From Pseudomonadota bacterium (GTDB lineage Bacteria > Pseudomonadota > Alphaproteobacteria > Rhodospirillales > Magnetospirillaceae), in contig JAJZVW010000001.1 in the NCBI GenBank assembly GCA_021847015.1, positions 186,001 to 250,000 of the forward strand: 64,000 bases of DNA. Direction: 5' to 3'. The notes beneath the pieces are model-generated. The model had not been told where the DNA came from, did not search any database, and saw only the letters and a list, made by a program, of their open reading frames with translations. Positions 1 to 64,000 of the stretch are shown piece by piece (positions within the stretch are counted from its first letter, which is position 1; every line of letters begins with the position of its first letter). The translations under genes were made by a program, and so were the position numbers.

Positions 1-369
1 AAGCGGAGCCTCGACCTGGTGCGCTCGATGCTCGGCGACCATGTCCCCCTCGACCAATTGACCGAATTGGAGCAGGAAGCCTTTTTGGAGGTGGGCAACA
101 TTATCCTCAACGCCTGTCTGGGCAGCCTGGCCAACCAACTGGGCCTCGCGCTGGAAAGTTCGCTGCCCGCCTATGTACGCGGGCGAGGCGCGCAAATCCT
201 CGACGGCGGAGTAAGCGCCGACGACGAACTCGTCCTTTTCCTTCAGGTTGATTTTTCCTTGCTGAGAAAGGACATCCACGGATATCTGGCCTTCGTCATG
301 GATATCGTCTCCGCCCGGCATTTCATCGAAGCTGTCCGAGACTACGTGGCATCCAAGCTGGCCGGCTAG
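1..369 (+). CDS. CheC-like chemotaxis phosphatase, 5'-truncated by the window edge
   Basis: The reading frame is open from base 1 and stops at 369, so the N-terminus lies outside the window. The visible part contains the CheC/CheX-type phosphatase signature E-x3-E-x2-N-x22-P: the GN pair follows FLEV, and the Pro falls exactly 23 residues after the Asn. The family normally has Asp or Ser at the first position and this copy has Glu. Only one such motif is visible, as in CheX-type or half-CheC proteins. Members dephosphorylate CheY-P in the cytoplasm. A possible terminator hairpin follows. The next gene is a c-di-GMP protein, so a signalling role is likely, but the partner CheY cannot be told from this fragment. 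Confidence 0.75.
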   Translation, partial: KRSLDLVRSMLGDHVPLDQLTELEQEAFLEVGNIILNACLGSLANQLGLALESSLPAYVRGRGAQILDGGVSADDELVLFLQVDFSLLRKDIHGYLAFVMDIVSARHFIEAVRDYVASKLAG

Positions 370-384
370 CGGTCCGATCCGGAT

Positions 385-409
385 GGAAGATTCAGGGCAT
401 GAATCTTCC
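385..409 (+). terminator. Hairpin after the CheC-like gene
   Basis: A perfect 10-bp inverted repeat (385-394 with 400-409) has a 5-nt loop and lies 16 bp after the stop codon. No T-run follows, so termination is inferred from position only. Confidence 0.4.
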
Positions 410-442
410 GTCTGCCGAATCGGCCCACAACATCAATGCATT

Positions 443-494
443 GTGCACCGACACATTCGGAAGGTCGGTGCACCTTCCGAATGTGTCGGTGCAC
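443..494. promoter_or_regulatory. Operator-like repeat: 21-bp perfect inverted repeat with a third copy of its end in the loop
   Basis: Bases 443-463 and 474-494 are exact reverse complements. The 10-nt loop (464-473, gtcggtgcac) is identical to the last ten bases of the right arm (485-494), and its reverse complement opens the left arm (443-452). Three copies of one 10-mer, each ending in the palindrome GTGCAC, therefore start at 443, 464 and 485, exactly 21 bp apart, or two helical turns. The array ends 22 bp before the chosen start of the PAS-GGDEF-EAL gene. A regulator-binding array is one reading and an RNA hairpin in the leader is another. Confidence 0.6.
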
Positions 495-516
495 TAGGAC
501 GGAGAACCGAGAAAGC

Positions 517-3051
517 ATGTCCGCGTCGCGCCCGAGTGACCTCCTCCGCGCCCTGACCGATGCCGCAGAGATGGGTGTGGTGCTGCTGGATTCGGCCGGT
601 CAGGTCTCGCTGTGGAACGCCTGGATGGCGAAGGCCTCGGGAATCGGGGTCGAGGAGGCTCTGGAAACCGAGCTGACCGTCCTGTTTCCCTGCCTTACCG
701 GCTCGCGCATCGATACCGCGATCAAACAGGCCCTGTCTTCGGGCATGGCCGCGATGCTGTCGTCATCCCTGAACAAGCATCTCTTCCCGCTCACGCACAG
801 CGGACGGTCGGCGGATGACGGCGAGCCTATGCACCAGATCGTCGTCATCAAGCCGCTCGCGGCCAAAGGCGGACGCGCATGCCTGATCCAGGTGTTCGAC
901 GTCACGAACATCGCGCACCGGGAAACACTTCTGCGCCAGCAGGCCCGCACCATGGAGGCCCTGGCGGAGAACTACCGCCTTTCCGAACTCCATAACCGCG
1001 CCATCGTCGACAATACGGCCGATGCCATCGTCACTTTCGGCGAGGATGGCCTGATCGGCACCTACAATCCCGCGGCCGAGCGAATCTTCTGCTACGCTCC
1101 CGTCCAGGTGGTCGGCAAGACGATCGGCCTTCTGATCCCCGAACTGGCGGACAGTCAGGGGGGCATCCTCGCCGACCACTTCCTCGACCGGCGGCGCGAG
1201 GCGGTGGGCCGCCGGAAAAACGGCACGACCTTTTCTTTGGAACTGTCGGTCTCGGCGATGGAGCTGGGGGGACAGCGGCTGTTCATCGCCATCGCCCACG
1301 ACATCACCCAGCGCAAGCAGGCCGAAGAGGAGGTGCGGACCCAAAAGGAGTGGCTGACCACCCTGATCAACGCCATGCCCGACCTCGTGTGTTTCAAGGA
1401 CGGGCTGGGGCGCTGGCTGGTGGCGAACCGGATCTACCTGGAGATCGCGGGCCTGGCGGGCGTGGACTACCAGGGACTCACCTGTCTGGAGCTGGCGCGG
1501 CAGTCCCACGGCAGGGCCGGCCATCTTCTCGCCACCCGCGAAACCGACGAGCGCGCCTGGCGCGAAGGCAAACAGATCGCCTATGAGGACAGCGTCCCCA
1601 CTCCGGACGGCGGATCGAAGGTCTTCGACATCGTCAACATTCCCCTGACGAACCCCGATGGCAGCCGCAGGGGTCTGGTGGTCGTCGGCCGCGACATCAC
1701 CGAGCGCAAGCTGGCGGCGGCGCGGATCCACCACTTGGCGCACCACGATTCCCTCACCGGCCTGCCCAACCGCGTGCTGTTTCAGGAGCGTCTGCGCCAG
1801 GCCATGGTGCAGGCCAAGCGTGCCGGCCGGCGGGTCGGCCTGCTGTTCCTTGACCTCGACAAGTTCAAGGAGACCAACGACACGCTCGGCCACCATGTGG
1901 GCGACCTGCTTCTGAAGGCGGTGGGCAAGCGGCTCCAGCGCTGCGTGCGCGAGAGTGACACCGTGGCGCGGTTGGGCGGGGATGAATTCGCCATCGTCCT
2001 GACCAATCTCACCCAGCCCGACGATGCCAGCACCGTGGCCGAATCGGTGATCTCCTCGCTGGGCGACCCCTTCGGCCTGGAGGAGCACGAGGTGGTAACC
2101 ACCACCTCCATCGGCATCACCATCTATCCCGACGATGCGACGGACGCCGACCAGTTGCTGAAAAACGCCGACCTGGCCATGTTCCGCTCCAAGTCCGAGG
2201 GCCGGAACGCCTTCCACTATTACGTCGCCAGCATGGATGCCGAAATCCAGGCGCGCAAGGAACTCGAAAACGATCTCAGGCTGGCGCTCGGCACCGACCA
2301 GCTGGACTTGCACTACCAGCCCCTGCTGGAAATCGCCACCCGGCGGATCGTCGGATGCGAGGCCCTGCTGCGGTGGCGCCACCCGACGAAAGGCTGGATC
2401 AGCCCCGCCGAGTTCATTCCCATCGCCGAGCGCACCGACCTCATCCACCCCTTGGGCCGCTGGATTCTGCACAAGGCCTGTAGCCAGGGGCGCATCTGGA
2501 CCGAACAGGGACTGCCCCTGCTCAAGATCGCGGTCAACCTCTCGCCGGCGCAATTCAAGCACCAGCAGCCCCTCGTCACCATGGTCAGCGACATCCTCGA
2601 TCAGACCGGCCTGCCGCCGGAAACGCTGCAGCTTGAAATCACCGAAGGCATCGCCATGCAGAACATCGATGCCACCATCGACGTGCTGCGCCAGTTGCGG
2701 TCGCTGGGCGTGCTCATCTCCATCGACGACTTCGGAACCGGGTATTCCTCGTTGAACTATTTGAAGCGCTTCCCGGTGGACAAGCTCAAGATCGACCGCA
2801 GTTTCGTCGTCGATATCGGCCTGCACCCCGACAATGCCGCGGTGGTCCGCGCGATCGTCAATCTCGGCCATTCCCTCGGCACCCTGGTCAATGTCGAGGG
2901 CGTGGAAACCAGGGAGCAACTGGACTTCCTCATCGCCCACGGCGTCGACGAGGCGCAAGGCTTCTATTTCAGCCGGCCGCTGCCCGCCGCCGAGTTCGCC
3001 CGCCTGGTCAGGGACAAGAGCCCCTGGCCGCTGGATATCGAATCGGCGTGA
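517..3051 (+). CDS. PAS-PAS-PAS-GGDEF-EAL c-di-GMP signalling protein
   Basis: This 844-residue cytoplasmic protein has three PAS-like sensor segments (about 8-130, 160-270, 280-400), a GGDEF domain (about 405-575) and an EAL domain (about 590-835). The cyclase motif GGDEF is intact near residue 487. The phosphodiesterase side keeps EAL at about 615 and the DDFG loop at about 737, so both making and degrading c-di-GMP are possible. In this architecture one activity often dominates, and the sequence does not show which. An in-frame ATG at 436 would place the start inside the inverted repeat upstream. The ATG at 517 is preferred because the first PAS begins right after it. No membrane segment is seen, so the PAS domains would sense a soluble or redox cue. 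Confidence 0.9.
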   Translation: MSASRPSDLLRALTDAAEMGVVLLDSAGQVSLWNAWMAKASGIGVEEALETELTVLFPCLTGSRIDTAIKQALSSGMAAMLSSSLNKHLFPLTHSGRSADDGEPMHQIVVIKPLAAKGGRACLIQVFDVTNIAHRETLLRQQARTMEALAENYRLSELHNRAIVDNTADAIVTFGEDGLIGTYNPAAERIFCYAPVQVVGKTIGLLIPELADSQGGILADHFLDRRREAVGRRKNGTTFSLELSVSAMELGGQRLFIAIAHDITQRKQAEEEVRTQKEWLTTLINAMPDLVCFKDGLGRWLVANRIYLEIAGLAGVDYQGLTCLELARQSHGRAGHLLATRETDERAWREGKQIAYEDSVPTPDGGSKVFDIVNIPLTNPDGSRRGLVVVGRDITERKLAAARIHHLAHHDSLTGLPNRVLFQERLRQAMVQAKRAGRRVGLLFLDLDKFKETNDTLGHHVGDLLLKAVGKRLQRCVRESDTVARLGGDEFAIVLTNLTQPDDASTVAESVISSLGDPFGLEEHEVVTTTSIGITIYPDDATDADQLLKNADLAMFRSKSEGRNAFHYYVASMDAEIQARKELENDLRLALGTDQLDLHYQPLLEIATRRIVGCEALLRWRHPTKGWISPAEFIPIAERTDLIHPLGRWILHKACSQGRIWTEQGLPLLKIAVNLSPAQFKHQQPLVTMVSDILDQTGLPPETLQLEITEGIAMQNIDATIDVLRQLRSLGVLISIDDFGTGYSSLNYLKRFPVDKLKIDRSFVVDIGLHPDNAAVVRAIVNLGHSLGTLVNVEGVETREQLDFLIAHGVDEAQGFYFSRPLPAAEFARLVRDKSPWPLDIESA

Positions 3052-3058
3052 GCCGGGC

Positions 3059-3673
3059 TCAGTCCGTCCGGCAATCCGGCGACTGCACCACCGGCACCTG
3101 AAGGAACCAGTGCCGCCCGCCAAGCCACGGCGCGACGCCCGGTCCCGGCACCCAGCACCACGGCTGCGGCCTCGGCGCGGGTTTCTTGGCCACCCTTACC
3201 GGAATCGGAGCCGGCCGGCTTGCGTGACTGCCGGCGAAGGCCGGCCTCAGTTCCGCCAGGCTGAGACGGCCGTCGCGGTTGGTGTCGAGGGCGGCGAACA
3301 GCGCGGGATCGACGGTGTTCGGAAACTCCCGCCGGGTGACGTAGCCGTCCTTGTTAACGTCGTAAGCCTCCAGACGCGCCACCAATGCCGGATTACCTCG
3401 TCGCGCGGCCTGTTTGACGGAGATTCGGCCATCGGGCCCGGCAAGAAGCGCGAACAGCGCGTCGGCGCTTCCCGTCTTGCCCAGAACCCGCAATTCCTTG
3501 GCCGAAATCCCGCCGTCGAGATCGCTGTCCAGGGCGTTGAAACGGGCGAGCACGGCCCGCCCCTCCCGCGAGGGAGGCAGGTCGGCGCGGGCCTCGGAAG
3601 CCATCGCGGTTGCCGCCAGCGGGGCCGCCAATGCGGCCGCCCCCAGCAGGACCAGGCAGACGGGGACACGCAT
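3059..3673 (-). CDS. Exported EF-hand calcium-binding protein
   Basis: The product has 204 residues. An N-terminal signal peptide (MRVPVCLVLLGAAALAAPLA) points to the periplasm. Three canonical 12-residue EF-hand loops are visible (DSDLDGGISAKE, DVNKDGYVTRRE, DTNRDGRLSLAE), plus a degenerate one (GPDGRISVKQ) between the first and second, so the protein carries two EF-hand pairs. The C-terminal 50 residues are rich in Pro, Lys and Trp and resemble no domain I know. The start has a strong ribosome site (ggaggaaa). The gene converges on the GGDEF-EAL gene with only 7 bp between the stop codons. The partner is unknown; calcium buffering or sensing in the envelope is inferred. Confidence 0.8.
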   Translation of the reverse strand: MRVPVCLVLLGAAALAAPLAATAMASEARADLPPSREGRAVLARFNALDSDLDGGISAKELRVLGKTGSADALFALLAGPDGRISVKQAARRGNPALVARLEAYDVNKDGYVTRREFPNTVDPALFAALDTNRDGRLSLAELRPAFAGSHASRPAPIPVRVAKKPAPRPQPWCWVPGPGVAPWLGGRHWFLQVPVVQSPDCRTD

Positions 3674-3800
3674 GGGTTTCCTCCTCCAGCACGTCTTCTC
3701 TACATCTGGTGCGGGAAGCGAGCAGACGGGGAAGCGCGAAGGTAGACGCGGCTTCGGATGCGCCGCCTCCCTCGGGAGCGCGCGCGGCGCGGCTTGTCGG

Positions 3801-3829
3801 TTTCCTCGGCCGCCGTCGATCCCTATACT
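3801..3829 (+). promoter_or_regulatory. Probable promoter giving a leaderless dinG-like mRNA
   Basis: A good -10 hexamer TATACT occupies 3824-3829, with a weak -35 (tttcct, 3801-3806) 17 bp upstream. Transcription starting 6-7 bp after the -10 would begin at or next to the ATG at 3836. No Shine-Dalgarno-like sequence precedes that ATG. Confidence 0.45.
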
Positions 3830-3835
3830 CCGCCC

Positions 3836-6592
3836 ATGTCCGGCCCCGCCTCCCCGCGCATCGTCCTTCCCCACGTCCCGGCACTGGCCGCCGGCGTGAA
3901 GGTTGCCGTCCTGCTCGACACCGACGGGGAATTCCGCCGCCTCTCCCCGTCCGAAGCGGCCCGCGTGGCGCGCGACTCCCCACCGCTCCTGTGCCACGGA
4001 CCGGGAACGGCCGCCCGCCTCGGTCTCGACGCCGTGACGGGTTTGGACATCCTCGAACTCTTCGCCTTCGTCCGGCCCGCCCGGTTCTGCCTTCCCACCC
4101 CCCGGGGCATCGCCGAAGCCGTCGGCCTGCCGCCGCCCGCCGACCTCGAGGACGAGGCCGAGTGCCTTTTCCTCGCCACGCGCCGGCTGTTGGAGGAAAT
4201 GGCCGCCGCAGCGGCCGGCGCGACCGCCGCGCGGGCGGCGGAAACGCGCGGCGTCGCCTGGTGGATGGCCCGCGCGGGATGGAGCTGGGGAACGGCGGTG
4301 CTGGCGGCGCTGGGGGTTGCCGGCGATGCGGGACGGGGCAATACCGGCCTCCACGTGTGGGAGCGGCTGCCGGAATGGTCCGAACATGCGCCCGAGCCCC
4401 CTCCCGGCAATATCCCGGTGGACCCGGAAGAGGCGCGCGGGCGGCTCCAAAGGATGCTCGGAACGACGGCGGAGCAGCGCCCTTCGCAAGCCGATTACGC
4501 CTCGGCCGTAACCCTGGCGTTCCAGCCCCGGGAACGGGCGGGACAGCCCCACATCGTCCTGGCGGAAGCGGGAACGGGCACCGGCAAGACCCTGGGCTAC
4601 ATCGCTCCCGCCAGCCTGTGGGCCGAGAAGAACGGGGCACCCGTATGGATTTCCACCTACACCCGCAACCTTCAGCGCCAGCTCGACGCCGAACTCGACC
4701 GCCTGTTCCCCGACCCGCGGGAGAAGGCCCGGCGCGTCGTCGTGCGCAAAGGCCGCGAAAATTACCTGTGCCTGCTGAACTTCGAGGAACTGGTGAACCG
4801 CGCCCGCCCCGCCGACGCGGTCGCCGCCGGCCTGATGGCCCGCTGGGCCGGCGCCACGAGGGACGGCGACATGGTCGGCGGCGACTTTCCCGGCTGGTTG
4901 GCGGACCTGCTTGGGCGCGGCCGCACCGCCGGCCTGGCCGACCGGCGCGGCGAATGCGTCTATTCGGCCTGTCCCCATTACCGTAAATGTTTCATCGAGC
5001 GCGCCATCCGGCGGGCGCGGCGGGCCGACATCGTGGTCGCCAACCACGCGCTGGTCATGGTTCAGGCGGCCCTGGGCGGACTGGACGACAACACCACGCC
5101 CACCCGGATGGTCTTCGACGAAGGGCACCACGTCTTCGATGCCGCCGACGGGGCCTTTTCCGCCCATCTGACCGGCATGGAAGCGGCGGAGGTGCGCCGC
5201 TGGCTGCTCGGCCCGGAGGGCGAAAGCACGCGCTCGCGCGCCCGCGGTCTGCGGCGGCGGGCCGAGGACATCGTCGGCCACGCCGAGGACGCCGGAGCCG
5301 CCCTCGACGACGCGCTGGCGGCGGCCCGCGCCCTGCCCGCCCCCGGCTGGCCGGCCCGAATCGCCGAGGGGGCGCCCCACGGACCGGCCGAAAGCTTCCT
5401 CGCGCTGGTGCGAAGCCAGGTCTACGCCCGCAGCACCGGCAACGACGGCCCCTACAGCCTGGAAACCGAATGCCTGCCGCCGGTCGACGGCGTGCCCGGC
5501 GCGGCGGCGGCCCTCGCCCACGCCCTGGAGCGCCTGGGCACGCCGCTGGCCGCCTTGGCCCGCAGCCTGGCGGGCCTCCTCGACGACGAGGCCGCCGAAC
5601 TGGACACCGCGACGCGCTCGCGCATCGAGGGCATCTGCCGGTCGATCGGACGGCGAGTGCTGATGCCGCTGGCGGGTTGGAAGGCCATGCTGGAGCGGAT
5701 CGGGCAATCGGCGGGAGCCGATGGGGACCGGTACGTCGACTGGTTCAGCGTGGAGCGGATCGACGGGCGCGACGTCGATGTCGGCATGCACCGGCACTGG
5801 ATCGACCCGACCCTTCCCTTCGCCAAGGCGGTGGCCGAACCGGCCCATGGGATGGTGATCACCTCGGCGACCCTGCGCGACGGATCGAGCGACGTCGAGG
5901 CCGACTGGCGCGCGGCCGAGCGGCGCGTCGGCGCCGTCCATCTCGCCGGACCGGCGACGCGCGCGGCCGTACCGTCGCCCTTCGACTACCCCGGCCAGAC
6001 CCGCGTCATGGTGGTCACGGACGTGCGCAAGGACAACCTGGACCAGGTTGCCGCCGCCTATCGGGAGCTGTTCCTCGCCGCCCGAGGCGGCGCGCTCGGA
6101 TTGTTCACCGCGATTTCCCGCCTGAGGGCCGTGCACCAGCGCATCTGCGGCCCCCTCGACGATTTCGGCCTGCCGCTGCTCGCCCAGCACGTCGACACCA
6201 TGGATACCGGCACCCTGGTGGACATCTTCCGCGGCGACGAGGATGCCTGCCTGCTGGGAACCGACGCGGTCCGCGACGGCGTCGACGTCCCGGGGCGCTC
6301 GTTGCGCCTGATCGTTTTCGACCGGGTGCCATGGCCGCGGCCCGACATCCTCCACAAGGCCCGGCGCGGACATTTCGGCGGCAAGGCCTATGACGACATG
6401 ATCGCCCGCCTGCGCCTCAAGCAGGCCTATGGGCGGCTCGTGCGCCGCGCCGGCGACCACGGGGTGTTCGTTCTCCTCGACCCCATGATGCCGTCGCGCC
6501 TGTCTGGCGCTTTCCCCGAAGGCGTCGATGTCCGAAAGGTCGGATTGGCCGAAGCCGTGGCGTTGACCCGCGATTTCCTCGCCCGGGACTGA
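3836..6592 (+). CDS. dinG: DinG-family ATP-dependent DNA helicase (XPD-like, iron-sulfur)
   Basis: This 918-residue superfamily 2 helicase has Walker A AEAGTGTGKT near residue 243 and a DEGH box near 427. It also has the late motifs found in DinG/XPD (GTDAVRDGVDVPG and QAYGRLVRR). Four cysteines near residues 312, 373, 378 and 384 lie where the family binds a 4Fe-4S cluster. Members unwind 5'-tailed DNA, D-loops and R-loops during repair and replication. The first 240 residues are not helicase; in related alphaproteobacterial proteins a similar segment is a fixed N-terminal extension, and its role is unknown to me. The ATG at 3836 is chosen over an upstream start at 3758 because a -10 element sits directly in front of it. 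Confidence 0.88.
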   Translation: MSGPASPRIVLPHVPALAAGVKVAVLLDTDGEFRRLSPSEAARVARDSPPLLCHGPGTAARLGLDAVTGLDILELFAFVRPARFCLPTPRGIAEAVGLPPPADLEDEAECLFLATRRLLEEMAAAAAGATAARAAETRGVAWWMARAGWSWGTAVLAALGVAGDAGRGNTGLHVWERLPEWSEHAPEPPPGNIPVDPEEARGRLQRMLGTTAEQRPSQADYASAVTLAFQPRERAGQPHIVLAEAGTGTGKTLGYIAPASLWAEKNGAPVWISTYTRNLQRQLDAELDRLFPDPREKARRVVVRKGRENYLCLLNFEELVNRARPADAVAAGLMARWAGATRDGDMVGGDFPGWLADLLGRGRTAGLADRRGECVYSACPHYRKCFIERAIRRARRADIVVANHALVMVQAALGGLDDNTTPTRMVFDEGHHVFDAADGAFSAHLTGMEAAEVRRWLLGPEGESTRSRARGLRRRAEDIVGHAEDAGAALDDALAAARALPAPGWPARIAEGAPHGPAESFLALVRSQVYARSTGNDGPYSLETECLPPVDGVPGAAAALAHALERLGTPLAALARSLAGLLDDEAAELDTATRSRIEGICRSIGRRVLMPLAGWKAMLERIGQSAGADGDRYVDWFSVERIDGRDVDVGMHRHWIDPTLPFAKAVAEPAHGMVITSATLRDGSSDVEADWRAAERRVGAVHLAGPATRAAVPSPFDYPGQTRVMVVTDVRKDNLDQVAAAYRELFLAARGGALGLFTAISRLRAVHQRICGPLDDFGLPLLAQHVDTMDTGTLVDIFRGDEDACLLGTDAVRDGVDVPGRSLRLIVFDRVPWPRPDILHKARRGHFGGKAYDDMIARLRLKQAYGRLVRRAGDHGVFVLLDPMMPSRLSGAFPEGVDVRKVGLAEAVALTRDFLARD

Positions 6593-6686
6593 CCTCCCCC
6601 ATCCGTTGGCCCATGCTCCCCCTCCGCGTTCCTGCCCCGCGGCCAAGACGGCCTATCCTGGCGCCAGCCGCAGACAGGAGCGTCGA

Positions 6687-7793
6687 ATGGCCCCGCTGTC
6701 CCGTCGCGCCCTGCTCGGGGGCGCGCTGTCCGCCTTGTCCCTGGCCGCCGGCCGGCACTCGGCATGGGCCGAGGTCGCCGCGCTGCGGGAGCGGGCGCTG
6801 CGCAAGGGTCTGTTTTACGGATGCTGTGCCAGCACCGCCCATTTTGGCGATGCCCCGTTCATCCAGGCGCTGGCGCGCGAAGCCGGGGCGCTGGTGCCGG
6901 AATGGGAAGGCAAGCGGGGCCGCATCGAGGCGAGGCGGGGCGTGCTGGATTTTTCGGCGGCCGACCGGCTGGCCGAATTCGCCGCGAATCACGGCATGCT
7001 GTTTCGCGGCCACACGCTGGTGTGGTGGAACAGCAATCCCGCTTGGCTGAACGCCGCCTTGGACGCCGCCTCTCCGCCCGAAAGCCTGCTCACAGGCTAT
7101 GTTGATGCCGTCGTCGCGCATTTCCGCGGGCGGGTTCATTCCTGGGACGTGGTCAACGAGGCCATCGAGCCCAAAGACGGGCGCCCGGATGGCTTGCGCG
7201 CCTGCCCGTGGTTGCGTGCCTTCGGCCCCGCCTACCTCGACATCGCATACCATACTGCGCGGGCGGCCGATCCCGGGGCGTTGCTGGTTTACAACGATTA
7301 CGGCATGGACACCGCCGACCCCTGGCAGGCGGCCCGCCAGCACGCCGTGATCGGCCTGCTGGAGGGCTTTCGCCGACGCGGCGTGCCGTGCGACGCCCTG
7401 GGCCTTCAGGCCCACCTCAAGACGGGATCCAACTTCGATCAGGAGCATCTGCGCCGCTTTCTTGCCGAGGTGACGGCGCTGGGCTACCGGACGCTGATCA
7501 CGGAATTGGACGTCGCCGACCATGGCGGCATGGACATCGCGGCACGCGACCGGGCGGTCGCCGATCTGGCAGGGCGTTACCTGGAGGTGGCGCTCGACCA
7601 GCCGCAAACCATCGGCGTGGTGACCTGGGGCCTGAGCGACCGCTACACCTGGCTGGACCGGCGGCCGTGGACACGCTGGGTCGAGGCGTGGCGTCCCCGG
7701 CCGTTGCCGCTCGATTCGGCCCTTCGCCGCAAACCGATGTGGCACGCCATCGCCAGGGCCATCGACGCGGCGCCCCACCGCCCCGGCGGCTGA
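6687..7793 (+). CDS. GH10 endo-1,4-beta-xylanase, exported by Tat
   Basis: The product has 368 residues. The N-terminus (SRRALLGGALSALSLAAG) reads as a twin-arginine signal, so a folded enzyme would reach the periplasm or the outside. The glycoside hydrolase family 10 signatures are present: the acid/base Glu in WDVVNEA and the nucleophile Glu in ITELDV, with substrate-site stretches such as RGHTLVWW. It would cleave beta-1,4-xylan internally. The ribosome site caggag lies 6 bp before the ATG at 6687, which also begins the signal peptide. It follows the helicase gene by 94 bp and precedes two oxygenase genes. No other polysaccharide-degradation gene is nearby, so the natural substrate could be plant debris or a self-made polymer. 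Confidence 0.88.
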   Translation: MAPLSRRALLGGALSALSLAAGRHSAWAEVAALRERALRKGLFYGCCASTAHFGDAPFIQALAREAGALVPEWEGKRGRIEARRGVLDFSAADRLAEFAANHGMLFRGHTLVWWNSNPAWLNAALDAASPPESLLTGYVDAVVAHFRGRVHSWDVVNEAIEPKDGRPDGLRACPWLRAFGPAYLDIAYHTARAADPGALLVYNDYGMDTADPWQAARQHAVIGLLEGFRRRGVPCDALGLQAHLKTGSNFDQEHLRRFLAEVTALGYRTLITELDVADHGGMDIAARDRAVADLAGRYLEVALDQPQTIGVVTWGLSDRYTWLDRRPWTRWVEAWRPRPLPLDSALRRKPMWHAIARAIDAAPHRPGG

Positions 7794-7869
7794 CCCGACG
7801 GAGAATGTGGTTGTTCCCCGCCGCCGCCTCGGGTACGAAGCCCGGGCCATCGGGTTGGAGCGAGCGGAC

Positions 7870-8514
7870 ATGTCCACGGTCGCGGACGTTTTCATCGGCA
7901 ACCTCGCACGCAGCGAGGCCGTCGCCACGCCCTATCGCCACTGGCTGATGGACGAGGTCCTGCCGGCCGACATCGCCCGGGCGCTCGACACCATCGACAT
8001 CCCCATGGGCGAGGGGCACGATTACGGCGGCCGGCGCGAGTGCAACAACAGTCTGCGCGCGTTCTTCACTCCCGAGCGCCAAGCCGAAAACAGCGCGGTC
8101 GCCGCCGTCGCCGAGGCCCTGAGAGACTCCCGCACCATCGCCGCCATCGAAACCACCACCGGCTGCGACCTTGCCGGCAGCCTCCTGCGCATCGAATACT
8201 GCCAGGATGGGGACGGCTTCTGGTTGGAGCCCCACACCGACATCGGCGCGAAGCGGTTCACCCTGCTGTGTTACCTGTCGGCCGGCGAAGGCAGCGACGG
8301 CTGCGGCACCGACATCTTCGATCGCGACAGGCGATGGGTCAGGACCGTGCCGTTCCGCTTCAACTCGGCCTTGGTCTTCGTGCCCGGCCCCGACACGTGG
8401 CATGGGTTCAACCGGCGCACCATCGTCGGCGTGCGCAGGACGATGATCGTCAACTACGTCACCCCCGACTGGCGCGCCCGCCAGGAATTGGCGTTCCCCG
8501 CTCCGGTGAGGTGA
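7870..8514 (+). CDS. 2-oxoglutarate/Fe(II)-dependent oxygenase, copy 1
   Basis: The product has 214 residues. The iron triad is readable as His122-x-Asp124 in EPHTD and a distal His178 in DTWHG, followed about 12 residues later by Arg190, the usual 2-oxoglutarate anchor. The core is the double-stranded beta-helix type related to prolyl or small-molecule hydroxylases. The substrate cannot be read from the sequence. The ATG at 7870 follows a purine-rich stretch (ttggagcgag) and matches the start of the neighbouring paralog. It lies 76 bp after the xylanase and is clearly duplicated in the next gene, with the same layout and C-terminal ending (DWRAR.EL). Confidence 0.78.
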   Translation: MSTVADVFIGNLARSEAVATPYRHWLMDEVLPADIARALDTIDIPMGEGHDYGGRRECNNSLRAFFTPERQAENSAVAAVAEALRDSRTIAAIETTTGCDLAGSLLRIEYCQDGDGFWLEPHTDIGAKRFTLLCYLSAGEGSDGCGTDIFDRDRRWVRTVPFRFNSALVFVPGPDTWHGFNRRTIVGVRRTMIVNYVTPDWRARQELAFPAPVR

Positions 8515-8588
8515 CCCGCCGGAGAATTAGGCTTTGACTTTTGACCGGGGCGGCGCTCCCATTGGGCGTCATCCACAGGGGGGGTACG

Positions 8589-9239
8589 ATGGGCAGCGTC
8601 GCCGAGCATTTCATCTCCAGCCTTCGCAATTCCGAGCGGCATTCCAAGCCGTGGCGCCACTGGCTGCTTGACGACATGTACCCGGCCGGCATGGTGGCCG
8701 AACTGGAGGCCCTTCCCTTCGCGCCGCCCTCGGGCGTGCTGCATGAGGGCAAGCGGGAGATCAACAATTCCTCACGCGTCTTCCTCACCCCCGACGTGCA
8801 GGAGGCGCACGCCTCGGTCGGCAAGCTGGTGCGGGCGATGCTCGATCCCCGCACACTGTCCGCCATCGAGGCGGAATGCGGCATCGACCTCTCGGGGTCG
8901 CTGCTGCGCCTGGAATACTGCATGGACGTCGGGGATTTCTGGCTGGAACCGCACACCGACATCTTCGTCAAGACGTTCACCATGCTGCTCTACCTCTCGT
9001 CGGGCGCGGGCAGCGACAATTGCGGCACGGACGTGCTTGCAGTCGAGGAACCCCACGGATTGGTGGGCGAGGCGCCCTTCGGGTTCAACAAGGGTACCCT
9101 GTTCATCCCGGCGCACGATACCTGGCACGGTTTTCACAAGCGCAAGATCAACGGCGTGCGCAAGAGCATCATCATCAACTACGTGACCAAAGACTGGCGC
9201 GCCCGCCACGAACTGGCCTCCCCCGATCCGGTGAAATGA
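8589..9239 (+). CDS. 2-oxoglutarate/Fe(II)-dependent oxygenase, copy 2 (tandem paralog)
   Basis: The product has 216 residues and aligns end to end with the gene before it. It has the same N-terminal pattern (RHWL.D), the iron ligands His122 and Asp124 in EPHTDI, and the distal His180 in DTWHGF. The shared ending is INYVTKDWRARHEL. Arg191 or Lys192 would hold 2-oxoglutarate. Differences concentrate at residues 45-80 and 150-165, where substrate loops would lie, so the two copies may act on different targets. The ATG at 8589 has a strong ggggggt ribosome site; a longer frame from 8541 has none. No redox partner or carrier protein is encoded nearby. Confidence 0.78.
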   Translation: MGSVAEHFISSLRNSERHSKPWRHWLLDDMYPAGMVAELEALPFAPPSGVLHEGKREINNSSRVFLTPDVQEAHASVGKLVRAMLDPRTLSAIEAECGIDLSGSLLRLEYCMDVGDFWLEPHTDIFVKTFTMLLYLSSGAGSDNCGTDVLAVEEPHGLVGEAPFGFNKGTLFIPAHDTWHGFHKRKINGVRKSIIINYVTKDWRARHELASPDPVK

Positions 9240-9241
9240 AC

Positions 9242-9341
9242 CAGGGGGGTCTCATTATGGGTTTTTTCGGTGTCATCCCTCGGCTCGCTCGCGCTCGGCC
9301 GGGATGACATCATAGGCGAGCGCGCATAATGACAACCGATT
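9242..9341. repeat. Decayed copy of the 17-bp-TIR element (copy A)
   Basis: About 100 bp between an oxygenase gene and lysS. The inner part of the ends survives (ctcattatg at 9251-9259, cataatga at 9325-9332), as does the inner inverted repeat tgtcatccc/gggatgaca (9271-9279 with 9301-9309). The outer ends have diverged and no target duplication is visible. The rest of 9240-9357 holds nothing else. Confidence 0.6.
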
Positions 9342-9357
9342 CCGTGAGCGCCGGCGG

Positions 9358-9386
9358 TTGACGCCGCCGTTGCGCGGGCCTAGGGT
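9358..9386 (+). promoter_or_regulatory. Possible sigma-70 type promoter of lysS
   Basis: TTGACG (9358-9363), a 17-bp spacer and TAGGGT (9381-9386) lie 38 bp before the lysS start. The -35 is good and the -10 weak. Confidence 0.4.
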
Positions 9387-9423
9387 TCCGCCCTTCCGCG
9401 CAACCCGTCAGTTCAGGTCAGCC

Positions 9424-11013
9424 ATGTCCGACATCCGCGACCTCGCCCGCACCGCCGCCGCCTGGCCCTTCCAGGAAGCGCGCCAGCTTCTGGACGCGCG
9501 GCTCAAGGGCGGCAACCCGGCGAAGGGCTTCGTCCTGTTCGAGACCGGCTACGGCCCGTCGGGACTTCCCCATATCGGTACCTTCGGCGAGGTGGTGCGC
9601 ACCACCATGGTGCGCCGGGCCTTCCACACCCTGGCGCCCGATATTCCCACCCGCCTGTTCGCCTTCTCGGACGACATGGACGGGCTGCGGAAGGTTCCGG
9701 ACAACATCCCCAACCAGGACATGGTGCGCCAGCACCTGGGCAAGCCGCTGACCCGCATCCCGGATCCCTTCGGCACCCACGACAGCTTCGGCGCCCACAA
9801 CAATGCGCGGCTGCGCGCCTTCCTGGATTCCTTCGGCTTCGAGTACGAGTTTCAATCCGCCAGCGAGTGGTACGCATCGGGGCGCTTCGACGCGGCCCTG
9901 CTGACGGTGCTGGCCCATTACGACGAGGTGATCAACGTCGTCCTTCCCACCCTGGGCGAGGAACGCCGCCAGACCTATTCGCCGTTCCTGCCCGTCTGCC
10001 CGAAGACCGGCCGGGTCCTGCAAGTCCCCGTAATCGAGCGCGACGTGGCCGCCGGTACCATCGTCTACCGCGACGAGGATGGCGCCCTGGTGGAAACGCC
10101 GGTCACCGGAGGCCGCTGCAAGATGCAGTGGAAGGCCGATTGGGCGATGCGCTGGTTCGCGCTCGGCGTCGATTACGAGATGAGCGGCAAGGACCTGATA
10201 CCGTCGGTCGAGCTGTCCTCCAAAATCTGCCGCATCCTGGGCGGACAGCCGCCCATGAACCTGACCTACGAGCTGTTCCTGGACGATCAGGGACAGAAGA
10301 TTTCCAAATCCAAGGGAAACGGGCTGGCGGTGGAGGATTGGCTCAAATACGCCCCCCAGGAATCGCTCGCCCTTTTCATGTACCAGAAACCCAAGGCAGC
10401 CAAGCGTCTGTATTTCGACGTGATTCCCCGTAACGTCGACGACTATCTCGCCTTCCTGGAGAAATTCGAGGCCGAGGACGCCGCCAAGCGGCTGGACAAT
10501 CCGGTCTGGCACATCCACAACGGCCAGCCGCCCAAGGAGGAGGCGCACCTTTCCTATTCCATCCTCCTCAACCTCGCCAGCGTCTGCCATTCCGAGGACA
10601 AGGCGGTATTGTGGGGCTTCATCAAGCGCTACGCCCCCAGCGCGGACGCCAAGGCGGCCCCCATCCTCGACCGGCTGGTGGAGTGCGCTGTCGCCTATTA
10701 CCGCGACTTCGTCAAGCCGGCCAAGAAGTACCGCAAAGCCACGCCCGAAGAGGCGGAAGCCTTCCGCGATCTGGCCGCAGGACTGCGAGCATTGCCGCCC
10801 GAAGCCTCCGCCGAGGACATTCAGAACCTCGTCTACGGCATCGGCAAGCGGCCGGCTTTCCCCGAAATGAAGGCCTGGTTCAAGGCCTGTTACGAGGTGC
10901 TGCTGGGCCAGGACCAGGGGCCGCGCATGGGCAGCTTCATAAAGCTGTACGGAATCGGCGACACCATCGCCCTGCTGGAAAAGGCCGCCGCCGGAGAGGA
11001 TCTTTCCGGCTGA
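9424..11013 (+). CDS. lysS: Class I lysyl-tRNA synthetase
   Basis: This 529-residue cytoplasmic enzyme charges tRNA-Lys with lysine. It is the class I form, found in archaea and many alphaproteobacteria, not the class II LysS of E. coli. The HIGH-type motif reads PHIGTFGE near residue 50 and the KMSKS-type loop reads KISKSKGNG near residue 293. The segment [14 protein letters not shown] is characteristic of this family. The ATG at 9424 is used because the protein then begins with the usual family N-terminus; the upstream frame from 9358 is unlike coding sequence. The gene stands alone between two copies of the dispersed element. Confidence 0.93.
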
Positions 11014-11040
11014 GGCCCGATGGAAAGAGGAAAGGCGCGG

Positions 11041-11182
11041 CAGCGGTTCTCATTATGCGCGCGCATGATGATGTCATCCCGAGGAAGCGGAGCGACTGAG
11101 GGATCTTTCAGGCACTTTCGCGTGAAAGATCCCTCGCCTTCGGCTCGGGATGACATCGAAAAACACATGATAAGAACCGCTG
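11041..11182. mobile_element. MITE-like element, copy B (142 bp)
   Basis: The left end cagcggttctcattatg (11041-11057) is mirrored at 11166-11182 with three mismatches. Inside is a nested palindrome built from gtcatcccgag and gagggatctttc with their complements. The flanks aaggcgcgg (11032-11040) and acggcgcgg (11183-11191) look like a 9-bp target duplication with one change. No protein is encoded. The right end stops 20 bp before the -35 proposed for bamD. Confidence 0.8.
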
Positions 11183-11201
11183 ACGGCGCGGCCTTGCCCT
11201 G

Positions 11202-11229
11202 TTTCCCCTGCCCGTGGCCGTGCTATAGT
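11202..11229 (+). promoter_or_regulatory. Possible promoter of bamD
   Basis: A good -10 TATAGT (11224-11229) has a weak -35 TTTCCC (11202-11207) with a 16-bp spacer, 37 bp before the bamD start. Confidence 0.4.
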
Positions 11230-11265
11230 CCGGCCCGCATGGGAAACGCTGGTGAATAGACCTTC

Positions 11266-12171
11266 ATGATGCGCATTGTTCCGTCCCGCCGTCACCGCCA
11301 CTTCGGAGCCGTGCTCGTCGCGGTCCTTTCACTCGCGGCCTGCGCGGAGGAAAAGAAGGACACCTACGTCGAACGTCCAGTCGAGGAACTCTACAACGAG
11401 GCCATGGACGACATCGACAACGACGAATACACCAAGGCGGTCAAGGCGTTCGAGGAAGTCGAACGCCAGCACCCCTATTCCGTTTGGGCCACCAAGGCGC
11501 AATTGATGGGGGCATATGCGCTTTACGAGCGCAACAAGTACGACGATGCCATCGTCGCCCTCGACCGCTACATCCAGCTCCATCCCGGCAACAAGGACAC
11601 GCCCTACGCCTACTATCTCAAGGGCCTGTGCTACTACGAGCAGATCGCCGACGTCGGCCGCGACCAGAAGATGACCGAAAAGGCGATGAAGGCCCTGCAG
11701 GAGGTCAGCGACCGCTTCCCCAACAGCAAGTACGCGCGCGACGCCAGGCTGAAGGTCGATCTGGCGCGTGACCACCTGGCGGGCAAGGAAATGGCCATCG
11801 GGCGCTATTACGAGCGCAACAACGCCTATCTGGCGGCCCTTAACCGTTTCAAGACCGTGGCCGAGCAGTACCAGACCACCACCCATGTGCCGGAGGCCCT
11901 CCACCGCATGGTGGAGATTTACCTGATCCTGGGGTTGAGAGACGATGCCCAGCGCACGGCCGCGGTGCTCGGGCATAATTTCCCGGGCAGCCCCTGGTAC
12001 GAAGACAGCTATTCGCTGATAAAGACCGGCCGTTCGATGACCAACGAAGAGAAGGCGGATTCCTGGACAAACTGGGTTCCCGGCATGGGCGGCTCGTCCG
12101 CGCCCGCCGCCTCCGATCCCAAGCCGGCCCCGAAGAAGGACAGTTCGGGCTGGTTCGACTGGATCTGGTGA
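11266..12171 (+). CDS. bamD: BamD outer-membrane assembly lipoprotein
   Basis: The product has 301 residues. A lipoprotein signal ends in the lipobox LAAC (Cys near residue 27), so it is anchored to the inner face of the outer membrane. TPR-like helical repeats follow (LYNEAMDDIDNDEYTKAVKAF and on), with the family pattern HPYSVWATKAQLM. BamD works with BamA to insert beta-barrel proteins. The C-terminal extension is rich in Pro, Lys and Trp and is typical of alphaproteobacterial members. Two ATG codons at 11266 and 11269 are equally possible starts. recN follows after 4 bp, an arrangement seen in many alphaproteobacteria; lpxC and ftsZ, often upstream elsewhere, are absent here. Confidence 0.93.
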   Translation: MMRIVPSRRHRHFGAVLVAVLSLAACAEEKKDTYVERPVEELYNEAMDDIDNDEYTKAVKAFEEVERQHPYSVWATKAQLMGAYALYERNKYDDAIVALDRYIQLHPGNKDTPYAYYLKGLCYYEQIADVGRDQKMTEKAMKALQEVSDRFPNSKYARDARLKVDLARDHLAGKEMAIGRYYERNNAYLAALNRFKTVAEQYQTTTHVPEALHRMVEIYLILGLRDDAQRTAAVLGHNFPGSPWYEDSYSLIKTGRSMTNEEKADSWTNWVPGMGGSSAPAASDPKPAPKKDSSGWFDWIW

Positions 12172-12175
12172 TCCG

Positions 12176-13846
12176 ATGCTGGTCTCGCTGTCGATCCGCG
12201 ACGTGGTGCTGATCGAACGGCTCGATCTATCCTTCGGCCCGAGCTTGTCGGCCTTCACCGGAGAGACCGGAGCGGGCAAATCCATTCTCCTGGACTCGCT
12301 CAGCCTCGCCCTGGGCGCGCGCGCCGATGCCGGGCTAGTGCGTCACGGCACGCCGCAGCTTTCGGTCACCGCCGCCTTCGCCCTCCCGGACGGGCACATC
12401 GTCCCCGCCCTGCTGGACGAGCTGGGCATCGGCAGCGACGGACAGGATTTGGTTCTGCGGCGGATCGTCGCCGCCGACGGGCGCTCGCGCGCTTTCGTCA
12501 ACGACCAGCCGGTCTCGGTGGGGATGCTTCGCCGGATCGGCGACGGCTTGGTGGAAATCCACGGACAGTTCGAGAGCCACGGCCTGCTCGACCCCGCATC
12601 CCATCTGGGCATCCTCGACGCCTTTGGCGGGTTGGGGGGGCGGGCGGCGAGCGTGAACACCGCTTGGCACGCCTGGAGAGAAGCCGCCCGGGTCCGCGCC
12701 GAGGCCGAAGCCGGCCTTGTGCGGGCGCGCGCCGAGGAGGGGGAACTCCGCGCCGCGTACGAGGAACTCCACGGCCTCGATCCCAAACCGGGGGAAGAGG
12801 CCCGCCTGGCGGAAAGCCGCTCGGTGATGATGCACGGGGAGAAGCTGGTCGAGGCGATGAACGCCGCCATGGCGGCGTTGAGCCAGCGAGGCGACGTCGA
12901 GGCGAGCCTGCGCAATGCGCAGCGCGCTTTGGAACGGGTTGCCGAGCGCGCCGAAGGCCGGCTGTCGGCCGTCATCGCCGCGCTTGATCGCGCCGCCGTG
13001 GAGACCGCCGAGGCGGTCGGCCTGCTGGAGCGGGCGTCGGCCGACATTTCCCTCGATCCCCGCGCGCTGGAGACGGCGGAGGAGCGTCTGTTCGCCTTGC
13101 GCGCCGCCGCGCGCAAGCACGGCACGGACGCCGACGGCCTCGCCCGCCTGCATGACGATTTGGCGCTTCGCCTGGCCCAACTGGACAGCGGGGGGGACGG
13201 CCTGGCCAATCTCATCCGAACCGAACAGGCGGCCCGCACAGCCTATGTGGAAGCGGCACGGACCCTGTCGCGCGAACGCGAGGAGATCGCGCGCGCCCTG
13301 GACGCCGCCGTGGCCGCCGAATTGCCGCCGCTGAAGCTGGACCGCGCCGTCTTCCGGACGCGGATAGCGGCCCGGGATGAAGACGAGTGGGGGCCGGCCG
13401 GCCTGGATGCCGTGGAGTTCCTGGTGGCGACCAATCCCGGCGCGCCGCCGGGGCCATTGGGCAAGATCGCCTCGGGTGGCGAGCTGGCCCGCTTCATGCT
13501 GGCCCTCAAGGTCATTCTGGCGCGGGTCTCCACCATCCCCACCATCGTCTTCGACGAGGTCGATTCCGGCATCGGCGGGGCGGTGGCCGCCGCGGTGGGC
13601 GAACGGCTGGCCAGACTTGCCGAGGATGTCCAGGTTCTGGTCGTCACCCATTCCCCCCAGGTCGCGGCCCGCGGCGCCCGGCATTACCGCGTCGCCAAAC
13701 GCGACGGCAGGGGCGAATCACCGGTTACAACTGTAGAATCCCTCGATGGGAATGCCCGGCGCGAAGAAGTCGCCCGCATGCTGTCGGGCGAGACCGTTAC
13801 CCAACAGGCCCGCGCCGCCGCCGACAGTCTTTTGGCGGGATTGTGA
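12176..13846 (+). CDS. recN: DNA repair protein RecN
   Basis: This 556-residue SMC-like ATPase acts in recombinational repair of double-strand breaks. Walker A GETGAGKS lies near residue 29, the ABC signature ASGGELARF near residue 435, and Walker B TIVFDEVDSGIGG follows. The middle 200 residues are the expected helical coiled-coil arms. RecN holds broken ends together and helps RecA-directed repair. It is translated 4 bp after bamD and probably shares its transcript. No LexA-type site is obvious because the gene has no promoter region of its own. The length is normal for the family. Confidence 0.94.
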   Translation: MLVSLSIRDVVLIERLDLSFGPSLSAFTGETGAGKSILLDSLSLALGARADAGLVRHGTPQLSVTAAFALPDGHIVPALLDELGIGSDGQDLVLRRIVAADGRSRAFVNDQPVSVGMLRRIGDGLVEIHGQFESHGLLDPASHLGILDAFGGLGGRAASVNTAWHAWREAARVRAEAEAGLVRARAEEGELRAAYEELHGLDPKPGEEARLAESRSVMMHGEKLVEAMNAAMAALSQRGDVEASLRNAQRALERVAERAEGRLSAVIAALDRAAVETAEAVGLLERASADISLDPRALETAEERLFALRAAARKHGTDADGLARLHDDLALRLAQLDSGGDGLANLIRTEQAARTAYVEAARTLSREREEIARALDAAVAAELPPLKLDRAVFRTRIAARDEDEWGPAGLDAVEFLVATNPGAPPGPLGKIASGGELARFMLALKVILARVSTIPTIVFDEVDSGIGGAVAAAVGERLARLAEDVQVLVVTHSPQVAARGARHYRVAKRDGRGESPVTTVESLDGNARREEVARMLSGETVTQQARAAADSLLAGL

Positions 13847-13956
13847 CCGTGTGAGGTCCTTGGCCCCGACGCCTCCGCGATACCGGCCGAGCGGGAATGC
13901 CGTAATGTCATAAGACCGCGAGCACCGCAGCGCCGATCGAGCCGCGTCCGGCTTGC

Positions 13957-14006
13957 TCCATTTTACGGCCCCTTTCTCGTTGATCCATTTTACAGCCCCT
14001 TTCTCG
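13957..14006. repeat. Direct repeat pair, 23-bp units with 27-bp period
   Basis: Bases 13957-13979 and 13984-14006 match at 22 of 23 positions and are separated by ttga. They lie in the gap between recN and the histidine kinase gene. Two copies are too few for an array; a duplicated regulator site or a local duplication is possible. Confidence 0.7.
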
Positions 14007-14053
14007 ACATAGGGCATATACCGCCCCGATGCCCGTGTGCCTATCATCCTCGG

Positions 14054-14085
14054 CTACCGGGCGACCGAACTAACCCGCCCGGTAG
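14054..14085 (+). promoter_or_regulatory. Perfect inverted repeat just before the kinase start
   Basis: ctaccgggcg (14054-14063) pairs exactly with 14076-14085 across a 12-nt loop, ending 9 bp before the ATG at 14095. It could be an operator, an RNA hairpin covering the ribosome site, or a terminator of the recN transcript if the kinase starts further downstream. Confidence 0.45.
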
Positions 14086-14094
14086 CGGACCCAG

Positions 14095-15420
14095 ATGAAC
14101 CGGCTGCCTCGACCACACTTACCTGCGACACCGTCAGCGCTACCGATCGCGCTCGCCGGCATGGATTGGCCCCAGCTTCCACGCCTGCTGCGTGCGGTCT
14201 GGCCCTGCGCCGCGAAGATAATCGGTGCCCCGCTGCGAGCCCTGCGTCACGGCAAGAAGGCCCTCATACTGAGGGAAATGTCCGTGGCGGCCCTGCGTCT
14301 GTCCGAGGAACGCTTTCAAACGGCCATGTCGATAATGCCGATAGCCGTTTTTCATCTTGATCGTGAGCTTCGTTACACCTGGTTCCACAATCCGCTGCTG
14401 CCCGGGCTCTCGCCCGACGACTTCATCGGCCGGACGGGAGCGGAGTTCTTCGAGGCGAAGGGCTATGAACGCCGGGTCCGGCTGTTCCGCCGCGTGCTGG
14501 AGACCGGGGAAACCGGCCGCGAGGAAATGATCCTGCGCAGCAAGTCCGACGGAAAGGCGCGCACCTTCGATCACACCGTGGCCCCCCTGCGGGACAAGGC
14601 CGGCCGGATCATCGGTTTGACCTGTGCCGTGATCGACATCTCGGACAAGGTCTACGCCAACGAGGCGCTGCGTTGCGCCATGGACCGGGCGAGGCGGGCG
14701 GACGAGGCGAAAAGCCGCTTCCTGTCCGCGGCCAATCACGATCTGCGCCAGCCGTTGCAAGCCATGCGGTTGTACCTCGAGGCACTGGACGCGGCCTTGG
14801 AGGACCCCGAGCACCGGGCGATCCTGAATGGTGCCATGGCGGCGCAGAACGCCGGCGAGGAGCTGCTTCGCAATTATCTGGACGTGTCGCTGCTGGATTC
14901 GGACATCACGCCTCCGGCCCTCCACGCCCTGCCCATGGCTCCGCTCCTGAACGACCTTGCCGCCGAATGCGTGCCCATCGCCCAGAAAAAAAGGATCACG
15001 GTGCGCGTGGCGCCGACGTCGGCGCACGTCGTCAGCGATGCGCGTCTTCTCGGACAGATGCTGCGCTGCCTTCTGCTCAACGCCATCCGCTTCACCGAAC
15101 GCGGTGGAGTGTTGATGGGATGCCGCCACCATCAGGGGCGGCTGCGGGTCGAAGTGTGGGACACCGGTCCCGGCATCCCCGAGGACAAGCTTTCCGTGGT
15201 ATTCGAAGATTTCTACCAGCTCGCCAATCCCGAACGTGACCGGACCAAAGGTTTCGGGCTTGGCTTGGGAGTCGTCCAGCGCGCCGCACGCCTGTTGGGG
15301 CATGACGTAACCGTCGCGTCGACGCCGGGCCGGGGGACGATGTTCGCCGTCACCCTCCCCCTGGCCACGTCGATGGCGGACAACGACGCGATCAACGGGC
15401 GGCTACCACGTAGTGCCTAA
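14095..15420 (+). CDS. Cytoplasmic PAS sensor histidine kinase
   Basis: The product has up to 441 residues. A PAS domain begins near residue 70 (ERFQTAMSIMPIAVFHLD). The dimerisation box follows with the phosphorylated His215 in SAANHDLRQPLQA, then an HATPase with N box NAIRFTERGG, G1 DTGPGIPED and G2 GFGLGLG. The HDLRQPLQA form is typical of hybrid-type kinases, but no receiver domain is attached and no response regulator gene is adjacent, so this is an orphan. No membrane segment is seen. The start is uncertain: ATG codons at 14095, 14161 and 14278 are in frame, and only the last has a nearby gaggga, at poor spacing. The 3' end overlaps the converging CBS gene by 29 bp. Confidence 0.85.
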   Translation: MNRLPRPHLPATPSALPIALAGMDWPQLPRLLRAVWPCAAKIIGAPLRALRHGKKALILREMSVAALRLSEERFQTAMSIMPIAVFHLDRELRYTWFHNPLLPGLSPDDFIGRTGAEFFEAKGYERRVRLFRRVLETGETGREEMILRSKSDGKARTFDHTVAPLRDKAGRIIGLTCAVIDISDKVYANEALRCAMDRARRADEAKSRFLSAANHDLRQPLQAMRLYLEALDAALEDPEHRAILNGAMAAQNAGEELLRNYLDVSLLDSDITPPALHALPMAPLLNDLAAECVPIAQKKRITVRVAPTSAHVVSDARLLGQMLRCLLLNAIRFTERGGVLMGCRHHQGRLRVEVWDTGPGIPEDKLSVVFEDFYQLANPERDRTKGFGLGLGVVQRAARLLGHDVTVASTPGRGTMFAVTLPLATSMADNDAINGRLPRSA

Positions 15421-15835
15421 GGTTGTCGACCTCCAGATCGGCGTGTTCGAGACGGCTCTTGACCACGTCGCCGATGGTCACGATCCCAACCAGCCTCTGA
15501 TCCGCATCCACCACCGGGAGATGGCGGACGCGCCGGCTGGTCATGGTCTGCATCAAATGGTCGACGGTGTCGCCCTCGCGGCAGATTTGGACATCGGTGG
15601 TCATCAGGTCGCGGACCCGATGCGACAGGCAGACGCCTCCCGACTCGGCCACCCCGCGGACGATGTCGCGCTCGGAGAGGATGCCCGCGATGCGCCCCCC
15701 GTCCTCGACGGCGACGAGCGCACCGATACGATGCCGGAACAGCGCATGCGCGGCGTCGCCGATCGACGCATCGGGAGCGATGGTCACCACGCCTGGCCCC
15801 CGAGCTTTGGCCTTCAAGATCGTCTTTACGATCAT
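15392..15835 (-). CDS. Tandem CBS-domain protein
   Basis: The product has 147 residues consisting almost only of two CBS domains (about 10-65 and 80-137), with the repeated pattern [IV].[GA]I[LV][ST].[RG]D[IV]V: AGILSERDIVRG, then VGIVTIGDVVK. CBS pairs bind adenosine nucleotides and usually report energy state. Stand-alone proteins of this type are common in alphaproteobacteria, and the target is not known. The ATG at 15835 has a strong ggaggaaac ribosome site. It is divergent from the PHA depolymerase gene, sharing a 141-bp gap, which hints at joint control with carbon storage. Its last 29 bp lie inside the histidine kinase gene on the other strand. Confidence 0.85.
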   Translation of the reverse strand: MIVKTILKAKARGPGVVTIAPDASIGDAAHALFRHRIGALVAVEDGGRIAGILSERDIVRGVAESGGVCLSHRVRDLMTTDVQICREGDTVDHLMQTMTSRRVRHLPVVDADQRLVGIVTIGDVVKSRLEHADLEVDNLRHYVVAAR

Positions 15836-15976
15836 TTGTTTCCTCCCATCGGCCCAGCAAGCAAAACATATCAAAAGTGATAAGGGGATCATCGGGGGCG
15901 GGTTCAAGACTGGCGGGCCGCACTTGAGCGGAATGTTGCCTTGAACGGCTCCCAGGAGCCCCCTACGTCCGCGTCC

Positions 15977-17023
15977 ATGGTACCTCCCCCCCTCGATATC
16001 GCCGACGTGCTCGCCCGTGGACGCCGGGTTGATGTTGAAGAGACGATCGTTCTCGACCGGCCGTTCTGGCAGCTGCACTTGTTTCGAAAAAGCGGACGAG
16101 GCCGCCACCCGGAGGTCTTGATCGTCACCCCCTTGTCCGGCCATTTCGGCTGGCTGATGCGGGATCTGGTGGTCGGCCTGCTGGCGCGCCACGACGTCTT
16201 TCTTCTGGAATGGAAGGACGCGCGCGAAGTGCCGTTGTCGGCCGGCCGTTTCGACCTCTCCGACAACATCGCCGCCGTCATCGACGCCGTGCGCCTGCTG
16301 GGACCGGATATCGCCCTGCTGGGCGTAAGCCAGGCGCCGACGGCCATCCTGGCCGCCAGCGCGCTGCTCGCCGAGGATCGCGATCCGGCCCGGCCGCGGG
16401 CCATCGTGTTGATGGGCGGGTTCCTCGACCCCCGGATCAACCCGACGGCCATCGAGCGCTTGGCCAGCCGTCTGCCGCCCGGCTGGTTTTCCCACGTCAT
16501 GGCCACCACGGTTCCCGCCGGTTACCCCGGTGCGGGGCGCCGGGTCTATCGCGGCGACATCCACGGCCGCACGCTGGCGCGTTACCTGGCCCGGCATATC
16601 GCCACGGGCGGCGAATTGGCCCGCAAGGTTCGCGCGGACGACGGCAGCGATCCCGAACGCTTTCCTTTTCTCAGATTGTTTTCCACGCTGATGGACCTGC
16701 CTGCGGAATTCGCGGAAGACAATGTCCAGACGGTCTTCCGGGATCATCTGCTGGCTCGCGGGGAACTGTTTTGGCGGGGACGCAGGATCGACCCTTCGGC
16801 GGTGGACGACATCGCGCTGATGACGGTGGAGGGAGGCGGCGACGACACGTCGGGCGTCGGCCAGACGCTGGTTGCCCATGCCCTCTGCCATCGGCTGCCC
16901 TACGACGAACGGGCACACTGCCACGAACCCGCCGCCGGCCATTTCGGCCTCTTCCACGGCGAGCCATGGCGGTCGCACATCCTCCCCGAAGTGGAGGCGT
17001 TCCTGGCACAGATAACGGATTAG
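15977..17023 (+). CDS. phaZ: Intracellular polyhydroxyalkanoate depolymerase (PhaZ type)
   Basis: This 348-residue alpha/beta hydrolase would release hydroxybutyrate from stored PHA granules. Family landmarks are TPLSGHFGWLMRDLV, the segment DARxVPLSxGRFDLxDNI, and the nucleophile elbow at Ser118 in GVSQAP. Members that I recall carry Cys in this elbow (VCQP), so Ser is notable. A C-terminal His is offered by AGHFGLFHG and an acid by the EGGGDD region. A TTG start at 15941 would add 12 residues; the ATG at 15977 is preferred although aggag (15955-15959 region) lies rather far upstream. No synthase or phasin gene is nearby. Confidence 0.82.
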   Translation: MVPPPLDIADVLARGRRVDVEETIVLDRPFWQLHLFRKSGRGRHPEVLIVTPLSGHFGWLMRDLVVGLLARHDVFLLEWKDAREVPLSAGRFDLSDNIAAVIDAVRLLGPDIALLGVSQAPTAILAASALLAEDRDPARPRAIVLMGGFLDPRINPTAIERLASRLPPGWFSHVMATTVPAGYPGAGRRVYRGDIHGRTLARYLARHIATGGELARKVRADDGSDPERFPFLRLFSTLMDLPAEFAEDNVQTVFRDHLLARGELFWRGRRIDPSAVDDIALMTVEGGGDDTSGVGQTLVAHALCHRLPYDERAHCHEPAAGHFGLFHGEPWRSHILPEVEAFLAQITD

Positions 17024-17028
17024 CCAAG

Positions 17029-17541
17029 CTATTCCCCCGCCTCGCCACCCACCGCCATCCGGTAAGCCTCCGACAACGCGGCGTCGGCGGCGGGATCGAG
17101 CAAGGCCGCGATGGCGGCTAGCAGGCCCATCTCCTCTTTCTGGATATGAAATATCTCGCGCTCGACCAACTCGGCGGCGACGTCGCGAAAATTCCGCCAG
17201 CCGGTCTCCTCGAACCCGCCCGCCAATGCCGCCGCAGCCAGATCGGCGGCCTCCAGCGCCAGCGGCAAAATGGCGCGATGCTCATGGGTCAGCATGACGA
17301 CCATGCCCATCTCGCCCTGTTTGGAGAAGAGCGGAAACAAGTGATTCTCCTCGAAGCCGAAATGCCTTTCGACCTCGGCGCGCATGGTGTCGGCCAGGCG
17401 CTCCAGGTCCGCACGGACGGCACCTTCCACCGCTGGGGCGGAAGGGTGGCGATGGGTCATCTCCTGGATCGCCTGTAAGACGTCAATGGTCCGCATGTGG
17501 TCCTGGTGGAGCAAACTGCCGGTCCTGGTCTGCGTCAGCAT
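17029..17541 (-). CDS. Hemerythrin HHE-domain protein
   Basis: The product has 170 residues and forms a four-helix di-iron bundle. Likely ligands are His15, His60 and Glu64 in HFGFEENH, His67, His86/His88 in THEH, and His132 and Glu136 in HIQKEE. Such proteins bind O2 or NO or deliver iron for cluster repair (YtfE-like). It is the last gene of a minus-strand set with an NnrS-like membrane protein 16 bp upstream and a DUF2249 protein before that, a context typical of nitric oxide or low-oxygen response. The ATG at 17541 is chosen because the helical bundle begins right after it; upstream sequence in the frame is low-complexity. Confidence 0.85.
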   Translation of the reverse strand: MLTQTRTGSLLHQDHMRTIDVLQAIQEMTHRHPSAPAVEGAVRADLERLADTMRAEVERHFGFEENHLFPLFSKQGEMGMVVMLTHEHRAILPLALEAADLAAAALAGGFEETGWRNFRDVAAELVEREIFHIQKEEMGLLAAIAALLDPAADAALSEAYRMAVGGEAGE

Positions 17542-17557
17542 CGCGGAAATCCTTATT

Positions 17558-18856
17558 CTAGCGGTTGGAGGAAGCGGGAAGAGCGCTGGCGCCGCGATGG
17601 GCGCGGTAACGCCGCGCCAGTTCGACCGCGAAGATGGCGAAGGCGATGGCGCCAGCAATGCCGCAGACGGCGCCGGCGCGGACCAGAACCGTCTTGCCGC
17701 CGACGATGCCGGCACCCACCAGCAGCAATGCGAGCATGTGGGCGGCGGCGTGAAAATCGAGCGGCCGCTGCGCCGTCAGCGCGGACAGCAGCGCCGGTCT
17801 TCCGCCCTCAACGACCGAATGCATCGAGGCGAGGAAAGCCATGATCCGCTGCAGAACGCCGGTGACGAAACTGAGCAGCCAGCCGAACACCATCAGGAAT
17901 CCCCACAGGGGCGCCGTCCGGCCGGCCGGAAGTCCCAGCGCGAGGACCAAGCCAGCGAGCAAACTGGCGGGCAGAAGCACCCAGGCCGGCAGCAGCAAGC
18001 GGAAGAACGGCTCCAGCCGCTTCCGCATGCGGGTCTTCACTATCCGCGCCAACGCGTCCAGATGCAGCGCTGCCGCGGCGAGTCCCACCAGGGCCCCGAG
18101 CGCCGCCAGCCGCCCGGCCCCCGAAAGGACCCCCGCCGCCGCCAGCACCAGCGCTGCCGCCGCCAGCGCCGCCGTGCGTTTGCCGGCCGCGTCGGGCGCC
18201 GAACGGCCCAGCACGAACATCGGCACCAGAACGTAGGAGAAGCCCATCGCCAGGTTGCCCATGAATCCGTAGCCCGCGAGCAGCGCGTGAGCGCTGGCGA
18301 CCGCGGCGTGATTCGCCAGAAAGCCGGTGGTGAAGTCCGCCACCAGCAACAGGCCGAGCACCGCCAGCGCCAGCAGCGACGCCAGCGCGATCCAGGCATG
18401 GCGGGTCATGGCGGGCATGCCGGTCACCCGCGCCAGCGTACCCGCCATCACGACGCCACCCACCGCGAGGCCGGCGACCGCCAGGACGGCGCCGGCATGC
18501 AGTGCCGGCACCCAGGCGAACGCCATGCCGGCAGTCAGAATCGCCACGCCCGGCGCATACAGCCACCACGTCAGATGACAAGCCCAGTGGGGTCCGAGGT
18601 GGCGGCCGGTCGCCACGGGAAGCAACTGGAATGCGGCCCCCAGAGCGGTCATCGCCACCACACCCAGAGTGACGAGGTGGAGCGCCGCCAGCACAGACCC
18701 GAGCCCGCCGGTGAAATCCGGCACCGAGTCGGCCCCGGCCAGCAGAACCACCCAGGCGGCCAAATGCATCACCACCGCGGTGGCGAAGAAGCGGTAGGGA
18801 ATGAGCGGCGGAAGCAGCCGCCCCGTTGTTCCGGAAAGAAAAGCCCCGGCGAGCAT
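17558..18856 (-). CDS. Polytopic membrane protein, NnrS-like or heme-copper oxidase subunit I-like
   Basis: The 432 residues form about 12 hydrophobic helices in the inner membrane. Helix-borne histidines that could hold haem include those in LHLVTLGVVAMTALGAAFQL, ASAHALLAGYGFMGN and FHAAAHMLALLLVG. The pattern resembles NnrS and catalytic-subunit-like proteins found with denitrification and NO-resistance genes; I cannot choose between them by eye. The start ATG overlaps the stop of the upstream frame as TGATG, and caggagg lies just before it, so translation is coupled to the DUF2249 gene. The hemerythrin gene follows. A role in coping with NO or its haem products is inferred from this company. 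Confidence 0.7.
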   Translation of the reverse strand: MLAGAFLSGTTGRLLPPLIPYRFFATAVVMHLAAWVVLLAGADSVPDFTGGLGSVLAALHLVTLGVVAMTALGAAFQLLPVATGRHLGPHWACHLTWWLYAPGVAILTAGMAFAWVPALHAGAVLAVAGLAVGGVVMAGTLARVTGMPAMTRHAWIALASLLALAVLGLLLVADFTTGFLANHAAVASAHALLAGYGFMGNLAMGFSYVLVPMFVLGRSAPDAAGKRTAALAAAALVLAAAGVLSGAGRLAALGALVGLAAAALHLDALARIVKTRMRKRLEPFFRLLLPAWVLLPASLLAGLVLALGLPAGRTAPLWGFLMVFGWLLSFVTGVLQRIMAFLASMHSVVEGGRPALLSALTAQRPLDFHAAAHMLALLLVGAGIVGGKTVLVRAGAVCGIAGAIAFAIFAVELARRYRAHRGASALPASSNR

Positions 18857-19373
18857 CAGCCCTCCTGCATTGTCCAGCGGCGGACGCGGAAACGCTTCCT
18901 GCCGTTATGGGCCATTGCGAGCCCGATGGCGGGCCCGTCGCTATCGGTCACCTGCCGGACGGTAAGCATCGGCTTTGGCCGCTTGAGTTTGCCGAGGACG
19001 ACGCGGCCATCCCCGCTTCGGACCGGGACGCGTCTCCCCCGGGCGGCACCCCGACCTCGGCCTCTCGCTCCCGCTCGGGGCCGCCGTCGCGGCGGAAGTA
19101 CACCCGCCAATGCCCCTCGGCGAGCTTGCAGCCGTAAGACGAGAAACCCTGCCCCGCCAGCACCACGCGCAATGGCGCCGGGTTGAACGGCGCATCGACG
19201 GTGAACGTCCGGCCGAAATCGACATTGGCAGCCCGTTCCATTAGAATAAAGAAGGGGTCGCCGCCGGAAGCCAGGAGGGAGCGGACATCGAACGGCTCGA
19301 CATGAAGAGCCTCGCCCAGCCACCGGGGAGGCTCGCAACTCTCGTCTCCACCCGCCGATCCATTTTGCCGCAT
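18856..19373 (-). CDS. DUF2249-type protein, probably frameshifted
   Basis: The N-terminal frame (to about 19040) reads as a DUF2249 domain: FDVRSLLASGGDPFFILMERA, then PLRVVLAGQGF and the ending HWRVYFRRDG. That frame stops at 18948 after 20 residues with poor third-position GC. The next frame carries a high-GC3 coding stretch (GDGRVVLGKLKRPKP onward, RKRFRVRRW) that ends in TGA at 18858-18856 and overlaps the next gene's ATG as TGATG. One extra base, for instance in the ccccc run at 19035-19039, would join the two into one protein of about 172 residues. It is either a recent frameshift or a sequencing error. ATG codons at 19409 and 19391 are also possible starts. Confidence 0.65.
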
Positions 19374-19435
19374 GTGCCTCACCTGCCTCATCCCGAGCGA
19401 TGGAAACATCCTGGGTGCGGCAGGGCGGAAGCTCC

Positions 19436-19449
19436 TTGACGCTCGTTAA
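19436..19449 (-). promoter_or_regulatory. FNR/NnrR-type binding box upstream of the NO-response operon
   Basis: TTGAC-gctc-GTTAA is a near-palindrome close to the FNR/Dnr half-site pair TTGAT-N4-ATCAA. Its centre at 19442.5 would put a class II start site near 19401, 28 bp before the ATG at 19373. The match and the kind of genes downstream agree; binding itself is inferred. Confidence 0.5.
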
Positions 19450-19501
19450 GCCGAGGACAAATACAGCCGCGGCGCGAGCGGCGGCACGCTCACCGATGAC
19501 C

Positions 19502-19684
19502 CAGCGGTTCTCATTATGAGCTTTTGTTGTCATCCCGAGCCTCAGGCGAGGGATCTTTCGGGCCCGGCGCGTTCCGCGCCAAGATCGTGTCTGGCGGCGG
19601 AGCCGCCGGCGCGTGAAAGATCCCTCGGTCGCTCCGCTCCCTCGGGATGACATAACCAGCGGGCGCACATAATGAGAACTGCTG
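19502..19684. mobile_element. MITE-like element, copy C (183 bp)
   Basis: The terminal inverted repeats are cagcggttctcattatg (19502-19518) and its complement at 19668-19684 with one mismatch. The flanks ccgatgacc at 19493-19501 and 19685-19693 are a perfect 9-bp target duplication. The interior is a large imperfect palindrome (gtcatcccgag, gagggatcttt and complements) with extra GC-rich sequence in the middle compared with copies B and D. No transposase is encoded. The remaining 115 bp up to alaS show no other feature that I can support. Confidence 0.88.
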
Positions 19685-19808
19685 CCGATGACCGAGCATC
19701 CTGGACACCCCGGCGGTGGCGCGTTAAAAAGCGCTTTCGTCCGGACGCCTGCGGACGCCCCGCCCCAAGCCCTTGGGCCGGGACGTGCGCATGAATACGT
19801 TAGAGGCC

Positions 19809-22454
<2,646 letters not shown>

Positions 22455-22471
22455 CGGCGAAGGACGAACCG

Positions 22472-22500
22472 CGGCCCGGGCCTTGACGGCGCCCGGGCCG
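22472..22500. terminator. Bidirectional terminator hairpin between alaS and a lipoprotein gene
   Basis: A perfect 10-bp GC-only stem (22472-22481 with 22491-22500) has a 9-nt loop and sits between two converging genes. The T-run is weak (tctcgttc on the plus side). Confidence 0.6.
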
Positions 22501-22506
22501 TCTCGT

Positions 22507-23121
22507 TCATGGCCCCGTCATGGCGAAGCCCTGGGACCGCAGATAGGAACGGACCGCGGCCGGATCGAGCGGCGGGAAACCGGCACGGACCATGGCGGCC
22601 ATGGCCGGCGAGCGCATCAGTTCCTCGGTCGGTGGCTTCAGGCATTGGGCGTAAACCCTCGGAAGGGCCTCCGCGAAGCTCATCACCGGGGCGGATTTGA
22701 TGACGCTGAAGAAATAGCCGATGGCGTCGCCATCGGCCCGATGGGCGTCAAGCTCGCACGTGACCTTGAAGCTGCCATCGTCGCGATCCCACACCGCCTT
22801 GCCGGTGATCCGCGCCACCACGTCGGGGCGTATGCCGGGGTCGTTCGTGGCCACGACCGCGAAAGCCTTGCCAAGCACCCCGCGCGCGGCGCGATCCAGC
22901 GCCTGCCCGTCGGAAATGCCCGTCTCTTCTTTGCTGATGGGGTTGATGTTGTAGCTGAACTTGCGGGCCAAATCCTGGTCCGAGATGTAAACCATCAGCC
23001 GCCCTTTGACGGGCAGCGCCATTCCCGGCGGAGACGTCAGCGCGACGTCCTCCGGACGCGGAATCTGCGCACATGCGGACAGCGCCACCCCCACCGCAAC
23101 CGCCACGATCCACCGCGCCAT
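22507..23121 (-). CDS. Unknown lipoprotein downstream of spermidine synthase
   Basis: The product has 204 residues. A lipoprotein signal with lipobox ALSAC near residue 17 indicates membrane anchoring. The body (GRLMVYISDQDLARKFSYNINPI and on) alternates strands and helices and contains VKCELDAH-like polar stretches (FKVTCELDAHRADGDAIGYFF). I do not recognise the family. The ATG at 23121 is chosen because it begins the signal peptide; a start at 23241 would add 40 residues unlike an export signal. It lies 116 bp after speE on the same strand, so it may share that transcript, but nothing links it to polyamines otherwise. Confidence 0.65.
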   Translation of the reverse strand: MARWIVAVAVGVALSACAQIPRPEDVALTSPPGMALPVKGRLMVYISDQDLARKFSYNINPISKEETGISDGQALDRAARGVLGKAFAVVATNDPGIRPDVVARITGKAVWDRDDGSFKVTCELDAHRADGDAIGYFFSVIKSAPVMSFAEALPRVYAQCLKPPTEELMRSPAMAAMVRAGFPPLDPAAVRSYLRSQGFAMTGP

Positions 23122-23237
23122 GCCGAAGCCCCCGATCCGATCCCACCGTCGGCGGGCATCATACGGAAACGGATACCCAAAAGCAAAACGGTGGCGGAGC
23201 GGAGCCGCCGCCGTCGGCGGGGACGGCATCGTGGCGA

Positions 23238-24092
23238 TCAATCGCGGATCAGATCCTGCACGAATTTCGGCAAGGCGAACGATGCCTTGTGAATTTCGGG
23301 CGTGTAATACCGGGTCGGGATCGGATCGCGCTCGAAGCGGCTGCGTATGGCTTCAAGCGTCTCGGCCCGGGGCCTGGCCGATTTCGACGCCCAGCCAAGG
23401 GCCATGAAACCGCCGACATACGTCGGCACTGCCGCGAGGTAATAGCCGACATCGGCGAAATGAGGCTTGCGCCGCCGATAGGTGTCCGTGACCTCCTGGC
23501 CCTGGAGAAAGGGGACGCCGTTCTGGTTGACGACGATACCCTCCCCGGTCAGGCAGCGGGCGCAATCCTTATAGAAGGACTCGGTGAACAGGACTTCGCC
23601 GGGCCCGATGGGATCGGTGGAATCGACGACGATAAGGTCGAACCGGCGGCTGGTGGCGCGCATGAATTCGACGCCGTCGGCGATGACCACCTCGGCCCGG
23701 GAATCGTCGAAGGCACCGGCGGAGACGGTCGGAAGGTATTGGCGGCAAAAGTCCACCACGCCGCCGTCGATCTCGACCACGACGGCGTGCTCGACGCCCG
23801 GATGCTTGAGGATTTCCCGCAGCATGCCGCCGTCGCCCCCGCCGACCACGCATGCCGTCCGCACGGCGCCGTGGGCGTAGATGGGCACATGGGCCAGCAT
23901 CTCATGGTAAATGAACTCGTCGCCGGTGGTGACCTGGATGACACCGTCCAGGGTGAGCACCCGGCCGAAGCCGGGTGTCTCGAACAGGCCAATCTCCTGC
24001 AATCCGCCTTCCGATCGATGCAGCTCCTTCGTAACCAGGAAGGATTGTTGCCAGTGATCGTAAAGGCGTTCGTGATGCCAGCCTTGGCTCAC
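23238..24092 (-). CDS. speE: Spermidine synthase (polyamine aminopropyltransferase)
   Basis: The 284-residue enzyme moves an aminopropyl group from decarboxylated S-adenosylmethionine to putrescine. The SAM-binding motif GGGDGGMLREILKH and the catalytic-site stretch DLIVVDSTDPIGPGE are clear, as are the N-terminal EIGLFETPGFGRVLTLDG and a substrate-loop Tyr-rich segment. The start ATG overlaps the stop of speD by 4 bp, so the enzyme and its co-substrate supplier are translated together. The family length is normal. The cell therefore makes spermidine or a close relative by the SAM route. Confidence 0.93.
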   Translation of the reverse strand: MSQGWHHERLYDHWQQSFLVTKELHRSEGGLQEIGLFETPGFGRVLTLDGVIQVTTGDEFIYHEMLAHVPIYAHGAVRTACVVGGGDGGMLREILKHPGVEHAVVVEIDGGVVDFCRQYLPTVSAGAFDDSRAEVVIADGVEFMRATSRRFDLIVVDSTDPIGPGEVLFTESFYKDCARCLTGEGIVVNQNGVPFLQGQEVTDTYRRRKPHFADVGYYLAAVPTYVGGFMALGWASKSARPRAETLEAIRSRFERDPIPTRYYTPEIHKASFALPKFVQDLIRD

Positions 24093-24583
24093 GGCATCAG
24101 GCCTCGCTTGTTTTCACCCAAAGTGACGAATTCGGGCTTGAACGCTTCCTTCAGTATGGGAACGGCTTTGTAAGGGTCGCAATCCCCGCACATGAAGACG
24201 TCCAAAGCCGCATACCCCCGTTCGGGCCACGTATGGATGGAAATGTGGCTTTCCGCCAACACCAACACTCCCGAGATGCCGCCATTGGGCTGGAAATGAT
24301 GCAGATGGCAGTGGAGGATCGTAGCCCCGCCGTCGATCGCCGATCGGCGCAATGCGTCCTCGACCAACTCGATGTCGTCGAGCCGCGTCGCCCCCCAGAG
24401 GTCGATCAGCAGGTGCGTGCCGGCGAATTTCACGCCGTCGCGCGTAACATAGTAATCCTTGCCGTTGTCGACGGCAGGCCAAGCCTGCCGATCCTCGTTG
24501 GCGGCGGTAATGCTGGCGCCTTGGGTTTTCCTCGGATTGGCTTCCGAGTGCATCCCCAGATTGGCGGCAAGAGCGTGAACCAT
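24089..24583 (-). CDS. speD: S-adenosylmethionine decarboxylase proenzyme
   Basis: The 164-residue proenzyme cuts itself to create a pyruvoyl group and then decarboxylates SAM for SpeE. The self-cleavage site lies in AESHISIHTWPE, with the processing His and Cys found in HCHLHHF and FMCGDCDPYKA. An N-terminal extension of about 35 residues precedes the usual bacterial start (FAGTHLLIDLWG). The ATG at 24583 follows a strong ggaggggag ribosome site. The 244-bp gap upstream is the only room for a promoter; it contains A/T-rich tracts and a small hairpin with a T-run (24684-24700) but no element I can name. Confidence 0.93.
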   Translation of the reverse strand: MVHALAANLGMHSEANPRKTQGASITAANEDRQAWPAVDNGKDYYVTRDGVKFAGTHLLIDLWGATRLDDIELVEDALRRSAIDGGATILHCHLHHFQPNGGISGVLVLAESHISIHTWPERGYAALDVFMCGDCDPYKAVPILKEAFKPEFVTLGENKRGLMP

Positions 24584-24827
24584 TGCTCCCCTCCAAACCC
24601 AGTAGATGGACCAGAAGATGGGTAAGGAGGCGGGTTATCCTCCAATCCGCCCCCCGATGCAAGAAAAAACTGGGGATTGGGAGAAAAAATCGCTCGCGAT
24701 CGGCGGTTACGTAAAAAATGACTTCCGCATCAACGTGTTGAGAAAGCGTCGACAAGGCGTCGAGGCATAATGCCAAGCGACGTGCGCCTGTGCCCACGCC
24801 AGGAAAAGGCGAAAATAATTTTTTTCC

Positions 24828-27800
24828 CTAATTCAGCGACGACAGTCCTTGAGATTGGACGCGCTTTTGCCATTCCGACATGAATGTCTGGAAGTCCTCG
24901 ACCTCCTTGATCTTTTCGGGCACCCGCCGGTAATCGACGATTCCGTATTCCGGGGCGCTGGTCAGGAGATCGAAGGCCTGGTGCACGTCGGTGGCCGCCA
25001 TTTGCGGCCCGTATGTCCGCCGTATCCGCTGCAATCCGTGTTCATCCTTGGCCAATGTCAGCGCCGTGGCCAAATCGAGAACCCGGCGCGCCGTCACCGG
25101 ATCGAGCGGTTTGCCGGGCATCGGCTGGCCGATCACCGTTTCCAGGGCGCTCGCCGCTTCCGGCCATTTCTTCATGCCCCAATAAATCTCCGCCCTCAGC
25201 TTGTTGGCGGCATCGGCCTGGTCATTGATGATGAGCGCCAGCGCTTCGGCCGACCGGCCGAGATCGGCCAGCGCCCGCACCCTGAGGTAACGCCGCTGGT
25301 CATACAGGCCGGCCGGTTCACCCTGCACCTCGCTGCCGTCGAGAACCTGCAAGGCTTCGCCCGGCTTGCGGTCGGAGAGATCGAGGAACGCCAGCCGGGC
25401 GCCGACACGCGCCTTGTCGACGCCGTTCAGACGGAACTGCACCTGGTGGCGCAGCAGATCGCCGGCGCGGTCGAGAAGATCCACGGCGGCGAGCCTGTCC
25501 GCCAGCTTGCGAATCATCTCGTCGCCCTTCTCCCCGAGCGGCGTCAAATCCTGGAACTCGTCGTACAGGCCTATCGCCGCCACCGGCGCCAGCGCATCGG
25601 CTGCGCCGTCCAGGTAAAGGCGGGCGAAGGCGTCCGCCATCATGCGGCTGACATTGGGCGTATCGGGATTGTCGGGAAAGTTGTCGACCAGCGAACGCAG
25701 CAGCCGCAACCCGTCGCCGTATTGGCCATCGGCGATCAGCATTTCCCCGAGACGTTTGAGCAGCCGGTATTCGAAGTTCTCTCCCCGCCACGCAAAGCGG
25801 AGGTGCTGCATTTGCCGGATGGCCTCGGCCGCCGAGATCTTGTGGAGGCGCAATTGCAGTTCGATGCGGTTGCGCGCGGCGTAAGCCCGCTCCCGCCGCG
25901 ATTCGCCGGCTTCCGCCTGGGCATAATCGGCGATCGCCTCGTCGTATTGCTGGCTCGCCTCGGCGGCCACACCTTTCAGGTAGGCGATGACGCTTTCGTC
26001 GCGGTCGTCGAGGCCAGGACCGTCCAAGGCCTCGATGATCCCGGCGGCCGCCTTGCCCTCGCCAGCACGGGCCAAGGCCTCGACCGCGCTTCGGCCCACG
26101 GCCAGCCTCAATCGCTGCGGCCAGCCCCTCGTCACGTCGGCCGCCTGCCGCAACACGGGGACGTCCGACGCCAATTCCGTGCCCTCGCGAGCACGGGCGG
26201 CCGCAAGAACCAGCTGCGCCCGGACGTCGTCCGCGAGCAAGGGCTGCGACAGGTCGTCGATCGCCTCCGTGTCCCACCCCATCATGAAATCGGCGACGCC
26301 GCGCATGGCGCGGACAGCGGCGGTATCCGCCAGAGCCGGGTCCGCCCCGGCGGCGACGCGCAGCACCCCCAGCGTTTCGGCGTCCATTCCGTTGCGAAGG
26401 TAATGTCTCGCCAGCTCCAGCCGGATCGGGTTGCGCAGGGCGGCGGGCGCCGCCGCCAGGGCGGCGAGAAGCCTCTGGTATCCCGCCTCGTAATCGCCAC
26501 CCGCGCCGCCCCAGCGCGCCATGTCCAGGACGTCCTGCGGCGGGATATGGGTCGCAGCCGCTCCCGGCTGCGCCACGGGCGGCTTTTGGGCGGGAGCCGG
26601 CTTGGGGGGAGGGGCCGACAGGGGGGCGCGGGACAGGATCAGTCCGCCCGGCATGGAGACATCGATTCCGCCGCGTGTCGATTCCAGCCGGACCCCGTCG
26701 GCCCTTGGCACCATGGCGACGCCCTGGGCGGTAGCGAGAATCTCCGCTTGCGGCAGTTCGCGGCCGGGCGCCACTCCGCTGCCGGCGGTCGCCACAGGCA
26801 TCACATGGATCACGTCCCCGACCTCGGGGTCGCGAATCCGTATCTCCTTGCCCGTGCGCTCCGAGAGCGCGAAGACGACACGGCCGTGATCGGCGAAGTC
26901 GAACTCCTTTTTCGCGGGAAGGGCGTTCGCCGGTTCCAGCGGCCGCTCGGCCATATCGAACGACCAGCGATTGCCCTCCCGGCGAGCCTGCGGCGCAAAG
27001 CCGGCCTTGACCTGCATACGCAGCGCGGTGGCGGATGGCAGGGGCACCGGCTGCACGTCCGCAACGATGCCGTTGGCCGCCGTCTCAAGGGCCTTGGGAT
27101 CGACCTCGGTCTTGCGATCGAACACCAACCACAACCATCCGCCCCGCTGGAACACCGCCGCCGCCGCCGGCCGGTCGAACGCGACGGTCAGAACGGCCTG
27201 CTCGCCCTGGGGCGGAGGCGGCGTCGCCGGAGCAGCGGGAGCGGAAGGCTCTCCCCCCGGCGCCGCGGAGGGGGGCGGAGGCGGGGGCGCGGATGGCGGA
27301 GGACCCGCGGGTATCTCCGCGGTCTTGGCTGGAGCGGGTATCAGGTCGAGGGCAACCTTCGGGCCGCTGGTGAAATGGCGCACCGTCATCCCCGCGGGCA
27401 GGGCCAGGACCACCAGCGTCGTCTTGCCTTCGGCCCGCGTCTCGGCCACCGTGACACCTTGAGGGAGCGACCCGGTCAGGCTGGCGGGATCGATCCGGGC
27501 CGCGGCGTCGAAGCTCACCCGCACCTGGCCACCCTCGGTTACGACCCGATACGGAACGGCGACGGGCCAATCAAAGACGATTCGATTGAAGCCGTCATGT
27601 TCCGCCCCGCGCACTTTCACGTCGATGGCGCGGGACGACTTTGTCTCGTGCGCGACCGGCGCGGATTGGCCATCGGCCTCGCTCAGATCGACCACGGTCG
27701 ATGTGCCGATCATGAACGTCTTGAGATGCACCGGCACCGCGAGCGGAAACGTCAGTGTGCGCCGATCCGAACTGACCACCACCCCTTTGACGTAATGGGA

Positions 27801-28115
27801 CAAGGGGTCCAACAGGACGTGGGGATCGCCCGCGACCGGCCGGTCGAAGCGCAGCTCAAGGCGATTGCCGAGGACCTTGGCGCTCCATGCGACGGCGCCG
27901 CTCCAATCGAAGACCATGCGGCCGAAATCGCCGTGCGCCGCCGCGCGCGGCGTCGTTTCCGCGAGAACGGGACCGAGGCAAAGGAAGAGCAGCACGGGGA
28001 GCGCAAGCAGCGACGGCAGCATCCGTCCAAACAAGTGCCGCAGCGCCGAAGCCGGCCAACCGCCGCCGGCCGCCTTGTGCCGTGTTCCGCTGCCGGTCTG
28101 GCCAGGAGCCTTCAT
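24828..28115 (-). CDS. Giant periplasmic repeat protein of the flagellar operon (AMIN-like plus TPR)
   Basis: The product has 1095 residues. A hydrophobic export segment (LPSLLALPVLLFLCLGPVLA) is followed by AMIN-like beta modules, for example GFNRIVFDWPVAVPYRV and ADHGRVVFALSER, about residues 55-420. A Pro-rich linker (about 265-300) interrupts them. From about residue 530 to 1000 the protein is helical and TPR-like (ARHYLRNGMDAETLGVLRVA and similar). It lies 7 bp after cheZ and ends the fliL-fliM-motE-cheY-cheZ transcription unit. AMIN plus TPR suggests a periplasmic scaffold gripping peptidoglycan around the motor, loosely like Pfl proteins; this is inference. A shorter start at 28022 is possible. 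Confidence 0.7.
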   Translation of the reverse strand: MKAPGQTGSGTRHKAAGGGWPASALRHLFGRMLPSLLALPVLLFLCLGPVLAETTPRAAAHGDFGRMVFDWSGAVAWSAKVLGNRLELRFDRPVAGDPHVLLDPLSHYVKGVVVSSDRRTLTFPLAVPVHLKTFMIGTSTVVDLSEADGQSAPVAHETKSSRAIDVKVRGAEHDGFNRIVFDWPVAVPYRVVTEGGQVRVSFDAAARIDPASLTGSLPQGVTVAETRAEGKTTLVVLALPAGMTVRHFTSGPKVALDLIPAPAKTAEIPAGPPPSAPPPPPPSAAPGGEPSAPAAPATPPPPQGEQAVLTVAFDRPAAAAVFQRGGWLWLVFDRKTEVDPKALETAANGIVADVQPVPLPSATALRMQVKAGFAPQARREGNRWSFDMAERPLEPANALPAKKEFDFADHGRVVFALSERTGKEIRIRDPEVGDVIHVMPVATAGSGVAPGRELPQAEILATAQGVAMVPRADGVRLESTRGGIDVSMPGGLILSRAPLSAPPPKPAPAQKPPVAQPGAAATHIPPQDVLDMARWGGAGGDYEAGYQRLLAALAAAPAALRNPIRLELARHYLRNGMDAETLGVLRVAAGADPALADTAAVRAMRGVADFMMGWDTEAIDDLSQPLLADDVRAQLVLAAARAREGTELASDVPVLRQAADVTRGWPQRLRLAVGRSAVEALARAGEGKAAAGIIEALDGPGLDDRDESVIAYLKGVAAEASQQYDEAIADYAQAEAGESRRERAYAARNRIELQLRLHKISAAEAIRQMQHLRFAWRGENFEYRLLKRLGEMLIADGQYGDGLRLLRSLVDNFPDNPDTPNVSRMMADAFARLYLDGAADALAPVAAIGLYDEFQDLTPLGEKGDEMIRKLADRLAAVDLLDRAGDLLRHQVQFRLNGVDKARVGARLAFLDLSDRKPGEALQVLDGSEVQGEPAGLYDQRRYLRVRALADLGRSAEALALIINDQADAANKLRAEIYWGMKKWPEAASALETVIGQPMPGKPLDPVTARRVLDLATALTLAKDEHGLQRIRRTYGPQMAATDVHQAFDLLTSAPEYGIVDYRRVPEKIKEVEDFQTFMSEWQKRVQSQGLSSLN

Positions 28116-28122
28116 TTGGATA

Positions 28123-28764
28123 CTAATCGAAACTTGCAAGCAGCCTGTCGATCTCGGCCTGATCGGGAGCCGCATCGGGCAGTTGAGGACCGTTCAGCAA
28201 ATCCTCGTCGGTGAGGACGTTCCCATCGCCCGTGGCCTTCTCTTCCCGCGCTCCCGCACCGAAAACCTTCACCAGCGTTTCGACGCGATCTTCGATCACC
28301 TTGAGCACCCGGACCACCTTGGTGATCCGCTGGCCGGTCAGGTCCTGGAAGTTGCATGCCTCGTACATGCCTGTGGTGATTTCCATCAAACGCTCGGCGA
28401 CCTGCGGTTCCATGGCCGTCGAGAGGCCCTCCAGATGCTCGGCGGCATCCAGGATGCGATTGGTGGCGGCTTCCGTGGCGCCGATGATGGCATCGAGTTC
28501 GTCGGTGGCCGAGGGAATGAATTCGCTGCGAATCTCGTCGGGGCGGAGCGCGGCGATTTCCGTCCGGGCGGAGTGGATGTAGTCGGCCAGGGATTCGAGT
28601 TCGCGGTAGAGCCTGAGATCACCGGCGCTGATGTCGCCCGTAAGGGTGTCCAGCACCGCCCGCACGATCTCGGCCACCTCGTCGATGGGGACCATGTCGC
28701 CGCGCTCTTGGCGAATGGCGTCGAGGCGCAAGATCAGATCGCGATCGACACCTTTCACCGACAT
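28123..28764 (-). CDS. cheZ: CheZ-type CheY-P phosphatase
   Basis: The product has 213 residues. The long helical hairpin contains the catalytic region NFQDLTGQRITKVVRVL, with the Gln used by CheZ to place water on CheY-P. The C-terminal AEIDRLLASFD is the amphipathic helix that docks on CheY. CheZ is common in gamma- and betaproteobacteria and less usual in alphaproteobacteria, many of which drain phosphate through extra CheY proteins. It lies 21 bp after cheY and 7 bp before the giant repeat protein gene, so it belongs to the flagellar operon. The start ATG at 28764 follows gggagcgga. Confidence 0.88.
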   Translation of the reverse strand: MSVKGVDRDLILRLDAIRQERGDMVPIDEVAEIVRAVLDTLTGDISAGDLRLYRELESLADYIHSARTEIAALRPDEIRSEFIPSATDELDAIIGATEAATNRILDAAEHLEGLSTAMEPQVAERLMEITTGMYEACNFQDLTGQRITKVVRVLKVIEDRVETLVKVFGAGAREEKATGDGNVLTDEDLLNGPQLPDAAPDQAEIDRLLASFD

Positions 28765-28785
28765 GGCTCCGCTCCCTCGGCGGCC

Positions 28786-29172
28786 TTAGAAGTCGCCCAG
28801 AACACTCACCATCTTCGTCTTCAACGTTTCCGCGTTGAACGGCTTGACGATGTAGTTGGAGACGCCCGCCTCCTTGGCGGCGACGACATTTTCGGACTTC
28901 GATTCGGCCGTCACCATGATGAAGGGAATGCTCTTCAATTTGGGATCCGCACGCACTTCGCGAAGAAGCTGCAACCCCGTCATCGGCTCCATGTTCCAGT
29001 CGGAGATGATGAGACCGTAGTTTCCGACACGCAACATTTGCAGCGCCATCGATCCGTCCGTCGCCTCGTCGACGTTGACGAACCCAAGCTGCTTGAGCAG
29101 GTTTCGGACAATCCGCAGCATCGTCTTGTAATCATCGACGATGAGAATGTTGAGGTCCTTGCTGACAGCCAT
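28786..29172 (-). CDS. cheY: CheY-type response regulator
   Basis: The 128-residue receiver carries the acidic pair DD in ILIVDDYKTM, the phospho-acceptor Asp in IISDWNMEPM, Thr in MVTAES and Lys in VKPFN. There is no output domain, so it acts by binding the motor switch FliM, whose CheY-binding peptide is encoded three genes upstream. The ATG at 29172 has aaaggagctg in front. A 106-bp gap separates it from motE; a weak promoter-like pair (TTGCGC at 29266-29261, 17 bp, TTAATT at 29243-29238 on the minus strand) suggests possible separate expression. cheZ follows directly. Confidence 0.92.
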   Translation of the reverse strand: MAVSKDLNILIVDDYKTMLRIVRNLLKQLGFVNVDEATDGSMALQMLRVGNYGLIISDWNMEPMTGLQLLREVRADPKLKSIPFIMVTAESKSENVVAAKEAGVSNYIVKPFNAETLKTKMVSVLGDF

Positions 29173-29278
29173 CAATCAGCTCCTTTGAAGCATTGTCGCC
29201 ACGAACCGGTTGAAACCCGACAAGCCGCGATTTTCCTAATTAAGTCACCAGCCTATACCCGCGCAAGGTATTTTTCGC

Positions 29279-30034
29279 TCAACCACCGGCGGGTGGTGTC
29301 GGCAGGGGCATTTGACGGCGTTGCGCGAGCTCGGCCGTGACGTTCTTCGCCTTGGATGGATCCATTTCCGCCAGGATCGGCGCCACTTTCTGTTCTTTCA
29401 TCCGCTCGACGACCTCAAGCAGAATCTCCATGTCCAACTGCTCGAATATTTTCGCGGCGTCCTTGGGTTTCATATTCTCATAGATTTTCACCAGCGAGCG
29501 CATCTTATTGTCTTCCTGCTCGTTGTATTGCCTGAGCAGGCCTTCAATGGTGCTCTGAAGGCTTTTCATCTCCGCGACCTTACGGTCGATCTGGCTTTCC
29601 GCCGCTTTCAGCAAATCCTCGCGGCGTTCGATGTCCTTCTCGCGGGCATCGAGTTGCGCCCGGCGGGCCGACAGTTTTTCCAGAACGTCGATTTCCGTCT
29701 GAGTCATTTCGCCCGCGCCGGAATCGCCGTCCGAACCGCCGGCCGGCGGCCCCGCGGGTTGCGGCCCCGATTGCGGCTTGGCCGGAGCCGGAGAGGCGGG
29801 CGCGGCAACCGGGGCCTGCGGCGTCGCCGCCGCGACCTGCGCGGGCCCTTGCCCGCGCGGCGGCTGCTGCGCCTCCAGTTCGGTCCCCACCCTCACCGAG
29901 CCGGACAGGCCCCGCCAAATGTCGTGTATCCGCACCGACAGCATCAACGCCGCCGCGCCCATCAGCGCCGGCAGCAGCCGGAGCGTGGGCCGCGTCGAGG
30001 TCTTTTTCTTGCTGGTCTTCTTCACCGCCGCCAC
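29279..30034 (-). CDS. motE: MotE-family flagellar motility protein
   Basis: The product has 251 residues. One membrane helix near the N-terminus (TLRLLPALMGAAALMLSV) is followed by an Ala/Pro-rich spacer, a coiled coil (about 108-180, EKLSARRAQLDAREKDIERR) and a C-terminal helical domain of the MgtE-N type (MKPKDAAKIFEQLDMEILLEV). The Rhizobium MotE is a chaperone for the periplasmic motor protein MotC; the same topology is seen here, though MotC is not recognised. It starts with GTG at 30034 behind gaggtgag, 4 bp after the DUF6468 gene, which supports an operon. Confidence 0.8.
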   Translation of the reverse strand: MAAVKKTSKKKTSTRPTLRLLPALMGAAALMLSVRIHDIWRGLSGSVRVGTELEAQQPPRGQGPAQVAAATPQAPVAAPASPAPAKPQSGPQPAGPPAGGSDGDSGAGEMTQTEIDVLEKLSARRAQLDAREKDIERREDLLKAAESQIDRKVAEMKSLQSTIEGLLRQYNEQEDNKMRSLVKIYENMKPKDAAKIFEQLDMEILLEVVERMKEQKVAPILAEMDPSKAKNVTAELAQRRQMPLPTPPAGG

Positions 30035-30038
30035 CGGC

Positions 30039-30530
30039 TCACCTCATCGACTGGAGGGCGCGCAGCAACTCGCGCTCGGCTTCGGAACGCTCGTCGATGT
30101 CGATTTCGGCGACGGCCGCCGCCGCGGCGACGGCCGCGGTGGCCTGCTGGGCCGCCTTGCCACCGGGCCGGGGCGCGGCACCCGGCTGTGGCGGGCTGCG
30201 GACCTCGTTGCGGGCGGAGCGCACCGCATTCTCCAACCGATTGGCCATGGTATCGGCGCGCTCGATCATGAAGGCGAGGTCGTCGCGCAAGGAGTGCGCC
30301 CGTTCGACCCGTTCTTGCAGCGAGCCGCCGGCTTCCTCGGCCGCGCGCTTCAGTTTCGGGATCGAGGATTCCGCCCGCACCGTCGCTTCGTTGAAGTTGA
30401 CGATGGTCTTCGCCAGATCGTCGCGGTTCTTGCGCAACGAGGTCAGCCGGTTGTTCAGCATGACGGCGTAAGCGATGGTGGCCACCAACAAGGCCGCGAC
30501 GATGAGATCGAGAAGAATCCTCCAGTCCAC
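30039..30530 (-). CDS. DUF6468-type membrane-anchored protein of the flagellar operon
   Basis: The product has 163 residues. One N-terminal membrane helix (LLDLIVAALLVATIAYAVML) is followed by a long helix or coiled coil (about 40-115) and an Ala/Pro-rich tail ending ERELLRALQSMR. It resembles the small DUF6468 proteins found between fliM and motE in Rhodospirillales; its function is unknown. The GTG at 30530 is chosen because it sits 4 bp after the fliM stop with ggggag in front. The longer frame from 30656 would overlap fliM by 122 bp. Strict co-transcription with fliM and motE makes a motor-assembly role likely. Confidence 0.75.
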   Translation of the reverse strand: MDWRILLDLIVAALLVATIAYAVMLNNRLTSLRKNRDDLAKTIVNFNEATVRAESSIPKLKRAAEEAGGSLQERVERAHSLRDDLAFMIERADTMANRLENAVRSARNEVRSPPQPGAAPRPGGKAAQQATAAVAAAAAVAEIDIDERSEAERELLRALQSMR

Positions 30531-30534
30531 CGCG

Positions 30535-31716
30535 TCACTCCCCGAAGAGCTTTTCGTCGACGCGAATGGCGATATGCTGGCCTTTCCGCCCCATCCGGCC
30601 GCGGAACATGGGAATGTCGCCGCACCGCATATCGACGCCGGAATCGGGTGTCGCATTGAGCATGAACTTGGAGCCGACGCGCCAGGACAGGACGTCGCGC
30701 AGATTCATCACCTGCTCGTCGAGCACCGCCTTCATCTGCACCTCGGTAAGCCACAGTTCCTCGGCCAAGTGGGTTTCCCAAATCGAATCGCGCCCGAATT
30801 TCTCGCCCATGAACATCTGCAACAGCAGTTCGCGCACGGGTTCGAGGGTCGCGTAGGGCAGCAGCAATTCGAGGCGGCCGCCGCGGTCTTCCATGTCGAT
30901 CCTGAGCTTGGCGACGATGGCGGCGTTGGACGGACGGGAAATGGTGGCGAAGCGGGGATTGGTCTCCAGCCGGTCGAAGCGGAAGGTCACCGGCGACAGA
31001 GGATCGAACGCCGCGGAGAGATCCGACAGGACGACGTGGACCATGCGCTCCACGAGGTTGCGTTCGATGGTCGTATAGGGACGCCCCTCGATTCGCATGG
31101 CGGCGGTTCCGCGCCGCCCGCCCAACAGCACGTCCACGATGGAGTAGATGAGGGAGGAATCCACCGTCAGCAGGCCGAAATTATCCCATTCCTCGGCCTT
31201 GAACACCGCCAGCATCGCCGGCAGCGGGATCGAGTTCAGATAGTCGCCGAAACGCAGGGAAAGAATATTGTCGAGCGACACTTCCACGTTGTCGGACGTG
31301 AAGTTGCGCATCGACGTGGACATCATGCGCACGAGGCGGTCGAACACCACCTCGAGCATCGGCAGACGCTCGTAGGATACCAGGGCCGAATTGAGGATGG
31401 CCTGGATGCCCGATTTGTCGTCGCCATGGCCATGGTCGTCATCGAAACCCAGAAGGGAGTCGATTTCGTCCTGGTTGAGGACGCGGGCCGCTTCCTTGGG
31501 CATGGCCGGAGCCGCGTCCGCGGCGGCGTCGTCGCCGCCCCCGAGCATGGCCTCCCATTCGGCCGCCATGGCGTCGGCATCGCCGCCGCCGCTCTCGCTC
31601 TCGCCCTCGCCGCCGCCCCCGCCCTCACCTTCGCCGCCGGCCATGGCGGCCCATTCCCGCATCAGGGCTTCTTCATCGTCGGAAGATCTTGTCTGGCCGC
31701 CTTCGGTTTCCGCCAC
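30535..31716 (-). CDS. fliM: Flagellar motor switch protein FliM
   Basis: The 393-residue protein forms the middle ring of the C-ring switch. The CheY-P docking peptide reads LNQDEIDSLLGF near residue 80, followed by the CheC-like middle domain and a SpoA-like C-terminus (LSWRVGSKFMLNA and on). Before the docking peptide is an unusual acidic, Gly/Glu-rich stretch holding two similar units (EALMREWAAMAGG and DAMAAEWEAMLGG). FliM of E. coli begins almost directly with the docking peptide, so this extension is extra. Translation begins with GTG at 31716 and a weak ribosome site, 24 bp after fliL. Confidence 0.93.
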   Translation of the reverse strand: MAETEGGQTRSSDDEEALMREWAAMAGGEGEGGGGGEGESESGGGDADAMAAEWEAMLGGGDDAAADAAPAMPKEAARVLNQDEIDSLLGFDDDHGHGDDKSGIQAILNSALVSYERLPMLEVVFDRLVRMMSTSMRNFTSDNVEVSLDNILSLRFGDYLNSIPLPAMLAVFKAEEWDNFGLLTVDSSLIYSIVDVLLGGRRGTAAMRIEGRPYTTIERNLVERMVHVVLSDLSAAFDPLSPVTFRFDRLETNPRFATISRPSNAAIVAKLRIDMEDRGGRLELLLPYATLEPVRELLLQMFMGEKFGRDSIWETHLAEELWLTEVQMKAVLDEQVMNLRDVLSWRVGSKFMLNATPDSGVDMRCGDIPMFRGRMGRKGQHIAIRVDEKLFGE

Positions 31717-31740
31717 TATCGCACCCGTCTAGAGCCGGTC

Positions 31741-32277
31741 CTATTGGACCAGCATTTCCCGGAACAACACGTCCTTGACCTTGGCCGGCTTGCTGGCGGC
31801 CGACACACGGGTCAACAATTCCTCGCGGAGCAGATGCATGCCGGCCGCACCTTGCAGGTCTTCGATTCTGAGTTCGCGCAGATAAATCTGGAAGGCATCG
31901 ACGATGCGGGGCATCACCGCTTCGATACGCGCCTGATCCGCGGGATCCTCCAACTCCAAGGCGACCCGGATTTTCAGAAATGCCTGCTTGCGGCCGTTGC
32001 TTTGGAGGTTCACCAGCATTTCCGGCAAATCCATGAACGTCGGCGGAAGATTGGCTTTGGCCGCTTCCAGCTTCGCCTTGCTGTCGCCTCCCCTCACGAT
32101 GCCCATCAGGCCATCGAGGGCGCCCGTGAAATACAGACCGGCGCCGGCGCCGATGATCGCCACGAGGGGCAGGACGATGAACAGGATCTTCTTGACCGGA
32201 AATTTGCGGGTCTCCACCTCCGGAAGGTCTTCGGAGCCTTCGCCTTCTTCGAAATCTTCTTCGAGATCTTCCGCCAT
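31741..32277 (-). CDS. fliL: Flagellar basal-body protein FliL
   Basis: The product has 178 residues. An acidic cytoplasmic N-terminus (EDLEEDFEEGEGSEDLPEVE) precedes one membrane helix (ILFIVLPLVAIIGAGAGLYF) and a periplasmic stomatin-like domain (FMDLPEMLVNLQ.GR..FLKIRVALEL). FliL rings stators and modulates their action. It is the first gene of the minus-strand flagellar operon, divergent from flgF across 271 bp. That gap holds a sigma-54 promoter facing flgF; none is recognisable facing fliL. It is a normal family member. Confidence 0.93.
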   Translation of the reverse strand: MAEDLEEDFEEGEGSEDLPEVETRKFPVKKILFIVLPLVAIIGAGAGLYFTGALDGLMGIVRGGDSKAKLEAAKANLPPTFMDLPEMLVNLQSNGRKQAFLKIRVALELEDPADQARIEAVMPRIVDAFQIYLRELRIEDLQGAAGMHLLREELLTRVSAASKPAKVKDVLFREMLVQ

Positions 32278-32415
32278 TTCCCCGTCCGCCAGTCACAGCC
32301 GCAGCGCCCGCCGACCGTTGTCGGTGCCGCACGTCGTCATGCTCAAGGTAGCCCCGGCCGGTTAACAGAAAGTTGAGCCTGTTCGCGCGGAAGGGGTAAG
32401 GGGGCAATTACTGCC

Positions 32416-32430
32416 GGGCAAGCGCTGCCC
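32416..32430. promoter_or_regulatory. Palindrome in the fliL/flgF divergent region, possible activator site
   Basis: gggca-agcgc-tgccc is a 15-bp palindrome centred 77 bp upstream of the sigma-54 promoter start. Activators of this promoter class bind roughly 100 bp upstream and the Caulobacter FlbD site is similarly CGGCAA-rich; this is inference from position and base pattern. Confidence 0.3.
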
Positions 32431-32492
32431 GTTCAGTGCGCCCCCCGGGGGGGAAACCGCCGAAATCTGGGCTCCTTGCCCCGACGCGCAAC

Positions 32493-32508
32493 TGGCACAC
32501 CCCGTGCA
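32493..32508 (+). promoter_or_regulatory. Sigma-54 type promoter of the flgF operon
   Basis: TGGCACaccccgTGCA has GG and GC at exactly the -24/-12 spacing (12 bp between the first bases) and a full TGGCAC half. Transcription would start near 32519, about 30 bp before the flgF ATG at 32549. Sigma-54 control of middle or late flagellar genes is known in several alphaproteobacteria. Confidence 0.7.
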
Positions 32509-32548
32509 GGGAAAGCGGCGTGTCGCAATGCCGTAAGGGTTGGAGACG

Positions 32549-33295
32549 ATGGAGAACACGACCTACATCGCGCTGTCGCGCCAAGCCGCCCTTTGGCGCC
32601 AGATGGAAGTGGTCGCCAACAACATGGCCAATGCCAACACCACTGGCTACAAGGCCAAGCACATGCTGTTCAGCGAGTACCTGATGCCGACCCGCTCCAC
32701 CAATCGGGCCGTCGGCGACAAGCTTTCCTTCGTCCAGGACAGGGGCGAAGTCCGGGACGACCGCGAGGGGCCGATAACCCAGACCGGCAACCCCCTGGAT
32801 CTGGCCTTGCACGGAGACGGCTACTTCCAGGTCGAGACCGAGGCGGGCATGCGCTACACGCGCAACGGCCACTTCCGCCTGGACGAAGGCGGCATGCTGG
32901 TCAACAGCGACGGCTTGGCGGTGATGGACGTCCGCGACCAGCCGATCATTTTCGCTCCCAACGAGACGAAGATCAACGTCACCCCCGACGGCACCGTGAC
33001 GACCGAGAACGGCCTGGTGGCCAAACTCAAAGTGGCGACGTTCGCCAACCCGCAGGACCTCCGCGCCGCCGGCGGCGGGCTCTTAGAGACGGCTCAGACG
33101 CCCGACATCGCCAGCCGGCCGCAAATCGCTCAGAGAATGCTCGAAGAATCCAACGTCCAGCCCGTGGTCGAGATGACGAATATGATGACGATCCTTCGCG
33201 AATACGAGGCCAACCAGAACATCATCGAGGCCGAAAACAACCGCATGATCAAAGCCATGCAGGTCTTGAGTCAAACCCAGACCGCCCAGGGCTGA
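32549..33295 (+). CDS. flgF: Flagellar proximal rod protein FlgF
   Basis: The product has 248 residues. It has the N-terminal rod signature ALSRQAALWRQMEVVANNMANANTTGYKA, a middle domain with GDGYFQVETEAGMRYTRNGHF, and a C-terminal helix (EYEANQNIIEAENNRMIKAMQVL) that pairs with the N-terminal one. It assembles into the rod crossing the periplasm. The ATG at 32549 follows ttggagacg; a TTG at 32540 is possible but less likely. It is first of four genes (flgF, flgG, flgA, flgH) behind the sigma-54 promoter, with gaps of 25, 9 and 21 bp. The alphaproteobacterial gene order is the same. Confidence 0.92.
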   Translation: MENTTYIALSRQAALWRQMEVVANNMANANTTGYKAKHMLFSEYLMPTRSTNRAVGDKLSFVQDRGEVRDDREGPITQTGNPLDLALHGDGYFQVETEAGMRYTRNGHFRLDEGGMLVNSDGLAVMDVRDQPIIFAPNETKINVTPDGTVTTENGLVAKLKVATFANPQDLRAAGGGLLETAQTPDIASRPQIAQRMLEESNVQPVVEMTNMMTILREYEANQNIIEAENNRMIKAMQVLSQTQTAQG

Positions 33296-33320
33296 GGGTC
33301 CAGAGGAGAGGTAGACGACC

Positions 33321-34106
33321 ATGCGTACGCTCAGCATCGCCGCCACCGGCATGATGGCCCAGCAGACCAACGTGGAAGTGATTTCGAACAACATCGCCAA
33401 CATGAACACCACCGCCTACAACCGTCGGCGGCCGGAATTCACGGACCTGCTCTATCAGAACATCCAGCGGATCGGCACGACCTCGTCCGACATGGGCACC
33501 ATCGTGCCGAGCGGCATCCAGCTTGGCCTGGGCGTGAAAACCACCGCCGTCTACCGCATCACCGAGCCCGGCTCGCTCCAGAACACCAACAACACCCTGG
33601 ACCTCGCCGTCCAGGGCAGGGGTTATTTCAAGGTCCTGCTTCCGTCGGGCGAATACGCCTATACCCGGGACGGCACCTTCCAGCTTTCCCCTACCGGCCA
33701 GATCGTCACCCAGCAGGGGTACCAGGTCATGCCGGGCATCTCCATCGACAACAACGCCACCGGCGTGACCATCGATACGACGGGGCAGGTGAACGAGAAC
33801 CTGTCCGGTCAGATCACGCCGGCCATCAAGGGCCAGTTCACGATAACCATCTTCCCGAACGATGCCGGCCTTGAAGCGACGGGGGACAACCTGTTCCTGG
33901 CCACCCCCGCCTCCGGCAACCCGCTGGACGCCACGCCGGGCAAGCCCGGCTACGGCACCATCCTCCAGGGCTATCTCGAAACCTCCAACGTCAATGTCGT
34001 GTCGGAGGTCACCGATCTGATCAGCGCCCAGCGCGCCTACGAGATGAACTCCAAGGTCATCCAAGCCGCCGACGAGATGCTGAACACCGTCAATCAGCTG
34101 AAGTGA
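33321..34106 (+). CDS. flgG: Flagellar distal rod protein FlgG
   Basis: The product has 261 residues. It starts MRTLSIAATGMMAQQTNVEV with the rod consensus NNIANMNTTAYNRRR, carries the FlgG-specific loop after it (EFTDLLYQNIQRIG) that fixes rod straightness, and ends with EMNSKVIQAADEMLNTVNQL. It forms the distal rod within the P and L rings encoded nearby. The ribosome site agaggagaggt is strong. Length and motifs are typical. It is co-transcribed with flgF upstream and flgA downstream. Confidence 0.95.
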   Translation: MRTLSIAATGMMAQQTNVEVISNNIANMNTTAYNRRRPEFTDLLYQNIQRIGTTSSDMGTIVPSGIQLGLGVKTTAVYRITEPGSLQNTNNTLDLAVQGRGYFKVLLPSGEYAYTRDGTFQLSPTGQIVTQQGYQVMPGISIDNNATGVTIDTTGQVNENLSGQITPAIKGQFTITIFPNDAGLEATGDNLFLATPASGNPLDATPGKPGYGTILQGYLETSNVNVVSEVTDLISAQRAYEMNSKVIQAADEMLNTVNQLK

Positions 34107-34115
34107 TGGGGTGCC

Positions 34116-35072
34116 ATGAAACACGTCATCCTCGCCCTCCTCCTCTCCCTCGGCCTGCCCGTGCTGGCCGTCGCCGCAGGGCTTCCGGTGCAACTCCGTT
34201 CGGAGGCCACCATCAACGGCGACGCGATCCGGCTCGGCGACCTCTGGGATAATCTCGGCGACAAGGCCGGCACCGCGATCGCCGCGGCGCCGCAGCCGGG
34301 CCGGCGGGTCACCCTGGACGCGCGCTGGCTGGCGGCGGTGGCCGGCACCAACGGCATCGACTGGCATCCTTCCAGCCCATTCGACCGCATCGTCGTCGAG
34401 CGCGCCGGGCGCACCGTCGATCCGGCGTCGATCGAAAGCGCGGTCCGTGAGGCGCTGGCCATGCAGGGGCTTCCCCAGGGAACCGGCTTCGAACTCTCCA
34501 GCCGCTCGGCTCTCGCAATCGTCATTCCCGCCGATGCCCAGCCGGATGTGGCGGTCCACGACCTCGACGTCGACCAGAGGACGCAGCGGTTCTCCGCCAC
34601 CGTCGAGGTGCCGGCGGGAGCCCCGAACGCCATCCGCGTCCGTGTGTCGGGACGCACCTTCACGACGACCAAGATCCCGGTCCTCAATCGGACCGTGGCG
34701 CGCGGCGATGTCATCGGCGAACGCGACATCGATTGGCTCGACGTTCGCGACGACAATATGCGGCGCGACATAGCGCTCGAACCCCGCGAACTGGTCGGCA
34801 TGGAACCGCGGTTCCAGGTCAAGGCCGGCATGCCGGTTCGGCTGGCGGATTTGCAGCGGCCCATTCTGGTGTCCCGCAACTCGACCGTAACGATGGTCCT
34901 GCGGACTCCGTACATGACGCTGACCAGCCAGGGCCGAGCCACCGAGGATGGCGGACGCGGCGATATCGTCCACGTCACCAACACCCAGACGAAGCAAGTC
35001 GTCGAGGCGTTGGTTGAAGGGCCGGGGACCGTGTCGGTGGCCCTCAACACGCCGCGCGCCCTGTCCAATTAG
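34116..35072 (+). CDS. flgA: P-ring assembly chaperone FlgA
   Basis: The product has 318 residues. A Sec signal peptide (MKHVILALLLSLGLPVLAVAA) takes it to the periplasm. The C-terminal half is the SAF-type domain (VLNRTVARGDVIGERDIDWLDV through KAGMPVRLADLQRPILVSRN). It escorts FlgI to the rod so that the P ring forms. The N-terminal 180 residues are longer than in the E. coli protein and resemble the long FlgA of alphaproteobacteria. It lies 9 bp after flgG; flgI itself is not in the window. Confidence 0.9.
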   Translation: MKHVILALLLSLGLPVLAVAAGLPVQLRSEATINGDAIRLGDLWDNLGDKAGTAIAAAPQPGRRVTLDARWLAAVAGTNGIDWHPSSPFDRIVVERAGRTVDPASIESAVREALAMQGLPQGTGFELSSRSALAIVIPADAQPDVAVHDLDVDQRTQRFSATVEVPAGAPNAIRVRVSGRTFTTTKIPVLNRTVARGDVIGERDIDWLDVRDDNMRRDIALEPRELVGMEPRFQVKAGMPVRLADLQRPILVSRNSTVTMVLRTPYMTLTSQGRATEDGGRGDIVHVTNTQTKQVVEALVEGPGTVSVALNTPRALSN

Positions 35073-35093
35073 CGGCGCGGCAAGGAACCAGCC

Positions 35094-35870
35094 ATGAAGA
35101 CGCCCTCCCCGCCCTTCGCCGTCCTTTCCGCCGTGACGCGGCTCGCCGCCGTGGTCGGCGCCCTGGGGACGCTTGCCGCCTGCAACACCGTCGAGCGGCT
35201 GTCGGAAATGGGGTCCGGCCCGCAAGTCTCCGGCATTCAGAACCCCCTCCAGCGCCCGGGCTACCAGCCGGTGTCGATGCCCATGCCGCAACCCGTCGCT
35301 CCGCCGCAGAGCGCCAGCTCGCTTTGGCGTGCGGGGGCGCGGGCCTTCTTCAAGGACCAGCGCGCCAAGGACGTGGGCGACATCGTGACCGTCTCCCTGT
35401 CCCTCAACGACAGCGCTTCCTTCGGCACCAGCCTGAACCGCAGCCGCACCGATTCCGAGGCCGCCAACGCCACCAATTTCCTGGGCTTCGAGAGCAAGCT
35501 GTCGAACATCCTGCCCAAGTCGGTCGATCCCGCCTCTCTGCTCAACCTGGGATCGAGCTCCAGCGCGGTGACGGCGGGCACGACCGGGCGCGCCGACTCG
35601 ATGACCACCAACATCGCCGCCACCATCACGCAGGTTCTGCCCAACGGCAACCTGGTGATCGCCGGCCGTCAGGAAATGCGCGTGAACTTCGAGTTGCGGG
35701 AATTGACCATCCAGGGCGTCATCCGCCCCGAGGACATCAGTACCCAGAACACGGTCACCTACGACAAGATCGCCGAGGCCCGAATCTATTACGGCGGGCG
35801 CGGCGTCGCCAGCGACGTCGCCCAACCGCGCTACGGCCAGGAACTTATCGACATCCTTTTCCCGTTCTGA
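35094..35870 (+). CDS. flgH: Flagellar L-ring lipoprotein FlgH
   Basis: The product has 258 residues. The lipobox LAAC (Cys near residue 30) sends it to the outer membrane, where it forms the L ring around the rod. Family motifs include the SLWR start of the mature core, AKDVGDIVTVSLSLNDSA, the repeated TNFLGFESKLSNILP region and the closing NTVTYDKIAEARIYYGGRG. It ends the four-gene flg operon. A strong hairpin follows the stop codon. Confidence 0.95.
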   Translation: MKTPSPPFAVLSAVTRLAAVVGALGTLAACNTVERLSEMGSGPQVSGIQNPLQRPGYQPVSMPMPQPVAPPQSASSLWRAGARAFFKDQRAKDVGDIVTVSLSLNDSASFGTSLNRSRTDSEAANATNFLGFESKLSNILPKSVDPASLLNLGSSSSAVTAGTTGRADSMTTNIAATITQVLPNGNLVIAGRQEMRVNFELRELTIQGVIRPEDISTQNTVTYDKIAEARIYYGGRGVASDVAQPRYGQELIDILFPF

Positions 35871-35886
35871 AACCCGCCCTCGCCCG

Positions 35887-35909
35887 ATCCCCCTCCGGTG
35901 GAGGGGGAT
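35887..35909 (+). terminator. Terminator hairpin of the flg operon
   Basis: A perfect 10-bp stem atccccctcc (35887-35896) pairs with 35900-35909 over a 3-nt loop, 17 bp after the flgH stop. No long T-run follows. Confidence 0.6.
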
Positions 35910-35956
35910 GCCCCCTTGGACTCATACCCCTGGCGGCACGCGCCCGCGCGATCGAC

Positions 35957-38860
35957 ATGAAGCCCGTCGAAACGCGCACGGAACCGGAGCCCCCCACGGA
36001 TATGACCGCTGCCGCGCCAAGCGCTTCCGTCCCGATGGAGGTGATCCATTCCGCCGTCCCCGGACGTGTGCGCCTGCGCATTCCCGCCCTGCGGCGCGAC
36101 CGGGAGGCGGCGCGGTTCCTGATGCGGGAACTGACACGCGCCCCGGCAATTCTTTCCCTGTCCGCCAACCCGGTCACGGGATCGCTGCTGATTTATTACG
36201 ACCCGTTCCGGCCGCTACCCGACATATTGGACGACGTCGCCAAGGCGGCCCGGGGCGACATGCCCTCCCGCCCGGCCGGCGCCGAGGCCGGCAATGCGCC
36301 ATGGCACAGCCTGCCGATCGGGGACGCCCTGGCGCTGGTGGGCGGCCCGAGCCCCAAAGGGCTATCGTGGCCGGAATCCCAGCGGCGATTGGCGAGGCAC
36401 GGCCGCAACCGCCTGCCGTTGCCGCGGCGGCGCGGTTTCGCGTCCATCCTCGGCGGGCAATTCACATCCCTTCCGGTCATGTTGCTCATGGCCTCGGCGG
36501 TTATTTCACTCCTCACCGCGAATCCCTTCGAGGGAATCGCCATTCTCATGGTGGTCGGCCTCAACGGCATGATCGGTGCGGTGTCCGAGGCGCAGGCGGA
36601 AGCCATGATCGCGCGGCTGGAATCGCGGCGACGGCTGCTGGCGGTGGTTCGTCGCGACGGACGGCAGACCTCCCTCGATGCGGAGGAGATCGTTCCCGGT
36701 GACATTCTCCTGCTCTCTCCGGGGCTGACCATCGCCGCCGACGCCCGGCTGATCGAGACCGATGATTTTGCCACCGACGAATCCGTGCTCACCGGGGAAA
36801 GCATGCCCGTGGTCAAGGCCGCCGACACGGTGCTGCCCGCCCATATGCCGCTTTCCGACCGCGCCAACATGGTGTGGCGGGGCACCCTGGCGGCCTCGGG
36901 AACCGCCATTGCGGTGACGGTCGCCACCGGCCGCGAGACCGAGATCGGCCGCATTCAGACGCTGGTCGGCGACGTAAGCCGGCCTCAGACGCCGCTGCAA
37001 CGGCAATTGGACGCGCTGGGGCGCCGTCTGGTGCTGGGCAGCGCGGCGGCCGCGCTCGCCATGGTGGGCCTGGGGATGCTGCGCGGCCAGGGCTTGGCGC
37101 TCATGCTGCGCGCCGGGGCCGCCTTGGCCGTCGCCGCCATTCCCGAGGGATTGCCGACCGTGGCCACCCTTTCCCTTGCCCTGGCGGTGCGCGACTTGGA
37201 ACGCCGCGGAGTCCTGGTACGCCGCCTGGAAGCGGTGGAGGCCATCGGCGCAGTCGCCACCATCTTCTTCGACAAGACGGGGACGCTGACCTTGAACCGC
37301 ATGGCGGTGGCCCAGGCGCGGGTCGACGGGGCGGCGGCGGGAGAACGCCTGTGGCAGGTGGCGGCGCTGTGTTCGGACGCTTCGATCCAGCCCGCGGCCG
37401 GGGGCGGATGGGTCGTCGAGGGCTCTTCGACGGAGACGGCCCTGGTGCGGACGGCCCTGGATTGCGGGATCGACGTCCCGGCGCTCCGCCGGACGCATCC
37501 GCGCCTGTCGGAGCGATACCGCGACGACCGTCGCCAATCCATGGCGACCATCCACGACCTCGGCCAGGGACGACGGCTGATCGCGGTGAAGGGCAGCCCG
37601 GCCGAGGTTCTGGCCGCGTGCTCCGGCCACCTGGTCGCGGGCGTGGGCGGCGGCAGCCACCGGGTGCCGCTGTCCGACGCGGACCGCGTCCGCATCGCCG
37701 CCGAGAACGGAGCGATGGCCTCGGAAGGATTGCGGGTGCTCGGCTTCGCGTTCGACGAGGACGCGGACGGCTGTACCGACGAGCAGCACCTGACCTGGCT
37801 GGGTTTGGTGGCCCTCTCCGACCCGCTGCGCCCAGGCGCGGAGAATTTCGTCGCCGCGCTGCACCGCGCCGGAATCGAGACGGTGATGCTGACCGGGGAT
37901 CAGGCGGCCACGGCCAGGGCGGTGGCGGCAAGGCTGAAGCTCAGCGACGGCGCCGAAGAGCCGGTCGCGGACTCGGCCATGGTCGATACCCTCGATGCCG
38001 AGGCCCTGGCGGAAATGGCCCACCGCACGCGGGTGTTCGCGCGCATCCTCCCCAGCCACAAGCTTAAGGTGGTCCAAGCGTACCGGCGGGATGGCCGGGT
38101 GGTGGCGATGGTCGGGGATGGAATCAACGACGGGCCGGCGCTGAAGGCCGCCGACGTGGGGGTCACCATGGGGCGGCACGGCAGCCGGGCGGCGCGCGAC
38201 CTCTCGGACCTGGTCCTGGAGGAGGACGATCTCGGCGGGTTGCTGTCCGCGATCGAACACGGCCGCACCACCCATGTGAACATCCGCAAGGCGGTCGATT
38301 TCATGATCGCCACCAACGTTTCCGAAATCCTCGTGATGCTGGCGGCAACAGGCTTGGGCCTAGGCACGCCGCTGGGCCCGGCCCAATTGCTGTGGATCAA
38401 CCTTGTGACCGACGTGCTGCCCGGGCTGGCGCTTTCCCGCGAGGCACCGGAAGCGGGGACATTGGAGCGCCCGCCGCCCGACGCCAACGCCCCATTCCTG
38501 GATCGGAGCAATGTCGGGCACCTGTTGCGCCAGGCCGCCGTGCTGGCAGCGGGACCCTTGGCCGCCCACGTCTGGGGCTTGGCACGCGGCGATGGCGACC
38601 GTGCCGCGTCGATGACCAGCACGACGATGGTCGCCGGCCAGTTGCTCCACGCCCTCACCGTGCGGTCGCGATACCACGAGGGAGTACCGCCACCCAACCC
38701 CTGGCTGACCGGCGCGGTGGCCGGAACCTTGGCACTCCAAGGCGCGGCCGTGACATTGCCATGGCTTCGGCGGCTTCTTGGCCTGGCGCCGCTGGGCGCG
38801 ACGGATCTGGCGGGGGCCGCCGCGGCCGCGCTCGTCCCCTGGCTGATCAACCGCGCCTGA
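35957..38860 (+). CDS. P-type cation ATPase with N-terminal HMA_2-type domain
   Basis: The product has 967 residues. Residues 25-90 form an HMA_2-like ferredoxin fold without a CxxC pair (HSAVPGRVRLRIPALRRDRE ... NPVTGSLLIYYD). The pump follows: actuator TGES in SVLTGESMPV, PEGLP in the membrane, the phosphorylated Asp near 439 in DKTGTLT, and the hinge VGDGINDGPALKAADVGV. PEGLP instead of CPC marks a P2A-like rather than a soft-metal P1B pump; the ion (Ca, Mn, Mg or other) cannot be told. Ten membrane helices fit. The ATG at 35957 lacks a clear ribosome site; ATGs at 36002 and 36035 are alternatives. HMA_2 relatives are encoded just downstream. Confidence 0.82.
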   Translation: MKPVETRTEPEPPTDMTAAAPSASVPMEVIHSAVPGRVRLRIPALRRDREAARFLMRELTRAPAILSLSANPVTGSLLIYYDPFRPLPDILDDVAKAARGDMPSRPAGAEAGNAPWHSLPIGDALALVGGPSPKGLSWPESQRRLARHGRNRLPLPRRRGFASILGGQFTSLPVMLLMASAVISLLTANPFEGIAILMVVGLNGMIGAVSEAQAEAMIARLESRRRLLAVVRRDGRQTSLDAEEIVPGDILLLSPGLTIAADARLIETDDFATDESVLTGESMPVVKAADTVLPAHMPLSDRANMVWRGTLAASGTAIAVTVATGRETEIGRIQTLVGDVSRPQTPLQRQLDALGRRLVLGSAAAALAMVGLGMLRGQGLALMLRAGAALAVAAIPEGLPTVATLSLALAVRDLERRGVLVRRLEAVEAIGAVATIFFDKTGTLTLNRMAVAQARVDGAAAGERLWQVAALCSDASIQPAAGGGWVVEGSSTETALVRTALDCGIDVPALRRTHPRLSERYRDDRRQSMATIHDLGQGRRLIAVKGSPAEVLAACSGHLVAGVGGGSHRVPLSDADRVRIAAENGAMASEGLRVLGFAFDEDADGCTDEQHLTWLGLVALSDPLRPGAENFVAALHRAGIETVMLTGDQAATARAVAARLKLSDGAEEPVADSAMVDTLDAEALAEMAHRTRVFARILPSHKLKVVQAYRRDGRVVAMVGDGINDGPALKAADVGVTMGRHGSRAARDLSDLVLEEDDLGGLLSAIEHGRTTHVNIRKAVDFMIATNVSEILVMLAATGLGLGTPLGPAQLLWINLVTDVLPGLALSREAPEAGTLERPPPDANAPFLDRSNVGHLLRQAAVLAAGPLAAHVWGLARGDGDRAASMTSTTMVAGQLLHALTVRSRYHEGVPPPNPWLTGAVAGTLALQGAAVTLPWLRRLLGLAPLGATDLAGAAAAALVPWLINRA

Positions 38861-38870
38861 CGGATCGGCC

Positions 38871-39230
38871 TCAGATCAGCGCGGCGACCAGCGTGGCCGC
38901 GGAGCGTTCCACAAGGATGTCGATCGCCAGGCGAACCGCCGCGTGGACCACCCGCTCCGCCGGATCCGGCGCCGTGGCCGTCGGCACGGCGAATCCCGCC
39001 AGCCGCAATTCTTCCCCCAGGCGAGCCGGGGCGGTAACGCCCGGATTGTAGTGGATCAGAACGCTCCCGGTGACCGGATTGGCCGACACCCGCTCAACCC
39101 CGGGAAGGCTCCCGAGGATGGCACACGCCTGCGCCGCCGCGGCCGCGTTCCGCTTGATAACCCCAAGCCTCAGACGGAGCCGGCCGGGCACGTGGTGGAC
39201 CGTATCGATCATGAGCTGTTTTTTCCGCAT
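38871..39230 (-). CDS. Small HMA_2-type protein
   Basis: The 119 residues contain the same fold as the ATPase N-terminus: HHVPGRLRLRLGV, a helix, then VERVSANPVTGSVLIHYNPG. No CxxC metal site is present. The C-terminal helix (AVRLAIDILVERSAATLVAAL) could lie on a membrane. It converges on the ATPase gene with a 10-bp gap and diverges from the DUF5132-like gene. The start at 39230 has agga nine bases upstream; ATG 39212 is an alternative. Function is unknown; the shared fold suggests it regulates or docks with the pump. Confidence 0.75.
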   Translation of the reverse strand: MRKKQLMIDTVHHVPGRLRLRLGVIKRNAAAAAQACAILGSLPGVERVSANPVTGSVLIHYNPGVTAPARLGEELRLAGFAVPTATAPDPAERVVHAAVRLAIDILVERSAATLVAALI

Positions 39231-39458
39231 TTCGCCGAGATCCTAGTCCGTTTCTCGCCCACAGGGTTTGAAGGTTTCGTTGCAAATTCCCGGCCTGGCT
39301 CGAAAAACCCGAAAGGCCGGCGGACATCCATCCGAATGCACCGCCCCCCTCCACCCTGGGACGAATGCGCACCCCCGGCCTGCCCGCGCATGATGGGACA
39401 TCCCGCACCGGCTCCGCCCGGCCAACATCAAGGCGGGTGGACGACAAGGAGGATCCGA

Positions 39459-39734
39459 GTGAACCGCGAACTCGTGAAGGGCATGGCCATCGGAATCGGC
39501 GTCGGTCTGGCGGCGCCCGTAATGCTGCCCGTGCTTGCGCGCATCGCCAAGCCCAGCATGAACGCGGTCATCCGCGCCGGCATCATGGCTTGGGAGCGAG
39601 GGCGCGAGGCCGCGGCCGAGTTCGGCGAATATGCCGAGGACATGATGGCCGAAGCCCGCAGCCACGCATCCCGAGAGCCGGGAGAACCGGCTGTCGCCCA
39701 GACCGGCGGAAACGGAGAGGCGCGCGGTGCCTGA
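39459..39734 (+). CDS. DUF5132-like small membrane protein
   Basis: The 91 residues hold an N-terminal membrane helix (LVKGMAIGIGVGLAAPVMLPVLARI) and an amphipathic second half ending in an acidic tail. The pattern matches the small DUF5132-type proteins often found beside HMA_2 genes; the function is unknown. It starts with GTG at 39459, fixed by the perfect aaggagg at 39446-39452. Its last 8 bp overlap the next gene, so the two are translationally coupled. The 228 bp upstream separate it from the divergent HMA_2 gene and would carry both promoters. Confidence 0.7.
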   Translation: MNRELVKGMAIGIGVGLAAPVMLPVLARIAKPSMNAVIRAGIMAWERGREAAAEFGEYAEDMMAEARSHASREPGEPAVAQTGGNGEARGA

Positions 39735-40224
39735 TCACGCCCCCCCCCTTCTTGCGGCCCACATCGCCCATGCCATGCGCGGCCGCGTGCGTCTGCGCAT
39801 TCACGAGGCGCGCGGCCAACCCGAGCGGCTGGGGCGGGTGCTGGACAAGCTCGCCAGCCACCACGACGTGAGAGAGGTCCGCGCCGATCATCGCACCGGA
39901 AGCGTAGTGGTGCTGGGAGACCTCGCCATCGACGCCCTGCGGAACTTCGGCCGCGAGCAGGAGTTGTTCGAGCTGGTTCCCGCGCCGGAGTTGCAGCCGC
40001 TGTCCGAAGACATCGTAGGGGGGTTGGAGACCGCCGACGAGCGCATCCGTCTGGCGACCGGCGGCCGGCTGGGGGTGATGAGCCTCGCCGCGACCGCCCT
40101 GGTCGGGATCGCGGCGGTTCAAGCCGTCCGGGGACAGATCAGTGTCCCGGCCATGACTCTTCTTTGGTATGCGTTCAGTGTGGTGCTGATGGCTCGCAGC
40201 GGCCGGAAATTGTTGCTTACTTGA
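39727..40224 (+). CDS. HMA_2-type protein with a membrane hairpin
   Basis: The product has 165 residues. The N-terminal 75 form the third HMA_2-like domain of the island (HAMRGRVRLRIHEARGQPERL ... DHRTGSVVVLGD), again without CxxC. The C-terminal part has two membrane helices (LGVMSLAATALVGIAAVQAV and SVPAMTLLWYAFSVVLMA). It starts with GTG at 39727 inside the previous gene, with ggagagg in front. A tethered HMA_2 domain facing the cytoplasm beside the pump is the simplest picture. No enzyme motif is visible. Confidence 0.72.
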   Translation: MPDHAPPLLAAHIAHAMRGRVRLRIHEARGQPERLGRVLDKLASHHDVREVRADHRTGSVVVLGDLAIDALRNFGREQELFELVPAPELQPLSEDIVGGLETADERIRLATGGRLGVMSLAATALVGIAAVQAVRGQISVPAMTLLWYAFSVVLMARSGRKLLLT

Positions 40225-40286
40225 TAGAGAATGCGGGCCTGGGGCAACCGGGCCCCGTTGCATTCAAGACCACGAAGGAGATTCTG

Positions 40287-40640
40287 ATGGCCGATCCGAC
40301 GATCGAGACCCGACACGAAGGCGGCAAGGAACAGATGGAAGAACACGCCGGTCCCGCCGCCGAGGAGGCGCCGAGGGGTGCGCGTGCCGCCGCGGCTATG
40401 CGCGACAGCCTGATCGGCGGTGTTCACGGCGCCCAGACAGTGATGAGCGAGGGGGTTCACATGGTTCGCGACATCGCCAGCGACACCTTGCGCGCGGCTG
40501 GCGACGTCGGATCCGTGGCCGTGGACACCACCCGCCATCTTCTCGTCGACGTTGCCGACGGGGTGCGCGACATCCTCACCCACATCATTCCGTTCCGTAC
40601 CGGACGCGGTGAAGGCCCCGGTGAACGGAAAGAACACTGA
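40287..40640 (+). CDS. Small acidic-start helical protein of the ATPase island
   Basis: The 117 residues have a charged N-terminus (HEGGKEQMEEHAGPAAEEAP) followed by long amphipathic helix (AAMRDSLIGGVHGAQTVMSEGVHMVRDIAS and on) and a basic tail. It has no signal, no clear membrane span and no family I recognise; the repeated small/hydrophobic spacing looks like apolipoprotein- or phasin-like surface binding. The ATG at 40287 is fixed by gaaggag at 40274-40280. It follows the HMA_2 membrane gene by 62 bp and probably ends that transcript. Confidence 0.6.
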   Translation: MADPTIETRHEGGKEQMEEHAGPAAEEAPRGARAAAAMRDSLIGGVHGAQTVMSEGVHMVRDIASDTLRAAGDVGSVAVDTTRHLLVDVADGVRDILTHIIPFRTGRGEGPGERKEH

Positions 40641-40668
40641 GGCGAGTGCGGGCGGACGGCCGGGCGGC

Positions 40669-41034
40669 TCAGTTCAGCCTCGTGCCGCCGCCCGCCAATT
40701 CCTGCCGGAGCAGGGCGAGTTCCCCGGGATTGACACCGAACCAGTCGGCCGACGCCTGGCGATGATCGGCGAGAGCCGAAGCGGCGTAGATGCCGGCTTG
40801 CAGACGCGACGTGATTTCCGATTCCCCCACACCGTCGATAACCGCCGCGATGATGCCGGACAGCGACGATTCCGGATCGAGGGCGGGTGCCCGTTCGTGC
40901 CACCGGTAGAGGGCCGAATAGACGCTGGTGAGATAGGCTCGACGAACCTCCCATCCCTCTCCCGCGGTCTCCCTCAGCAGGCGATCGACGATGGTGCGGA
41001 ATGGGGGAATGAGCGTGTCGTAGGCACCGGTCAT
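40669..41034 (-). CDS. Hypothetical protein, 121 residues
   Basis: The frame is supported by a good ribosome site (ccaggagcg before ATG 41034) and high third-position GC. The protein looks soluble and all-helical (YLTSVYSALYRWHERAPAL, SRLQAGIYAASALADHRQ) and ends ELALLRQELAGGGTRLN. I do not recognise a family. It converges on the ATPase-island transcript with a 28-bp gap and diverges from galU. Nothing ties it to either side. Confidence 0.5.
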   Translation of the reverse strand: MTGAYDTLIPPFRTIVDRLLRETAGEGWEVRRAYLTSVYSALYRWHERAPALDPESSLSGIIAAVIDGVGESEITSRLQAGIYAASALADHRQASADWFGVNPGELALLRQELAGGGTRLN

Positions 41035-41394
41035 GATTCGCTCCTGGCCCTGGCCGCTCCCAAGCCAGACATGGTGGCGCACGACGGCCGCGTCAGCCCA
41101 CCCCCTCGGCGCGCGCAACCGGCGCTCCACACACCTTCGTCGAGGACGGGACGGGATCGGCTCCCCCTTGCGGCCGGTTCCGGATCGGTCCGTGTCCGCC
41201 GCGAAAGATGGCGCGGCGCCCCTCGCCCCGAAGGAATCGAGGGCTTTGGGCGGGCCAATGCCCATGCTGCGGTTGCGTACATCGTATGGGCATGGCAAAA
41301 CATCCCGCGACCGGCGCGCGCGCCAACCATCGCCGCCCGAGGCCGAGGCCGCGCGCCTTAGAGGTACGATCAACGCTCGAAGGAGTTTCCGAAG
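41035..41394. other. 360-bp gap before galU without a recognisable gene
   Basis: Open frames here (for example minus 41031-41330) have Arg-rich, low-complexity translations and no ribosome site. The galU ribosome site (aaggag) is at its right end. No terminator, promoter consensus or repeat stands out. Confidence 0.5.
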
Positions 41395-42267
41395 ATGGCT
41401 CGTCGCGTGCGTAAGGCCGTGTTCCCGGTTGGGGGCATGGGCACCCGCTTCCTGCCGGCCACCAAGGCGATGCCCAAGGAAATGCTGCCGGTGGTGGACA
41501 AGCCGCTGATCCAGTACGCGGTCGAGGAAGCGGCCGCCGCGGGCATCGAGCATTTCATCTTCGTCACCGGCCGGGGCAAGAACGCCATCGAGGACCATTT
41601 CGACCACGCCCCCGACCTCGAACGCACGCTCATGGATCGGGGCAAGTTCGATCTGGTGGAGGCGGTCACGAGCTGGATGCCCAAATCGGGTCAGATATCC
41701 TACACGCGCCAGCAGGAACCCCTGGGCCTCGGTCACGCGGTCTGGTGCGCCCGCGATCTCGTCGATGAGGAGCCGTTCGCCGTGCTGCTGCCCGACGACC
41801 TCATCCTCGCCAAGACCCCCGCCCTGAAACAGATGGTCGCCGTCCACATGGAAGTGGGCGGCCATGTGGTGGCGGTGTCGGACGTGCCCCGCGAACACAC
41901 GCGGCGCTACGGCATCCTCGACGTCGAATTCGACAACGGCCGCCTCGCCAAGGCCAAGGGGCTGGTCGAAAAGCCGGCCCCCGAGGTGGCGCCCTCGACC
42001 CTGTCGATCATCGGCCGCTACATCCTTCATCCGGCGCTCTTCGACCATCTCGACCGGATGGAAAAGGGCGCCGGCGGGGAAATCCAGCTCACAGACGCCA
42101 TTTCCGGCACCATCGGCATGGTGCCGTTCCACGGCTTGCGGTTCGAAGGAAAGCGTTTCGATTGCGGCGACAAGGTCGGCTGGCTGGAAGCCAACGTCGC
42201 CTTCGCCCTCGAACGCGAGGACATCGGCGCGGCTGCGCGGGAAGCCTTGCGGCAATTCCAGTTCTGA
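41395..42267 (+). CDS. galU: UTP-glucose-1-phosphate uridylyltransferase
   Basis: The 290-residue enzyme makes UDP-glucose from glucose-1-phosphate and UTP. The nucleotide loop FPVGGMGTRFLPATKAMPKEMLPV is at the start and the metal/sugar site LLPDDLIL is near residue 143. The ribosome site aaggag lies before the ATG. ugd follows after 31 bp and uses its product directly; pgm further on supplies its substrate. The three enzymes together build UDP-glucuronate precursors for lipopolysaccharide or exopolysaccharide. Confidence 0.95.
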   Translation: MARRVRKAVFPVGGMGTRFLPATKAMPKEMLPVVDKPLIQYAVEEAAAAGIEHFIFVTGRGKNAIEDHFDHAPDLERTLMDRGKFDLVEAVTSWMPKSGQISYTRQQEPLGLGHAVWCARDLVDEEPFAVLLPDDLILAKTPALKQMVAVHMEVGGHVVAVSDVPREHTRRYGILDVEFDNGRLAKAKGLVEKPAPEVAPSTLSIIGRYILHPALFDHLDRMEKGAGGEIQLTDAISGTIGMVPFHGLRFEGKRFDCGDKVGWLEANVAFALEREDIGAAAREALRQFQF

Positions 42268-42298
42268 GCCGGCGCATCTCAATCGGAAAGGACATCCC

Positions 42299-43603
42299 AT
42301 GCGTATCGCGATGATCGGCACAGGCTATGTCGGCTTGGTGTCCGGAACCTGTTTCTCGGAATTCGGCATCACGGTGACCTGCGTCGACAAGGATGAGCGC
42401 AAGATCGATCTGCTCGAACAGAACGTCATGCCCATCTACGAGCCGGGCCTCGATGAAATGGTGGCGAGCAACGTCAAGGCCGGACGACTGTCCTTCACCA
42501 CCGACCTGAAAAAGGCGGTCAAGGCGGCCGATGCCGTGTTCATCGCCGTCGGCACCCCGTCGCGCCGCGGCGACGGCTATGCCGATCTTTCCTACGTCTA
42601 CGCCGCCGCCGAGGAAATCGCCGATTCCCTCGACGGCTACACGGTCATCGTCAACAAGTCGACCGTTCCCGTCGGCACCGGCGACGAGGTCGAGAAGATC
42701 ATCCGCGCACGCCGCCCCGATGCCGATTTCGACGTGGTGTCGAACCCCGAGTTCCTGCGCGAAGGGTCGGCCATCAACGACTTCATGCGGCCCGATCGCG
42801 TCGTGATCGGCACCGGTTCCGAACGCGCCCGCTCCGTGATGAAGCAGCTCTACCGGGTTCTGTACCTGATCGAGACGCCCATCGTCTTCACGTCGCGGCG
42901 CACGTCCGAACTGATCAAGTACGCCGGCAACACCTTCCTGGCCGCCAAGATCACGTTCATCAACGAGATCGCCGATCTGTGCGAGAAGGTCGGAGCCGAC
43001 GTTCACGACGTGGCCAAGGGCATCGGCCTGGACGGACGCATCGGCAAGAAGTTCCTGCACCCTGGCCCGGGCTACGGCGGCTCGTGCTTCCCCAAGGATA
43101 CGCTGGCCCTGGTACGGACCGCGCGCGATTACGGAACCCCCTTGCGGATCGTCGAGACCGTGGTGGCCGTCAACGACGAACGCAAGCGCAAGATGGCCGG
43201 CAAGATCATCGAGGCGTGCGGCGGCAGCGTGAAGGGCAAGACCGTCGCCGTGTTGGGCCTGACCTTCAAGCCCAATACCGACGACATGCGCGACAGCCCG
43301 TCGCTGGACATCGTCCCGGCCCTGATCGAGGCCGGCGCCGTGGTTCGCGCCTTCGACCCCGAGGGCATGGCCGAGGCCAAGGCATTGTTGCCGGACATCC
43401 AGTACTGCGACGACGCCTATGCCACCATGGACGGGGCCGATTGCGTGGCCATGGTCACCGAATGGAACGAGTTCCGCGCTCTCGACCTGGGCCGGATGAA
43501 ATCCTTGCTTAAGGCTCCGACGATGGTCGACCTGCGCAACATCTACGACCCCGGAATGATGCGTGACGCCGGCTTCACCTACATCTGCGTCGGCCGCCCC
43601 TGA
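42299..43603 (+). CDS. ugd: UDP-glucose 6-dehydrogenase
   Basis: The 434-residue enzyme oxidises UDP-glucose twice with NAD to give UDP-glucuronate. The Rossmann start MRIAMIGTGYVGLVSGTCFSE, the family stretch VNKSTVPVGTGDEVE and the catalytic Cys in GPGYGGSCFPKDTLAL are all present. The C-terminal binding domain contains LGLTFKPNTDDMRDSPS. ATG 42299 begins the Rossmann strand; an open frame extends upstream inside galU in another phase and is not used. The gene sits in the galU operon, and a hairpin follows it. Confidence 0.95.
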   Translation: MRIAMIGTGYVGLVSGTCFSEFGITVTCVDKDERKIDLLEQNVMPIYEPGLDEMVASNVKAGRLSFTTDLKKAVKAADAVFIAVGTPSRRGDGYADLSYVYAAAEEIADSLDGYTVIVNKSTVPVGTGDEVEKIIRARRPDADFDVVSNPEFLREGSAINDFMRPDRVVIGTGSERARSVMKQLYRVLYLIETPIVFTSRRTSELIKYAGNTFLAAKITFINEIADLCEKVGADVHDVAKGIGLDGRIGKKFLHPGPGYGGSCFPKDTLALVRTARDYGTPLRIVETVVAVNDERKRKMAGKIIEACGGSVKGKTVAVLGLTFKPNTDDMRDSPSLDIVPALIEAGAVVRAFDPEGMAEAKALLPDIQYCDDAYATMDGADCVAMVTEWNEFRALDLGRMKSLLKAPTMVDLRNIYDPGMMRDAGFTYICVGRP

Positions 43604-43612
43604 ACGCTTCCC

Positions 43613-43642
43613 CCCCCCGGGCACGTCATCGCGCCCGGGGGG
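43613..43642 (+). terminator. Terminator hairpin after ugd
   Basis: ccccccgggc (43613-43622) pairs perfectly with 43633-43642 across a 10-nt loop, 9 bp after the ugd stop. The following bases are ccttgcc, so the T-run is short. Confidence 0.6.
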
Positions 43643-43660
43643 CCTTGCCGGAACGCCCCG

Positions 43661-44524
43661 ATGACGAAAGCGCTGCTCGCCATCCTTCTGTCTTTCGCCG
43701 CGTGCGCCGCTCCCGCGAGCGCCCAGGGCTTGGACAAGGCTTGGGAGGCGCGCGGGTTCGCCAATCCCGAATCCGTCCTGTGGGATCGGGATCGGAAGGT
43801 GCTTTACGTCTCCAACGTCAACGGAACGCCCCAGGACAAGGACGGCAACGGCTACGTCTCCGAGCTTTCGTCCGATGGCCGGATCTTGTCGCTCAAATGG
43901 GCCACCGGACTGGACGGGCCCAAGGGAATGGCGGTCAGCCACGGGCGGCTCTTCATCGCCGACATCGATCGCCTCGCGGTGGTCGACACGGCGACCGGCA
44001 AGACGATCGGCAGCTATGCCGCCGTCGGCGCGAAATTCCTCAGCGACGTGACCGCCGACGGCGACGGCAACGTCTACGTTTCGGATATGCTGGGCAACAC
44101 CATCTGGAGGCTGAGCGGCAACGTGTTCGAAAAATGGCTTTCGAGCCCCGACCTCCAGTCGCCCAACGGATTGAAGGCGGAACCCGGGCGGCTGATCGTC
44201 GCCTCGTGGGGCGGCGCCGCGGACCGCGGGGTGTCCACCAAGACGCCAGGGTCGCTGAAGGAAGTGGACTACCGCGACAAGCGCATCCATGCCATCACCG
44301 GCAACCTTGGGAATCTCGACGGCGTCGAAAGCGACGGCCCGCGGGGATATCTGGTATCCGATTACGTCAAAGGGGTGGTGTTCCGCATCGATGCCAGGGG
44401 GAAGGCGAAAGTGGTCCTGCGTCTCGGGCAAGGGTCCGCCGACATCGGCAGCATCCCCGAGCAGCACCTTCTGCTGGTGCCGATGATGATGGATGGCACG
44501 GTGGCCGCTTATCGTCTGCCCTGA
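43661..44524 (+). CDS. Exported beta-propeller protein (SMP-30/NHL-like)
   Basis: The product has 287 residues. A Sec signal (MTKALLAILLSFAACAAPASA) is followed by six or so four-stranded propeller blades with recurring motifs (PESVLWDRDRKVLYVSN, GPKGMAVSHGRLFIADI, VTADGDGNVYVSDM, RGYLVSDYVKGVVFRID). This matches the SMP-30/gluconolactonase-like and YVTN group. Whether it is a lactonase or only a binding scaffold is unclear, since no full metal site can be picked out. It lies in the UDP-sugar locus after a terminator-like hairpin. Confidence 0.75.
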   Translation: MTKALLAILLSFAACAAPASAQGLDKAWEARGFANPESVLWDRDRKVLYVSNVNGTPQDKDGNGYVSELSSDGRILSLKWATGLDGPKGMAVSHGRLFIADIDRLAVVDTATGKTIGSYAAVGAKFLSDVTADGDGNVYVSDMLGNTIWRLSGNVFEKWLSSPDLQSPNGLKAEPGRLIVASWGGAADRGVSTKTPGSLKEVDYRDKRIHAITGNLGNLDGVESDGPRGYLVSDYVKGVVFRIDARGKAKVVLRLGQGSADIGSIPEQHLLLVPMMMDGTVAAYRLP

Positions 44525-44578
44525 CGGGAACGAGCCCTTTCCGATCGCGGTGGGCCTTCCCGTTTGCCCCCGCAGTGA

Positions 44579-46255
<1,677 letters not shown>

Positions 46256-46388
46256 GAACGGCGGTCGCGGCCGCGCTCCCGCGTGGAATGCGGACGAGGG
46301 CCGCGGTCGGCGCCGTTTTGCCCGATCGATATCGCCACCTGAAAACCAGCGGGTTCTTCCCCATCTTGACGGGGAGGAGGGATTGCCG

Positions 46389-46679
46389 ATGCCGGGGTCC
46401 AAGGACGAATCGGCCGTGCGGCGGGCCGTGACAGCCGCCATCCGCCGGCGCGCCCACGAAATCTGGGAGGCGGAAGGCAAACCCGAGGGCAAGGATGAGG
46501 AGCACTGGGCACGGGCGCGGGCGGAAATCGAACGCGCGTTTCGCCGGCACACGGCGAAGGCCGGCGACTATGAGCACCGCTGGAACCCGCCGCTCGAAAT
46601 CCAGGAAGCCCTCACTCCGGGCGAGAGCCGGGAGCCCGACGGCCTGAAGTGGGCCAAATCCCAGCGCCCCAAATCCTGA
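46389..46679 (+). CDS. DUF2934 protein
   Basis: The 96 residues contain the DUF2934 core IRRRAHEIWEAEGKPEGKDEEHW..A..EI, a short helical motif of unknown function, followed by about 40 uncharacterised residues. ATG 46389 is fixed by ggggaggaggga at 46371-46382. It lies 133 bp after pgm on the same strand and could be co-expressed with it. The mobile element copy D follows 28 bp after the stop, so any downstream read-through would enter the element. Confidence 0.75.
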   Translation: MPGSKDESAVRRAVTAAIRRRAHEIWEAEGKPEGKDEEHWARARAEIERAFRRHTAKAGDYEHRWNPPLEIQEALTPGESREPDGLKWAKSQRPKS

Positions 46680-46707
46680 ATTGGCGCGCAGTCCTCTGTC
46701 TCGTCTT

Positions 46708-46851
46708 CAGCGGTTCTCATTATGCATTTTTCGCTGTCATCCCGAGCCGACGGCGAGGGATCTTTCCGGCACTTTCGCGTGAAAGATCCCTCAGTCGCTC
46801 CGCTCCCTCGGGATGACAACATGCCCTGATGCCGCATAATGAGAACCGCTG
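46708..46851. mobile_element. MITE-like element, copy D (144 bp)
   Basis: The ends cagcggttctcattatg (46708-46724) and 46835-46851 are perfect 17-bp inverted repeats. They are flanked by the exact 9-bp duplication tctcgtctt (46699-46707 and 46852-46860). The interior palindrome matches copies B and C (gtcatcccgag, gagggatcttt and complements). No coding capacity. It sits between the DUF2934 gene and the cyclotransferase gene. Confidence 0.9.
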
Positions 46852-46952
46852 TCTCGTCTTGCCGGGACTTGACCGGCGAGACCCATGCCGCTTTCATGGC
46901 GCCGCCCGCGGCCGATGGGCCGGGCGCCGTGAAAGGGCGGAAAGGTCGAGGG

Positions 46953-47444
46953 ATGCGCCTGTTTTTTTTCGGGACGCTGATGGACCCGGAGGTGCGCGAG
47001 ATCGTCATGGGCAGGGCGCTGCCGGCCGATGCGATCGAGACCGGCGTCGCCCAGGGCTTCCGCCGCGTGTTCGTGGCCGGCCGGCATTATCCCATGCTTC
47101 TCCCCCATGCCTCGGGATGGGTGGAGGGAACCTTGGTGAGCGGCCTCGACGCCGAGACCGTTCACCGTTTGCAGGTCTATGAGGGCTGGGAATACGCCCT
47201 CCATCCGATCCAGGTCCGCACCGGAAGCGGTCAGACGGTGATGGCGCACGTTTTCCTTTGCCCGCCCCATATCGAACCGGACCGGCGCGAATGGCGCCTC
47301 GACCAGTGGCAGCTCCGCCATAAACGGCCATTCCTGAGGAAGGCGCGCGCCCTGATGGAACGCGCGAGCCGCGGATCGCTGCCCGCCGCCACCGGCCAGC
47401 GGCCGAGACCGGCGCTGGCACCAAGAACCATCGGGAAAAAATGA
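46953..47444 (+). CDS. Gamma-glutamylcyclotransferase-like (AIG2-type) protein
   Basis: The 163 residues begin MRLFFFGTLMDPEVREIVMG, where FGTL replaces the usual YGSL anion loop, and continue with VEGTLVSGLDAETVHRLQVYEGWEY, whose Glu fits the family catalytic site. Members cyclise gamma-glutamyl amines to 5-oxoproline or act on related small molecules; the substrate here is unknown. The ATG at 46953 is used because the fold starts there; the longer frame begins inside the mobile element. The C-terminal 40 residues are basic and outside the domain. Confidence 0.8.
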   Translation: MRLFFFGTLMDPEVREIVMGRALPADAIETGVAQGFRRVFVAGRHYPMLLPHASGWVEGTLVSGLDAETVHRLQVYEGWEYALHPIQVRTGSGQTVMAHVFLCPPHIEPDRREWRLDQWQLRHKRPFLRKARALMERASRGSLPAATGQRPRPALAPRTIGKK

Positions 47445-47459
47445 TGCGCCGCCCGTCGG

Positions 47460-48755
47460 TCACACGTTGGGCTGAACGACGCGGCATTCCTTCCTGGACT
47501 TGGCCAGCTTGCGACACGCGGCGCGGGCCTGATCCTCGGTGAAACCGGTAAGGCGGGCGCGGTAAACCCGCTGTTTTCCGAGCTTGCCCTTGTCCACGGA
47601 GATGCTCGCCCGGGCGATGAGGCCCCCGAGTTTCTTTGCCGCCGAAGCCGCGGCGTGATGGGCCGGCTTGTACCCTTCGAACGCCCCGACCTGGATGGCC
47701 CAGGACACCGGTTCGTTATCCCCCATCGCCGTTTCACGGGGCGTCGCCTTCGCCGCCTTGCCCTTGGCGACCTTGGCGTGCTTCTTGGCCTGTTTGGACG
47801 CCTTGACCACCGCTGGCGGCTTGGGCTCCTCCTCGTCGGCATTCGCCAACTGGGTATCGCCGACGCCGATCCGGGCGAAGCCCCGATCGAGAAGCTCCAT
47901 CATCCGGCGATCGCGCCAGCTGGCCGTGTCGCCCCCGAACACCACCCCCACCAGCCGATGACCGTCCCGCACCGCGGACGAAACCAGGTTGAAGCCCGAG
48001 GCGTTGATGTAGCCGGTCTTGATGCCGTCGGCGCCGGGATAGTTGAGGACGACGCGATTATGGGTCGAGATGATTTGGCCGCGCCAATTGAACTGGCGGG
48101 TCGCGAAATAGTGGTAATAGTGGCTGTGGTTCCGGACCAGCGCCCGCGCGAGAATCGCTTGGTCGCGCGGCGTCGTCATCTGGCCGCTGTTGGGCAGGCC
48201 GGACGCGTTCCGGTATGTGGTCGCGGTCATGCCGAGCGCGTGCGCCTTGCGCGTCATCATCGCCGCAAAGGCGGACTCGGAGCCACCCAGCGCCTCGGCG
48301 ATGGTCACGGCGACATCGTTGGCCGACTTCGTGACAAGCGCCAGCACGGCGTCTTCGACCGAAATGTGGTCGCCGGGCCGCAAGGCGAGCTTCGAGGGCG
48401 CCTGCGCCGCCGCATGCGCGGACACCGGCAACGGCGTATCGAGGCCGATCTTCCCCTGATCGAGCGCATCGAACAGGAGATAGAGGGTCATCATCTTGGT
48501 CAGAGATGCCGGGTAGCTGGGACGGTCCGGATTATAGGCGCTCAGCACCTTGCCGGTGTCGGCATCGACGATGATCGACGCGTAACGGGATTCGGCGGCG
48601 GTGGCGTCTGCCGGCCACAGAGCTGGGGCCATCACCGCCAGCGCTACGATCCACGCAACGACGACTTTCCTGATGGCGTAGACACGACGGGCCGGGCTCA
48701 ATTTCTCGACCTTCCGTTGCGCTTGAGGACTCGTTTCAAAATGTCCCGAAACCAT
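47460..48755 (-). CDS. D-alanyl-D-alanine carboxypeptidase (S11) with SPOR domain
   Basis: The product has 431 residues. After an export segment (VVVAWIVALAVMAPALWPADATA) the penicillin-binding triad appears as SLTK (Ser84), SAN (144-146) and KTG (246-248). A Lys-rich linker leads to a SPOR domain (about 351-428, SWAIQVGAF...) that binds denuded peptidoglycan at the division site. It would trim stem pentapeptides and localise to septa. The start is uncertain: ATG 48755 lacks a ribosome site, while a TTG at 48701 has ggaagg seven bases upstream and gives a more standard signal peptide. Confidence 0.85.
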   Translation of the reverse strand: MVSGHFETSPQAQRKVEKLSPARRVYAIRKVVVAWIVALAVMAPALWPADATAAESRYASIIVDADTGKVLSAYNPDRPSYPASLTKMMTLYLLFDALDQGKIGLDTPLPVSAHAAAQAPSKLALRPGDHISVEDAVLALVTKSANDVAVTIAEALGGSESAFAAMMTRKAHALGMTATTYRNASGLPNSGQMTTPRDQAILARALVRNHSHYYHYFATRQFNWRGQIISTHNRVVLNYPGADGIKTGYINASGFNLVSSAVRDGHRLVGVVFGGDTASWRDRRMMELLDRGFARIGVGDTQLANADEEEPKPPAVVKASKQAKKHAKVAKGKAAKATPRETAMGDNEPVSWAIQVGAFEGYKPAHHAAASAAKKLGGLIARASISVDKGKLGKQRVYRARLTGFTEDQARAACRKLAKSRKECRVVQPNV

Positions 48756-48962
48756 AAAAAATTTGGGAATCCCTGTCCAGCATGCCCAAGCGGAGTGGGT
48801 GACTTTTCCGTGTGAAGCCTTGTCGGATACGGTGCGGCCAATGGCCATCGCCTCGGCCCATGAGTCTAGGGGCGCGCCTATTGCGTTGAAAAACACTTGT
48901 GCTTGACGCGGTCGCCATCCTGATCATAGGTCGATACGTTTCACCCCTATTCCTTATGGTCG

Positions 48963-49649
48963 ATGCGTCACGTCATGCCCGCGCCCCTCGTCCGCACAGT
49001 AATGCCGATTGCGGCCGCTATCGCGCTCTCGGCCTGTTCCTACTCCGGCGGAGATATCGGCAACCCTTTGGTTAGGAAGGTCGAATGGCAATCCTACGTC
49101 GAGGGCAGCGACATCCGCCGGACATGCGGGCCCGGCGCTCCCGACCGCTATCGGCTGGTGTACAACGCCATCTACGACGAACAGCTGCGGATGTACGAGA
49201 CCGATGCGGTACGCCGTCTGCTTAAGATTCGGGTAACCCATCCGGGCAGCGCGTCCTACCTGACGGCCGGCGATCCCCTCGGCCCGTGGCAGGCGGCGGA
49301 GACGACGATCCAGCTCGACAGCAGCACCTTCGACCGGCTTGTGATGGCCCTGGACACGAGCGGCCTTACGGCCCCTCCGCCGGTTGGATTACAGCTTCCG
49401 TCGCGCAGCTATTTCTGGACGGCGGCCTTCTGCAAGGATGGGCGCTATGGCTTCACGGCCTGGAAATATCCCTCCGCCGCCTTCCGACGCATCACCTTCG
49501 ACACGATCCTGTTCGCGAACGACCCCACCGGAATCGCGGTGGCGAAGGCCGGGCCCGTCCCCTACGACCCGGTCTGGGAGATGGAGAACCGGGGAGGAGC
49601 CGAGCTTTCCTTCACCCTGGCGGTCGGAGAAAACGGGCTCATGCACTGA
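48963..49649 (+). CDS. Unknown lipoprotein upstream of clpS
   Basis: The product has 228 residues. A lipoprotein signal ends in ALSAC (Cys near residue 25). The mature part mentions RRTCGPGAPDRYRLVYNAIYDEQL, where the pattern recalls lipoproteins of unknown role in alphaproteobacteria. It has no enzyme motif that I can identify. A promoter-like TTGACG (48903-48908), a 17-bp spacer and ATAGGT (48926-48931) lie upstream in the gap shared with the carboxypeptidase gene. ATG codons at 48963 and 48975 are both possible. It ends 163 bp before clpS. Confidence 0.65.
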   Translation: MRHVMPAPLVRTVMPIAAAIALSACSYSGGDIGNPLVRKVEWQSYVEGSDIRRTCGPGAPDRYRLVYNAIYDEQLRMYETDAVRRLLKIRVTHPGSASYLTAGDPLGPWQAAETTIQLDSSTFDRLVMALDTSGLTAPPPVGLQLPSRSYFWTAAFCKDGRYGFTAWKYPSAAFRRITFDTILFANDPTGIAVAKAGPVPYDPVWEMENRGGAELSFTLAVGENGLMH

Positions 49650-49744
49650 GGCGGCCGCGCGGGCTCCCGCCCGCGCCTTTGGCTCGACCCCCACGCCGTC
49701 GTTCCGCTCTGACGCCTTGCGCCTTCGATCCTGTGACAAGGGCC

Positions 49745-49774
49745 TTTTCGCCCGAGCCGCGCACCCAATATGAT
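49745..49774 (+). promoter_or_regulatory. Possible promoter of clpS-clpA
   Basis: TATGAT (49769-49774) is a fair -10; TTTTCG (49745-49750) with an 18-bp spacer is a weak -35. It lies 38 bp before the clpS ATG. Confidence 0.35.
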
Positions 49775-49812
49775 AGGCGTGTATCGAGGGCAACACCCGT
49801 GCATGCGAAGCA

Positions 49813-50145
49813 ATGAGCGACGATAACGACGACAAGCGCAACGACGATGGCAACCAGACCGGAGTGGTCATCAAGACCCGTCCGAAGACCAAGAAGCCGT
49901 CGATGTACAAGGTTCTGATGCTGAACGACGACTACACCCCCATGGAGTTCGTCGTTCACGTCCTCGAACGCTTCTTCAACAAATCCCGCGAGGAGGCGAC
50001 GCGCATCATGCTGCACGTTCATACCCGCGGTGTGGGGATTTGCGGCGTATACACATACGAGGTGGCGGAAACGAAGGTAACCCAGGTGATGGACCTGGCA
50101 CGCCAGAATCAGCATCCGCTGCAATGCACCATCGAAAAGGAATAG
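49813..50145 (+). CDS. clpS: ClpS adaptor for N-end-rule substrates
   Basis: The 110-residue adaptor has a flexible acidic start (about 1-30) and a compact core: [21 protein letters not shown] with the NDD pocket for N-degrons, then [19 protein letters not shown]. It hands proteins with bulky N-terminal residues to ClpA. It is followed by clpA after 21 bp, the standard pairing. The alphaproteobacterial length and motifs are typical. Confidence 0.95.
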
Positions 50146-50166
50146 CCCCGGAAGGAACCCCCCCCG

Positions 50167-52461
50167 ATGCTGTCGCGAAACTTGGAGCAGAGCCTTCACC
50201 GAGCCCTGGCTTATGCTTCCGAACGCCGCCACGAGTACGCGACGCTGGAACATTTGCTCTTGGCGCTTACCGAGGATCAGGACGCCGTCGCGGTCCTGCG
50301 CGCCTGCAACGTCGACACCGATCGGCTGCGCCGCGACCTGACCGAATTCGTCGATAACAACCTTGCCGACCTTGTCTCCCCCCGCGGCACCGACCCCAAG
50401 CCGACGGCAGGCTTCCAGCGCGTGGTGCAGCGGGCTGCGATCCATGTGCAATCGTCGGGACGCGAGGAGGTGACCGGGGCGAACGTGGTCGTCGCGCTGT
50501 TCTCGGAGCGTGAAAGCCACGCCGTCTACTTCCTGCAATTGCAGGACATGACGCGCCTCGACGCCGTCAATTACATCAGCCACGGGGTCGCCAAAGCCCC
50601 TGGCCGCAGCCAATCCCGCCCGGTCCACGGCGCGGATGAGGATTCCGGAGCAGAGAAGGTCGTGAAGAAGGGCCAGGACGCTCTCAACGCCTACTGCGTC
50701 AATCTCAATAAGAAAGCCATGCAGGGCAAGATCGACCCGCTGATCGGGCGCGATCTGGAAATCGAACGCACGATCCAGATCCTGTGCCGGAGGTCGAAGA
50801 ACAACCCGCTCTACATCGGCGACCCCGGCGTCGGCAAGACCGCCATCGCCGAGGGCCTGGCGCGCCGCATCGTCAAGGGCGAAGTGCCGGATGTGCTGCG
50901 CAACGCCACCATCTTCTCGCTCGACATGGGCTCGCTGCTGGCCGGCACCCGCTATCGCGGCGATTTCGAGGAGCGGCTGAAAGCGGTCGTCTCCGAACTG
51001 GAGAATTACGAGGGCGCCGTCCTCTTCATCGACGAGATCCATACCGTGATCGGCGCGGGCGCCACCTCGGGCGGGTCGATGGACGCGTCGAATCTGCTCA
51101 AGCCGGCGCTGGCCTCGGGCGCGCTGCGCTGCATCGGCTCGACCACCTACAAGGAATACCGCAACTATTTCGAGAAGGACCGCGCGCTGGTGCGGCGCTT
51201 CCAGAAGATCGACATCAACGAGCCGACCATCGAGGATTCGGTCAAGATCCTCAACGGCCTGAAGCCCTATTACGAGAACCACCACAAGGTGCGCTACTCC
51301 CCCGATTCGCTCAAGGCTGCGGTGGAACTGGCGGCAAAATACATCACCGACCGCAAGCTGCCCGACAAGGCCATCGACGTGATCGACGAGGTCGGCGCCG
51401 CCCGCATGCTGCTGCCGGAATCCAAGCGGCGCAAGACGGTGACGGTGCGCGACATCGAGGAGATCGTGGCCAAGATCGCCCGCATCCCCCCCAAGAGCGT
51501 GTCGGTCAACGACATGGAGGCGCTGAAGAACCTCGACCGCGACCTCAAGACCATGGTGTTCGGCCAGGATCGCGCCATCGAGGCCCTGGCCTCGGCGATC
51601 AAGCTGGCCCGCGCCGGCCTGCGCGAGCCGGAGAAGCCCATCGGCAGCTACCTGTTCTCGGGGCCGACCGGCGTCGGCAAGACCGAGGTGGCCCGCCAAT
51701 TGGCCCGCGTCATGGGGATCGAGCTGACCCGCTTCGACATGTCCGAATACATGGAGCGGCATTCGGTGTCTCGGCTGATCGGCGCGCCCCCGGGCTATGT
51801 CGGCTTCGACCAGGGCGGGTTGTTGACCGACGCCATCGACCAGCATCCCCATTGCGTGCTGCTGCTGGATGAAATCGAAAAGGCCCATCCGGACCTGTTC
51901 AACATCCTGTTGCAGGTCATGGATCACGGCCGCCTCACCGATCACAACGGCAAGACGGTGGATTTCCGCAACGTCATCCTGATCATGACCACCAACGCCG
52001 GGGCGGCCGACCTGGCCAAGCCGGCCATAGGCTTCGCGCGCGAGATCCGCGAAGGCGACGACCAGGAAGCGATCAACCGCATGTTCTCGCCGGAATTCCG
52101 CAACCGCCTCGATGCCGTCATCCCCTTCTCGGGACTGCCGCCGGAGATCGTGGCCCAGGTGGTCGACAAGTTCGTGATGCAGCTGGAGACCCAGTTGGGC
52201 GACCGCGACGTCAGCATCGAACTCAGCGAGTCGGCGCGCGGCTGGTTGGCGAAGAAGGGCTATGACCCGCAATTCGGCGCCCGTCCGCTCGCCCGCATCA
52301 TCCAGGAACACATCAAAAAGCCCCTGGCCGAGGAGCTGCTGTTCGGCAAGCTGGCCAAGGGGGGCATCGTCAAGGTCGATGTCGGTCCCGATGGCAAGCT
52401 CGTCTTCGAGATCACCGAAGGCAGCGGCAAGGACGAGAAGATGGCCGAACTCGTGGAATGA
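50167..52461 (+). CDS. clpA: ClpA, ATPase of the ClpAP protease
   Basis: The 764-residue AAA+ unfoldase has an N-domain (1-145) for ClpS binding, Walker [10 protein letters not shown] near residue 217 with Walker [15 protein letters not shown], and a second Walker [10 protein letters not shown] near 498 with [13 protein letters not shown]. The ClpP-docking loop is IGF in [10 protein letters not shown]. There is no ClpB-type middle coiled coil, which separates it from ClpB. It ends in a Gly/Lys-rich tail. The hairpin at 52473-52498 follows the stop codon by 11 bp. Confidence 0.95.
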
Positions 52462-52472
52462 GCGGCGCTGTC

Positions 52473-52498
52473 CGGGCGGCCGCGACCACGGCCGCCCG
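52473..52498 (+). terminator. Terminator hairpin after clpA
   Basis: A perfect 10-bp GC stem (52473-52482 with 52489-52498) has a 6-nt loop and no T-run. The rest of the 154-bp gap to the converging cyclase gene holds only a small gcaggc/gcctgc hairpin. Confidence 0.55.
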
Positions 52499-52615
52499 CG
52501 TGGCCTCTGAGCCTAACACGAAAACACCCTCGCCGGGCGGGCGCAGGCTCCGCCTGCTTGGCCGCGGCCTCAATGGCCGTTGTTTTCGTCCATGGCGGGT
52601 CGGCCGGTGGCGAAC

Positions 52616-53539
52616 TCAGCGCCGGAACGCCATTCTCTCGACCGGAGTCGGGAAATGGCCGCCGGACGGGAATACATCCGGATCGCTCTCCCCGGTCGGA
52701 GCGACGGCGACACAGTTGCGGCCCGCGGCTTTGGCCGCGTAAAGGGCGCGGTCGGCCGCGTCGATGGCGGCCTGGACCGATGGTGCCGGCGCCAGCGGGG
52801 CTACGCCGATGGAGCAGGTGATCGTGACACGTTCGCCTCCTTCCAGCACCACCGGCAACCGCGCCATAAGCGCCCGCAGGCGGTCCAGCACCCGACGCGC
52901 GGTGGCGCAGTCGATGTCGGGAAGGCAGAACAGAAACTCCTCGCCCCCATAGCGGTACACCATGTCGTAGGGCCGCAATCGACGTTGAAAGAACCGGGCG
53001 GCCATGCACAACACCCGGTCGCCGGCGGAATGCCCGTAGGTGTCGTTGACCACCTTGAAATGGTCGAGGTCGGCCAGGGCGACGCAGGCGGGATGGCCAG
53101 TGCGCAGGCTCCGAGCCCATTCGCGGCGCAGATCGCGTATCATCCCCTGGCGATTCCAGACGCCGGTCAGCGGATCGGTTTCCACCAGCAGGCGATGAAA
53201 ATGCGCCTCGATGCGGCGCGCTTCGCGGGCGTATGAATCGACGGCCGCCATGAACGCCTGATACGCCGTGGGATCGACGCCGCGCTCGGCGGCCCCCGCC
53301 AGAAGCACCTCGGCGCGCTCCTGCATCTGCGCCTGTGCCGCCACCAGCGGCTGAAGCAGTTCGGCCTTGCCGCAATTCTCCCCGCATAGCTGGGACAACA
53401 AGGGATCAAGAGAGGTTTGCGGTACCTCGATCTTGTCGGGGAACATCAGGGCGCCATGCACCTTCATCAGCCAGACCAGATGGTCTGCCGCCGCCCGTTC
53501 CAGGATACGGAGAATCTCCCGGGACCGTTCGGTATGCAC
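52616..53539 (-). CDS. Diguanylate cyclase with possible zinc-binding N-terminal domain
   Basis: The product has 307 residues. The GGDEF domain carries GGEEF at 198-202 and an inhibitory site RPYD (189-192) five residues before it, so it should make c-di-GMP and be product-inhibited. The N-terminal 120 residues are helical with His20, Trp23, Cys52/Cys56 and His113/His115, a layout reminiscent of the CZB zinc domain in E. coli DgcZ; that match is by spacing only. No membrane helix is present. The gene converges on clpA. The start at 53539 lacks a strong ribosome site. Confidence 0.85.
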   Translation of the reverse strand: MHTERSREILRILERAAADHLVWLMKVHGALMFPDKIEVPQTSLDPLLSQLCGENCGKAELLQPLVAAQAQMQERAEVLLAGAAERGVDPTAYQAFMAAVDSYAREARRIEAHFHRLLVETDPLTGVWNRQGMIRDLRREWARSLRTGHPACVALADLDHFKVVNDTYGHSAGDRVLCMAARFFQRRLRPYDMVYRYGGEEFLFCLPDIDCATARRVLDRLRALMARLPVVLEGGERVTITCSIGVAPLAPAPSVQAAIDAADRALYAAKAAGRNCVAVAPTGESDPDVFPSGGHFPTPVERMAFRR

Positions 53540-53671
53540 GGAGCCACCTATGCGTCATTTCCTGTGCGAATTATCCCACGGGATCGAGGACGCCCTTCCG
53601 GTGCGAAAGAGGTAGCCTACAGCGGAGGCAACCGGCGCGGGGGACCTGGGGATACCTCGCAAAGCGGAGGC

Positions 53672-54313
53672 CTATCCGAAGACCTCGGGCCAGGCGGCCA
53701 TCAGGGCGCAATCGACCTCGGCCATCGTGGGGGTCAGGCCCAATTGCCAAAGGGACGTGACGCCGTGGTCGCGGATGCCGCAGGGAACGATGCCCCGGAA
53801 ATGATCGAGGTCGGGATCGACGTTGAGCGCGATCCCATGAAAGGTCACCCATTGGCGCACCCGCACGCCGATGGCAGCGATCTTGTCCTCGCGGCCCGGC
53901 ATCCCTCCCCGACCGGCCACCCACAGGCCGACCCGCCCGTCACGGCGCTCGGCCGTGACCCCGAAACGCGCCAACGCGCGGATCAGCCATTCCTCGAGAT
54001 CGTGGACATAGGCGCGGATGTCGGCGCCGCGGCGTTTCAAGTCCAGCATCACGTAAGCGACCCGCTGGCCGGGACCATGATAGGTGAATTGGCCGCCCCG
54101 GCCGGCGCGGTAGACCGGGAACCGGCCGCCGTCGAGCAGGTCGGCGGGATCGGCGCTGGTCCCCGCCGTATACAGGGGCGGATGCTCCAGCAGCCACACG
54201 CATTCGGCCGCGCGGCCGGCGCGGATGGCCGCCACCCGCTCCTCCATGGCCGACAGGGCCTGGGGGTATTCCACGCTTTGGTCGGAGATCAGCCACTCGA
54301 TCGCGGCGCTCAT
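53672..54313 (-). CDS. lipB: Octanoyltransferase LipB (lipoate biosynthesis)
   Basis: The 213-residue enzyme moves octanoate from acyl carrier protein to lipoyl domains. The ligand loop [22 protein letters not shown], the catalytic Lys in KIAAIGVRV and the active-site Cys in GIVPCGI are all present. ATG 54313 is preferred to 54331 because aggaatt lies directly before it. lipA is not in the window. It diverges from the tRNA-Leu gene. Confidence 0.93.
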
Positions 54314-54352
54314 GGAATTCCTGGAATGCACGCTTGATTCGCCGATAACGAT

Positions 54353-54381
54353 TTGGTATTCCCCTGTCTCCTCGTTGGCAA
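54353..54381 (-). promoter_or_regulatory. Possible promoter of lipB
   Basis: On the minus strand TTGCCA (54381-54376), 17 bp, then TACCAA (54358-54353) lies 40 bp before the lipB start. The -35 matches at five of six positions, the -10 at three. Confidence 0.35.
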
Positions 54382-54418
54382 GGCCCGCATTGGCTAAAAC
54401 GGCGAGGTTCTACCAGAT

Positions 54419-54503
54419 GCGGTCGTGGCGGAACTGGTAGACGCGCACGCTTGAGGTGCGTGTGGCGCAAGCCGTGGGAGTTCGAGTCTCCCCGACCGCA
54501 CCA
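54419..54503 (+). tRNA. tRNA-Leu, anticodon GAG
   Basis: A complete class II cloverleaf is readable. The acceptor stem GCGGTCG (54419-54425) pairs with CGACCGC (54493-54499). The D-arm is followed by the anticodon stem CACGC/GCGTG and the loop TTGAGGT, with GAG at 54453-54455. A long variable arm leads to the T stem GGGAG/CTCCC. The CCA end (54501-54503) is encoded. GAG reads the leucine codons CUC and CUU. Confidence 0.95.
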
Positions 54504-54510
54504 AAGACGA

Positions 54511-54540
54511 AAGGCCCGCCGGCGCAAGCCGGCGGGCCTT
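54511..54540. terminator. Terminator after tRNA-Leu, possibly shared with ettA
   Basis: A perfect 13-bp stem (54511-54523 with 54528-54540) with a gcaa tetraloop starts 7 bp after the tRNA. It lies between the tRNA and the converging ettA gene, and its ends give a short T-run on both strands (ctt / ctt). Confidence 0.75.
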
Positions 54541-54562
54541 CGCGTTCAGCGCGCCGGAACGC

Positions 54563-56245
<1,683 letters not shown>

Positions 56246-56289
56246 GAATGCCTCCGTTGGGGGCGGGGAAACTGGGGAGACTTGCCCGG

Positions 56290-56318
56290 TTAGTAGACGC
56301 GCCCGCCGCTTCCGTCAA
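56290..56318 (-). promoter_or_regulatory. Sigma-70 type promoter of ettA
   Basis: On the minus strand TTGACG (56318-56313), a 17-bp spacer and TACTAA (56295-56290) give a start near 56283, about 38 bp before the ettA ATG. Confidence 0.55.
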
Positions 56319-56368
56319 GCATTCGGGCGGCGCAGGGGACGGGCGCGAATTGATGGCGGACCGCCGCC

Positions 56369-57160
56369 TCAGCCGTCGGGAGCGCGGGTTCTGAGAAAAC
56401 GCCGGTCCGCGCCCTCCAGCACCAACGCCGTCAGCCGACCGCTGCGCCAGGCGCCGGTGTCCACGCCGATGCGGTTCGGGCGCATCTCCGGCGTCGGCAG
56501 GGCGGAATGGCCATGGACCACCACCTTGCCAAAGGCCTCCCGGCTGTGCAGGAACTCGTCGCGAATCCACATCATGTCCTGGGGATCTTGCCGCGCCAAC
56601 GGCACACCCGGACGAACGCCGGCATGAACGAACAGGTAATCCCCCTCCGTATGGGACAGCGGCAGGCGGCTCAGGAAGCGCACATGATCCGGCGGCATCG
56701 CCTCGGCGAGCAGCCGTTGCAGGGTACGCGTATCCGTTTCCAGCCCAGGCGGAATGGAGCCGATGTAAGAGCGCACGGTTTCCAGCCCGCCGTTCAGGAA
56801 CCATCCCGGCCCGATGGAGCAATCCGACAGGAACCGCAGCACGTAGTCTTCGTGATTTCCGCGCAGAGCCACCCATTGCGCAGTGGCCAGCGGCCCCGCG
56901 GACGGCGGGCCCGATGCCAGCCGCTCGACCACGCGCCGCGATTCCGGCCCTCGGTCCACATAGTCGCCAAGGAAGACCACCACCGCGCGCCGCGGCACCC
57001 ATGAGGCGAGATCCCCGGCCATTTCCTCCAGCAGGCGGTCGAGCAGATCGGCCCGCCCATGGATGTCCCCAACCGCGTAAACGCGCGAGCCGGATGGCAC
57101 ATGCGGCCGGCCGGCCGTGCCGTTGGCGCCGACGGTGGCCGAGGGGATTCGCGTTCGCAT
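56369..57160 (-). CDS. PP2A-like metallophosphatase
   Basis: The 263-residue protein shows the calcineurin-type metal motifs in order: GDIHGR near residue 31, GDYVDRG near 65, RGNHE near 98 and HGHS near 216. This set is shared by bacterial serine/threonine phosphatases and ApaH-like nucleotidases; the extra WFLNGGLETVRSY region is typical of the former group. The substrate is unknown. It diverges from the pseudo-EAL pair, whose promoter starts right at its first codon. A short agga lies nine bases upstream of ATG 57160. Confidence 0.85.
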   Translation of the reverse strand: MRTRIPSATVGANGTAGRPHVPSGSRVYAVGDIHGRADLLDRLLEEMAGDLASWVPRRAVVVFLGDYVDRGPESRRVVERLASGPPSAGPLATAQWVALRGNHEDYVLRFLSDCSIGPGWFLNGGLETVRSYIGSIPPGLETDTRTLQRLLAEAMPPDHVRFLSRLPLSHTEGDYLFVHAGVRPGVPLARQDPQDMMWIRDEFLHSREAFGKVVVHGHSALPTPEMRPNRIGVDTGAWRSGRLTALVLEGADRRFLRTRAPDG

Positions 57161-57161
57161 T

Positions 57162-57191
57162 TGACTCTATCCTAGAAATCCAGGCTAGGCT
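57162..57191 (+). promoter_or_regulatory. Possible promoter of the pseudo-EAL/ABC gene set
   Basis: TTGACT (57162-57167), 18 bp and TAGGCT (57186-57191) give a start near 57198 and a leader of about 100 nt before the ATG at 57296. The -35 is strong and the -10 moderate. Confidence 0.4.
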
Positions 57192-57295
57192 GCTCCCGGA
57201 CGGCTGTGTATCCTCTTTCAAACTGGGTATTGCTCTTTTCGACAGCAAGAGAACCGGCCGAGGGGGCAGCCGATGGCCACCGGAACGGGGGGAAC

Positions 57296-58627
57296 ATGAA
57301 CGCGACGGCGTTCGGCAACCGACCTCAGGAAGTGGTCACACCGGAGACCCTGCTTTACGATGCGGCCGAGCGGATCGGGCGCATCCGTGAAGGGCGAACC
57401 GCAGTCCACATCCACCTGTCGGAGCTCCTTCCCCGAAACCGCGACGACGCGAAGATTCGAGTGGCCACCCGGCTGTTCGAATCCATGGTCGACGTCTACC
57501 GCGGCCAGATGTTCCTTCTCACCAACTCCGACATCGTTCTGGTCTGCAAAGATGCCCGCCTGGCCGACCTCGACGCCACTGTCTACAAGCTGAGAGCGCT
57601 GTTCGCCAAAGATCCGTTGACCTATACCCAGTCGGCGGAAGGCGAAGACCGCTTCGTTACCTTTTACGACCTGGAATCGCAGTACGACGCGTTTTTTTCG
57701 CTTTGCGCGCAAATGCGCGACGACGGGAAAAAGCGCCAGGCCGATCAACGGGCCGCGCGCTATATCCGGGAACTGGACGCGGCTTCTCTCAGCGCCGTCG
57801 TGGAGCGGATCGCCGCCACCGACATTGCCAGTGTCGTCCGCCGTCAGCCCTGCGTCCGCATCGCCGGAAAAGGCCACGCCGAGGTCGAGTTCCAGGAATT
57901 CTACATGTCGATCGGCGACCTCCAGAAGACGCTCGCCCCCGACGTCAACCTGCTCTCCAACCGGTGGCTGTTCCAACACCTGTCCCAGGCGCTTGACCTG
58001 CGCGTGCTGTCGGCCCTGAAGGACGCGGGCTTCCGCAAATCGCCGGCGGCGTTCTCGGTCAACCTCAACATGGCGACGGTGGAGACGGACGTTTTCAAAC
58101 AGTTTTTCCGCTCGCTGGCCGGCCGGGCGGGTCTGCTGGTCGAATTCCAACTGATCGACATGTTCAACAACCTCGACACCTTTTTCCGCACCCGTGACGC
58201 GCTTCGGGCGCAGGGCTGCAAGACGGTGCTGGATGGAATGACGCCGATCACGTTGCAGTTCATGGACGTCGAACTCTACGACACGGATTTCGTGAAAGTG
58301 ATGTGGAGCCCGGACATGGCCGACGCGAGCCAGACCGCCGAGCTCCGGCACGCCTTGGGGCCGGTCGGTTTCGAGCGGATCGTCCTGACCCGTTGCGACA
58401 CCGAGGCCGCCGTCGCCTGGGGATTGGAACTCGGAATCCACCACTTCCAGGGCCATTTCCTCGACTCGATGGCGGCCGCCGTGACCATGCCCCAATGCGG
58501 CAAGTCGTCGGACTGCACGCTGGCTCAATGCACCCAGCGCCACGGGGTCATTTCGGGCCCGTTGCGTGCGGCATGCCCCAATCCGGACATGCTCGACGCC
58601 TTTCCGCCGCTGAAAGCGCTGCGTTGA
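57296..58627 (+). CDS. Degenerate EAL-fold protein with unusual N-terminal domain, twin 1
   Basis: The product has 443 residues. Residues 35-115 (AVHIHLSELLPRNR ... TNSDIVLVCKD ... VYKLRALFAKDPL) read like a ruined GGDEF half. From about 190 the order of elements follows EAL, but the catalytic sites are gone: EAL becomes EFY in FQEFYMSIGD, the mid Glu strand reads VEFQL, and DDFG reads LDGM. The ending ERIVLTRCDTEAAVAWGLELGIHHFQGHFLDS keeps the family close. No enzyme activity is expected; a binding or scaffold role is inferred. A Cys-rich tail (QCGKSSDCTLAQC) is unique to this twin. The strong ggggggaac ribosome site fixes ATG 57296. The paralog follows after 7 bp. Confidence 0.75.
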   Translation: MNATAFGNRPQEVVTPETLLYDAAERIGRIREGRTAVHIHLSELLPRNRDDAKIRVATRLFESMVDVYRGQMFLLTNSDIVLVCKDARLADLDATVYKLRALFAKDPLTYTQSAEGEDRFVTFYDLESQYDAFFSLCAQMRDDGKKRQADQRAARYIRELDAASLSAVVERIAATDIASVVRRQPCVRIAGKGHAEVEFQEFYMSIGDLQKTLAPDVNLLSNRWLFQHLSQALDLRVLSALKDAGFRKSPAAFSVNLNMATVETDVFKQFFRSLAGRAGLLVEFQLIDMFNNLDTFFRTRDALRAQGCKTVLDGMTPITLQFMDVELYDTDFVKVMWSPDMADASQTAELRHALGPVGFERIVLTRCDTEAAVAWGLELGIHHFQGHFLDSMAAAVTMPQCGKSSDCTLAQCTQRHGVISGPLRAACPNPDMLDAFPPLKALR

Positions 58628-58634
58628 TACGCCG

Positions 58635-59864
58635 ATGACGAAATCCCCTCTCGCCGGCCAGGAAAATTTGCTGCTGGATTATCTGCAGCGGCTGGAGCGC
58701 CATCGCAGCGACCGCCGCGCCGTGCACATCCACATGTCCCGGTTGCAGCCGACCAACCGGCGGGGCAATCACCTGCAAATGGCCGCCAGCGCCTTCGACC
58801 ATCTGGTGAAAATGCTGCACGCCCAGCTTTTCACCCTGGCCAACGCGGACCTTATGGTCGTCTACAAGACGCCGGTCCAGGACGACATCGAGGCGGCCAT
58901 CGTCAAGCTGCGTTTCCTTTTCGCCGACGATCCGCTGATGGCCGAGGATCGCGGCACGTCCTTTTGCACCTGGTATTCCCTGGAACGCGAATACCAGCAG
59001 CTTGTCGGACTGGCGCGGCGGATGCTGCAGGACGAGATCGAACGGCATCGCTCCGCACAGCAGAAGGCGACCTCGGCCTTTACCAGCGGCCCGCCGAAAG
59101 GGACGCCGTTCACGCCGGAACTGCTGGCCCAATCCGAGGCGGCGCTGCACCAGGCCGACCTCGCCAATCTGATCCGGCGCCAGGCGGTGTGCGCGCTGGT
59201 CGGCCAGTCTCCGCCGCATCCCGTCTTCCACGAGCTGTTCATTTCCATCAACGACCTCCGGCAGGTCCTGATGCCCTCGGTCAACGTCGCTTCCAGCCCC
59301 TGGCTGTTCCAGCAACTGACCGAGACGCTGGATCGCCGCGTGCTGTCGCTGCTGAACAAACGCGACGACCGCACGCTCGAAGGCGACATCAGCATCAATC
59401 TCAACGTTTCCACCCTGCTGTCGCAGGAATTCCTGACCTTCGACGACAACGTCAAACCGGGGATGCGCGGCACCATCGTGCTCGAACTGCAGAAGGTCGA
59501 TATTTTCGCCGACCTCGGCGCGTACCTCTTCGCCCGCGATTTCGTCCACGACCGCGGCTATCGCATCTGCATCGATGGCCTGACCCTGTCCATGCTGCCC
59601 TTCGTCGACCGGGAACGCCTGGGAGCCGACCTCATCAAGCTGGTCTGGGATCCCGCGATGGAACACCAGAAGGAAACCGCCGTCGAGGCATTGAGGCACT
59701 CCGGCCTGTCCCGGATCGTCCTGTGCCGCTGCGACACCCCGGCCGCCATCGACTTCGGCCAAGCCATGGGTCTTTCCCTGTTCCAGGGGCGGCACATCGA
59801 GAACACCCTGGCAAACGACATCCGGCGGCGGGGAATCGCCCGTGCCCGACCTCGGAGCTATTGA
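58635..59864 (+). CDS. Degenerate EAL-fold protein, twin 2 (tandem paralog)
   Basis: The 409 residues follow twin 1 from end to end. The N-terminal signature AVHIHMSRLQPTNR, the central DLMVVYKTPVQDDIEAAIVKL and LRFLFADDPL, the segment SINDLRQVLMPSVNVASSPWLFQ and the closing SRIVLCRCDTPAAIDFGQAMGLSLFQG are all shared. The EAL catalytic signatures are again lost (ELF for EAL, LELQK for the mid Glu strand, CIDGLTL for DDFG). The Cys-rich tail is absent. Two different but co-translated copies suggest a heterodimer. An ABC exporter gene pair follows after 71 bp on the same strand. Confidence 0.75.
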   Translation: MTKSPLAGQENLLLDYLQRLERHRSDRRAVHIHMSRLQPTNRRGNHLQMAASAFDHLVKMLHAQLFTLANADLMVVYKTPVQDDIEAAIVKLRFLFADDPLMAEDRGTSFCTWYSLEREYQQLVGLARRMLQDEIERHRSAQQKATSAFTSGPPKGTPFTPELLAQSEAALHQADLANLIRRQAVCALVGQSPPHPVFHELFISINDLRQVLMPSVNVASSPWLFQQLTETLDRRVLSLLNKRDDRTLEGDISINLNVSTLLSQEFLTFDDNVKPGMRGTIVLELQKVDIFADLGAYLFARDFVHDRGYRICIDGLTLSMLPFVDRERLGADLIKLVWDPAMEHQKETAVEALRHSGLSRIVLCRCDTPAAIDFGQAMGLSLFQGRHIENTLANDIRRRGIARARPRSY

Positions 59865-59935
59865 CCCCTGCGGGAGCGGCGCGTGACAACAGTCCGGCAT
59901 TTGCCCCCGAGGCCTCCAACCCCATATGGACGCCT

Positions 59936-60709
59936 ATGACACTTTCGGCCATCGACGTGCGGCATCTCCGCAAGACATTCGGCAGCATCGTCGCCGTCGA
60001 TTCGATCAGCTTCACCGTCGCTGCGGGTTCGACCACCGCGCTCCTGGGCGGCAACGGCGCGGGCAAGACCACCACGCTGTCCATGCTGCTCGGGCTTCTC
60101 GTACCGACCGGCGGAAGCATCCGCATATTGGGCGAGGACATGGTGAGGCACCGCTACCGGGTGCTGCCGCGCCTCAATTTTTCCAGCCCCTATGTCGATC
60201 TTCCCCACCGGCTTACCGTTCGGGAAAACCTGACGATCTACGGCCACCTTTACGGTGTCCGCAACCTGAAGGCACGCATCGGCGAATTGGTGGCCGAACT
60301 GGAACTGACGCCGTTCCTCGACCGCGCCTCGGGCAAGTTGTCCGCCGGCCAGAAAACACGGGTGGCCCTGGCCAAGGCCCTCCTCAATCGCCCGGACCTG
60401 CTGTTGCTGGACGAGCCCACGGCATCGCTGGACCCCGATACTGCCGACTGGGTGCGCGCCTACCTGACGGCCTATCGCGACCGGACGGGCGCCACGATCC
60501 TGCTCGCCTCCCACAACATGACCGAGGTGGAGCGCATCTGCGATCATGTGCTGATGATGAAAAGCGGCACCATCGTCGACGAAGGCGCACCCGCCGCGCT
60601 GATCGGCCGCTATGGCCGCGCCACGCTCGAGGAGGTCTTCCTCGACATCGCGCGCGACCGCCCCCGCCCCGGCAACCCGGCCAGCTACGACGAAGAGGCG
60701 GCCCAATGA
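59936..60709 (+). CDS. ABC exporter ATP-binding subunit
   Basis: The 257-residue ATPase has Walker A GGNGAGKTT near residue 37, the signature LSAGQ and Walker B LLLLDEPTASLD. The family layout (ABC-2 type, DrrA/CcmA-like) fits export of a lipid, polysaccharide or drug. ATG 59936 is the only start consistent with the family N-terminus; the ribosome site is weak, so coupling to the upstream genes is possible. Its stop overlaps the permease start (ATGA). The substrate is unknown. Confidence 0.88.
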   Translation: MTLSAIDVRHLRKTFGSIVAVDSISFTVAAGSTTALLGGNGAGKTTTLSMLLGLLVPTGGSIRILGEDMVRHRYRVLPRLNFSSPYVDLPHRLTVRENLTIYGHLYGVRNLKARIGELVAELELTPFLDRASGKLSAGQKTRVALAKALLNRPDLLLLDEPTASLDPDTADWVRAYLTAYRDRTGATILLASHNMTEVERICDHVLMMKSGTIVDEGAPAALIGRYGRATLEEVFLDIARDRPRPGNPASYDEEAAQ

Positions 60710-61503
60710 TCTTTTCCTTCCGCCGGGTCGGCGCCATGGTGCTGCGGCATCTCTATATCCTGCGAGGGTCCTGGCCGCGCGTGCTGGAGATGGCCTATTG
60801 GCCGGCCGTCAACATGGTCGTCTGGGGGTTCACCAGCCAATTCCTCACCCGCCACAGCGACTGGGTGGCACAGGCCGCAGGCGTCCTGATCGGGGCTGTC
60901 CTGCTTTGGGACGTCATGTTCCGCGGCAATCTCGGGGTCTCGTTGTCCCTGCTCGAAGAGATGTGGTCGCGGAACCTCGGGCATTTGTCGGTCAGTCCGT
61001 TACGCCCTTACGAACTGGTCGCGGCCATGCTGACGATGAGCGTAATTCGCACTGTGATCGGCGTCGTACCGGCGGCCGTCCTCGCCATTCCCCTTTACCA
61101 CTACTCGATTTTCACGCTCGGCCTTCCCCTTTTCGCCTTCTGGGCCAATCTGATGGTCACCGGCTGGGTTGTCGGGCTGGGAGTGGCATCGCTGGTGCTG
61201 CGGTTCGGGCTGGGCGCCGAAAGCCTGGCCTGGGTTCTGGTTTTCGCGATCGCGCCGGTCGCGGGGATCTATTACCCCATCTCGGTGTTGCCGGCTTGGC
61301 TGCAACCCGTCGCCTGGGCATTGCCGCCGGCCCACGTGTTCGAAGGCATGCGCGCGATCATGTTCGGGCACGGGTTCCGCGGCGACCTGCTCCTCGGCGC
61401 CAGCGCCCTCAACCTCCTTTACCTGTCGGTGACCGTCGCGCTGTTCCTGAGGACCTACCACGTCGCCCGCATCCGCGGGCTTCTGCTGAACGTGGGAGAG
61501 TGA
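60706..61503 (+). CDS. ABC-2 type exporter permease
   Basis: The 265 residues hold about six membrane helices (for example LVAAMLTMSVIRTVIGVVPAAVLAI and LAWVLVFAIAPVAGIYYPISVLPAW). The segment PISVLPAWLQPVAWALPPAHVFEGMRAIMFG is the classical ABC-2 signature between the last helices. It overlaps the ATPase gene by 4 bp, so the two form one exporter. The frame has no accessory periplasmic protein next to it. The pseudo-EAL twins upstream are the only candidates for regulators. Confidence 0.88.
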   Translation: MIFSFRRVGAMVLRHLYILRGSWPRVLEMAYWPAVNMVVWGFTSQFLTRHSDWVAQAAGVLIGAVLLWDVMFRGNLGVSLSLLEEMWSRNLGHLSVSPLRPYELVAAMLTMSVIRTVIGVVPAAVLAIPLYHYSIFTLGLPLFAFWANLMVTGWVVGLGVASLVLRFGLGAESLAWVLVFAIAPVAGIYYPISVLPAWLQPVAWALPPAHVFEGMRAIMFGHGFRGDLLLGASALNLLYLSVTVALFLRTYHVARIRGLLLNVGE

Positions 61504-61513
61504 CGGCAGACCG

Positions 61514-62017
61514 TCACGCGCCCTTCCTGCGCGCCTCGGTCGCGATCTTCAACAAACAGGCGTCCCGGGACACGCCGCCGTCGGCGGTGTAGTCGAGGGC
61601 ATAGAATCCGCCCTTTTCCATGTCGGGAAACAGGTGAACCGACAGATCGCACCCGGCGGCGCGGTATAGCCAAACCTTTTCCGGCGGCTGGCCGCCCTCC
61701 TCGGAAGGCCGGCCGAGCAGATCGATAGTCTGGGCTTCCGACAATCCGACCAGCTTCGGCGGAAGCGCCTCCTTCCCGGGAACGGCCTTGGCCAGGGATT
61801 TCGGTTCGGCCGGACGTGGCTTCGGCACCGGCGCGGCGCGCAGGGCATCCTGCGCCTCCCCGCTCCGGGCGGAGCCCTGCGGGGCGGCGGACGCCGGCGC
61901 TGTCTTCGAGCCTTCCCAGGGAAAGGGCGGCAGGTTGGCCTCGATCGACGAACAGGCAGCCACGGACACGCCGAGGAGAACGGTATGGGCGATGGAACGG
62001 AGACTGGCGAGCGTCAT
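61514..62017 (-). CDS. Unknown small lipoprotein
   Basis: The 167 residues start with a lipoprotein signal ending VAAC (Cys near residue 20). A Pro/Ala-rich spacer follows, then a compact C-terminal domain (KLVGLSEAQTIDLLGRPSEEG ... EKVWLYRAAGCDLSVHLFPD ... ADGGVSRDACLLKI) that resembles the small SmpA/BamE-like or PsbP-like beta folds without a clear match. Two Cys (about 130 and 158) could form a disulfide. The gene converges on the ABC permease with a 10-bp gap. Function unknown. Confidence 0.65.
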   Translation of the reverse strand: MTLASLRSIAHTVLLGVSVAACSSIEANLPPFPWEGSKTAPASAAPQGSARSGEAQDALRAAPVPKPRPAEPKSLAKAVPGKEALPPKLVGLSEAQTIDLLGRPSEEGGQPPEKVWLYRAAGCDLSVHLFPDMEKGGFYALDYTADGGVSRDACLLKIATEARRKGA

Positions 62018-62239
62018 GCACAGGGACGGGGTTCGGGTCTGGACCAAAGGATTATGCCGTGGCTGCGGTTGGGGACGCAACGGCGGCGAACGGCTGTGAC
62101 AACTGCATGCAAAATTGTGGACGAAGAATGGCGGCTTTGTAGCAAAAAACGTCACTGCCAATAGGAGAATTGCCGACGGCCTGGGCAAGATTGTCCAATA
62201 GGTCTGTTTCCCAACACCCATCGTGGTAGGCACACCACT

Positions 62240-62461
62240 ATGTCCGCCAAGACTATCGCTTCCGCAATCGTTGTCTGTATCGCCCTGACTGGCTGCGAGA
62301 ACATGAGCCGCATGCAACAGCGCGCCCTGTCGGGGGGCGCGATCGGCGCCGCCAGCGGCCTTGCCATCACCGCGCTGACCGGCGGCGCCCCCCTGGCCGG
62401 CGCGCTGATCGGCGCCGCCGGCGGCGCCGCCATCGGCGCCGTCACGACCCCCAAGAAATAG
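62240..62461 (+). CDS. Glycine-zipper lipoprotein
   Basis: The 73 residues are a lipoprotein signal ending ALTGC (Cys near 19) plus a Gly/Ala-rich helix (GGAIGAASGLAITALTGGAP and on) with repeated GxxxG spacing, the glycine-zipper type of small outer-membrane lipoprotein. Such proteins often respond to envelope stress; no specific role can be given. It diverges from the previous lipoprotein gene over 222 bp. A small hairpin gtggt/accac covers its ribosome region. Confidence 0.7.
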   Translation: MSAKTIASAIVVCIALTGCENMSRMQQRALSGGAIGAASGLAITALTGGAPLAGALIGAAGGAAIGAVTTPKK

Positions 62462-62517
62462 CCTTTCGTGCATCGTCCCCGTGCTCCCCGGGGAGGAGGA
62501 CATCATGGGCGGGCTTC

Positions 62518-62762
62518 ATGTCTCGCATTCCATTCGCGCTGTTCGTCATCGCCCCCGTCGCCGCACGGTCGGCGGAGTACGGCCATTGCGCCAGGGTCTC
62601 GCCGCTCGCGTTGCCAGGCCGGCGGCGATTGGGGAAACTATAGGGCGGCACCGAAACGCAATGGTCGCGGCCGCGTTCGCATTCGTCCGCCCGATGAGCT
62701 TTGCCAACGGTTTCGGGGGCTGGGCGCCCATCGCCGGAGGCCCGGCGGAGGGCATCGACTAA
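62518..62762 (+). pseudogene. Possible broken small secreted-protein gene
   Basis: The 367-bp gap 62462-62828 contains no intact gene I can support. A frame from ATG 62518 (MSRIPFALFVIAPVAARSAE) looks like a signal peptide with high third-position GC and stops at 62643. A second high-GC3 stretch in another frame (VAAAFAFVRPMSFANGFGGW) ends at 62762. A strong ggggaggaggac at 62490-62501 precedes ATG 62505 of that second frame. One indel near 62620-62650 would join the two, suggesting a decayed gene or chance. Confidence 0.25.
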
Positions 62763-62828
62763 CTCGCTCTTAATTCCGGGCCGGTTAGGAATCGCTGAAC
62801 CAGCGTCTGCAACACTGGAGGCAAACCG

Positions 62829-63548
62829 ATGGCTACGGCGGTCGTCCTGGTCGACGACGACGATCTCTTCCGCGAATCACTTGGGCGCAACCTCGCCGAT
62901 GCGGGCTACGACGTGCGGGATTTTGGCCGTGGCACCGCGGCTCTCGATCATCTGCTCTCGGGCGCCGCCGCCAATCTGGTCATCCTGGACTGGAAGATGC
63001 CGGAAATGAACGGCATCGAGGTGCTCAAGCGTATCCGCGCCGCCTGCCTGGATGTCCCCGCGATTTTCCTCACGGCGCTGACCGACCAGATTTACGAGGA
63101 GGCGGCGCTCGCCACCGGAGCGGTCGATTTCGTCGAGAAGAGCCGGAGCTTTTCCATCCTGGAGAAGCGCATCGGCTTGATCCTGGAGGGAGCCAAGGCC
63201 CGCGGCGGCCCGGTCAACGATTCCGAGACCGTGATCCTGGGCGAGCTGACCCTCAAGCTGAAAACCAGCCGGGCGACGTGGCTGGAGCGCCCGGTCGAGT
63301 TGACCCTTACGGAATTCAAGATCGTCCATTTGATGGCCGCCAAGGCCGGCGAGGACGTGTCCTATCGGGAAATTTACGATCTGGTGCATGGGGCGGGCTT
63401 CCTCGCCGGTGCCGGCCCCGAGGGCTTCCGGGCCAATGTGCGGACGTTCGTCAAACGCATCCGGCAGAAATTCCGCGACGTGGATTCCGATTTCGACCAG
63501 ATCGGCAACTATGCCGGCTTCGGCTATCGCTGGAAAGCCGATGCGTGA
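62829..63548 (+). CDS. OmpR-family response regulator, ChvI-like
   Basis: The 239-residue regulator has a receiver (acidic DDDD near residue 9, phospho-acceptor Asp in VILDWKMPEMNG, Thr in FLTALT, Lys in VEKSRS instead of KPF) and a winged-helix output (about 145-235, ELTLTEFKIVHLMAA...). It pairs with the kinase gene that overlaps its stop by 8 bp. In alphaproteobacteria ChvI/ChvG-type pairs govern envelope and carbon responses; the assignment is by similarity of pattern. The ribosome site tggagg is at 62815-62820. Confidence 0.8.
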   Translation: MATAVVLVDDDDLFRESLGRNLADAGYDVRDFGRGTAALDHLLSGAAANLVILDWKMPEMNGIEVLKRIRAACLDVPAIFLTALTDQIYEEAALATGAVDFVEKSRSFSILEKRIGLILEGAKARGGPVNDSETVILGELTLKLKTSRATWLERPVELTLTEFKIVHLMAAKAGEDVSYREIYDLVHGAGFLAGAGPEGFRANVRTFVKRIRQKFRDVDSDFDQIGNYAGFGYRWKADA

Positions 63549-64000
63549 CAGCCTGTCCCGGGCCGCGCGATCCCTCGCCGCGCGGCTCGCGCTGGTGGTG
63601 GCGGCGTTCACCGCCGTGCCGATTTTCGTCTACGGCGAGTTCTCGGCGGCAGAGGGCGCCAAAAAGGCGCTGTTGCTGTCCCGGCTTCAGGCTGAAGGCC
63701 AATTGATCGCGCGGGGATTATCCCAAGGCTTGGCCCACCTGGACGCGCCGTCGGTGGTCGAAACCCGCACCGTGCTCGAAAACCTCGACCCCAAGGGCGT
63801 GAACGTCCGCCTGCTGCTGCGGCCGATGCCGAAGCCCCGAAAAGCGGCGAAGAGACCCCGGGAGCGGGAGCAGCCGGCGCCGTCTCCGGACGAGCCCCAA
63901 CCGCTTTACCTTGTCGGCGCGGTGCCGGCGCTCGCCGCCGACGAGGTGGACGCCGAACGTGAGAAGCTGGCGTCCGCCGGCATCCTCAAAGCGATCCCCG
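63541..64000 (+). CDS. Sensor histidine kinase, ChvG-like, 3'-truncated by the window edge
   Basis: The first 153 residues are visible. One membrane helix (SLAARLALVVAAFTAVPIFVYG) is followed by a periplasmic segment with a basic, Pro-rich insertion (PKPRKAAKRPREREQPAPSP) and no kinase core yet. Pairing with the response regulator just upstream, with an 8-bp overlap, identifies it as a sensor kinase. The catalytic domains lie beyond 64000. Confidence 0.7.
   Translation, partial: MRDSLSRAARSLAARLALVVAAFTAVPIFVYGEFSAAEGAKKALLLSRLQAEGQLIARGLSQGLAHLDAPSVVETRTVLENLDPKGVNVRLLLRPMPKPRKAAKRPREREQPAPSPDEPQPLYLVGAVPALAADEVDAEREKLASAGILKAIP

Follow-up and report, generated by a model that had tools for sequence, protein, structure and literature searches.

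Genes A and B, adjacent paralogs in the window (the whole stretch of 64,000 nucleotides that was analysed), are real, intact and conserved far beyond chance, and they encode proteins in which half of an EAL active site appears to have been frozen and the other half lost. Degenerate GGDEF-EAL effectors are already known; what is new is a tandem pair of them with a frozen half active site. The original prediction of an undescribed system stands for the pair itself, of which no description was found in open-licence papers, but not for the kind of protein to which its members belong. The frozen half-site suggests that a pocket can persist after the loss of catalysis, and with A and B one can test which ligand such a barrel takes once c-di-GMP cleavage is gone.

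Table 1. Features of the A-B locus and its neighbours (positions in the window)
Feature	Position	Strand	Evidence
Calcineurin-like metallophosphatase, divergent neighbour of A	56369..57160	-	Present in 34/46 pair loci with enough flank
Gene A, encoding a degenerate GGDEF-EAL protein of 443 aa with C-terminal cysteine tail	57296..58627	+	ORF, EAL 18.0 bits, AF2 model, Foldseek/VIA
N-terminal domain of A (residues 15-128), interpreted as degenerate GGDEF with TNSDI at the GGDEF place	57338..57679	+	Model, structure matches, profile
A residues 160-400, degenerate EAL domain	57773..58495	+	Pfam, alignment, structure matches
A residues 401-427, four-cysteine tail CX5CX4CX14C	58496..58576	+	Family alignment
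Gene B, 409 aa, degenerate GGDEF-EAL protein	58635..59864	+	ORF, EAL 21.9 bits, AF2 model, Foldseek/VIA
N-terminal domain of B (residues 8-118), interpreted as degenerate GGDEF with ANADL at the GGDEF place	58656..58988	+	Model, structure matches, profile
B residues 158-398, degenerate EAL domain, probable half-site Q183, E200, N255, E284, D314, K335, Q384	59106..59828	+	Alignments, model
ABC exporter ATPase, 71 nt after B	59936..60709	+	Co-directional within 0.9 kb in 24/47 pair loci
ABC-2 type permease (weak NCBIfam match)	60706..61503	+	Co-directional in 23/47 pair loci

Two adjacent paralogs with a diverged EAL domain

Both genes are complete ORFs on the + strand, separated by 7 nt, and their products are 35% identical over 398 alignment columns (E 6e-72). 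They share the motif AVHIH.S.L.P.NR, and the C-terminal half is EAL-like in both. The Pfam EAL (PF00563) scores of 18.0 bits for A and 21.9 bits for B were below the gathering cut-off of 31.3 bits. When the members of the family were scanned with Pfam, EAL was matched at E values of up to 1 in all 29 B rows and in 18 of the 23 A rows. A search of the window's own genome with B returned B and A only; an EAL family search of the same genome gave 12 matches, 11 of them above the cut-off and B below it, with A absent from the list. The predicted models nevertheless contain the EAL TIM-barrel fold, with VIA Z-scores of 14.4-17.6 against EAL-containing structures (best 50 rows per model). The EAL relationship that had been proposed for these adjacent paralogs is upheld.

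The possibility that A and B are decayed pseudogenes was ruled out, since their frames are intact and have been kept across many genera. No membrane stretch was found in either protein, the highest Kyte-Doolittle mean over 19 residues being 1.26. The CX5CX4CX14C tail was present in 23 of the 101 family rows, all of A type (rows ending at the match end cannot show the tail), and its four cysteines could possibly form a metal or redox site.

A frozen half-site in the EAL pocket

A superfamily profile compared with the PDB found RbdA first (6e-9) and LapD second (3.8e-4), and the EAL register in the C-terminal two thirds of the proteins was set by profile alignment to these two structures. The metal and substrate residues of RocR were taken from passages of PMC7911125 and PMC12943098. 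In this register, N255 (the asparagine of the NxS motif), E284, D314, K335 and Q384 of B correspond to N233, E265, D295, K316 and Q372 of RocR, and D296 and E352 of RocR are replaced with G315 and C364. We take K316 and Q372, together with E268, to be active-site residues of RocR. Q183 of B pairs with the YQP glutamine (RocR Q161) in a MAFFT alignment. The same alignment, which included seven canonical EALs, placed the EAL glutamate (E175) opposite the variable N206 and not opposite E200. The hairpin register in the model and the conservation of E200 in 99 of the 101 rows led us to prefer E200, which is very probably the EAL glutamate; the assignment is surer for the six other kept positions.

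Over 101 relatives, Q183, N255, K335 and Q384 were kept in every row, and E284 and D314, like E200, in 99. The arginine at 204 (R179), the aspartate at 315 (D296) and the glutamate at 364 (E352) were absent from every one of the 101 rows, and inspection of the family alignments by eye revealed no loop-6 motif. The combination of residues that marks an active EAL phosphodiesterase (E175, N233, E265, D295, D296, E352 and loop 6) is therefore incomplete in A and B. The kept acids and the asparagine are presumably the ligands of one EAL metal, the lost ones presumably belonging to the second metal. A cysteine, C366, stands two residues past the lost E352 position in 77 of the 101 rows.

In the same 101 relatives, 16 of the 220 columns of the EAL domain were at least 97% conserved, and these 16 columns hold 7 of the 11 canonical active-site positions, the 11 being our own selection (enrichment p 7e-7, or 6e-6 without E200). 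The enrichment was also found with the 73 rows that are less than 70% identical (p 2e-7, or 2e-6 without E200). Judged from these alignments, a half-site is kept in the EAL pocket, a pattern that does not look like random decay. The proposal that a ligand or partner surface is under selection is supported by these conserved columns, but the accompanying claim that every catalytic signature has been lost proved incorrect, the counterparts of N233, E265, D295, K316, Q372 and Q161 having been kept, and very probably that of E175.

The N-terminal half

No Pfam match was obtained in the N-terminal half of A or B at E values of up to 10, GGDEF (PF00990) being absent, nor was there a GGDEF match at E values of up to 1 in 29 B-type and 23 A-type members of the family; NCBIfam gave no significant match in the N-terminal half of A or B. 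This half had been described as an unnamed new domain, an interpretation that the structural and profile evidence does not bear out, as it points to a degenerate GGDEF domain.

The AlphaFold2 models had a mean pLDDT of 86.8 and a pTM of 0.66 for A, and values of 86.0 and 0.58 for B. The best PDB matches of both models with Foldseek were the full-length GGDEF-EAL proteins RbdA, LapD, MorA and PA0575, RbdA being the best match in both cases (E 8.8e-13 and 2.4e-12), and the top rows extended over 416-453 alignment columns. TM-scores were about 0.4 and the full-length superpositions had an rmsd of 11-16 Å, as expected if the two domains differ in orientation between models and structures. In the VIA comparison, which was made with whole models and barely probed the N-terminal part, full-length rows aligned 320-344 residues from residues 1-14 on and EAL-only rows aligned 191-240; in some dual-domain entries only the EAL half was aligned (3pjw, 5xgb and 6pwj for B; 3pjw and 6pwj for A).

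We searched 8411 ORFs from the collected loci with a profile of the N-terminal half. At a loose limit, this profile reported 27 of 36 GGDEF ORFs (75%), a set that includes some repeated genes, versus 12.6% of 8161 others; at matched length, the figures were 68% of 28 GGDEF ORFs versus 19% of 1000 (Mann-Whitney p 1e-11). Taken one by one, the GGDEF ORFs all stayed short of significance in this search (best E 4), and a clear GGDEF signature, as defined by our own pattern, was present in only 3 of the best 44 non-family rows. The better alignments were in register, with hLskLkpqn opposite DLDxFKPIN and vLsnsDivlv opposite RYGGEEFLFC. At the register that this search suggests, the GG(D/E)EF motif is replaced with ANADL in B and TNSDI in A. 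A comparison by hhalign of the N-terminal half with 13 GGDEF domains of the same genome, using shallow sets, gave probabilities under 1%, in a set-up that lacked power, as the EAL half also failed in it (0.9 and 2.3%).

On the strength of the full-length structural matches, we regard a GGDEF domain that has degenerated strongly as the most likely identity of the N-terminal half; the GGDEF signature would now read xNxD[LI]. That this half is a genuinely new domain, a question independent of the functional readings discussed below, we consider very unlikely. This alternative would account for the missing Pfam and significant NCBIfam matches and for the lack of a single significant profile link to GGDEF, and the structure matches do come from whole models, the N-terminal part of which VIA barely probed. 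It is, however, at odds with full-length GGDEF-EAL matches in the right domain order and with the group-wise enrichment of GGDEF ORFs in the search with the N-terminal profile, the better ones being in register.

Distribution and phylogeny

The contig scan, which reaches close relatives and by which other phyla were covered, found 45 loci, mostly from Magnetospirillum, Rhodospirillaceae or Rhodospirillales. One of the loci (L020), 71% identical, is labelled Stygiobacter and was read as a mislabelled bin. The family was matched in 60 of 61 genomes (the window's own and its relatives), with no match in the 0.9 Mb genome G011. By our reading of the match table, A and B were adjacent on one strand in 54 of the 61; the exceptions were G005, G011, G016, G021, G047, G049 and G051, several of which involve contig ends or incomplete genomes, and in G016, which is 100% complete, A and B lie on different contigs.

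Among genomes of the window's own order that are at least 95% complete, 174 of 188 had a match, and the family is near-universal there. In the class, 107 of 387 genomes matched. Outside the order, 60 of the 102 matching genomes of the class had one match only (our own count, with up to four candidates scored in each genome), and the single copies in other lineages were mostly closer to B than to A. In one family of the order (f26), the copies were unlinked among the matches listed, lying 1.7-2.8 Mb apart on one contig in G907, G910, G911 and G926. An obligate A-B operon or pair was ruled out by these unlinked copies and by the single matches outside the order. The view that the two genes always occur as a pair thus applies to most of the order and fails elsewhere, and single copies in most genomes, the finding that the original prediction had named as evidence against itself, were encountered in the class outside the order. 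In the phylum (397 genomes), 36 genomes outside the class had matches, all of them only within profile positions 218-404, a restriction that led us to read them as ordinary EAL proteins. Distant third paralogs also exist, some on Azospirillum plasmids, and no constant gene context was found for them.

The phylogeny, an unrooted tree of 89 rows generated by a quick method and containing three very long end branches, recovered two groups, each with an SH-aLRT of 100: one of 27 rows, made up of the A rows and ten partners from further pair loci, and one of 31 rows, made up of the B rows (without L048 and L051) and ten partners. The remaining rows branched outside both groups. Of the ten further pair loci, two were from the window's family, four more from the order and four from outside the order, and each had one member in the A group and one in the B group. 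The duplication is therefore older than the split of those families.

As far as the available portion of the text indicates, a c-di-GMP survey of five alphaproteobacterial orders used proteins with Pfam EAL, GGDEF and HD hits (PMC9756655), a criterion that would leave out sub-threshold proteins such as A and B. Since A and B, members of a family that is near-universal in the order, score below the Pfam EAL cut-off, Pfam-based counts of c-di-GMP proteins are likely to omit this family. An Azospirillum survey, in the excerpt available, mentions hybrid proteins with a highly degenerate GGDEF but a conserved EAL domain (PMC5845226); proteins of the A-B type do not appear in that excerpt.

Gene neighbourhood

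All 50 pair loci have A immediately upstream of B; ten of these loci were fetched as pair loci, and many are congeneric. No terminator-like site was found between B and the ABC ATPase, and the ABC neighbour was absent in 23 of 47 pair loci. The same kind of ABC exporter lies beside single-copy genes in 5 of 23 loci. The recurring neighbours of single-copy genes were an HldE-like sugar kinase-cytidylyltransferase and a GmhA-like SIS-domain gene (both names are ours), a response regulator, a histidine kinase and cobalamin genes. Links to EttA and LipB were dropped, these genes having been kept as neighbours in 1 of 38 and 0 of 38 loci, respectively, in a control. Much of the neighbour conservation may reflect old shared gene order, and the order A-B-ABC is the only part of it that points to a functional connection, perhaps one with the envelope.

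Possible function

We favour the reading that A and B are co-translated cytosolic pseudo-enzymes of degenerate GGDEF-EAL type, acting as a sensor or scaffold gated by a ligand or a partner, and we regard it as reasonably probable. Judging from their residues, neither protein would make or cut c-di-GMP, because the GGDEF motif, D296, E352, the loop-6 motif and R179 are gone. That the pocket is so strictly conserved speaks for a ligand still being bound there. Such a ligand, held by the conserved half of the pocket, would change the shape of the dual-domain body, or a partner would dock. The pair would probably be a heterodimer, with B as the core subunit and A as a specialised duplicate. A role at the envelope, perhaps towards the ABC exporter often encoded downstream, is a guess from gene order.

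According to the part of PMC10333796 available, inactive EAL domains can bind c-di-GMP, and ExLxR is the determining motif. If E200 is the EAL glutamate, the family reads Ex[FY]x[SA] at this place, none of the 101 rows having the arginine; its loss casts doubt on classical c-di-GMP binding by A and B. The same loss would fit a pure protein scaffold resembling E. coli CsrD, with no small ligand and with pocket residues that merely hold the barrel, and CsrD, in which this motif is altered less (ExMxR), is listed as a c-di-GMP non-binder (PMC10333796, in part). We nevertheless consider a pure scaffold unlikely, as the most conserved columns are enriched in ligand and metal residues and a scaffold should keep its surface instead. 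A strict LapD/FimX-type receptor that binds c-di-GMP through altered contacts appears still less plausible, with the arginine of R179 gone from all 101 rows and no loop-6 motif seen, even though LapD is among the best solved relatives, the LapD stretch shares changes with A and B (the second D replaced, E352 replaced and then R, FQG), and the equivalents of Q161 and Q372 are present in 101 of 101 rows.

Four of the six listed metal ligands have been kept, together with the equivalents of K316 and Q372, and these could be invoked for a phosphodiesterase that is still active on c-di-GMP or another substrate, with one metal or with a site remodelled in some other way. The chances of this are slim: none of the 101 rows has D296 or E352, and replacement of the E352 equivalent in another EAL protein abolished activity, as stated in the portion of PMC12943098 available. 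A more speculative idea, to which we give a low probability, is that the EAL pocket was remodelled into a sensor that relies on one metal or on a thiol and forms, with the tail of A, a redox- or metal-gated switch for a ligand other than c-di-GMP. The frozen positions would comprise the ligands E, N, E and D of a single metal plus Q, K and Q on the substrate side; the ligands of the second metal are gone, C366 lies near the lost E352, and A carries its four-cysteine tail. If true, Alphaproteobacteria would possess a pseudo-EAL switch gated by redox state or by a metal.

Comparison with known systems

LapD and the A-B proteins have the dual-domain layout in common, and LapD 6pwk_B was the top VIA row of B (Z 17.5, rmsd 12.2, 320 residues aligned), tied with six other VIA rows of B, four from LapD and two from RbdA. 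LapD has membrane and periplasmic parts, whereas A and B are without a membrane stretch and without the ExLxR arginine. A LapD/LapG system was rejected, since no Peptidase_C93 (LapG-type protease) was found in the genome and the Caulobacter control was positive. RbdA (PA0861, PAS-GGDEF-EAL), the best Foldseek match of both models and also the best profile match, keeps the DD pair and the glutamate of AE..E in the alignment, whereas these places read DG and C or T in the A-B proteins (no D and no E in the family); RbdA contains a PAS domain, and none was found in A or B.

CsrD and FimX are pseudo-enzymes of the same kind, and FimX EAL structures were among the top VIA matches. According to the excerpt of PMC10333796, FimX carries a PAS domain and CsrD carries GAPES4-HAMP parts, whereas A and B, encoded in tandem, consist of their two domains only. 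YdiV, which the same excerpt describes as an EAL-only, catalytically inactive and regulatory protein, resembles A and B in kind, but they differ from it in carrying an extra N-terminal domain and what appears to be half of an active site.

C-terminal tail of A and region downstream of B

The C-terminal end of A, the first of the two adjacent degenerate GGDEF-EAL paralogs, carries four cysteines in a conserved spacing, with the residues RH after the third. This tail was found in 23 of the 101 aligned family rows, every one of them of the A type, and it may be a zinc or redox site.

The gap between B, the second paralog, and the ABC ATPase gene is approximately 500-650 bases at loci L011, L014 and L018, whereas there is almost none in some other genomes. 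The ORF that follows the ABC permease yielded no match in an NCBIfam search; translation may in fact begin at a point within the ORF as listed.

Features described in this section
Feature	Location	Strand	Remarks
Four-cysteine tail, C-terminal end of A	window 58496-58576		Conserved pattern CX5CX4CX14C
ORF of 330 aa	window 61514-62506	minus	After ABC permease
Distant family member and the two genes after it	L167:5581-8792		Azospirillum lipoferum plasmid AZO_p3; member annotated 'hypothetical protein'

Family members at other loci

The Magnetospirillum-like locus L020 lies within a record titled Stygiobacter, which is probably mislabelled or a mixed bin. In Azospirillum lipoferum, the distant member is immediately followed by two genes, one of the MotA/TolQ/ExbB type and one of the OmpA family; a similar gene pair was located about 4 kb from an unlinked family copy at L135 and was absent from the remaining loci of that search. 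A third, distant paralog adjoins a gene judged by eye, rather than by family search, to be bacteriohemerythrin-like at L181, L182, L183 and L185, all from one genus.

Close to single copies (L098, L104-L110, L112, L114 and others), ADP-heptose-type genes were often observed, as were a response regulator and a histidine kinase, the latter two appearing, by eye, RegA/RegB-like.
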